Shown here: piece by piece, positions 1 through 32,987 of the stretch
Numbering within the stretch: the first letter of the stretch is position 1
How the letters are laid out: the number at the start of each line of letters is the position of its first letter
NCBI GenBank assembly: GCA_944321735.1
Contig: CALUMK010000028.1
Location: forward strand, 1-32,987
DNA from: an uncultured Bacteroidales bacterium
Lineage (GTDB): Bacteria; Bacteroidota; Bacteroidia; Bacteroidales; P3
Length of the DNA stretch: 32,987 nucleotides
Direction of reading: 5' to 3'
Translations under genes and position numbers: made by a program
Notes under the pieces: model-generated
The model's input: only the letters and a program-made list of their open reading frames with translations
What the model was told of the DNA's origin: nothing
The model's database searches: none

Positions 1-76
1 CTTCGGCTAGGCGAGAAGCATGCTGCATGACACAAGCGGGCAATCTCCCCAAAGTCTAATGACCGATTTGGGTTTA
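1..76 (-). repeat. Family B MITE-like repeat, copy 1 (cut by window edge)
   Basis: These 76 bases match the reverse complement of 14703-14778 at 71 of 76 positions by eye. The inner end carries the family's terminal inverted repeat (positions 53-76, core ATGACCGATTTGGG). The other end would lie outside the window. The copy sits downstream of aspS. No coding sequence is seen inside it. Confidence 0.8.
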
Positions 77-79
77 TGC

Positions 80-120
80 GAAACCCACATCCCGGCTTCT
101 ACTGCCGGAATGTGGGTTTC
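80..120 (-). terminator. Hairpin downstream of aspS, probable terminator
   Basis: Arms 80-96 and 104-120 pair at 16 of 17 positions (core AAACCCACAT / ATGTGGGTTT) around a 7-nt loop. It lies 28 bases past the aspS stop, where a terminator is expected. No T-run follows on either strand, so intrinsic termination is inferred from position and stem strength only. Confidence 0.55.
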
Positions 121-147
121 AAATAAGAGTTCTAACAAAACAGATAT

Positions 148-1896
148 TTACTTCAAATTGACTTTCAGGTTCAACTCGTCCAATTGCGCCTGACTAATCG
201 GCGAAGGCGATTCGCTCATCGTGTCGCGGCCCGCATTGTTCTTGGGGAAGGCAATGTAGTCGCGGATGCTGTCGGCACCGCCGAAGAGGGCGCACAGGCG
301 GTCGAATCCGAAAGCCAGCCCGCCGTGAGGAGGCGCCCCGTATTCAAAGGCGTTCATCAGGAAGCCGAACTGGGCCTGTGCCTCTTCATCGCTGAAGCCC
401 AGAGCCTTGAACATCCTTTTCTGCAAGTTCTTGTCGTGGATACGGATGGAGCCACCGCCCACTTCGACCCCGTTGATAACCATGTCGTAAGCATTGGCGC
501 GAACCTTGCCCGGATCGGTTTCCAGCATGGCATCGTCTTCCGGCTTGGGTGCCGTGAAAGGATGGTGCATCGCAAAGAAACGCCCGGCTTCCTCGTCCCA
601 TTCCAAAAGCGGGAAGTCAACGACCCACAAAAGCTTGTAGTTGAACGGGTCTCGCAAGCCCAAGCGGTTGCCCATTTCCAGACGCAGCACGCCTAAGGCC
701 GTCTTGGTCTTGGCCGCTTTGCCCGCTAGAATCAGAATCAGGTCGCCCGCTTTGGCATCGCAAGCCTGAGCCGCGGCTTTCAGTTCATCGGCGTTGAAGA
801 ACTTGTCCACCGACGACTTGAAGCTGCCGTCCGCGTTGCATTTGATGTAAATCAGACCCGAAGCGCCCACTTGCGGCCGTTTCACGAAATCGGTCAGTTC
901 ATCCAACTGCTTGCGCGTGTATTCGGCTCCTCCCGGCACGCAGATGCCGCCGACCCATTCGCTTTGGTCGAAGATACTGAACTTGCCTTGCGGGAAGACC
1001 TCCTTCAAGGCCGTGAATTCCATGCCGAAACGCAAGTCCGGCTTATCGGAACCGTATTTGTCCATGGCCGTCTGCCAGCTCATCCGTTGCAGAGGCGGCA
1101 CATCGATGCCTTTTTCCACCTTGAACAGGTGACGGATCAGGCCTTCGAACATCTGCAGCACGTCTTCCTGTTCCACGAACGACATCTCGCAGTCCAGCTG
1201 CGTGAATTCCGGCTGGCGGTCGGCCCTGAGGTCTTCATCGCGGAAGCAGCGCACCAGCTGGAAGTAGCGGTCGTAACCGGCTACCATCAGAAGCTGCTTG
1301 TACTGTTGCGGCGATTGCGGCAGCGCGTAGAATTCTCCCGGGTTCATGCGCGAAGGCACCACGAAGTCGCGCGCGCCTTCCGGGGTGGATTTCACCAGGA
1401 AAGGCGTTTCGATTTCCATGAAGCCCTGACCGTCCATGTATTTGCGGATTTCGATGCTCAGACGGTGGCGCAGTTCTAGGTTCTTACGGACGCAGTCGCG
1501 GCGCAAGTCCAAGTAGCGGTACTTCATCCTCAGCTCGTCGCCCCCGTCGCTATGGTCCTCGATCGTGAAAGGAGGGGTCTTGGCCGGGTTCAGGATATTG
1601 ATTTCATTGGCAATGATTTCAATGTCCCCGGTAGGAATCTTGCTGTTCTTGTTGCTTCGTTCGGCCACCTTGCCTTTGATTTGCACCACGAATTCACGGC
1701 CCAAGGTACGGGCTTTGGCGCACAAGTCGGCATTGGTTTCCATATTGAATACGACTTGGGTGATGCCGTAGCGGTCCCGCAAGTCCACGAAAGTCATGCC
1801 TCCCAAGTCGCGGGAACGCTGCACCCAGCCGCAGAGGCAGACTTCTTTTCCGACGTCCGAAATCCGGAGTTCGCCGTTGGTATGTGTCCTGTACAT
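148..1896 (-). CDS. aspS: Aspartyl-tRNA synthetase
   Basis: Cytoplasmic class II enzyme that charges tRNA-Asp with aspartate. The 582-residue protein has the usual bacterial length. An N-terminal OB-fold anticodon-binding domain (about 1-105, with [12 protein letters not shown]) is followed by the class II core. Motif 2 is [16 protein letters not shown], the adenylate pocket includes ALPQSPQ, and motif 3 is GLAFGFDRL near the C-terminus. The bacterial GAD insertion lies between motifs 2 and 3. The ATG at 1896 directly precedes the conserved [10 protein letters not shown] start. It is the last gene of the minus-strand run, 104 bp after gpmA. Whether the enzyme is discriminating or non-discriminating cannot be told from sequence alone. 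Confidence 0.97.
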
Positions 1897-2000
1897 TTTC
1901 TTATAGAATTAATGTCCGATACCCGAATGGCATTAAATCAAGCGGATGCAATCCGTTGCGATTCATGCCGTTTCGGGCTCGGCTTATGGGTTCTGTCCGT

Positions 2001-2750
2001 TTATTTCTTGGCCTTGCCTTGGTTGGCTACGGCTTCCATCAAGGCTTTGATCTTTTCGGGGTCGCCTAAGAACTCGTCCTTGATCAGGTTCATATCGTCA
2101 TCGAATTCAAAGAGGTAAGGAACGGCGGTAGGCAGGTTCAAGCCCACGATGTCTTCGTCCGAGATGCCTTTGATGTATTTGATGATGCCACGCAGGGAGT
2201 TCCCGTGGGCGGCAATCAGGATTTCGTTGCAGTTCTTGAGCGAGGGCACGATGGTTTCCTTCCAATAAGGTACGATGCGGGCCACGGTGTCCTTGAGCGA
2301 TTCGGTCAGCGGCAGCAGGTTCTTGTCCACTTTGGCGTAACGAGGATCCAGAAGCGGGCTGCGGCTGTCGTCCGGAGCTAAGGGGTCGGGAGCCACATCG
2401 TAGCTTCTGCGCCAGATTTTTACCTGGGCATCTCCGTATTTTTCAGCGGTTTCCGCCTTGTTGAGACCTTGCAGCATACCGTAATGCTTTTCGTTCAGCC
2501 TCCAGGTTTTTTCCACCGGAATCCACATCTGATCCATTTCTTCCAAGACGGTATTCATGGTCTTGATGGCTCTTTTGAGGTAGGAGGTATAGACCATATC
2601 GAAATGGAATCCTTTTTCTTTGAGCAATTTGCCAGCTTCGCGAGCTTCTTCCACCCCGTGCGGGGTCAGATCCACATCGGTCCAGCCTGTAAAACGGTTT
2701 TCCTTGTTCCAGGCGCTTTCCCCGTGCCTGATGAGAACTACTTTTTTCAT
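2001..2750 (-). CDS. gpmA: 2,3-bisphosphoglycerate-dependent phosphoglycerate mutase
   Basis: Glycolytic and gluconeogenic enzyme interconverting 3- and 2-phosphoglycerate through a phosphohistidine. The signature [10 protein letters not shown] lies at residues 6-15, with His9 as the expected phosphorylated residue, followed by [11 protein letters not shown]. The second catalytic histidine is in AAHGNSLRG. The 249-residue length is typical of the dPGM family and excludes the unrelated cofactor-independent enzyme. The ATG at 2750 starts exactly at [10 protein letters not shown], so the start is firm. The 181-bp gap to pyrF shows no clear promoter. Confidence 0.96.
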
Positions 2751-2931
2751 GGTATGAATAGTGTTTTTTGTTTATTAATTGGTTGTATGCGTGTTTATTC
2801 ATTGGGCGATGCCGACTTGGGCAATGCCGATGGAAGAAAGCCTCGTTCCTTGAAGTCCGGGAGGAAAGTCGGAAACCTTACGTGCTTTTGGCGTTTCTGT
2901 TCCTGACTCCTCTGGACCGGGATCGATTTAT

Positions 2932-3750
2932 CTACAAGTAGTAGGCCGCCATCTGCTGCTGCATCCGCTGGGCTTCCGCTGCGGCGGCTTCGGCGAAGTC
3001 CTCGCCCTTGGAAGCATAGATGATGCTGCGCGAGGCATTGATCAGCAGGCCGGCTTCGCCTTCCACAAAACCGTTCTTGCAGACGTCTTCCAGACTGCCG
3101 CCCTGCGCGCCTACGCCGGGCACCAAGAGAAAATGCTTGGGCACGATGCGGCGTACTTCCTTCAACATCTCCGCTTTGGTGGCTCCCACCACGTACATCA
3201 TGTTTTCTTCGTTCCCCCATTGCCTGGAGACTTCCAAAACCCGCTGGTAGAGCAGGGGGGAGGCGTTTTCCCAAGTCTGGAAGTCGGCCGAACCCGGATT
3301 GGAGGTCAAGGCTAACAGGACAACCCATTTGCCGGGAATGCCCAAGAAAGGCGATACCGAATCCGAACCCATGTAAGGTGCTACCGTAATGGCATCGAAG
3401 TCGAAGTCTCCCTGCGGCGAGAGGAAGGCTTCCGCATAGCGGGCCGAGGTGTTCCCGATATCGCCTCGTTTGGCATCGGCTATTGTGAACACGTTCTTAT
3501 CGTGCAGGTATTGGATGGTTTTCTGCAAGGAAACCATGCCTTTGATGCCGTAGGCTTCGTAGAAGGCCGAGTTGGGCTTGTAGGCCACGGCATAGGGCAG
3601 GGTGGCGTCGATGATCCGGCGGTTGAACGCGAAGATTGGGTCTTCTTCGTGCTTGACGCATTCGGGCATCTTGGTCATGTCCGGGTCGAGCCCCACGCAA
3701 AGGAAGCTCTTTTTCCGCTGTATCTGGTTTACAAGTTCTTGTCTAGTCAT
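2932..3750 (-). CDS. pyrF: Orotidine 5'-phosphate decarboxylase
   Basis: Last step of de novo UMP synthesis, decarboxylating OMP to UMP in the cytoplasm. The 272-residue length and the motifs FLCVGLDPDMTKMP and FTIADAKRGDIGNTSARYAE (catalytic Lys/Asp region) identify the longer 'type 2' PyrF common in Bacteroidetes and mycobacteria rather than the roughly 230-residue E. coli type. VPGVGAQGG near residue 213 is the phosphate-binding loop. The ATG at 3750 opens MTRQELVNQI. It follows prfA on the same strand, an adjacency I recall from other Bacteroidetes, but here a 278-bp palindromic repeat separates the two. Confidence 0.96.
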   Translation of the reverse strand: MTRQELVNQIQRKKSFLCVGLDPDMTKMPECVKHEEDPIFAFNRRIIDATLPYAVAYKPNSAFYEAYGIKGMVSLQKTIQYLHDKNVFTIADAKRGDIGNTSARYAEAFLSPQGDFDFDAITVAPYMGSDSVSPFLGIPGKWVVLLALTSNPGSADFQTWENASPLLYQRVLEVSRQWGNEENMMYVVGATKAEMLKEVRRIVPKHFLLVPGVGAQGGSLEDVCKNGFVEGEAGLLINASRSIIYASKGEDFAEAAAAEAQRMQQQMAAYYL

Positions 3751-3805
3751 CTTGTTGTTTTTCTGCGATATTTGTTGAAAGCGAGAATTTCATGCACTAT
3801 TCAAA

Positions 3806-4083
3806 GGTGTGTCAGAACGGGTAAGATGCAAGGCCGCCCAGGGCGAGGACGACAGGAGCGTACTTTTGTTGCTGCTCCGCAGCGAGGGCAGGCTGCGCCT
3901 CAGCAGAGCCAAAGCAAGGTTGGCTACGCCGAAGCTCCTCCGTCTCGGCCATGTCCAAGCATGGGATTGCTTGACATGGTCGAGACTTACCCGGAGCTTT
4001 GCCTCTGCGTTCGGCTTGCACTGCCGTTCATGACCGAGCTGGACGAACTGCGTAACGAAGCAGATTAGCCGTTATCACACGCC
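3806..4083. repeat. Family A palindromic repeat, copy 1, with nested insertion
   Basis: This fills most of the 342-bp gap between pyrF and prfA. The ends 3806-3824 and 4065-4083 form a 19-nt imperfect inverted repeat (GGTGTGTC... / ...TCACACGCC). The flanks match the copy at 24753-24875: GTAAGATGCAAGG, AGGAGCGTACTT, then TGAC and TAACGAAGCAGATT. The middle is interrupted by about 164 bp (roughly 3866-4029) holding another hairpin, 3942-3986, GTCTCGGCCATGTCC pairing with GACATGGTCGAGAC. It lies just past the prfA stop and may act as its terminator or 3'UTR. Apparent ORFs across it are artefacts. Confidence 0.75.
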
Positions 4084-4092
4084 GCCGTGTCA

Positions 4093-5172
4093 TTATCCTA
4101 CGGACTCCTTCATCTTCTCCGCATTCTCCGCCAACTGCAAGGCATCGATCATCTCCTGGATTTCCCCGTCCATGAACGTGCCCAAGGCGTGGGTCGTGTA
4201 GTTGATGCGGTGGTCGGTGACGCGGCTCTGCGGATAGTTGTAGGTCCGGATTTTGGCCGAACGGTCTCCGGTGGACACCATCGTCTTCCGTTTGGAGGAA
4301 ATCTCGTCCAGATATTTCTGGTATTCGATTTCGTAGATACGGGTACGCAGCACGCGCAAAGCCTTTTCGTAGTTCTTGATCTGGGATTTCTCGTCCTGGA
4401 TGGCAACTACGATGCCGGTGGGGATATGCGTCAGTCGCACCGCCGAATAGGTGGTGTTCACCGACTGGCCACCGGGACCGGAGGAGCAGTAGGTATCTTT
4501 GCGGATATCGCTGGCTTTCAGTTCCACATCGAACTCGTCGGCTTCGGGCAGGACCACCACCGAGGCGGCCGAAGTATGGACCCGCCCCATCGTTTCCGTG
4601 GCCGGGACCCGCTGCACGCGGTGCACGCCCGATTCGTATTTGAGTATGCCGTACACCCCGTCGCCCGAAACGTTGAAGATGATTTCCTTGTAACCACCGG
4701 CCGTTCCTTCGGTATAGTCCACGGTCTCCACTTTCCAGCCTTTGCTGTCGCAGTAACGGGTGTACATCCGGTAGAGGTCGCCCGCAAAAATCGCGGCTTC
4801 GTCCCCGCCGGTCCCGGCCCGGATTTCCACAATCGCGTTCTTGGAGTCCTGCGGGTCGGCCGGAATCAGCAGCACGCGGATTTTTTCTTCCAGTTCGTCT
4901 TTTTGCTTGGTATAGGAAGACAGCTCTTCCTTGGCCATGTCCCGGAACTCCTCGTCCTTCTCGGTGTTGAGGACTTCCTTGGCCGAAGCGATGTTGGAAA
5001 GCAGGTTCCTGTAGTCCTTGTAGGCAGCCATGACCGGCTGCAGATCCTTGTAATCCTTGCTCAGCTTGATGTATCGTTTCATGTCCTGCATGACATCAGG
5101 CTGGTTCATCTCTTCCTCGATTTCCTTGTACCTGACGCTCAGCGCGTCAAGTTTCTCTAGCATATTATCCAT
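4093..5172 (-). CDS. prfA: Peptide chain release factor 1
   Basis: Ribosomal release factor reading UAA and UAG. The tripeptide PAT in RVPATETMGRVHTSA is the RF1-specific stop-codon reader (RF2 has SPF). GPGGQSVNTTYSAVRLTH carries the universal GGQ that triggers peptidyl-tRNA hydrolysis. The ATG at 5172 gives MDNMLEKLDAL and 359 residues, matching the family. The frame stays open to 5262, but that extension is unlike RF1 and starts upstream of the predicted transcription start, so it is rejected. An alternative ATG lies 9 nt further in. Its transcript would run into the palindromic repeat before pyrF. Confidence 0.96.
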   Translation of the reverse strand: MDNMLEKLDALSVRYKEIEEEMNQPDVMQDMKRYIKLSKDYKDLQPVMAAYKDYRNLLSNIASAKEVLNTEKDEEFRDMAKEELSSYTKQKDELEEKIRVLLIPADPQDSKNAIVEIRAGTGGDEAAIFAGDLYRMYTRYCDSKGWKVETVDYTEGTAGGYKEIIFNVSGDGVYGILKYESGVHRVQRVPATETMGRVHTSAASVVVLPEADEFDVELKASDIRKDTYCSSGPGGQSVNTTYSAVRLTHIPTGIVVAIQDEKSQIKNYEKALRVLRTRIYEIEYQKYLDEISSKRKTMVSTGDRSAKIRTYNYPQSRVTDHRINYTTHALGTFMDGEIQEMIDALQLAENAEKMKESVG

Positions 5173-5251
5173 GGGTTCTTTTAACTTTCTCTTTACGGCA
5201 AGGCCGCCGCTTTGGGCGATGCCGAGGTGCAATGCACATTGTCTAAACTGA

Positions 5252-5259
5252 CAAAAGTA
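5252..5259 (-). promoter_or_regulatory. Putative prfA promoter (-7 box)
   Basis: Read on the minus strand, 5259-5252 is TACTTTTG, an exact match to the Bacteroidetes TAnnTTTG box. A TTG lies at 5285-5283, a rather long 23-nt spacer. Transcription would begin near 5246, leaving a leader of about 70 nt before the ATG at 5172. Confidence 0.55.
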
Positions 5260-5409
5260 CATAGAATCTCCCTAAAAAGCTACAACTATGGATAGCAGGC
5301 TATGGATGAGGTGTTTGTATCAATCTTGGATGTGGAACGCTTCAGCCTGTCTTTGGAAAATGATAGGGCGCTTTTTGATTTGGATGTGGTTTCGTGTCCG
5401 GAACTGTTC

Positions 5410-5775
5410 TCAGACTGCGAACGATTTGGCCCGTTTCAAGGTATAATGCGCCCCGTTGTCCAGAAGGAAGTCCAGAATCTCCTGAAATGTCTTTTCCATA
5501 TCGGAAATGCCGGGAAGAGTTTTGGGTTCCTTGGGAAAGTTCTGTTGCAAGAGGTCGGGCAAGTCCAATACCGATTTCTCCATGCGTCCGGCCATTTCCC
5601 GGGCTTCGTCCATTTCTATTGTGGCTCGGATCAGGTAGTCCCGCTTAGGGTTTTCGTAATCGTTGAACTCGAATTCCACCACAAAGTCCTTGTTGTCATC
5701 GAATCCGGCCACTACCGAAGCCCCGATCGGCATGTCATCGTCCGAACCGGCAATGAATTTTTCCATCAATAGCAT
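5410..5775 (-). CDS. Small protein of unknown function
   Basis: A 121-residue, acidic, probably cytoplasmic protein with no signal peptide, membrane segment or motif that I recognise. The N-terminal half reads as beta strands (GASVVAGFDDNKDFVVEFEF), the C-terminal half as amphipathic helices. It lies 61 bp after the TonB receptor on the same strand and may be the last gene of that transcript. The ATG at 5775 (MLLMEKF) and the one at 5766 (MEKF) are both possible starts. It is accepted as a gene because it fills the gap on the coding strand of the run and its composition is protein-like. No function is proposed. Confidence 0.7.
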   Translation of the reverse strand: MLLMEKFIAGSDDDMPIGASVVAGFDDNKDFVVEFEFNDYENPKRDYLIRATIEMDEAREMAGRMEKSVLDLPDLLQQNFPKEPKTLPGISDMEKTFQEILDFLLDNGAHYTLKRAKSFAV

Positions 5776-5836
5776 AGAGAAATAATTTTGGTCGTGTTTT
5801 TTGAATCAATGCAACTTATCTGAATTTGGCAGATGT

Positions 5837-8395
5837 TCAGAACGTGATATCCAGTTTCAAGTTCACCTGCAACGGGGTCAGGGTGTTAGGCACCGCGTAG
5901 CTGGTACCGTCCACGGTGGGAATCCACATATAAGAAATGGTGTTCCGCATCTGGAACATATTGTAGAGTTCCAGAGTCAACCAAGCCTCTTTCAGGTAAT
6001 TGAGCGGATTTTTCCGGTTCTTGAACTTGCGCTCTTCGCCTTTGAGCCGGAAGGCTAACCCCAAATCGACACGTTTGTAATCGGGCAGTTTTGTTTTTCT
6101 TCCCACGAGCTGTTCGGGGTGTTCAAGGCGTTCCGAGTCGCCGGATGGCAAGCCTGTTGCGTAAACGGCGTTCAGATAGACCTTGAAGGCTTTTTGCAGG
6201 TTCTTGTCCTTGAACAGGAAATCCAGGTAGTCCTGGACATACAGGTTCAGCGAGAACAATTGGTTGGTGGGACGCGGGATCCAGCCTGTCTGCCTCGCCA
6301 CCCCGTCGGCATCGTAATACGTGATATTCTCGCGGGTGTTCATGAAAGAGAGGCTGACCCAGGAATTCACGCCCGGCACGAATTCCCCATCGAAGCGCAG
6401 GTCAACGCCAGCCGCATATCCCTTTCCATTGTTGTTGGCCATGTAGCGGATACGCACATTGTCGATTTCGTAGGGGTTGAGGTCGTACAGGTATTTATAA
6501 TAGGCTTCGGCCGTCAGCTTGAACGGACGATCCCAGATTCGGAAGTAGATGTCCGAGCCGAAGACGGCATGGATGGCTTTTTGCGCTTTCACATCCGTAT
6601 GCAACTTGCCGTAGATATCGCGAAGTTCCTTGTAGAAAGGGGGTTGCGCGTAATGGCCGAGCGCGATTCGGAAATGCACTTCCCGTTCCCATTGCGGGTT
6701 GATATTGAAGTTGATACGAGGACTATAAGTGAACTCCTTGTTCAAAGTCCAGTAAGAAAAGCGGATACCGGCATCCAACACGTACATGCCACCGCTGTTG
6801 AAATCGAAATGCGCCTGCGCGAACACATTGAAACGGTGCGAACGGGTATGATGCTGCGCCTTATATACTTCTTGCAGCGAGGGAGGTGTCAACGCTGGGT
6901 CGGGCGTGCCCGGTTCGGGATGTTCTATGGGCAGGTTGTATCCTGCCGAATCTTCCATGTGCCATTCGTTGAGATGGTCGATGATATCCTCGTACTGGTA
7001 TTTGAATCCCCATTGCACAAAAGCGGGTCGGGTCTGTACCGAACCTTGGTAGTCGAGCGAGGTCACAAGCCCGTTCAAGTAGTTCCGTGCATGATCCATG
7101 TAATGGCCGGTTCCCAGGGTTTCCCCTTCCATAGCTCCGCCTTGGCCGTCATCCGAGATTTCACTGAGGCGATAAAAACCTTCGATGTCGAAATTTTCGC
7201 TTTCCACGGTGTTGAAAAAGCTGTAAGTCACTCGATGCCGGGTCTTGGAATCCTGCTGGTGCGTCCAGCTCAATGCCCCGAAATAGGTTGTGAAACGATC
7301 CAGCTCGAAACCATCAAAGTCCACCCAGAACGCTTTGGTATCGCCCATGCTTCCGAAACGGGTCTCTTGGCTCTGCGGGGTGAACTTGTATCGGTTGTGC
7401 GCTATGTTGCCCAAGAGCTCCACTTTGTTCTTGCTGTCGATCTGGTAAGCGAGCAAGGCTTGAAAATCGGTAAACGAGGGTTTGTATTGCCCGCTTTTGT
7501 CCAAGCCTTTGAGTACCCATTGGGAATTACGTTGGCGAAGCCCTACCAGGTAAGTGAATTTCTGGTTTTTAGAAGCGCCTTCCAAGTGAAGGTGCCCGCC
7601 CATGAAGTTGATGCCGAACGATCCGGCGAAACGGGTCGGTGTCTTGTACTGGATATCCAGTACCGAAGACATCTTGTCCCCGTATTTGGCATCGAAGCCC
7701 CCGCTGGAGAAGCTCAGATTCTGAACCAAGTCGGGATTGATGAAGCTCAAGCCTTCCTGTTCCCCGGAGCGGGTCAGGAAAGGCCGGTAGACCTCGATTC
7801 CGTTCACATAGACAAGATTCTCATCGAAGTTCCCGCCTCTGACCGAGTACTGGGAACTGAGTTCGTTGTTGCTGTGCACGCCTGGCAAGGCGGTCAGCAG
7901 ACCCTCCACGCCACCGGTGATGCTGGGCAGGTTCTGGGCTTCCAATGGCGATATGGATACATATCCCGGTCCGCGTTCGCGGCTGCCTTCGATTTTGACT
8001 TCCTCCATTTGCACGGCGGCTTCCTGCATCTCGATGTCGATGCTGCGGTTTTCGCCGGGCGACAGCCAGATTTCTTGCTGGATGGAATGGTAGGAGGTAT
8101 GGCTGAAGGAGAGTTTGAGCAAGGTGTTGGCTGGTACTTGCAGGCGGTAATGCCCCTTTTCATCAGTCGCTGTGCCGATTGGTTTGGGCATGTTTATGAC
8201 TCCGACGGCTACCACGGGTATGCCTTGGCCGTTGGCATCGGACACATAGCCTTGGATCCAAGCTTTTTCATTCGAGTGCGACGTCTTTTCCTGCGAGAAA
8301 GCTTGGAATGGCAGAAGTGCGATTGTCAAGAAAATCACCAGCAAGGCATTACCTCTATGCAAGATGTTGGAAATCTTTTCTCCAAGCTTATTCAT
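5837..8395 (-). CDS. TonB-dependent outer-membrane receptor with carboxypeptidase-regulatory domain
   Basis: Predicted outer-membrane beta-barrel importing an unknown ligand with TonB energy. From the chosen ATG at 8395 (852 aa) there is a signal peptide ending near AFSQEKT, then a CarboxypepD_reg-like beta-sandwich (about 46-125, IQGYVSDANGQGIP). A plug domain (about 140-250, with SVRGGNFDENLVYVNGIEVY) precedes the barrel, which ends in Phe as barrel proteins usually do. The frame stays open to 8419, but ATG 8395 gives a normal signal peptide and overlaps the upstream stop as ATGAATAA, indicating translational coupling. No SusD-like lipoprotein follows, so this is not a Sus-type polysaccharide pair. 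Substrate unknown. Confidence 0.9.
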   Translation of the reverse strand: MNKLGEKISNILHRGNALLVIFLTIALLPFQAFSQEKTSHSNEKAWIQGYVSDANGQGIPVVAVGVINMPKPIGTATDEKGHYRLQVPANTLLKLSFSHTSYHSIQQEIWLSPGENRSIDIEMQEAAVQMEEVKIEGSRERGPGYVSISPLEAQNLPSITGGVEGLLTALPGVHSNNELSSQYSVRGGNFDENLVYVNGIEVYRPFLTRSGEQEGLSFINPDLVQNLSFSSGGFDAKYGDKMSSVLDIQYKTPTRFAGSFGINFMGGHLHLEGASKNQKFTYLVGLRQRNSQWVLKGLDKSGQYKPSFTDFQALLAYQIDSKNKVELLGNIAHNRYKFTPQSQETRFGSMGDTKAFWVDFDGFELDRFTTYFGALSWTHQQDSKTRHRVTYSFFNTVESENFDIEGFYRLSEISDDGQGGAMEGETLGTGHYMDHARNYLNGLVTSLDYQGSVQTRPAFVQWGFKYQYEDIIDHLNEWHMEDSAGYNLPIEHPEPGTPDPALTPPSLQEVYKAQHHTRSHRFNVFAQAHFDFNSGGMYVLDAGIRFSYWTLNKEFTYSPRINFNINPQWEREVHFRIALGHYAQPPFYKELRDIYGKLHTDVKAQKAIHAVFGSDIYFRIWDRPFKLTAEAYYKYLYDLNPYEIDNVRIRYMANNNGKGYAAGVDLRFDGEFVPGVNSWVSLSFMNTRENITYYDADGVARQTGWIPRPTNQLFSLNLYVQDYLDFLFKDKNLQKAFKVYLNAVYATGLPSGDSERLEHPEQLVGRKTKLPDYKRVDLGLAFRLKGEERKFKNRKNPLNYLKEAWLTLELYNMFQMRNTISYMWIPTVDGTSYAVPNTLTPLQVNLKLDITF

Positions 8396-9155
8396 CGTAG
8401 GGGTAATCTTCGCTGTCACTGTAAGAGGAACTGTTTTCGTATTGGCGGTAGCCTTCGCTCTGCTGATCCATTATTTTGTCAGCTTCTTTGCGTCTCCGCC
8501 ATTGCTTGATGAATTGCGCCCAAGCGAAAGGGTTCAGCAGATTGTTGGGTACCATTTGGTTCTGGTAATAAAGCTGGGAAGTTTGCTGCTGCATCAGGCT
8601 GCGGTAGTTCATATTGGCATCCATTTTCCCTTCCTGGGCTTGTTCTCTGACCAAGGCCAAGTTGAAGTTTCGTCGGATAATATCCGCCTCGGTTTCTGGA
8701 AGTTCAAGGTTTACAAAGGCTTCCCTGAATTTTTCTTTGGTGGGCCAAGGGTAGATGACGGTTTCCATCAGCATGATCGTGTCTTGTTCCAAAGGCATGA
8801 CAATCGAATAGGCATCATGCCGTATGGTATCGGGAATGATTAGCCTCCGCGGGCTGAAGCCGACCGTCGAAAATTCCACGGTGTCGCCTACTACGGCAAC
8901 GAAAGAAAAGAATCCCGAAGCATCGGCTACGGTACCTCGATTATGGTTCAGAATCATGACAGTTGAAAAAGGGAGCGGTTTGCTGTCGGCTCCGTTGACT
9001 ACGACCCCGGAGAATTGGATTACTTTGGATTGGGATGAATATAGGCGTCCTTGTCCCCGAAGAACAGACGGCAGGATGCATGCAAAAGTGCAAAGCAAAA
9101 GCAATAGCCATCTTTTCGAATCGGGAGAAGCTGTCTTGCTGCTGTGCGCTTTCAT
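8388..9155 (-). CDS. Exported protein with carboxypeptidase-regulatory-like domain
   Basis: A 255-residue protein starting at ATG 9155 (MKAHSSKTASPDSKRW), followed by a hydrophobic segment (LLLLLCTFACILPSVL), which is a signal peptide with a long n-region. Residues about 50-130 form a CarboxypepD_reg-like domain (FSGVVVNGADSKPLPFSTVM, then GFFSFVAVVGDTVEFSTVGF). The tail is polar and rich in Gln, Ser and Tyr. Its stop overlaps the start of the TonB receptor by 8 nt, so the two are probably made together and may work together at the outer membrane. The frame extends to 9272 without a signal-like N-terminus, so that start is not used. Confidence 0.82.
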   Translation of the reverse strand: MKAHSSKTASPDSKRWLLLLLCTFACILPSVLRGQGRLYSSQSKVIQFSGVVVNGADSKPLPFSTVMILNHNRGTVADASGFFSFVAVVGDTVEFSTVGFSPRRLIIPDTIRHDAYSIVMPLEQDTIMLMETVIYPWPTKEKFREAFVNLELPETEADIIRRNFNLALVREQAQEGKMDANMNYRSLMQQQTSQLYYQNQMVPNNLLNPFAWAQFIKQWRRRKEADKIMDQQSEGYRQYENSSSYSDSEDYPYDE

Positions 9156-9281
9156 GGTTTGGGATGTTGATTGTTTATGATATATTGGAGGCATAAGTGT
9201 TTTTTGTGTCGGTTCCATGGTCTGGCTCCATGTCTTTCCGATGTCTTTCGAGGCGGTTCCGGCCATTTCCATTCTGCGAAG

Positions 9282-10142
9282 TTACGCTTTTTTTGTGTTT
9301 CGGATGTCCCCTTTTTTAGGTTTTGGCGTTCCTGCTTCGGGCAGAGCGTCTTTTTTCCCAAGGATGCCCTTCTTGGATAGAATCAGGACCACGATGCCCA
9401 AAAGGACGAAGGGGATGCTGAGAATCTGCCCCATGTCCAGGAAGTAGGCCGATTCCCATTCTTCCTGCACTTCTTTCAGGAATTCAATCAGGAACCGCAT
9501 TCCGAAGCAAAGGATCAGGAACCATCCGAACAGTTCCCCGCTGGGGATTTTTCCCTTCTTTCTCCAATAATAGCTGAAGAGAATAAGGAAGATAGCGAAG
9601 TAGGTGAGCGCTTCGTATATCTGGGTTGGGTGCTTGGGCAGCGTTTCCCCGTTGCGCTCAAAGATGAAGCCCCAAGGCAAGGAAGTCACATGGCCGTAGA
9701 TTTCCGAGTTGAAAAGGTTTCCTGTCCGGATAAAGAGGCCGCCTAAGGCGACGACAAGCACCACGCGGTCGAGCAAGTACCAGATGGAGACCCGGTATTT
9801 ACGGGCCACGAGCCAAAGCGCGATAGGAATGCTGATGGCCGCTCCGTGGCTTGCCAGCCCGCCATCCCGGATTTTCAGGATTTCGACAGGATGGCTCAGG
9901 TAATATTGCGGGTCGTAAAAGAGGCAGTGGCCCAAGCGCGCTCCGATGATGACCGCGATAGCTACGTACCACAGCAGTACATCCGCCAGTTCGGGATTGC
10001 GCCCCTCCCGTTTGAAGATTCGGTTCAGGATCCACCAACCGCACAGGAAGGTGAGCATGAACATGACTCCGTACCAACGTATCTCAAGCCCGAAGACCGT
10101 GAAAGCTACCGGGTCGAAATTCCAGTGGATGAAATTTAGCAT
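9282..10142 (-). CDS. lgt: Prolipoprotein diacylglyceryl transferase
   Basis: Inner-membrane enzyme that transfers diacylglycerol from phosphatidylglycerol to the lipobox cysteine of prolipoproteins, the first step of lipoprotein maturation. The 286-residue protein has several membrane spans. Lgt signatures are RWYGVMFMLTFLCGWW near the N-terminus, GARLGHCLFYDP, the HGAAISI loop, and RTGNLFNSEIYG, the conserved Arg/Asn block. HPTQIYEA follows. The lysine-rich cytoplasmic tail is longer than in E. coli. Its ATG overlaps the MerR gene stop as ATGCTAA, so the two are likely co-translated. Confidence 0.95.
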   Translation of the reverse strand: MLNFIHWNFDPVAFTVFGLEIRWYGVMFMLTFLCGWWILNRIFKREGRNPELADVLLWYVAIAVIIGARLGHCLFYDPQYYLSHPVEILKIRDGGLASHGAAISIPIALWLVARKYRVSIWYLLDRVVLVVALGGLFIRTGNLFNSEIYGHVTSLPWGFIFERNGETLPKHPTQIYEALTYFAIFLILFSYYWRKKGKIPSGELFGWFLILCFGMRFLIEFLKEVQEEWESAYFLDMGQILSIPFVLLGIVVLILSKKGILGKKDALPEAGTPKPKKGDIRNTKKA

Positions 10143-10468
10143 AAATCCTTTAATTCTAAGAGGTTATTCTTTATGCGCCTCAGGCTTTCGGCTATTTCCG
10201 CCTTGGCTGTTCCCGCTTGGACGGGTTTGGCTTTCAACTGATCCTTGGCACCTTGCAAGGTATAGCCTTGCTCCTTGACCATATGGTAAATCTGATGGAA
10301 GTATTCCACATCCTTTGGCGTGAAGAGCCGGTTGCCCTTTTTGTTGCGGTGGGGCTGGATGATGTCGAATTCCTGTTCCCAGAAGCGTATCAGCGAGGTG
10401 TTTACCCGGAACATGGCCGCTACTTCGCCAATCGTGTAGAACATTTTCCGTTTCGGTTCTTCTTCCAT
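10136..10468 (-). CDS. MerR-family transcriptional regulator
   Basis: A 110-residue DNA-binding protein from ATG 10468 (MEEEPKRKMFYTIGEV). The MerR winged helix-turn-helix spans about residues 9-78: FYTIGEVAAMFRVNTSLIRF, then a wing with GNRLFTPKDVEYFHQIYHMV. The C-terminal effector part is short and has no metal-binding cysteine pair, so the signal it senses is unknown. The open frame continues to 10546, but the extra 26 residues do not look like the family. The order alaS, M23 peptidase, MerR recurs in other Bacteroidetes as far as I recall. It overlaps lgt by 7 nt. Confidence 0.85.
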   Translation of the reverse strand: MEEEPKRKMFYTIGEVAAMFRVNTSLIRFWEQEFDIIQPHRNKKGNRLFTPKDVEYFHQIYHMVKEQGYTLQGAKDQLKAKPVQAGTAKAEIAESLRRIKNNLLELKDLC

Positions 10469-10607
10469 GGTGGGTGTTTTTGCCCGCAGCCATGCCCGCT
10501 GTTCAAGCCGGGACTGTGGCGCGGTTTGATTTTTTTTTCGAACCAACAGGGCAGATTGCCGCCCGCTTCCGGCTCGCGAAGCGGATTCCGCAAGTATCAG
10601 GTAGCCG

Positions 10608-11579
10608 CTACGACAAGCTCTGGTTGACTTCTTGCGACTTTTCGAAGATTTCGAGGAATTCTTCGGGCGAAATGTCGATGAAGAAGTAATAAACCGGGTT
10701 CACCCGCTTGCCGTTCACCAAGACTTCGTAATGCAGGTGGTACCCGCTCGAAGCTCCTGTGGTACCTACGTAGCCAATCGTGTCGCCCCGGTGTACTTCC
10801 TGGCCTTTCTTCACGGCCAGCTCGTCCATGTGCGCATAGAGCGTTTCATAGCCGAAGCCGTGATCTACCCGGCAGACAACCCCGTAGCCGGAATATCCGG
10901 CGGCGTTGCGGGCGGCTACCGTCACCTTGCCATCCCCGGTGGCGTAAATCGGCGTGCCTCTCGGTGCGGCGATATCCACGCCTGTATGCATCCGCAATGT
11001 CTTGTAGATGGGATGGAAGCGGAAGCCGAAACCGGAGCTCATCCGGCTGATGTATTTGCTTACCGGGTAGATGGCCGGGATGCACTCCATGCGCCGGTCT
11101 TTCTGCTTGGCCAATTCGTAAATCTGGTCGAACGAGATGGATTGGGCATAAAGCTCGTTGGCTAAGTGGTCTATTCCTTTCGATGTGCTGATGATCGCAT
11201 CCGCGATTTCGTTATTGCTGAATTCGTGGTAGTTCTGGTTCAGCGCATTTTGCGGATGGGTGGGCTCGGCTTCGAAGATGAGGCGGTACAGGTTGTTGTC
11301 CCGGTTCTGGATGTCGCCCAGGACTTTTTCCAGTTCATCCACCCTTTGGGTCAGGTAACGGTATTGCGTCTCGGCCACGTAAAGATCCTTGGAGAGCTGT
11401 TTCTCCCGAGGCGATTCTATATAATAGGTGGAGATGAAAAACGCCACGGCAAAGACAAAGGCGCCTACAAAGAGGATGCGCAACCAACGGAAGATGCGTT
11501 GGCGTAGGCTCACTCTCACTTTCTTGACGCTCAGCGAGGCCGGATCCAGGTAATAGACATCCGATTTCTTCTTTGCCAT
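10608..11579 (-). CDS. M23-family murein metallopeptidase
   Basis: Predicted cell-wall endopeptidase or amidase activator anchored in the inner membrane. The 323-residue protein has a short basic N-terminus, one membrane span at about 31-53 (ILFVGAFVFAVAFFIS), and a periplasmic helical region with coiled-coil character (about 60-100). The LytM/M23 domain is at about 185-305. Zinc ligands are visible in RMHTGVDIAAP (H...D) and GYHLHYEVLVNG (HxH), with LYAHMDEL between, so the catalytic set appears complete. It lies 76 bp after alaS on the same strand and is probably a constitutive cell-wall gene. Confidence 0.92.
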   Translation of the reverse strand: MAKKKSDVYYLDPASLSVKKVRVSLRQRIFRWLRILFVGAFVFAVAFFISTYYIESPREKQLSKDLYVAETQYRYLTQRVDELEKVLGDIQNRDNNLYRLIFEAEPTHPQNALNQNYHEFSNNEIADAIISTSKGIDHLANELYAQSISFDQIYELAKQKDRRMECIPAIYPVSKYISRMSSGFGFRFHPIYKTLRMHTGVDIAAPRGTPIYATGDGKVTVAARNAAGYSGYGVVCRVDHGFGYETLYAHMDELAVKKGQEVHRGDTIGYVGTTGASSGYHLHYEVLVNGKRVNPVYYFFIDISPEEFLEIFEKSQEVNQSLS

Positions 11580-11655
11580 GGGTTGTTTCTAATCTTTCTC
11601 TATTGGGGCGATTTCGTCCTTTATTGGGCCGACTTTGTCGCGGACAGGATGCCTT

Positions 11656-14298
11656 TTACAATACGTTGTTCAGTCCGTTGATACGGAGAACTTCACGCAC
11701 GGCATCCAACAAAGCTTCGGGCTTGTTGCCGGAATAGGTGGCAAACGAAGCCTGTCCGCCACCGCCGCCGCCCATCTGCTTGGCCAGTTCCTTGATGGTG
11801 TTGCCGGCATGGTGCCCTTTCTTGATCAGTTCGTCCCCGACCAAGAGGTTGATGAAGGTGCTGCCGTCTCGTTCCCCGGCCACGAGCACAAGGCCGTCGG
11901 CTATGTCCTTGCGCAGCGAGAGGGTTACCTGTTTTGCCATTTCCATCGGAAGCCCGCCCCGGAAAGAGAGGATTACCGGAATGCCGTCTATTTCCTTCTT
12001 CTTTTCCAGCAGTTTGTCGTGCAGTTGGGCGACTCTTTCGTTGACGTAATTTTCCACATCCTTGCGGAGCTTGGCGTTGCTTTCCACCAATTTGCGGATA
12101 TTGCCCATCAGGTCGGCTCCCGACTTGAAGAGCTCCTTGGCTTCGGCAAGCTGGTCAGCCATGCTGTATATGTATTGTTCGGCGCAGGCTCCGCAGAAAG
12201 CCACGATACGGCGGATGCCGGCGGCAATAGCCCCTTCGCTGACAATCTTGAAGAAACCGATTTGCCCGGTGGCTTGCACATGGGTTCCCCCGCAGAGTTC
12301 CACCGATTCCCCGTAGCGGATTACCCGGACCTTGTCGCCGTATTTCTCGGAGAACAATGCCATCGCGCCCATCTTGCGGGCTTCTTCGATCGGCATGTCT
12401 CGGTGTTCGTCCAAGGGGATGTTTTCCCGGATGAGGCGGTTCACGGTCATTTCCACTTTCCGGATTTCTTCCGCGCTCATTTTCTGGAAATGCGAGAAGT
12501 CGAATCTCAGTTCGGTCTCGTTGACCAAAGAACCTTTCTGTTCCACATGCGTTCCTAAAACTTGGCGCAAGGCATAGTGCATCAAGTGGGTCGCGCTGTG
12601 GTTGCAGGCGGTCTGCGTCCGCTTTTCCTTGTCCACGACAGCTTTGAATGCATGCCCGGGCTGAGAAGGCAGCTTGCTGAACCAGTGGATAGGCATATTG
12701 TTTTCCTTTACCGTGTCGATGACCGGGTAGCGTTCCCCGCTTTCCAGGTCTTCGATGTATCCCCGGTCGCCCACCTGTCCGCCGGATTCGGCATAGAACG
12801 GGGTGGGGGACATCACGATCTGATATAAATCCTTGCCTTTCTTGTTGACTTTGCGGTAACGCAGGATTTTGGTTTCGCATTCCAGCTGGTCGTAGCCGGT
12901 GAATGTCACCTCGTGGCCTTCATGCACCTCTACCCAGTCGTCCGAGCTGACAGCGGCATCGTGGCGGGAGCGTTCCTTCTGCTTCTGCATTTCTTTTTCA
13001 AAACCAGGGACATCCACTTTGAGGCCTTTTTCCCGCAGCATCAGTTCGGTCAGGTCGAGCGGGAAGCCGTAAGTGTCGTAAAGCACGAATGCGTTGGCTC
13101 CGTCCAAGGTGTCCTTGTTTTCATTTTTGAGCTTGCTAACCAGCTGGTCCAAGAGGCGTTCGCCGGTTTCGAGGGTTTTCAAGAAAGTGTTTTCCTCTTC
13201 GTGGATTACTTTCTCGATCAGCTCTTTCTGCTTGCTCAGTTCGGGGAAGTGGCGGCCCATCTGCTTTTCGAGGATGTCCACCAATTTATAGATGAAGGCT
13301 TCGTTGAAGTTCAGGAAGCTGTAACCGTAACGCACGGCACGGCGCAGGATGCGGCGGATTACATAGCCGGCTTTGTTGTTGGAAGGCAGCTGCCCGTCGG
13401 CAATGGCGAAGCTGACCGCCCGCACGTGGTCGGCAATGACCCGCATGGCCACGTCGCATTGGGCATTGGAGCCATAGGCGATGCCGGAGGCTTGGGCAAG
13501 AGCCGAAATCAGCGGTTGGAACACATCGGTATCATAATTCGATTTCTTTCCTTGAATCACCATGCAGAGCCGTTCGAAGCCCATCCCGGTATCGATACAT
13601 TTGGAGGGCAGTTCTTCCAGATGCCCGTCGGCCATGCGCTTGAACTGCATGAACACCAGGTTCCATATCTCGATGACCAAAGGGTTGTCCATGTTGACCA
13701 ATTCCTTGCCGTCGATTTTGGCGCGTTCCTCATCGGACCGCAGGTCGATATGGATTTCGGAGCAGGGGCCGCAAGGGCCGGTGTCGCCCATTTCCCAGAA
13801 ATTGTCGTGCTTGTTGCCGAACAGGATGCGTTCCTCGGGGATATGCTCCATCCAGTAGCCGTAGGCTTCCATGTCCTTGTCGGTATGGTCGTGCTCGTCT
13901 CCGCCGAATACGGTCACATACAAGCGGTTCTTGTCTATTTGCATGACCTCGGTCAGGAATTCCCAGGCCCAGGCGATGGCTTCCTTCTTGAAATAGTCGC
14001 CGAACGACCAGTTGCCGAGCATCTCGAACATGGTATGATGGTAGGTGTCATGCCCTACTTCCTCCAAGTCGTTGTGCTTGCCCGATACCCGGAGGCATTT
14101 CTGGGTGTCGGCCACGCGGGGGTATTTGCGCTCGGTGTTCCCGAGGAAGATGTCCTTGAACTGGTTCATCCCGGCGTTGGTGAACATCAGGGTGGGGTCG
14201 TTCTTGATGACCATCGGGGCCGAAGGCACGATATGGTGTTGCTTGGAAGTGAAGAAATCCAAAAAGGCTTGGCGTACAGCTTGTGATGAAGTGTCCAT
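11656..14298 (-). CDS. alaS: Alanyl-tRNA synthetase
   Basis: Charges tRNA-Ala with alanine and edits misacylated serine or glycine. From ATG 14298 (MDTSSQAVRQAFLDFF) it is 880 residues, the usual length. The N-terminal class II core has MFTNAGMNQFKDIFLG and GDTGPCGPCSEIH. The editing domain keeps its zinc ligands in HSATHLMHYALR and LCGGTHV. The C-terminal DHHA1/C-Ala domain has MGGGGGGQASFATYSG. The frame continues upstream to 14343, with ATGs at 14343 and 14313, but the extra residues are not family-like. A good promoter lies about 130 bp upstream. Confidence 0.97.
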   Translation of the reverse strand: MDTSSQAVRQAFLDFFTSKQHHIVPSAPMVIKNDPTLMFTNAGMNQFKDIFLGNTERKYPRVADTQKCLRVSGKHNDLEEVGHDTYHHTMFEMLGNWSFGDYFKKEAIAWAWEFLTEVMQIDKNRLYVTVFGGDEHDHTDKDMEAYGYWMEHIPEERILFGNKHDNFWEMGDTGPCGPCSEIHIDLRSDEERAKIDGKELVNMDNPLVIEIWNLVFMQFKRMADGHLEELPSKCIDTGMGFERLCMVIQGKKSNYDTDVFQPLISALAQASGIAYGSNAQCDVAMRVIADHVRAVSFAIADGQLPSNNKAGYVIRRILRRAVRYGYSFLNFNEAFIYKLVDILEKQMGRHFPELSKQKELIEKVIHEEENTFLKTLETGERLLDQLVSKLKNENKDTLDGANAFVLYDTYGFPLDLTELMLREKGLKVDVPGFEKEMQKQKERSRHDAAVSSDDWVEVHEGHEVTFTGYDQLECETKILRYRKVNKKGKDLYQIVMSPTPFYAESGGQVGDRGYIEDLESGERYPVIDTVKENNMPIHWFSKLPSQPGHAFKAVVDKEKRTQTACNHSATHLMHYALRQVLGTHVEQKGSLVNETELRFDFSHFQKMSAEEIRKVEMTVNRLIRENIPLDEHRDMPIEEARKMGAMALFSEKYGDKVRVIRYGESVELCGGTHVQATGQIGFFKIVSEGAIAAGIRRIVAFCGACAEQYIYSMADQLAEAKELFKSGADLMGNIRKLVESNAKLRKDVENYVNERVAQLHDKLLEKKKEIDGIPVILSFRGGLPMEMAKQVTLSLRKDIADGLVLVAGERDGSTFINLLVGDELIKKGHHAGNTIKELAKQMGGGGGGQASFATYSGNKPEALLDAVREVLRINGLNNVL

Positions 14299-14425
14299 AG
14301 TGATTCTTTTCATTATTTTTTGGCGAACCGAAGAGGAGGCCAATCAGTCCAGAGGCACGTTGCGGGCTGGCTGTGATTGGATTCCGGGGAATGCGTCCCC
14401 GCTTCGGATAGGCCGCAAAAACTTG

Positions 14426-14456
14426 TAAAAGTAGTATAAAATCGCCGTGTGGCAAA
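14426..14456 (-). promoter_or_regulatory. Putative alaS promoter
   Basis: On the minus strand, TTTG (14456-14453) is followed after 19 nt by TACTTTTA (14433-14426), one base off TAnnTTTG. The spacing is the Bacteroidetes optimum, and the site is about 130 bp before the alaS start. Confidence 0.55.
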
Positions 14457-14702
14457 ATGCGTTTCGCGGGTTTTTGTTGGAAGGGTTTGAAAATCATTTT
14501 GTTGCTGTTTTTTTTGACTCTGTGCGCGGTGATTCTTCTTCTTCTTCTTCTTTTTTGCATGGAGGTTTCGTATTTGAGGAGGTGCATCTTTGGGCAAGGC
14601 TTGCGTGTATGCCGGTTTTAGGTTTTCCGGGTTTTGCCCTTCGGCTGCCCATTGTCTGACGGAGCGTTGGCATCGGATTCTTGTCGGCTTTAGGCGTTGG
14701 CT

Positions 14703-14905
14703 TTAGCCCAAATCGGTCATTAGACTTTGGGTAGATTGTCCGCTTATGTCATGCAGCATGCTTCTCGCCTAGCCGAAGGCGTAGCGGGCTACGTCGAGGC
14801 GTAGCGAGGAGCAAGATGCGGACAGAAGCGAACAAGATGCACAAAAGCATCCCTCTTCGAAAACAGGAAACACACTCGGCGAGTCTAATGACCGATTTGG
14901 GTTTA
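14703..14905. repeat. Family B MITE-like repeat, copy 2 (complete)
   Basis: A 203-bp element in the gap between the divergent genes alaS and yceD. Terminal inverted repeats 14703-14726 and 14882-14905 match at 22 of 24 positions (core AAATCGGTCATTAGACT). It encodes no protein. The inner part carries short CGTAGCG repeats around 14781-14810. Its left 76 bp recur inverted at the window start, and its right end (ACTCGGCGAGT plus terminal repeat) recurs at 24993-25020. The rest of the 14299-14975 gap holds the two promoters and a CTT-rich tract near 14530. Confidence 0.82.
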
Positions 14906-14948
14906 GGCGGCTCTACGGGGACTTTTAGTGTAATTCCGAAAAAAGTAT

Positions 14949-14956
14949 TATTTTTG
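14949..14956 (+). promoter_or_regulatory. Putative promoter of the yceD-rpmF-plsX-fabH cluster
   Basis: TATTTTTG matches TAnnTTTG exactly. The upstream element is weak (TTTTAG at 14923-14928, 20-nt spacer). The predicted start of transcription is near 14963, which favours the ATG at 14976 over the TTG at 14967. Confidence 0.6.
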
Positions 14957-14975
14957 CAGGCTAATTTTGACCAGT

Positions 14976-15527
14976 ATGACCAAAAAGAAGCTCGAATACC
15001 GTCTGCCTTTTTCAAGCCTTGAGGATGGGGTTCATATTTTTGAGTTTACTATAGGTCAGGATTTTATGGAACTCTTTCCGGAGACGGATGTGTTCTTTGC
15101 GCCCCAGGTTCGTGTGGACTTGGAACTGGTCAAGAGCGACCGATTGATGGAAATGCGGTTCCGCTTCGAAGGAGTGGCCAAAAGCCTTTGCGACCGATGC
15201 CTTCGGGAAGTGGAATTCCCGGTACGTACCGAAGAAAAGGTGGTGGCCAAGCTTTCATCGGAAGCCACGGAAGTGGTGGAAGAGGATGAATTTTGGACCG
15301 TGCCGGAGAAGGACAGCAGCTTGGACTTGGCACCCTATTTCCATGAGATATTGGTGCTGAGCCGGCCGATGCAGTTGTTCTGCCCCGAAAACGAAAAGGG
15401 CGAGCCGACCTGCGATCCCAAGATGCTGGCTTATTACGACCAGCCTTCGGACATCGAGGAGTCCGAGCCTGAAACCGATCCCCGCTGGGCTGCCTTGGCG
15501 GGATTGCGGGACAAGATGGAAGATTGA
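14976..15527 (+). CDS. YceD/DUF177 family protein
   Basis: A 183-residue cytoplasmic protein of the DUF177 (YceD) family, genetically tied to rRNA and ribosome assembly in other organisms, where it precedes rpmF. The family signature is LCDRCLREVEFPV at about residues 70-82, a short cysteine pair with an acidic region after it. A second cysteine cluster occurs near FCPENEKGEPTC. The start is set at ATG 14976 (MTKKKLEYRLPF). A TTG at 14967 in frame is only a few bases from the predicted transcription start. The rpmF gene follows 39 bp later, the usual arrangement. Confidence 0.88.
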   Translation: MTKKKLEYRLPFSSLEDGVHIFEFTIGQDFMELFPETDVFFAPQVRVDLELVKSDRLMEMRFRFEGVAKSLCDRCLREVEFPVRTEEKVVAKLSSEATEVVEEDEFWTVPEKDSSLDLAPYFHEILVLSRPMQLFCPENEKGEPTCDPKMLAYYDQPSDIEESEPETDPRWAALAGLRDKMED

Positions 15528-15566
15528 GATTGAACGAGATTATAAAACGCTAAAAAGTAAGATAAA

Positions 15567-15755
15567 ATGCCTAATCCTAAATGGAGGTTCTCCAAGACCA
15601 GAACCAGAAAAAGAAGAACCCACGACAAATTGGAAATGCCTACTTTGGCCACTTGCAGCAATTGCGGTTCTCCGGTGCTGTACCATCATGTTTGCCCCGA
15701 ATGCGGTTATTACCGTGGCAAGCAAGTGATGGAAACCAATACGGCCAAGGCCTAA
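15567..15755 (+). CDS. rpmF: 50S ribosomal protein L32
   Basis: A 62-residue structural protein of the large ribosomal subunit. It starts MPNPKWRFSKTRTRKRRTHD, a typical L32 basic N-terminus, and keeps the four-cysteine zinc ribbon CSNC ... CPEC (about residues 31-47). The gene lies between the DUF177 gene and plsX, a widely conserved order linking ribosome and lipid synthesis. Confidence 0.97.
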   Translation: MPNPKWRFSKTRTRKRRTHDKLEMPTLATCSNCGSPVLYHHVCPECGYYRGKQVMETNTAKA

Positions 15756-15872
15756 TTTGTTTCAAGCGGGATTCCGTGCATGCGGGTCGTGCGTTTTTTC
15801 TTGTTTCCGAAAGGATTCGAGGAAAGGCTGTATCCCGTATGGGCGGAATGCCTGTTTGCCTAAGGCTTTTAC

Positions 15873-15891
15873 CTAAGGGCTTTCCCCTTAG
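15873..15891 (+). promoter_or_regulatory. Hairpin in the rpmF-plsX gap
   Basis: Arms CTAAGGG (15873-15879) and CCCTTAG (15885-15891) form a perfect 7-bp stem with a 5-nt loop, 49 bp before plsX. No T-run follows, so it is not an obvious terminator. It may be an attenuator, processing site or operator. Nothing else is seen in this 185-bp gap. Confidence 0.35.
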
Positions 15892-15940
15892 CCAGAGCCG
15901 TTCGCGTTGAGGCGCGATAGGCTTATCGAAAATAATCTGT

Positions 15941-16906
15941 ATGAGATTCGGATTGGATGTTATGGGGGGTGACTTCGCTCCCGCTGCTACCATTGAAGGT
16001 GCTGTCTCTGCCTTGGATTCAATCGGAGACGGCAACCGTATTGTCTTGCTCGGCCCGGAAGATGTGATTCGCAAGGAGCTGGCGGACAGGGGAGTGGAGG
16101 AAACCTGCTTTGATATTTCCCATCAGCCGCAGTGCATTGCCATGGACGAGAAACCCGTAAAGGCTTTGATGGAAAAGCCGGATTCGGGTATCGCGGCCGG
16201 TTTCCGCATGTTGGCCAAGGGGGATTTGGATGCCTTTGCCAGCGCGGGCAATTCCGGGGCGATGTTGGCCGGTGCGGTGACCCACCTCAAATGTATCCCG
16301 GGCGTTATACGGCCTTGTACCTGTGCCTGTGTGCCGCAGGAAGAGGGCGATGCGTACAGCGTCCTTTTGGATGTGGGGACCACGCCCGATGCCAAGCCGG
16401 AGGTGATGGTGCAATTTGCCGTCATCGGCAGCCTGTATGCCCAGTACCTGCTGGGACATGCCAATCCCCGTGTCTGCCTGATGAATGTGGGGACCGAGGA
16501 CGGAAAAGGCAATCTCCAGTGCCAGACGGTATTTCCTCTTTTGAAAGAATGTCCCCATATCAATTTTACAGGCAATATGGAGCCTCGCGAAATCTTCAAG
16601 AACCGGGCGGATGTCATGGTGACCGATGGTTTCGTGGGGAATATACTGTTGAAAGAGGTGGAGACTTTTTACCGACTGATGCAGAAGCGGGGCATTTCCG
16701 ATCCTCTTTTCGACAGGATGAATTACGAGATTTACGGCGGAAGCCCGATTCTGGGCGTGAACGCTCCGGTGATACTGGGACATGGGATTTCCAGTCCGTT
16801 GGCCATCCGGAACATGTTGCTGCAGACCAAGAGGATGTGCGAGCTGGGCTTGACACAGGCCTTGCGTAAGTTGTTTGCTGATTATGTGAGCGAATCGGAG
16901 TCCTGA
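15941..16906 (+). CDS. plsX: Phosphate acyltransferase
   Basis: Converts acyl-ACP to acyl-phosphate, which feeds PlsY for phospholipid synthesis; a peripheral membrane enzyme. The 321-residue protein begins MRFGLDVMGGDFAPAATIEG, the PlsX N-terminal signature. MEKPDSGIAAGFRMLAKGD and AFASAGNSGAMLAGA are the substrate-binding blocks, and VTDGFVGNILLKEVE and APVILGHGISSP follow further on. Length is as expected. It lies 185 bp after rpmF and 76 bp before fabH, so phospholipid and fatty-acid initiation are encoded side by side. Confidence 0.96.
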   Translation: MRFGLDVMGGDFAPAATIEGAVSALDSIGDGNRIVLLGPEDVIRKELADRGVEETCFDISHQPQCIAMDEKPVKALMEKPDSGIAAGFRMLAKGDLDAFASAGNSGAMLAGAVTHLKCIPGVIRPCTCACVPQEEGDAYSVLLDVGTTPDAKPEVMVQFAVIGSLYAQYLLGHANPRVCLMNVGTEDGKGNLQCQTVFPLLKECPHINFTGNMEPREIFKNRADVMVTDGFVGNILLKEVETFYRLMQKRGISDPLFDRMNYEIYGGSPILGVNAPVILGHGISSPLAIRNMLLQTKRMCELGLTQALRKLFADYVSESES

Positions 16907-16982
16907 TTCAGGATGGTCCGGTTCTATGAAGGTTTTTTTTGACCTTTTGTAGGTGTTTTAACCTCATTTTAAAAAGCTTGCG

Positions 16983-17969
16983 ATGGAAAAAATACATGCT
17001 ATCATAACGGGCGTTGGGGCTTATCTTCCCGACTATGTGCTGACCAACGAGGAGCTGAGCCGCATGGTGGATACCAGCGACGAATGGATCATGGAACGTA
17101 TCGGAATCAAGGAACGTCGGATCCAGCGCGAGCGTGGCAAAGCTACTTCCGATATGGGAGTGGAAGCCGTACGCGATTTGTTCAGCAAGACGGGGACCAA
17201 GCCGGAGGAGGTGGATTTGCTGATTTGCGCCACGGTGACGCCGGATATGCGTTTTCCGGCCACTTCTTGTTTGATTGCCGACAAATTGGGTATCCGCAAT
17301 GCTTTTGCTTTCGATTTGAGTTCGGGATGCTCGGGTTTTGTTTATGCCTTGTCGACGGCGGCCCGTTATGTGGAATCGGGTCGTTACAAGAAAGTGGTGC
17401 TGGTAGGGGCTGAAAAGATGTCGTCGATGATCGACTATACCGACCGGGCTACCTGCCCGATTTTCGGGGATGGAGCCGGGGCTGTGCTGCTGGAACCGAC
17501 TACGGAGGAATACGGGGTTCTGGACGAGGTGATGGGAACCGACGGTTGCGGTGCCAAGCATCTGCATATGAAGGCGGGCGGTTCGTTGTTTCCTCCCACG
17601 CATGAGACGGTGGACAAGCGTTGGCATTATGTCTATCAGGAAGGCCAGGCCGTTTTCAAATGGGCGGTGGTCAAGATGGCTGATGTGGCCGAGGCTGTTG
17701 TCAAGCGGAACAACTTGGATCCCTCCAAGGTATGGATTGCCCCGCATCAGGCGAACCTGCGTATCATCAATGCCGTGCAACGGCGTTTGGGCGTATCGGC
17801 CGAACAGGTGATGATCAATATCGACCGCTACGGGAACACGACAGCGGCCACGATACCTCTTTTGCTCTGGGAATGGGAGAAGAAGCTGAAGAAGGGGGAC
17901 GATATTGTGGTCTGCGCTTTTGGGGCGGGGTTTTCGTGGGGGGCTATTTGGCTTAAGTGGGCCTACTAA
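16983..17969 (+). CDS. fabH: 3-oxoacyl-[acyl-carrier-protein] synthase III (KAS III)
   Basis: Starts type II fatty-acid synthesis by condensing an acyl-CoA primer with malonyl-ACP. The 328-residue thiolase-fold enzyme has its catalytic triad visible: Cys116 ([11 protein letters not shown]), His255 ([12 protein letters not shown]) and Asn285 ([12 protein letters not shown]). The final glycine-rich block ([16 protein letters not shown]) is complete. The ATG at 16983 opens [20 protein letters not shown]. Primer choice (acetyl or branched) cannot be read from sequence with confidence. A palindromic repeat begins immediately after the stop. Confidence 0.96.
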
Positions 17970-17970
17970 T

Positions 17971-18096
17971 AGTAAACGTTTTATAGAGGCATCTACTTTG
18001 TTGCGAGCCTTGCGCGGCTTGGTCACGTACATAAGTACACTCCCGCGCCGCGCTTCGGCTCGGCGCCGCGTATCTGCTCTCTATAAAACGTTTACT
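17971..18096. repeat. Family A palindromic repeat, copy 2
   Basis: Perfect 18-bp terminal inverted repeats, AGTAAACGTTTTATAGAG (17971-17988) and its complement (18079-18096), enclose 90 bp. The centre 18022-18043, read on the minus strand, is GGAGTGTACTTATGTACGTG plus AC, matching the copy at 24802-24823 apart from 3 of 22 bases. The arms share no sequence with the other copies' arms. The element starts one base after the fabH stop and could form the 3' end of its transcript. Confidence 0.8.
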
Positions 18097-18211
18097 GTAT
18101 TGGTAGGAAACCTCGCATCTGCCTATTCTAAATCGCTTATCTCTTTTTACGGAGTATGCGCCTCCTCATGGAATTTGGTTCGCGCCGCATATTCTGAAAA
18201 TAGTTATTATG

Positions 18212-18251
18212 AAAAGTGCCGGTCCTCAAAAGAGAAACCGGCACTTTTTTT
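18212..18251. terminator. Bidirectional intrinsic terminator between fabH and the T9SS cargo gene
   Basis: Arms AAAAGTGCCGGT (18212-18223) and ACCGGCACTTTT (18237-18248) pair perfectly, with a run of seven T after the stem on the plus strand and A's before it for the minus strand. It lies between convergent genes, as expected. The sequence between 18097 and 18211 shows nothing else. Confidence 0.85.
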
Positions 18252-18284
18252 GTCGAGTCAGTCCGCTACGTATAGACGACGATT

Positions 18285-21200
18285 CTATTGGACAATGATT
18301 CTTGTTGTGGAAACTTGGTTTCCGGCATTGATTCGTACGATGTACATTCCCGGTGTTTGAATCGAGACAGGGATAGTGCCATCTGCATTTTCTATTGTCT
18401 GAAGACATTGTCCGTGGAGACTAAAGATTTCCACCTGGGATTTGCCGGAAAGTTCTATCCAGAAATCGCCTTGGTTAGGATTCGGGTATGCGCGGACTGC
18501 AGCCATGTTCTCGGACTGGTTGCTTGTAGTTGAGATTTTAAATGCAGGACCTTCCACTTTGTTAGAGGCACTGCCTTCAAAGTTGGCTTCCACGCTCCAT
18601 TCGTAATCTCCATCTTCCAGATTGCCCAAGCATAATATCATCTCAGCTGCATTGTAGTCAATGCCGCTTTGATTGAATACCTCTTCTTCTGTGGTCATGT
18701 TGTTTACAATTACATGGTAAGTGTGGCCTTTTTCGGCATCCCAGCGCAATGTCACGCTGTCTTCCATGACGGAAGCATGCAAGTTGGCCGGAGCTATTGC
18801 ACTTGTTTCCTCGTCGATGGTGATATTGTCCAAGTGGATGCAGTTTTCCAAATCGGAGAATCCTAAAAAACTGATACGGAGGTTCTTTTCTCCGGCAAAA
18901 GGCCTGAGTTCTATGGAATGCTTTTGCCATCCTTCCGTTGAGGCGCCTCCTATGCGGATGGTGTCGGAAAGGTTTTGGAACAGGCCGTCGTTGCGGGAAG
19001 CTTCTACAATGACGGCCGCTTCGGTCGGTTCAGTATCAATATGGTAAAGATAGAAAGTGAGAACAGGTTCTTTCAAGGTGCTGATGTCTATTTTTTCACT
19101 GCTGAACCGGACGGCATCGCCCGCATTCGCTGTTTCCCTTACCAAAAAGGATGCCAGCCCGCCATCTTCGTCCTGCGGTTCGGCTGTGGGAGAAGTGGCG
19201 TTGCCGCCGATACCCCAGGCTGCATCAAGGCCGCTGACGATCTCGTTCATCCACAAGTGGCTGCTTTGCCCGTTGGCAAACGATTCCTTGAACGGAACGG
19301 GGCTGGATGTTCCCACGAACAGTAATTCGGAAACGGCATCGCTGCCTTGCCCGCTTTCATTGAAGGGATAGATGGCGTAGAAGACATAGGTTTGTCCTTC
19401 GGGGATGTCCACGATGTCGGTAAATGTGGTGTCTTTGATTCCATCGGCAATGACTTCGGCATTGTTACGGATGATGGAGTAGGTAATATTGCCTTCCGCG
19501 TTTTCAGGCGTATTCCAGCTGAGCAGGACAGAATGGTCCTCGTTCTCTTGGGCTTTGAAGTTCCTTGGCGCGGAAGCGGCGGCGATGCCGGCAATGACCG
19601 AAATCTCGGCGGCATCGCTCCTGAGGCCGTCTACATAGGCATAGATCCGGTACGTGTTCAGTCCGTCGGCGGCATCTTGGTCGACAAACCGGGTTTCCAA
19701 AGAGGAATTCATGGTTTCGGTCGTGTGGATGGGCTTTTCCGTTCCTACACGGTATGCTTCCATGCTGTCTATGGCTCGGATGTATTGTCCGTCAAGGGTA
19801 TAGACTGGGGCGAACCAGCCAAGTTGAACCTGGAGGCTACCATCGCGGGCTGGGATGGCCGTGAGGTTGTACGGTGCCATGGGCGTGGCACTGGAACGGT
19901 AGTTCTCTACTTTGATACTGTCGGCGTACAGGATCGTATTGGCGCGTTCGTTGCTGAAGCATAGGGCGATGCGGTAGATCCCTTCCCTTTCGGGGATAAA
20001 GTCAACGATGTGATTGTTGAGACCCGTCTCGTTGATTTTCAGTGTGTCTGGCAGGTATGCTGCTACGGTGTTGCTGTCGTTGTTGTGGCAGAGGGCGATC
20101 CGGACAAAAGCAGGATAGGCGGTGTCGGCTACGCCAGCATGGAGGCTGAGCCGGATTTCATAAGCATGGGTCAGATGCAGGGCTGGGAGATAGAGGATGT
20201 CTTCGTCCTGGCTTCTCTCGGTGGTGCTGCATTGGAGTTTCCCGTCTTCGATTTGCCATGTGCTGCCGTCCCGATTGCCGTCCGTTATCGAAAAACCGTC
20301 CAGATCCGGTTCGGACACGAAGGCTCTCGTGTACGGGAGTTCAGCATAATCGGTGGCATCGATGTAGTGATGCTCGTACCGGAGTTGGTTGCTGAGTTCG
20401 TAGCATTGCAGGTAATCCTGCCAGGTGGAATCGACCCGGGTCAGGATGTTGCCGTATTCGTCGTAGGTGTATTCGTGCTTGTAGCTGTACATCAGGGTCA
20501 AGGAAACCGAGTCGCCTTTGGCTTCGTTTGTGCCGTTTTTTGCCCAGATGTCCCAGTCGTCGCCCCAAGGGTCATCGTCCCACCAGTCATCGCCCCAAGG
20601 GTCGTCTTCTTGATCGGATAGGACTTCGATATTGTAGACGTCTTCCTTGACTATGCTCCCGTGGCCGTCGTAAGCCCAGCGGGTCAAGTCCAGCGGAATC
20701 CATGCGTATTCATAGGTCATGAAGTCGAACATGTACGAATGGACGGTTTTTTCCACGGGGCGGCCTTCGGCATCGTAGACGAAATCGTACCTTTCATAGG
20801 GGTCGTTCTGCCAGATTCCGTTGACGTTCTTGTAGCGGGTCTCCGTCCCGCTGTCCTGACTGTAGGCGTAGATGCCCTTAGTGTGGATTTCCCAGGAAGA
20901 TGTTGCTTCGTTCCATTGGAAATACTCGATCTGGGATATGCGCCCTTCGTTGTCGTAGGTTTTCACAGTCCGGGCATCTACCGATGCTTGGCCGATATAG
21001 TCGAATACGGCATCGCTCCAGACATAAGTCTCGTGCAGGGTTTGCCGGTTCAGGCTATCGTACCCGAAGTTTTCTTTGGTGTCGTTGATGAAAGATCCCG
21101 GTTCCGTGGGGGATGCCTGCTGGTGGATTTTTTCCTTGACAAGGTTGTTTGTGTCATAAGCATAGGAGGTCATGCCTGCGATGCTGTTCCCCGAATACTC

Positions 21201-21308
21201 CATGGTGAAATCCAAAAGACGGTTTTCTTCGGGGGCTTCGGATTGGGCGAACAGCGTGGATGTTCCACCCAAGAGGATGAGTAAGGTTGTTGCTTTTTTC
21301 ATGTCCAT
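18285..21308 (-). CDS. Large secreted protein with T9SS C-terminal sorting domain
   Basis: A 1007-residue predicted cargo of the type IX secretion system. There is a signal peptide (MKKATTLLILLGGTSTLFAQ), then an N-terminal region with YD/RHS-like segments (YDNEGRISQIEYF, YDAEGRPVEKTV, YDEYGNILTRV). A Trp/Asp tandem repeat follows near residue 240. Two fibronectin-III-like domains (about 470-660) and a cleaved-adhesin/jelly-roll-like domain (about 675-830) come next. A third Fn3-like segment precedes the sorting domain (about 930-1007: VRAYPNPNQGDFWIE, then GMYIVRINAG). The function is unknown; domain types suggest adhesion or carbohydrate binding at the surface. A start 6 nt downstream (MKKATT) is equally possible. 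Confidence 0.85.
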   Translation of the reverse strand: MDMKKATTLLILLGGTSTLFAQSEAPEENRLLDFTMEYSGNSIAGMTSYAYDTNNLVKEKIHQQASPTEPGSFINDTKENFGYDSLNRQTLHETYVWSDAVFDYIGQASVDARTVKTYDNEGRISQIEYFQWNEATSSWEIHTKGIYAYSQDSGTETRYKNVNGIWQNDPYERYDFVYDAEGRPVEKTVHSYMFDFMTYEYAWIPLDLTRWAYDGHGSIVKEDVYNIEVLSDQEDDPWGDDWWDDDPWGDDWDIWAKNGTNEAKGDSVSLTLMYSYKHEYTYDEYGNILTRVDSTWQDYLQCYELSNQLRYEHHYIDATDYAELPYTRAFVSEPDLDGFSITDGNRDGSTWQIEDGKLQCSTTERSQDEDILYLPALHLTHAYEIRLSLHAGVADTAYPAFVRIALCHNNDSNTVAAYLPDTLKINETGLNNHIVDFIPEREGIYRIALCFSNERANTILYADSIKVENYRSSATPMAPYNLTAIPARDGSLQVQLGWFAPVYTLDGQYIRAIDSMEAYRVGTEKPIHTTETMNSSLETRFVDQDAADGLNTYRIYAYVDGLRSDAAEISVIAGIAAASAPRNFKAQENEDHSVLLSWNTPENAEGNITYSIIRNNAEVIADGIKDTTFTDIVDIPEGQTYVFYAIYPFNESGQGSDAVSELLFVGTSSPVPFKESFANGQSSHLWMNEIVSGLDAAWGIGGNATSPTAEPQDEDGGLASFLVRETANAGDAVRFSSEKIDISTLKEPVLTFYLYHIDTEPTEAAVIVEASRNDGLFQNLSDTIRIGGASTEGWQKHSIELRPFAGEKNLRISFLGFSDLENCIHLDNITIDEETSAIAPANLHASVMEDSVTLRWDAEKGHTYHVIVNNMTTEEEVFNQSGIDYNAAEMILCLGNLEDGDYEWSVEANFEGSASNKVEGPAFKISTTSNQSENMAAVRAYPNPNQGDFWIELSGKSQVEIFSLHGQCLQTIENADGTIPVSIQTPGMYIVRINAGNQVSTTRIIVQ
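20531..20608. repeat. In-frame tandem repeat encoding a Trp/Asp-rich stretch
   Basis: Within the T9SS cargo gene, a unit around CGCCCCAAGGGTC occurs twice about 36 bp apart, encoding DDPWGDDW in tandem. The result is a short, very acidic and aromatic stretch, unlike the rest of the protein. Confidence 0.7.
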
Positions 21309-21439
21309 CGCTTTATTTTATTGGTTTGTATTCATGATGCATTCTTGCTTGCCATGCTGGCTGGCTTCGATATTGATTCCCATGGCGAATTGACATAGAA
21401 AAACCGCAGATTGCAACAAAAGGGTGTAATGATTTTATC

Positions 21440-21463
21440 ATAGGCCTATAACAATGATATCAT
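21440..21463. promoter_or_regulatory. Paired 10-bp palindromes upstream of the T9SS cargo gene
   Basis: ATAGGCCTAT (21440-21449) and ATGATATCAT (21454-21463) are both perfect palindromes separated by four bases, about 130 bp before the minus-strand gene that starts at 21308. They could be an operator; that is inference. The rest of the 321-bp gap (21309-21629) is AT-rich, with no clear -7 box and no gene. Confidence 0.35.
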
Positions 21464-21629
21464 ACCATTCTGAAAATAGTATGGTTTGTTTTGTGTGATT
21501 ATTGCAATATTAAATATATGGAGAGTTTTCATGTTTTGAAAAACGTACCCTTTCTCCAAGGGGGTATGAGGCACGTGCCTTGCTTGCTGCAAGCTTTTTG
21601 TTATGGGGAAGAAAGGCGATCGCGGGTAT

Positions 21630-23216
21630 TCAATCTAGGTTCTTGAGGAAATCGGAAAGGCTGGCGCCTTCTGGGATGCCGAGTTTCTTGCGTATGCGGG
21701 ATCGGGTATTGTTCAGGCTTCGGTCGGAACAGTTGAGCACGCTGGCGATTTCTTTGGTGGAGAAATCGGAGGAAAGCATGGCGCAGACCCGTTTCTCGGT
21801 AGGAGAAAGCTTGGGGTAACGCCTGGATATCTTTTTGAGGAAATCTCCGTATTCAACGTCGATCAGGTTGTTGAAAAAAGAGGAATTTTCAGAAATGATC
21901 TCGTTGAGCTGCTGGCAGCTTTTCCGGATAGCCTGGTTTTCCTTTTCGGTGGATATGTTCTTTTCGGTTTCCTTGAGCTGGGCGATGACAGAGGAGACGA
22001 TGTTCCTCATTTCGTGGAAATAAACGGCAGTGTCGGTGATTTTTTCTTCTTTTGTCTGGAGCTCTTCGCTCAGTTTTTCCATTCCTTGCTGGTTCTGACG
22101 GGCTCTGATTTTGTTTCTGCGGTAGAGGATTATGAAGATGATGCATCCTGTGAGGATGATGGGGAGGATTATTTTGTATGTGTGGATTTTGGAATGGGCT
22201 TCCTCTATTTGCTTGTCCTTTTGGGTCAAGTCTTGGAGGAATTCCATCTCGTAGATGTTTTTGCGGTCGATGAGTCGGTCCAGGCTGTCCTGGTACAGGA
22301 TGATGGAACGGTAGCAGGAGGCGAGCAAGTCGTAGTCTTTTTGCGCCAATCCGATGTCGGCGAGGCATTTTAGGTAGGACAGGATGGCATCTATGTCTCC
22401 GGAGGCTTGCGCAAGTCGGAATCCGTTCTGCAGGTCTTTTTCAGCTTCTTGCAGCATGCCTTTCAACAGCAGGAGTTCTCCTCGGTTCAGCAGGTAGGCC
22501 ATGCGGTAGACATCGTTGAAGAGGGAGTCGGGGATTTCATGCTTGATGCGGTCCAATGTGTTTAAGGCCAGATCTGTTTTTCCTATGTTGGTGTAGGTTC
22601 TTGCCATGTTCAGCAGGGTCACAAGCTGCATGCTTTGCCACTTTTGCTTGCCGGAGAGGTAAAGCACATCGTTATAGAGGTCTATGCATTTTTCATATTG
22701 CTGTTCATAGCTGTACAGGATGGCCATTTCCGAGAGGGTCTGGAGCCGTTTGACGGTATCGTTCGCCTTTACGTAATATCGGTAGGCTTTATTCAGGTAA
22801 GAGTAGGCAAGTTCGGTATTGTTCAGGGCCAGGTAGGCGGCGCCGGCTATGCGCCGGGCTTCGGCAGCCTGTTCGGAATTGCCAAGTCCCTGGCTTAGGT
22901 CTATGGCTTTATATACGTATTGAAGGCATAAGTCGTATTTTTTGAGCATGAGGGTGCCTCGCGCGAGTTCCAGGTATCCGTGTGCCATGATTTCAGGCTT
23001 GTCGAGCAGGTTCCCTATCTCGAGGATGCGGTGGGAGAGGCTGAGGTATCCGGTGATTTCAAGGTCGGGGTCGTCCATTGCGTTCCGGCAGGAATCGTAG
23101 CTATGCTCCCATTGTTTCCGGAGCTGTTTCCTGTCTTGCATGGCGTGGCTTTGCGGATTGGACAGAGAGAGAAGCAAGGCGGTAATTATGGAGAAAACGA
23201 GTATGTTCTTGTGCAT
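21630..23216 (-). CDS. TPR sensor protein with membrane span and LuxR-type HTH
   Basis: A 528-residue regulator from ATG 23216 (MHKNILVFSIITALLLSLSN). It has a signal peptide (1-25), a periplasmic helical/TPR array (about 30-330), one membrane span (348-365, ILPIILTGCIIFIIL), a cytoplasmic coiled coil (370-450), and a LuxR/GerE-like helix-turn-helix (470-515: SPTEKRVCAMLSSDFSTKEI, then SDRSLNNTRSRIRKKL). This one-piece membrane transcription factor layout is known in Bacteroidetes. HEMRNIVSSV at 401-410 resembles a histidine-kinase H-box, but no ATPase domain follows. The open frame extends to 23528 without a signal peptide and is not used. It is encoded next to the T9SS cargo gene, a plausible but unproven target. 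Confidence 0.85.
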   Translation of the reverse strand: MHKNILVFSIITALLLSLSNPQSHAMQDRKQLRKQWEHSYDSCRNAMDDPDLEITGYLSLSHRILEIGNLLDKPEIMAHGYLELARGTLMLKKYDLCLQYVYKAIDLSQGLGNSEQAAEARRIAGAAYLALNNTELAYSYLNKAYRYYVKANDTVKRLQTLSEMAILYSYEQQYEKCIDLYNDVLYLSGKQKWQSMQLVTLLNMARTYTNIGKTDLALNTLDRIKHEIPDSLFNDVYRMAYLLNRGELLLLKGMLQEAEKDLQNGFRLAQASGDIDAILSYLKCLADIGLAQKDYDLLASCYRSIILYQDSLDRLIDRKNIYEMEFLQDLTQKDKQIEEAHSKIHTYKIILPIILTGCIIFIILYRRNKIRARQNQQGMEKLSEELQTKEEKITDTAVYFHEMRNIVSSVIAQLKETEKNISTEKENQAIRKSCQQLNEIISENSSFFNNLIDVEYGDFLKKISRRYPKLSPTEKRVCAMLSSDFSTKEIASVLNCSDRSLNNTRSRIRKKLGIPEGASLSDFLKNLD

Positions 23217-23474
23217 TGTGCAGGTTTCTACTTTGTTGTTTTGCGTTTTCTTGCGGAAAACCGGGCTAAGGTACGGAAATTTCCGGCTCTGAGGTTTATT
23301 GGTCGATGTGTTTTTCCGATTTGTTTGCAGGCTGTTGGATTTGGATGCCGAGGGTGATGGGGCGGCTGAGGCACGCTTCTCCCGATGGGTTCGGAAAATC
23401 CTCTCGGGAAAAATCGCCGGGCCTGACAGTCGGCTTCGGCAGGGGGTAAGTTTAAATCGAAAATGCAATGGATG

Positions 23475-23505
23475 TTGCAAATATGTTCCGGTTTTCTTAT
23501 CTTTG
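23475..23505 (+). promoter_or_regulatory. Promoter of the rpsF-rpsR-rplI operon
   Basis: TTG (23475-23477) is followed after 20 nt by TATCTTTG (23498-23505), an exact Bacteroidetes consensus promoter. Transcription would start near 23510, giving a leader of about 55 nt. The remaining 23217-23474 stretch, upstream of the divergent regulator gene, shows no gene. Confidence 0.8.
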
Positions 23506-23507
23506 CA

Positions 23508-23534
23508 AACTCTTTGCCTGAGGTGCAAGGAGTT
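23508..23534 (+). promoter_or_regulatory. 5'-leader hairpin of the rpsF operon
   Basis: Arms 23508-23517 (AACTCTTTGC) and 23525-23534 (GCAAGGAGTT) form a 10-bp stem, one pair being G-U, with a 7-nt loop, placed almost at the predicted transcript start. It could stabilise the mRNA or serve autoregulation by S6:S18, as described for rpsF leaders elsewhere. I cannot show the S6:S18 motif here. Confidence 0.45.
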
Positions 23535-23565
23535 AAGTAGTTGATAACCTTTAATTAATTAAACA

Positions 23566-23925
23566 ATGAATCAGTACGAAACCGTTTTCATTATGACTCC
23601 CGTTTTGTCTGACGAACAGATGAAGGAAGCGGTAAAGAAGTACCGGAACTTGCTCGTTGAGCAAGGAGCCGAAATTGTCTACGAAGACAACTGGGGTCTG
23701 AAGAAATTGGCTTACCCGATCCAAAAGAAGGGTTCCGGATTCTATTATTTGATAGAATTCAAGGCAGAAGGCAAGGCGATCCAGGTTTTGGAAACCGCTT
23801 TCCGTCGTGACGAAAAAATGTTGCGTTTCTTGATTACGAAACTGGACAAGCATGCTATCGCTTACAACGAAAAGAAGCATGCCAAGAAACAGCAAGAAGC
23901 GAGTGAACAACCTGAAAACAAGTAA
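23566..23925 (+). CDS. rpsF: 30S ribosomal protein S6
   Basis: A 119-residue small-subunit protein that binds the platform of 16S rRNA with S18. The sequence [20 protein letters not shown], then [14 protein letters not shown] and the [10 protein letters not shown] block are typical S6. The C-terminus is a charged, lysine/glutamate-rich tail. The start ATG follows an AT-rich leader (TTAATTAATTAAAC), common in Bacteroidetes, which rarely use strong Shine-Dalgarno sites. rpsR follows after 5 bp. Confidence 0.97.
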
Positions 23926-23930
23926 AAGCG

Positions 23931-24197
23931 ATGGCAGTAGATAACGACATTAAATATCTGACCCCGATTGCGGTAGATACCAAGAAGAAGAAATGGTGCC
24001 GTTTCAAGAAGAGCGGTATCAAATATATCGATTACAAGGATGCCGACTTCCTCTTGAAGTTTGTGAACGAACAGGGCAAGATCCTTCCCCGCCGTATCAC
24101 GGGTACATCCGCGAAATACCAGAAGAAAGTGGCTCAGGCTATCAAGCGTGCCCGCCACTTGGCTTTGATGCCTTATGTTGGTGACTTGTTAAAGTAA
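23931..24197 (+). CDS. rpsR: 30S ribosomal protein S18
   Basis: An 88-residue partner of S6 in the 30S subunit. [15 protein letters not shown] and [20 protein letters not shown] are the S18 core, ending in the usual basic helix ([15 protein letters not shown]). The gene lies 5 bp after rpsF and 12 bp before rplI, so all three are one transcript. Confidence 0.97.
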
Positions 24198-24209
24198 GGA
24201 GGAAGAGAG

Positions 24210-24659
24210 ATGGAAGTAATTTTGATCAAGGACGTGGCCAAATTGGGCTACAAGGACGATATCGTTGTAGTGAAGAACGGTTATGCCAACAACTACCTCA
24301 TTCCTCAGGGTTATGCCATCCTGGCTACCCCGAGCATGAAGAAGGTGCGTGCCGAAAACCTCCGTCAACGTGCATTCAAGGAAGAAAAGTTGCGCAAGGA
24401 TGCCGAAGAACTGGCAGCTAAGCTCAACGGCTTGGTTGTGAAGATTGCCGCCAAAGCCGGTACTTCGGGCAAGATTTTCGGTTCGGTCAACAACATCCAG
24501 ATTGCCGATGCGTTGAAGGAACAGCATTCGATTGAAATCGACCGCAAGAAGATTTCGATTCCGGGCGAAGCCATCAAGGAAATCGGCCAGCACAAGGCGC
24601 AGGTTGACTTGCACCGGGATGTGAAGGCTGAAATCACCTTGGATGTTTACGCTGAATAA
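24210..24659 (+). CDS. rplI: 50S ribosomal protein L9
   Basis: A 149-residue protein at the base of the L1 stalk. The N-terminal domain begins MEVILIKDVAKLGYKDDIVV and VKNGYANNYLIPQGYA (the L9 signature). A long connecting helix (about 41-75) joins it to the C-terminal domain, which includes GTSGKIFGSVNNIQIADAL. Length is standard. It is the last gene of the operon, and a palindromic repeat ending in TTTTT follows 93 bp later. Confidence 0.97.
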   Translation: MEVILIKDVAKLGYKDDIVVVKNGYANNYLIPQGYAILATPSMKKVRAENLRQRAFKEEKLRKDAEELAAKLNGLVVKIAAKAGTSGKIFGSVNNIQIADALKEQHSIEIDRKKISIPGEAIKEIGQHKAQVDLHRDVKAEITLDVYAE

Positions 24660-24752
24660 TTGAATCTGAATGGCATTCGGGAAAATTGCCCGGTGCTTTG
24701 AAGGATAGGGCGAGGGGGCTGTGTCGAAATAGGGATTTGGAATAAATCTCAG

Positions 24753-24880
24753 GCGGTGTGTCAGAGTGAGTAAGATGCAAGGCGCTGAGAGCGAGAACGA
24801 AGGAGCGTACTTGGGTACGTGACTGAGTTCGAGACTCGATAGCAACGAAGCAGATTGCTCATTATGACACACCGCTTTTT
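24753..24880. repeat. Family A palindromic repeat, copy 3 (possible rplI terminator)
   Basis: Perfect 11-bp arms GCGGTGTGTCA (24753-24763) and TGACACACCGC (24865-24875), extendable to about 20 nt with mismatches, are followed by TTTTT. The centre GGAGCGTACTTGGGTACGTG (from 24802) and the block GCAACGAAGCAGAT are shared with copy 2 (reverse orientation), and the flanks are shared with copy 1. The T-run after the outer stem suggests it ends rplI transcription. Confidence 0.8.
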
Positions 24881-24915
24881 CGTTAATTTTGTGTTCGGAC
24901 GGTCTTGTTTTGAAG

Positions 24916-25020
24916 CCAATCGGTCATTAGGCTTTTGGGAAGAAGCAGGCAAGAGGTCCAAAGCGTCCGTTATAGTTTCGCAATCTGAAACGGACTCGGC
25001 GAGTTAATGGCCGATTTGGG
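24916..25020. repeat. Family B MITE-like repeat, copy 3 (short)
   Basis: Ends CCAATCGGTCATTAG and TTAATGGCCGATTTGG are inverted relatives of the family B terminal repeats, and ACTCGGCGAGT is shared with 14873-14884. At about 105 bp it is half the size of copy 2, so it is an internally deleted or divergent copy. It lies 60 bp upstream of the RNA methyltransferase gene. Confidence 0.7.
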
Positions 25021-25079
25021 TTGCGGTTGTGGCCGGTTTGGTCTGGCCGTCTTTGATTGGGGGTAAAATCCATTGTTTT

Positions 25080-26045
25080 ATGCTTAGTAATCAGCAAATA
25101 AAACTCTTCAAATCCTATCAGCAGAAGAAGTTCCGGCATCAGGACGGGGTGTTTGTGGCGGAGACGCCCAAGGTGGCGGAGGTGTTGATGCGGAGCGGCT
25201 TGCGTATTTTGACGGTGGCGGCTCTGGAATCCTGGTGGGAACGCCCGGCCAACGAGGACTTGCTGCGGCGCTGGGAACGTCGGCATGGGTGTCGGGTCGA
25301 GCGTCTGGTCGTCACGCCTAAGGATCTGGAACGGATTTCGGGCTTGGTGCAGCCGCAGGAGGTCTGGATGCTGTTGGAGCGTCCGGAGGCGGCTTTGTCG
25401 GGACTGGCGGCAACGGCTGTGGATGCCTTGTGCCGAGGGTGCTGCCTTTTGCTGGATGGTTTGCAGGATCCGGGCAATGTGGGCACGGTACTCCGTCTGG
25501 CGGACTGGTTCGGGATGGATGCCGTTCTGTGTACTGCTGATTGCGCGGATGTGTTCCAGCCTAAGTGCGTGCAGGCTTCGATGGGGTCAGTGGGGGTGGT
25601 GCCGGTCTGGTATGCGGAGCGGGAGGAATGGTCGGAATTGATTCGGGCCAAGTCCGGGATAGAGGTGGCCGGAGACGGGGAAAAGACTTGCCTCGGGGCT
25701 TCGGATGGGCATAGTGGTGGATTGCAGGTGTTCGGCACTTTCATGCGAGGTGACAATATTTATAGGCAGACGTTGCCGCAGTCTTCGGCTTGGTATATAG
25801 TCGGCAACGAGGGCAAGGGGATTTCGCCTTGCTTGGAGGCGGTGGTAGGGCAGCGTTTGTCGATTCCGGCCTTTCCGCGTTCCGGTTTCTTGAGGGGGAT
25901 AGGTTCGGGTCAGAAAGGGGAATCTTGGGGAAAAGAGGCGGCCTTGGGCGGTTTGGATGCGGCCTCTCCCGGGGCGGAATCGCTGAACGCGGCTATGGCG
26001 ACGGCAATCCTTTGTTCGGAAATCCGGCGTCAGATGGTTCGCTAA
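25080..26045 (+). CDS. SpoU/TrmH-family RNA 2'-O-methyltransferase
   Basis: A 321-residue SAM-dependent methyltransferase modifying a ribose in rRNA or tRNA; the target is not predictable. ATG 25080 gives MLSNQQIKLFKSYQQKKFRH, the usual N-terminal substrate-binding domain. The SPOUT motifs are GLQDPGNVGTVLRLADWFG (motif 1), WYIVGNEGKGIS (motif 2) and ESLNAAMATAILCSEIRRQ (motif 3). Between motifs 2 and 3 there is a glycine-rich insertion of roughly 30 residues (SGFLRGIGSGQKGESWGKEA) where relatives have only a few residues, lying near the knot that binds SAM. The frame extends to 25029 without a family-like start. Confidence 0.9.
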   Translation: MLSNQQIKLFKSYQQKKFRHQDGVFVAETPKVAEVLMRSGLRILTVAALESWWERPANEDLLRRWERRHGCRVERLVVTPKDLERISGLVQPQEVWMLLERPEAALSGLAATAVDALCRGCCLLLDGLQDPGNVGTVLRLADWFGMDAVLCTADCADVFQPKCVQASMGSVGVVPVWYAEREEWSELIRAKSGIEVAGDGEKTCLGASDGHSGGLQVFGTFMRGDNIYRQTLPQSSAWYIVGNEGKGISPCLEAVVGQRLSIPAFPRSGFLRGIGSGQKGESWGKEAALGGLDAASPGAESLNAAMATAILCSEIRRQMVR

Positions 26046-26245
26046 GGCGGAAGATGCGGTTTTGTCGGAATCTGTGTTCGGGGGGGCGCATATGTTCAAA
26101 GTCAAGGACGCTGACGGGAAAATGTGGGAGCATTGGAATCCGGGTTGTGCATCCGGGGGTGTTGGAGGCTTTGGGCTTTTGGGGAAGTGGCGGCAGGGGA
26201 TTTTGTGCTGGTTGACTCTACCTACGAAAAATCCGAGCTTGGAAG

Positions 26246-26276
26246 TTTGGAAATTCTGAAGAAAATATTACTTTTG
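26246..26276 (+). promoter_or_regulatory. Promoter of tRNA-Pro
   Basis: TTTG (26246-26249), a 19-nt spacer and TACTTTTG (26269-26276) make a full-consensus promoter. Transcription would begin near 26283, ten bases before the tRNA. The preceding stretch 26046-26245 shows nothing convincing. Confidence 0.8.
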
Positions 26277-26292
26277 CACTCCCTTTCAGGAA

Positions 26293-26366
26293 CGGGATGT
26301 AGCTCAGCTTGGTAGAGTACACGTCTGGGGGGCGTGTTGTCGCAGGTTCAAATCCTGTCATCCCGA
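26293..26366 (+). tRNA. tRNA-Pro, anticodon GGG
   Basis: A 74-nt cloverleaf: acceptor CGGGATG/CATCCCG, D arm GCTC/GAGT, anticodon stem CACGT/GCGTG with loop CTGGGGG (anticodon GGG), T arm GCAGG-TTCAAAT-CCTGT, and A as discriminator. CCA is not encoded. Position 1 is C, as usual for bacterial proline tRNAs. Its 3' part is the attachment site of the adjacent island. Confidence 0.95.
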
Positions 26367-26370
26367 CTCT

Positions 26371-26410
26371 AACTCCTTGGTTGCCAATGTGCGGTCAAGG
26401 AGTTTTTTTT
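26371..26410 (+). terminator. tRNA-Pro terminator
   Basis: AACTCCTTG (26371-26379) pairs perfectly with CAAGGAGTT (26396-26404) and is followed by eight T. The same hairpin recurs at 31241-31274 inside the right copy. Confidence 0.88.
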
Positions 26411-26461
26411 ATGTCCTGACTGCGATGAAAGACGGTTTCCGTGGCTTGTGGCGGCCTTCGC

Positions 26462-26480
26462 GTCAACCAAGACGTCAACC
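26462..26480. promoter_or_regulatory. Putative integrase arm-binding repeats, left end
   Basis: GTCAACC occurs at 26462 and 26474, spaced 12 bp, just before the integrase fragment. The same 12-bp pattern occurs four times at 31088-31135 and twice at 31331-31349. Arm-site function is inferred from placement and periodicity. Confidence 0.55.
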
Positions 26481-26488
26481 GAAAAGAG

Positions 26489-26776
26489 ATGGGTACAGCA
26501 GTCAGTATCAGCGTTGTATGCTATCGCTACAAGCGGCTTGCCAACGGAGAAAGTCCACTGATGCTCCGCGTGAGCAAGGACGGAAAAAGAAGTATGCGCA
26601 GTTTGGGCGTTTCAGTCGATACCAAACACTGGGATTTCAGGAAGAATGAACCTAAGCTCAGATGCCCGAATCGGGAGTACATTCTTGACATTATCCTAAA
26701 GGCCAAGCAGAAAACGAGTAAGTTACATGAAAGTTTGCTTGCATGGAAACCGTTTGGTATCTTTGCGGAGCAATAA
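26489..26776 (+). pseudogene. Truncated tyrosine integrase (Arm-DNA-binding domain only)
   Basis: A 95-residue remnant. From ATG 26489 (MGTAVSISVVCYRYKRLANG) it follows the N-terminal Arm domain of Bacteroides mobile-element integrases, with SPLMLRVSKDGKRSMRSLGV, HWDFRKNEPKLRCPNREYI and a following helix. After about residue 75 (KQKTSKLHES) similarity to the family ends, and the frame closes at 26776. Full enzymes have about 400 residues with an R...H-x-x-R...Y catalytic domain; none is present here or elsewhere in the island. The promoter of the next gene lies inside its tail, so a deletion or replacement joined the toxin module here. Confidence 0.8.
26734..26765 (+). promoter_or_regulatory. 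Promoter of the toxin-antitoxin operon
   Basis: TTTG (26734-26737), a 20-nt spacer and TATCTTTG (26758-26765) match the consensus fully. The start of transcription near 26772 leaves a leader of about 15 nt before the toxin ATG at 26787. Confidence 0.75.
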
Positions 26777-26786
26777 TCTGAACCCA

Positions 26787-27131
26787 ATGAGCGGCCGAAG
26801 AATTAAAATAGCATTTATGGACGCAGCAAGGGAGTTTGTGTCATCCCTGCCAGAAAAGGCGCAAAAGAAAATGACCTATAACCTTCTTAAAGTGGAGGGT
26901 GGAGAAATTGATAAGGAAATCTTCAAGAAATTGGAGAACTCCGAGATATGGGAGTTTCGGACACTTTTTAGCGGGATATGTTACCGCCTGTTTGCCTTTT
27001 GGGACACGGAAATAGAGGCTTTAGTGGTTGCCACTCACGGGATAAAGAAAAAGACGCAGAAAACGCCTAAAAGGGAGATAGAAAAGGCGGAGAAATTGAG
27101 GAAAGAATACTTCAACGATAAAAACAAATAG
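26787..27131 (+). CDS. Type II toxin of the HigB/RelE (Gp49-like) family
   Basis: A 114-residue basic protein predicted to cleave ribosome-bound mRNA. The Gp49/DUF891 pattern is visible: MDAAREFVSSLPEKAQKK, then FKKLENSEIWEFRTLFSGIC, YRLFAFWD and VVATHGIKKKTQKTP, with a lysine-rich C-terminal helix. The start ATG 26787 fits the short leader predicted from its promoter; the frame is open to 26727, but those bases are promoter. The antitoxin gene follows after 2 bp. Toxin-first order is typical for higBA. It is more AT-rich than the core genes, consistent with acquisition on the island. Confidence 0.88.
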   Translation: MSGRRIKIAFMDAAREFVSSLPEKAQKKMTYNLLKVEGGEIDKEIFKKLENSEIWEFRTLFSGICYRLFAFWDTEIEALVVATHGIKKKTQKTPKREIEKAEKLRKEYFNDKNK

Positions 27132-27133
27132 CT

Positions 27134-27466
27134 ATGGGAAAGATGAACTTAACCCCGCTTAGCGTGGTCGTGGATGAGGTTTGGGGCGAAAAAGGCACTC
27201 CCGAAAGGGATGCCATGGAAGCTCAGCTCAAAGAGGATTTGCAGGCATATTACATTGGAGAGGCTATCAGGGCAGAACGGCTCAGACAAAACCTTACACA
27301 GGAGGAGTTAGGGGCTAAAGTGGGTGTAAAGAAGTCGCAAATATCCAAACTTGAAAGCGGCAAGTGTATAATAACCCTCCCTACCATGAGCAAAGTTTTC
27401 AAGGCATTGGGCTTCGGCTCGGCCACTCTTGACTTGGGCGTAGGCGGAAAGGTCGCCTTGTGGTAA
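27134..27466 (+). CDS. HigA-like antitoxin, XRE-family HTH
   Basis: A 110-residue partner of the upstream toxin, expected to bind it and repress the shared promoter. The XRE helix-turn-helix spans about residues 44-98 (AIRAERLRQNLTQEELGAKV, then GVKKSQISKLESGK). The N-terminal extension (MNLTPLSVVVDEVWGEKGTP) is of the kind found in toxin-first Bacteroidetes pairs. A start at residue 4 (MNLTP) is also possible. The 2-bp spacing from the toxin indicates one transcript. Confidence 0.88.
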   Translation: MGKMNLTPLSVVVDEVWGEKGTPERDAMEAQLKEDLQAYYIGEAIRAERLRQNLTQEELGAKVGVKKSQISKLESGKCIITLPTMSKVFKALGFGSATLDLGVGGKVALW

Positions 27467-27486
27467 GGATGCAATAGCTGCAAGCA

Positions 27487-27672
27487 ATGGAGCAGATTGG
27501 GAACATGAAGCTCTACTCCTTGGACGAGGTGAAAGACGAGCTTATCGGTAAGGTGGGAACTCCAGAGAGGGACGAACACGAGCGAAAGGTGGAAGAAGCC
27601 TTGCTGGCCTACCGAATAAAGTCCATGCCATATAGGAAGCCTTGTCAATGCCAAGCATCTGGTAGAGAGTAA
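27487..27672 (+). pseudogene. Orphan N-terminal fragment of a second HigA-like antitoxin
   Basis: The first 40 or so residues (MKLYSLDEVKDELIGKVGTP, then ERDEHERKVEEALLAYRI) align with the N-terminus of the neighbouring antitoxin: both have an Asp-Glu-Val core, the block GTPERD and an A/L-AY segment. After LLAYRI the sequence turns into unrelated residues and stops at 27672, so the HTH domain is missing. No partner toxin is seen. It is most simply a decayed second antitoxin, left by recombination between related modules. A short functional N-terminal peptide cannot be excluded. Confidence 0.6.
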
Positions 27673-28046
27673 TTGTAACATGGGATTGTCTATCATATAT
27701 AGGTATAAAGGAAAGCAATCCGTCCTTAAAGTACTGGGTCGATGATTGCCGATAGTCTTAGGCATCTAAGCCGTCCAAGAACGGCTGTCTTTAGCTTTCT
27801 TACCTACCTATTCCTATAACAACACCCTATATACTGCTTGCGTACCGCTATCCATGACAAACGCCCCCCTGTCCTTGGGAAAGGGGAAATTCCTGCCGAT
27901 GCAGTTGCCGAACGGCGGGGATTGGCAGGTTATGATTCTTGTGGTGAAGATGTCGGATTGAATGCGGAAAACTCTGGTTCATCTATTGATGTTTCGACAC
28001 TAAGTATGTGGATGAATAGCAAGTAATATTAAAAACCGAACTTGCT
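27673..28046 (+). other. Island spacer with hairpin and doubtful short ORFs
   Basis: This 374-bp stretch has a hairpin AAGCCGT/ACGGCT near 27768-27786 followed by a pyrimidine-rich tract, a possible terminator of the antitoxin transcript. Two overlapping short frames exist: 27854-27961 (35 residues, MTNAPLSLGKGKFLPMQLPN...) and one ending at 28026 without a good ATG. Neither is convincing. They may be remnants of a larger deleted gene. Confidence 0.4.
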
Positions 28047-28325
28047 ATGGATGCGAAAACACTTGTCGATTACCAAGTCCTTCACGGGCAGAACGAGGTC
28101 GTGGAAGCCTTGATGAAGAACGATGAAAGCCTTTGGGAACAGCTGCCAGAGGATGCGGAAATCCTTGAATGGTGGCTTGTTTCGCCTTGGCTGGCCGAAT
28201 GGCTGCTACGGTCAGGGGAATGCGTTCTGGAGGCTTACGGTTCTTCATGGTGGGGCAGGCAGACCAGCGGTCAGGCCATCTGGATGGATGCCGTGATTCA
28301 GGAAATCGCCCGTTCTTTCATGTAG
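28047..28325 (+). CDS. Small tryptophan-rich protein of unknown function
   Basis: A 92-residue, acidic, soluble-looking protein (MDAKTLVDYQVLHGQNEVVE), notable for WWLVSPWLAEWLL and SSWWGRQTSGQAIWMD. These blocks have the feel of a conserved family seen on mobile elements, with an acidic N-terminal half and the WWGR-TxGQAI signature, but I cannot name it. There is no signal peptide or membrane span. It stands alone on the plus strand between the antitoxin remnant and the ncRNA candidate; no strong promoter was found. It is accepted as real for its clean ATG start and protein-like composition. Confidence 0.65.
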   Translation: MDAKTLVDYQVLHGQNEVVEALMKNDESLWEQLPEDAEILEWWLVSPWLAEWLLRSGECVLEAYGSSWWGRQTSGQAIWMDAVIQEIARSFM

Positions 28326-28390
28326 CCTTGGCTGCTATCGGCTAAAAGGCTAATTTTGTCTTGACAATACCCCTGAGTGCCAAAAATGCT

Positions 28391-28398
28391 TATCTTTG
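28391..28398 (+). promoter_or_regulatory. Putative promoter of ncRNA candidate (-7 box)
   Basis: TATCTTTG matches TAnnTTTG exactly. TTGAC lies at 28361, but 27 nt upstream, longer than usual, so the -33 element is uncertain. A start near 28403 would coincide with the first hairpin. Confidence 0.55.
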
Positions 28399-28402
28399 TG
28401 GC

Positions 28403-28625
28403 GTTGGGCGACCAACGACATATTGTGAAAGTGTTTTGTTTCATCCTTGGCTAAGAATCTGGAAAATTTTAAGCAAACAAGGAGAAACGATAGCATTCTT
28501 CACTTGTTCTGCATATATCATTCCGATATATACGGCCAAGTGTTGGGGTATTGTTTCTGTTTGTTTGCGGGCATTCCAGAGCCTTTAGCCAGATAGAGCA
28601 ACGGCCTCAACACTTTTCTTTTTAT
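28403..28625 (+). ncRNA. Candidate structured non-coding RNA, about 220 nt
   Basis: Between a -7 box and a T-rich end, five helices can be drawn by eye. (1) CGTTGG-GCGA-CCAACG, 28402-28417, with a GNRA loop. (2) GTGAA 28425-28429 with TTCAC 28499-28503. (3) Nested in it, GTTTC+CCTTG (28438-28442, 28445-28449) with CAAGG+GAAAC (28478-28482, 28484-28488). (4) ATATATC/GATATAT, 28513-28531. (5) AGTGTTGGGG (28539-28548) with CCTCAACACT (28604-28613), then TTTCTTTTT. The apparent ORF across it lacks a good start. It may be a regulatory RNA or a leader for the gene at 28673. The family is unknown to me. Confidence 0.6.
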
Positions 28626-28672
28626 CTATTCATCACATCTTTTGGGGCTGGGGATGGCTAAAAGCTATTTTT

Positions 28673-28909
28673 ATGAGCAATTGGAAAATTGTCAGACTGG
28701 ATTCTTGCCAAAACGGGCAGAGAACAGCAGAAATTGAACCTGTTAATGGTGGAGCAAATGCAGAAGTCTCTATTTCAGAACAGAATGGAGCGGTTCATGT
28801 GATTCCTGTGGCGACACCAAAATCTTCATCGGTGGCCTCCACTTTTGCGGAAATCCCTGTGGGAAAAACGGTTGCTACATTGCAAGTGGGAGATATAATT
28901 TCTTGGTAA
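28673..28909 (+). CDS. Small protein of unknown function
   Basis: A 78-residue soluble protein (MSNWKIVRLDSCQNGQRTAE) with mostly beta-type composition, one cysteine, and a C-terminal stretch resembling a small beta-barrel (VGKTVATLQVGDIISW). There is no signal peptide or membrane span, and I recognise no family. It begins about 48 bp after the terminator-like end of the ncRNA candidate, so it could be read from that transcript or have its own promoter. A palindrome with T-rich flank follows 18 bp after its stop and probably ends transcription. Confidence 0.55.
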   Translation: MSNWKIVRLDSCQNGQRTAEIEPVNGGANAEVSISEQNGAVHVIPVATPKSSSVASTFAEIPVGKTVATLQVGDIISW

Positions 28910-28926
28910 TGTTGCAATAAGGCAAT

Positions 28927-28996
28927 GGCACGACATAAGAGGAATAACCTTTAATCGGAATGAGGGGGTATATACTAATATGTCGTGCCTGTTTTT
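28927..28996. terminator. Long-spaced palindrome, probable terminator
   Basis: GGCACGACATA (28927-28937) and TATGTCGTGCC (28979-28989) pair perfectly over 11 bp around 41 nt, followed by GTTTTTA. It lies between the small protein gene and the lipoprotein gene. The long unpaired centre is unusual for a plain terminator. Confidence 0.55.
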
Positions 28997-29026
28997 ATGT
29001 TTTAATTGGTTATTAATGTATATTGT

Positions 29027-30304
29027 ATGAGAACTAAGTGTTTGTTATTGCCTTTAATGGCATTATGCCTTGCTGGCTGCCATCCCGAAGAGGATAAGAG
29101 TTTGCGGATTGATGGCCAGAATTTCCCAGATGATGTATTCAGGTCGTATTTGACCGAGAATTTCGATTTGGACGGTAACGGGGTGCTGGACGAAGATGAA
29201 ATATTGGCAGTGGATTCGATAAATGTTCGTAATCATTTCAGTAATCCCATGTCAGGTGTTATCTATACCTTGGATATGATTGATAGGTTTGAGAACTTAC
29301 GGTATTTGGATTGTTATGGACATCAGATTAAGAATCTGGACTTAAGCCAAAATAAGGCTTTGGTGTATTTGGAGTGTGGACATAATCCATTGGCAAATTT
29401 GAATGTGAGCGGCTGCTTATCTCTGCGCAGTCTGCAGTGTGTCTCGTCTAATCTGAAAGAATTGGATTTGAGCAAGAATGCAGCCTTGGAACAGTTGACC
29501 ATTGGAGGGAGTATGGCAAGTCTTGACCTGAAAGGGTGTGAACTCTTGGAGTATTTGGAGGTTCGGAGCGGCCAGCTGACAAGCTTGGATGTGAGTAGTT
29601 GCACTGTTTTGAAATCTATGGGACTCTACTTCTGCGACCAGTTGACGAGTTTGGACATGAGTGGTTTCACGGCCTTGGAGTATTTGGATGTTGGGAGCAA
29701 CCAGCTGACGAGCCTGGACGTGAGCGGCTGCACTTCCTTGACGAGCTTGGACTGCGGAATCAATCGGCTGACGAGTTTGGATATGAGCGGCTGCACCGCC
29801 TTGACGGAGTTGGTCTGCAGCTATAACCAGCTGACAGACTTGGACGTGAGCGGCTGCACGGCCTTGACGAGGTTGGAATGCTCCGAAAACCAGCTGACGG
29901 ACTTGGATGTAAGCGATTGCACGGCCTTGGCGTACTTGAACTGCTCCTATAACCAGCTGACGGCCTTGGACGTGAGCGGCTGCACCGCCTTGGAGATCTT
30001 GTATTGCTACAACAACCAGCTGACAAGTTTGGATTTGAGTAAGAACACTGCCTTGGGATATTTGCAATGCAGCGGTGAATACCATGTTACAGCCATGCTT
30101 AATATGTTTGATTTGAATCAATTGCCAGAGGGGTTTGATAGAAGCAAGGTGATTGATTGGAACGGAGGAACAGTAGAGGGTACAGTGTTGACCTTTACGC
30201 AACCAGAGGTTACATATACCTATGATACAGAGTACGCTGGAGAAGCATGGCATGTACGGTATGTTGACTTTACGCTGGTTTGTGACAACTACGAGACCAA
30301 GTAG
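29027..30304 (+). CDS. Leucine-rich-repeat lipoprotein with EF-hand-like loop
   Basis: A 425-residue surface or periplasmic lipoprotein. ATG 29027 gives a signal peptide MRTKCLLLPLMALCLAGC whose LAGC lipobox places the lipid on Cys18. An EF-hand-like calcium loop, DLDGNGVLDEDEI, lies at about residues 48-60. Twelve or so leucine-rich repeats of 20-22 (mostly 21) residues follow, of the form LxxLxCxxNQLTxLDVSGCTA (about 90-345), then a beta-rich C-terminal domain. The layout is like BspA/internalin-type adhesins; binding partners are unknown. Repeats 5-12 are the most alike at DNA level, suggesting recent duplication. The next gene follows by 32 bp. The frame is open to 29006, but that start would spoil the signal peptide. 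Confidence 0.88.
   Translation: MRTKCLLLPLMALCLAGCHPEEDKSLRIDGQNFPDDVFRSYLTENFDLDGNGVLDEDEILAVDSINVRNHFSNPMSGVIYTLDMIDRFENLRYLDCYGHQIKNLDLSQNKALVYLECGHNPLANLNVSGCLSLRSLQCVSSNLKELDLSKNAALEQLTIGGSMASLDLKGCELLEYLEVRSGQLTSLDVSSCTVLKSMGLYFCDQLTSLDMSGFTALEYLDVGSNQLTSLDVSGCTSLTSLDCGINRLTSLDMSGCTALTELVCSYNQLTDLDVSGCTALTRLECSENQLTDLDVSDCTALAYLNCSYNQLTALDVSGCTALEILYCYNNQLTSLDLSKNTALGYLQCSGEYHVTAMLNMFDLNQLPEGFDRSKVIDWNGGTVEGTVLTFTQPEVTYTYDTEYAGEAWHVRYVDFTLVCDNYETK
29560..30040 (+). repeat. Tandem 63-bp repeats encoding LRR units
   Basis: Units such as TTGGACGTGAGCGGCTGCAC recur about every 63 bp (21 codons), with CAGCTGAC marking each start. Several neighbouring units are almost identical, whereas the first four repeats of the gene are diverged. 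Such arrays can expand or contract. Confidence 0.8.
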
Positions 30305-30336
30305 CACTAAGTTTAACAATCTAAAATCAAGACGTT

Positions 30337-30861
30337 ATGAAGAAAAAGACAATCAAGGCAAAGAATGCGCAAGTGTATTTTGTGCTGAGCCTTAATCAAA
30401 TGTTGAGTGGGCTGATTCCAGCCAGAGTACTTTGTGACAGATTGCGAAAGCTGCGGTCTTTTATTGCGCAAAATTCGGCTTTGTATCATACTATTGGAGA
30501 GTTGTTGCCTTGTGCGGAATTATGGATTGATAGGGGAATTAGCCAAGAAGATAAGGCGCAATTAGACGCTTTGGCTAAGAGAGAAAGTGTCCTGATGTGT
30601 TTCTTACGGAAACATGCATTCAGAGTGGCCGACCCCGATATATTCCCTTCTGTTCCTCATATACATGACGGGAATCGGAAACTAGATGTGTTTCTCGGCT
30701 GTTGGGATAACGAGGATTGTATGTCGGATAAGAAGTTCGCTGATTTGTGGAATGATGATGATTTTATACGGAGGATAGAGAAGAACATAGATGCGTTATC
30801 TGGGAAATGTGTCTCGGAAGGAAAGTATGAAATTTCGGAAATTCCTGCCTTGAAGGAATAA
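30337..30861 (+). CDS. Protein of unknown function downstream of LRR lipoprotein
   Basis: A 174-residue soluble protein (MKKKTIKAKNAQVYFVLSLN) with no signal peptide or membrane span. The N-terminal half is helical (RVLCDRLRKLRSFIAQNSAL), and the middle has the block FPSVPHIHDGNRKLDVFLGC, whose His-x-His and Asp/Asn residues could bind metal, though no known family is recognised. The C-terminal part is acidic. It is relatively AT-rich, like the other island genes. It lies 32 bp after the lipoprotein and is probably cotranscribed, but no functional link is evident. Confidence 0.7.
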   Translation: MKKKTIKAKNAQVYFVLSLNQMLSGLIPARVLCDRLRKLRSFIAQNSALYHTIGELLPCAELWIDRGISQEDKAQLDALAKRESVLMCFLRKHAFRVADPDIFPSVPHIHDGNRKLDVFLGCWDNEDCMSDKKFADLWNDDDFIRRIEKNIDALSGKCVSEGKYEISEIPALKE

Positions 30862-30950
30862 ATTTTCAACATAAAGTAAGTCCTAATGTGTAGCGGCTGG
30901 TCAGCGTTCGGATGAAACCGAGGGGCTGGCCAGTCGCCAATCAGCCAGCA

Positions 30951-31058
30951 ATGGCCGATAAAAAGTCAAACCAAGCCCTCATTGGTATCGAGGCAGGGGA
31001 AAAGAGCCTTGCCGAATACTGGACAGAGGGAGTAAAAAAACAAGATAGAAATCAATAA
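30951..31058 (+). CDS. Doubtful 35-residue ORF
   Basis: MADKKSNQALIGIEAGEKSL... followed by a stop at 31058, preceded by GC-rich repeated words (GGCTGGTCAG and GGCTGGCCAG). It could be a small gene or the end of a deleted one. The rest of 30862-31087 shows nothing recognisable. Confidence 0.25.
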   Translation: MADKKSNQALIGIEAGEKSLAEYWTEGVKKQDRNQ

Positions 31059-31087
31059 TTATTAACTTGTCTTGGAGGGCGCGTAAG

Positions 31088-31135
31088 GTCAACCAACACG
31101 TCAATAAATACGTCAACCAGCACGTCAACCGTTAC
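31088..31135. repeat. Four 12-bp direct repeats (putative integrase arm sites, right end)
   Basis: GTCAACCAACAC, GTCAATAAATAC, GTCAACCAGCAC and GTCAACCGTTAC lie head to tail at 31088, 31100, 31112 and 31124, just inside the right att copy. The same word precedes the integrase fragment at the left end. Role as arm-type recombinase sites is inferred. Confidence 0.65.
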
Positions 31136-31173
31136 AGCAATCGATGGTGTAAATAGTTGGGAATCAAGTTGTA

Positions 31174-31349
31174 TCAGCTTGGTAGAGTACACGTCTGGGG
31201 GGCGTGTTGTCGCAGGTTCAAATCCTGTCATCCCGACTCTAACTCCTTGGTTGCCAATGTGCGGTCAAGGAGTTTTTTTATACTCTGACTGCGATGAAAG
31301 ACGGTTTCCGTGGCTTGTGGCGGCCTTCGCGTCAACCAAGACGTCAACC
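31174..31349 (+). repeat. Island direct repeat, right copy, with tRNA-Pro 3' fragment
   Basis: 176 bp almost identical to 26304-26480. 31174-31236 is the last 63 nt of tRNA-Pro without acceptor 5' strand or promoter, so it is not a working tRNA. The terminator hairpin (31241-31274) and two GTCAACC boxes (31331, 31343) follow. Because it repeats left-end element DNA as well as the tRNA, it may mark the left end of a second tandem element. Confidence 0.88.
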
Positions 31350-31432
31350 TACTTATATTCGAAGAAACTCATTCTCCATAAAAGTTTGGTATATGCCGCT
31401 AACAGATCTTGGGTGTGGGCTGCCTATATCAT

Positions 31433-32803
31433 TCAGAGCAAGGGCGTCATATATAAAGGCAAATACACAATGCCATTTTCTGTTTTCATGTCCTTGTCGT
31501 GGAGCACGTAGGGAGTGGATAGCTGGGAACTGTACTTGGCTAGGCACTTTTTCAATGAATTCAGTGTGTAGCGTTGACCAGACTTCACTTCTATGGGAGA
31601 AATATTGTGTCTGCTGGTCGTTACGGGTTTGGCTATCAGGAAGTCAATCTCCATGCGATTCTCCGCCGATGTTCGGGAACTGTTGCTGAAGAAATAAAGT
31701 TTGTGTCCTGCCGCCCGAAGCATTTGCGCCACGATGTTCTCCACCAACATACCCTCGTTCACTTCCAGCTTGTCAAACATCAGTTTCCGGTAAAGGTCCG
31801 CACTGACAATTCCCCGTTCATCGAAAGCATGGCTGATAAGCAATCCGGTATCGCCCATATAGCATTTCAGTGTAGTGCGCTCTTCATTCAGTTTCAACCC
31901 GATGCTCGGTTCTGTAGAATTGTAGCAGCAGTTGATGATTTTGGCATCACTCAGCCAAAAGAACGCCTGCGAATAATCCCGCATACGGGCTTCGCTTTGC
32001 AAGGCAGACAAGACAAATTTCTTTTCGTGCTTCTGTAGTTGCCCCGGTATTTCCTCAAAGATAGCGGCAACTTTAGTTTCTTGATTGTCTGCATATTTAT
32101 GGATGTCGTTGCGGTAAAGGATCAATATGTCGCGTTTTACCTCATCCACTTTTTCAAAGTCCCGAGTTTCCGCATATTTGGAAACAGCTTGCGGCATACC
32201 CCCAACAATCAGGTATTGCCGGAAATAATCCATTGCCCGACGGTGAAAGGCCTCCATCGGAAGACGCTTCTCAAACCTCATCCGAATATAAGGCATCAGC
32301 ATTTCATCTCCCATAGCCCATAGGAATTCCTCAAAATCCATCGGGAACATTTCTATGGTGTGTTCCTCGGAAGGCAGCATGATGTCCTTGACATTCTTCT
32401 TGATGGAAATGAGCGAGCCCGTTTCAATGTAGTCATAACGCCGGTCTGATACCAAATGTTTGATGGCTGCACGGGCACGGGGACAAAACTGCACTTCATC
32501 GAATATAATCAAGGAACGGGCTTCCTCGTCTTTCGTTTGACGTGGTGTGAGCTTCTGCCTGAAGTAAAGCTCCAGATTCATGAAAAGCATGTCAAGGTCG
32601 TCCAGATAAAGGCTGAAGAACTCCATCACCTGCGGATTTACCTTGCTGAAGTCCACCAGAATGTAAGATTCATATTCTTTACGCGCAAATTCTTCTACAA
32701 TATAGCTTTTCCCTATACGTCTGGCTCCTTCTATCAAAAGGGCAGTATCACCCTTGTGGTTCTTCTTCCATTCCAACAGCTTATCGTATATCTTTCTTCT
32801 CAT
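31433..32803 (-). CDS. AAA_14/DUF4143 ATPase
   Basis: A 456-residue stand-alone P-loop ATPase of the AAA_14 plus DUF4143 type, common as scattered accessory genes in Bacteroidetes; the cellular role is undefined. Walker A is a variant, LLIEGARRIGKSYIVEEFA (GARRIGKS). Walker B is SLIIFDEVQFCPRARAAIKH. ETGSLISI is the sensor region. The C-terminal DUF4143 part has a nuclease-like core, EIDFLI plus PIEVKSGQRYT (E...D...ExK pattern). Length is normal and the frame intact. It lies beyond the right att copy, convergent with it, and 83 bp of unassigned sequence separate the two. Confidence 0.9.
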   Translation of the reverse strand: MRRKIYDKLLEWKKNHKGDTALLIEGARRIGKSYIVEEFARKEYESYILVDFSKVNPQVMEFFSLYLDDLDMLFMNLELYFRQKLTPRQTKDEEARSLIIFDEVQFCPRARAAIKHLVSDRRYDYIETGSLISIKKNVKDIMLPSEEHTIEMFPMDFEEFLWAMGDEMLMPYIRMRFEKRLPMEAFHRRAMDYFRQYLIVGGMPQAVSKYAETRDFEKVDEVKRDILILYRNDIHKYADNQETKVAAIFEEIPGQLQKHEKKFVLSALQSEARMRDYSQAFFWLSDAKIINCCYNSTEPSIGLKLNEERTTLKCYMGDTGLLISHAFDERGIVSADLYRKLMFDKLEVNEGMLVENIVAQMLRAAGHKLYFFSNSSRTSAENRMEIDFLIAKPVTTSRHNISPIEVKSGQRYTLNSLKKCLAKYSSQLSTPYVLHDKDMKTENGIVYLPLYMTPLL

Positions 32804-32805
32804 AA

Positions 32806-32974
32806 TTCACATATTCGTTTTTATTGTCGTATTGGAATTTCACATATTCAAGATTATTGCACTTGCAAAAGTACACCTTTTCTTGAATTTCAAAGTGCTT
32901 TTTGTGCCAGCTTGACCTTCCCTGAATTTGGTTGACACTTTTAGAGCGGTTAAACTAATATACTTTACATATTC
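32806..32974. repeat. Three TTCACATATTC repeats around the ATPase promoter
   Basis: TTCACATATTC occurs at 32806-32816 and 32839-32849, in the predicted leader, and as TTTACATATTC at 32964-32974, upstream of the promoter. Same orientation, 33 bp apart for the first two. They may be operator sites; nothing else is seen between 32804 and 32987. Confidence 0.45.
32866..32894 (-). promoter_or_regulatory. Putative promoter of the ATPase gene
   Basis: On the minus strand, TTTG (32894-32891) and TACTTTTG (32873-32866) are separated by 17 nt, slightly short. The start of transcription would be near 32860, leaving about 57 nt of leader. Confidence 0.55.
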
Positions 32975-32987
32975 ACTGACTGGGTTT

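Follow-up and report, generated by a model that had tools for sequence, protein, structure and literature searches.

Bacteroidota make up a major part of the bacteria in the human gut and, to our knowledge, few of their cis-regulatory RNAs have been worked out. Among the RNAs known from bacteria, 6S RNA is rod-like and about 200 nt long, and the tRNA cloverleaf is a four-way junction in which the loops of opposite arms meet. Flavo-1 (RF01705) occurs in many dispersed copies in Bacteroidota, its function being unknown according to the article text of PMC9723704.

The element studied here occupies positions 28391-28625 of the window, by which we mean the whole stretch of 32,987 nt that was analyzed. 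It is a structured RNA and one member of a large, apparently uncatalogued family, which we regard as a new class of structured cis-regulatory leader. No such RNA is described in the titles and abstract openings of the literature searched or in the articles PMC9723704 and PMC8040213, supplements aside.

The window gave no family match when searched against Rfam 15 at gathering thresholds, a check that the earlier note on this DNA had proposed. The only Rfam match among 20 related loci was a tRNA, and 11 further loci searched at E <= 0.5 yielded one unrelated weak match and nothing relevant; Rfam membership was rejected on the basis of these three sets. At E <= 1 the Flavo-1 model found 116, 105 and 42 matches in the Bacteroidota genomes G906, G899 and G783, respectively. 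Flavo-1 was rejected as an identity for our RNA because it had no match in the 11 further loci and because, in three genomes, no Flavo-1 match overlapped a copy of the leader among those compared (45 of 116, 31 of 42 and 2 of 11 matches). The 6S RNA and 6S-Flavo models (RF00013 and RF01685) had no match over the cut-off in three genomes. RF00013 gave none at the element and at best 15 bits elsewhere in the genome, with a model whose cut-off was reached in just 4 of 14 control genomes.

Fold of the element in the window

All features described below lie on the forward (+) strand of the window. The folding energy of positions 28399-28625 is -83 kcal/mol, compared with -52.5 kcal/mol (sd 4.2) for shuffled sequences (z -7.24), and none of 200 shuffles folded as well. 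The opposite strand of the same segment has a fold z of -5.1.

All the parts named in the earlier note are present: an exact -7 box, TATCTTTG, matching TAnnTTTG at 28391-28398 and invariant in the five same-genus copies; a first hairpin at 28403-28416 (GTTGG/CCAAC) with a GCGA loop of the GNRA type, in which two pairs are changed on both sides in the five copies; a two-part helix of 28473-28488 with 28553-28568; and a 7-bp apex hairpin within 28512-28534. For the final stem, a complementary strand at 28605-28615 runs into the T-rich segment 28614-28623. In the best fold this strand is used in the basal helix as well, so that the structure in the window is not a simple row of hairpins.

A conserved ORF through the region, which according to the note would have spoken against an RNA, was not seen. 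In L030 and L032, two of the five copies from the genus, a 74-aa frame starting with GTG runs uninterrupted through the RNA, with similar translations; it carries three stops in the window copy and is not listed in the remaining two copies, so no conserved ORF covers the RNA.

A four-way junction core with complementary loops

Covariation identifies the core of the RNA as a conserved four-way junction of P1, Pa, P2 and Pb, in which the opposite hairpins Pa and Pb have complementary loops. P1 is formed in the window by 28448-28454 with 28585-28591. Hairpin Pa (28455-28469) has the loop CTGGAAA between GAAT and ATTT, and hairpin Pb (28569-28584) has the loop ATTCCAGA between GGGC and GCCT; positions 28574-28579 of the Pb loop pair with 28459-28464 of the Pa loop. 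The two-part helix is the long arm of P2, with 28473-28488 as the 5' strand and 28553-28568 as the 3' strand, both assigned from the window fold and from covariation in the five copies. The apical hairpin of P2 (28501-28542) was placed by the window fold; it pairs 28501-28506 with 28537-28542 and contains the apex hairpin. Typical family members read GAAAT-CTGGACA-ATTTC in Pa and AGGY-n-GTCCAGA-RCCT in Pb.

The covariation check suggested in the note was run on an alignment (A3) that holds 35 of 47 elements, and the structured RNA withstood it: the core covariation score was 0.522, against at most 0.099 in slid controls, and 94.2% of the cells were paired, against at most 45.8%. Cells changed on both sides numbered 171, compared with 50.9 in shuffles. 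All six P1 pairs tested and all six Pa-Pb loop-loop pairs covary, the loops taking forms such as CTGGACA/GTCCAG, CTCGACA/GTCGAG, CTCGCAA/TGCGAG and CCGGAAA/TTTCCGG. Pa was paired in 98.6% of the cells, and the GCUCAC/GUGGGC helix homologous to the P2 apical hairpin in 90.5%. Of the 47 elements, 45 had been picked by a pattern demanding loop complementarity and ends resembling those of Pa and Pb; within this covariation, P1 and the apical helix are free of that bias.

For the same reason the loop test was repeated on 90 loci found by a first covariance model, R1, built from five close copies. The loop pairs are a small part of R1, and the stretches compared were placed by a second model, R2, which was built from 35 sequences and contains the loop pairs; with this placement, the Pa and Pb stretches could form an unbroken run of six or more Watson-Crick pairs in all 90 loci, compared with 28.5% when partners were swapped. 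Pa was possible in 87 of the loci (33.3 expected) and Pb in 84 (45.2 expected). The flanking stems of Pa and Pb are not complementary to each other, so both hairpins and the loop pairing can coexist.

G:U pairs outnumber A:C pairs in the arms by 90 to 18, and in 41 of 47 elements the + strand RNA gives the better fold, which argues that RNA, not DNA, is under selection; the symmetry without RNA-strand preference that would mark a MITE or an attC-like element is not what the pair counts show. Taken alone, the eight P1 pairs next to the core have nearly equal numbers (G:U 7 and A:C 5, of 376).

The motif [GAT]ACATA, present in the window as GACATA at 28417-28422, was found in 91 of 142 elements no more than 60 nt 5' of the core, usually at a distance of 22-35 nt, with 16 expected from shuffling. 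Two further helices were rejected for want of covariation (79 of 142 elements in each case): a basal stem joining GACATA to sequence downstream of the U-run, and a general 5' hairpin before the core.

The island and the closest copies

The RNA is located inside an island that has the tRNA-Pro gene (26293-26367) on one side and a direct repeat on the other. The two direct repeats are about 176 nt long (26304-26480 and 31174-31349), the first 106 nt being identical; they include the 3' part of tRNA-Pro and form an att-like pair bounding the island. Twelve-nucleotide repeats of the CGTCAACCA type lie at and near both island ends. An ORF of 111 aa at 26441-26776, with the integrase-type domain Arm-DNA-bind_5 as its sole match (E 1e-15), is probably a truncated tyrosine integrase, and the Gp49-like and HTH_3 gene pair at 26727-27466 is presumably a toxin-antitoxin module of the HigBA kind. 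Carriage by phages or plasmids was rejected: blastn gave no match for the window among phages and plasmids, for locus L086 among plasmids or for locus L184 among phages, and two patterns had no match in viral_contigs.

Blastn against 190 genomes of the family found full-length copies in two further genomes of the genus, each of which has two, at 75-83% identity. The window and its closest copy, in genome G144, show no difference over 28249-28398 and 28649-28998 and 50 substitutions within 28399-28648, so that variable arms stand between identical flanks. Farther off, parts of the island differ too, with at most 9 differences per 50 nt near 27401-27450. The two sequences differ in 29 of 83 model pairs: 17 of these are standard in both sequences, seven of them being changed on both sides, and 12 are non-standard in one sequence, some perhaps through alignment shifts. 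Over the rod of the five close copies, 14 pairs were changed on both sides, compared with 6.8 in shuffles.

At the G149 locus (L032, on G149:C18) the RNA and an upstream 92-aa gene are kept and the downstream gene is different, the 78-aa gene and the leucine-rich-repeat (LRR) gene that follow the RNA in the window being replaced by another set of small genes. This suggests that leader and cargo can be exchanged separately.

Extent of the family

The R1 model had matches at E <= 1 in 101 of the 190 genomes of the family, the better of which share a core that is plain by eye. R2 found exactly one match in each of 96 sources (the window, the four other close copies and 91 R1 loci), with nothing further in their 346,065 bases. 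In wider surveys, R2 matched 144 of 393 genomes sampled from the order, representing 89 of 207 genera, at E <= 0.001, and 58 of 395 genomes sampled from the phylum, 12 of these 58 lying outside the class. The E-values of both models are rough, and the sequences are related, the counts being thus not independent.

Several copies per genome are frequent. The genome of the window has 11, G144 has 6 and G149 has 4; per-genome numbers in the order and phylum surveys are lower bounds, eight candidates having been scored per genome. In the window's own genome, identical RNA cores precede different genes. Loci L212 and L213 have in common an RNA of about 203 nt with two differences; upstream of this RNA they align over 186 columns at about 71% identity, and downstream of it they do not align. 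Two RNAs in tandem within a single leader were seen at L173 and L180, in two genomes. Three near-identical copies (L207, L209 and L210) lie within about 11 kb at G000:C6:84064-95396, each before a paralogous gene that was called protein-kinase-like by eye. At L165 (G266:C66) RNA and gene are duplicated in tandem, 95% identical over 522 nt and 1,125 nt apart.

Position relative to genes

The position of the copies supports well the view that the RNA is most likely the 5' leader of the downstream gene. An ORF of at least 120 aa was present within 700 nt downstream in 129 of 142 elements (13 had none), and the nearest one was co-directional in 125 of the 129 and on the opposite strand in 4. Upstream ORFs were on the same strand in 79 cases, compared with 43 on the opposite strand, and were lacking in 20. 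An exact -7 box preceded the RNA in 40 of 47 elements, a count made without a shuffle control; in the stretch separating RNA and gene, such a box was present in 1 of 47, the expected number being 1.8. The co-directional ORFs, together with a -7 box before the RNA and not in the gap, make a 5' leader the most likely reading. A search confined to the strand of the RNA, distinct from the strand test on the 129 cases, found an ORF within 450 nt in 136 of 142 elements, with a median distance of 60 nt from the U-run to the ATG; for the window this search took the ORF at 29027 and not the nearer one at 28673.

The earlier note had offered an independent RNA or a long structured leader, of a known or a new kind. 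The element belongs within that choice, and the leader is the option that fits better. In the note the leader would belong to the small protein at 28673. The 78-aa ORF at 28673-28909 (no Pfam match; the same ORF in L030) is indeed the first gene after the RNA, but the downstream gene is not fixed, as the related G149 genome demonstrates. The second gene, at 29027-30304, is LRR lipoprotein-like (LRR_4, E 4.9e-31; lipoprotein by a home-made heuristic). A second terminator-like element lies between the two genes, at 28927-28989, and consists of a perfect inverted repeat of 11 bp (GGCACGACATA/TATGTCGTGCC) with a T-run after it.

The downstream genes are diverse, and no single pathway or signal stands out. 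They include BspA-type leucine-rich-repeat genes and restriction/helicase genes. The most frequent Pfam families among 113 downstream proteins were LRR_5 (15), ResIII (14), DEAD (12), SNF2 (9), Flg_new_2 (7), PLDc_2 (7) and Por_Secre_tail (4), plus several DNA methylases, and PADLOC phage-defence models matched at most 12 members each, several through shared helicase domains. These tallies cover 113 of the 133 listed proteins; the 20 omitted are mostly close relatives of those kept, so common families are under-counted. A home-made, simple heuristic called a signal peptide in 71 of 136 downstream ORFs, compared with 41 of 120 neighbouring ORFs taken as controls. No recombinase, as would accompany an IS110-type bridge RNA, was present among the 25 most frequent of the 85 Pfam families in the 113 proteins.

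Promoter boxes and the 5' end

The element TTTG or TTG is absent at the usual -33 spacing from the -7 box at 28391-28398 in all five same-genus copies. A candidate promoter lies farther upstream, at 28328-28358: TTG at 28328-28330 and, after 20 nt, TAATTTTG at 28351-28358, an exact TAnnTTTG. The equivalent box is exact in four of the five same-genus copies, three of these four also having the TTG, and TAAATTTG is visible at the equivalent place in L074. Given the box at 28391 without a -33 element, transcription in the window may start from the upstream promoter, near 28364. The first hairpin does lie where the note had placed it, but the transcript start predicted there may instead be this earlier one.

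Use of the upstream promoter would make GACAATACCCC-T-GAGTGCC (28363-28381) the 5' end of the transcript; this stretch is complementary to the long-arm strands 28545-28554 and 28492-28498. Its pairing with both inner strands of P2 covaries and was better than shuffles at p <= 0.01 in four of the five same-genus copies; for L033 the test started from its other box alone and gave p 0.835. The 5' end may be a third competitor for the apical strand in the subfamily of the window. Across the family the pairing is not general, reaching p <= 0.05 in 6 of 40 elements. A guide- or bridge-like RNA pairing with its own upstream DNA was dropped as a general idea, since the pairing is mainly a property of the window subfamily and the paired stretch may sit inside a transcript made from the upstream promoter.

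A second partner for the apical strand

Complementarity between the tail preceding the U-run and the P2 apical hairpin's 3' strand reached shuffle p <= 0.05 in 39 of 45 elements, the other 6 being no better than shuffles at that level. In the window the tail at 28605-28615 is complementary to 28538-28548 (p 0.005) and runs into the terminator-like U-run TTTTCTTTTT at 28614-28623. At least four T were found at the scored place in 115 of 142 elements, and 27 had no such run.

In 134 of 142 elements the apical strand paired better with the element's own tail than with swapped tails on average, compared with 56-59 in three negative-control pairings. The long arm of P2 was better with its own than with a swapped partner in 137. 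For the 5' flank, a pairing with either the tail or the inner strand was rejected (56 and 59 of 142). The apical strand of P2 accordingly has two alternative partners, its own hairpin strand and the tail; because it is already paired in the hairpin, pairing with the tail is a switch-like arrangement.

Nested energy modelling puts the tail-paired form a median of 13 kcal/mol above the rod (3.8 in the window). Nested folding, as modelled, thus favours the anti-terminated form, and termination would need a trigger or a pseudoknot that such a model is unable to score.

Discussion

We propose that the RNA is a cis-acting 5' leader of a Bacteroidota-wide class that works as a transcription attenuator, a reading to which we give an even chance. 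As is characteristic of attenuators, the RNA appears from its sequence context to occupy a 5' leader position and to have its promoter in common with the gene. Covariation also indicates mutually exclusive terminator and antiterminator pairings followed by a U-run, the energies favouring one of the two states. Attenuation is the mechanism best supported in kind, with termination and read-through inferred. In outline, the junction and its kissing loops would hold the long arm closed, the apical hairpin would mask the strand needed by the tail, and RNA polymerase would read into the gene. Opening of the arm would let the tail and the apical strand form a terminator stem, and the U-run would stop transcription. 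In the window subfamily the 5' end could compete as a third partner.

The main rival to attenuation is a post-transcriptional role, in which the knotted 5' structure makes the mRNA more stable or regulates how it is processed or translated, the tail pairing serving that end and not termination. We consider it unlikely, while ranking it above the remaining alternatives. It would agree with the rod being the strongly favoured fold, with the many secreted proteins suggested downstream by the signal-peptide counts and with the 27 elements lacking a U-run at the scored place; against this, the tail with its U-run in the other 115 and its covariation with the apical strand resemble a terminator.

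It is still less probable, and in our judgment doubtful, that the RNA is a separate small RNA which acts in trans, has a promoter and a terminator of its own and merely lies beside genes. The promoter box before it, the U-run after it and a rod that is stable alone would all suit such an RNA, but 125 of the 129 nearest downstream ORFs run in the direction of the RNA, some 60 nt separate RNA and gene with a promoter box there no more often than by chance, and the copies of one genome precede different genes.

A DNA-level element, either an attC-like recombination hairpin or a MITE whose inverted repeats merely resemble RNA, is very improbable. Its dispersal (11 copies in the window's own genome), the copy of about 200 nt that recurs with two differences before another gene, the variable arms between identical flanks and the near equality of G:U and A:C in the eight core-adjacent P1 pairs would fit such an element. 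The excess of G:U over A:C in the arms and the better folding of 41 of 47 elements as + strand RNA contradict it, as do the fixed orientation to the gene and the pair of kissing-loop hairpins, unexpected for a MITE. Chance inverted repeats, for which an AT-rich setting and nothing more could be invoked, are refuted by the covariation tests, by the fold z of -7.24 and by the single R2 match in each of 96 sources with no other in 346,065 bases, and their probability is negligible.

Attenuation remains our preferred reading of a leader whose covariation-supported core differs from the families tested and whose alternative pairings are open to direct reporter tests. The RNA provides a sequence handle on a possible co-regulation of surface variation and phage defence. 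We tentatively suggest, while regarding the idea as less probable than not, a phylum-wide RNA sensor, in which the kissing-loop junction would answer one cellular or envelope signal and switch an accessory programme of surface-protein and phage-defence genes, its modules being swapped between genes by recombination. If this is true, swapping of leader modules would bring new cargo under the same control.

Among known systems, attenuators and riboswitch leaders, tandem riboswitches for example, resemble the leader RNA in having a structured 5' leader, a strand with two partners, a U-run and occasional tandems. They differ in that the leader RNA has no known aptamer or ligand, its conserved part is a kissing-loop four-way junction, and the commonest families downstream are surface-repeat and restriction/helicase genes. 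Flavo-1 is likewise a dispersed, multi-copy RNA of Bacteroidota, but it has no match in the window's own genome or in G139, which carry 11 and at least 8 copies of the leader RNA, and it spans 76 positions compared with about 200 nt. With 6S RNA the leader RNA has in common the rod-like shape and the length of about 200 nt; it differs in being present in many copies per genome, each before a gene. The resemblance to tRNA is one of analogy, with no membership claimed: the leader RNA is likewise a four-way junction in which opposite loops meet, but it joins them by six Watson-Crick loop-loop pairs and is without the sequence features of tRNA.
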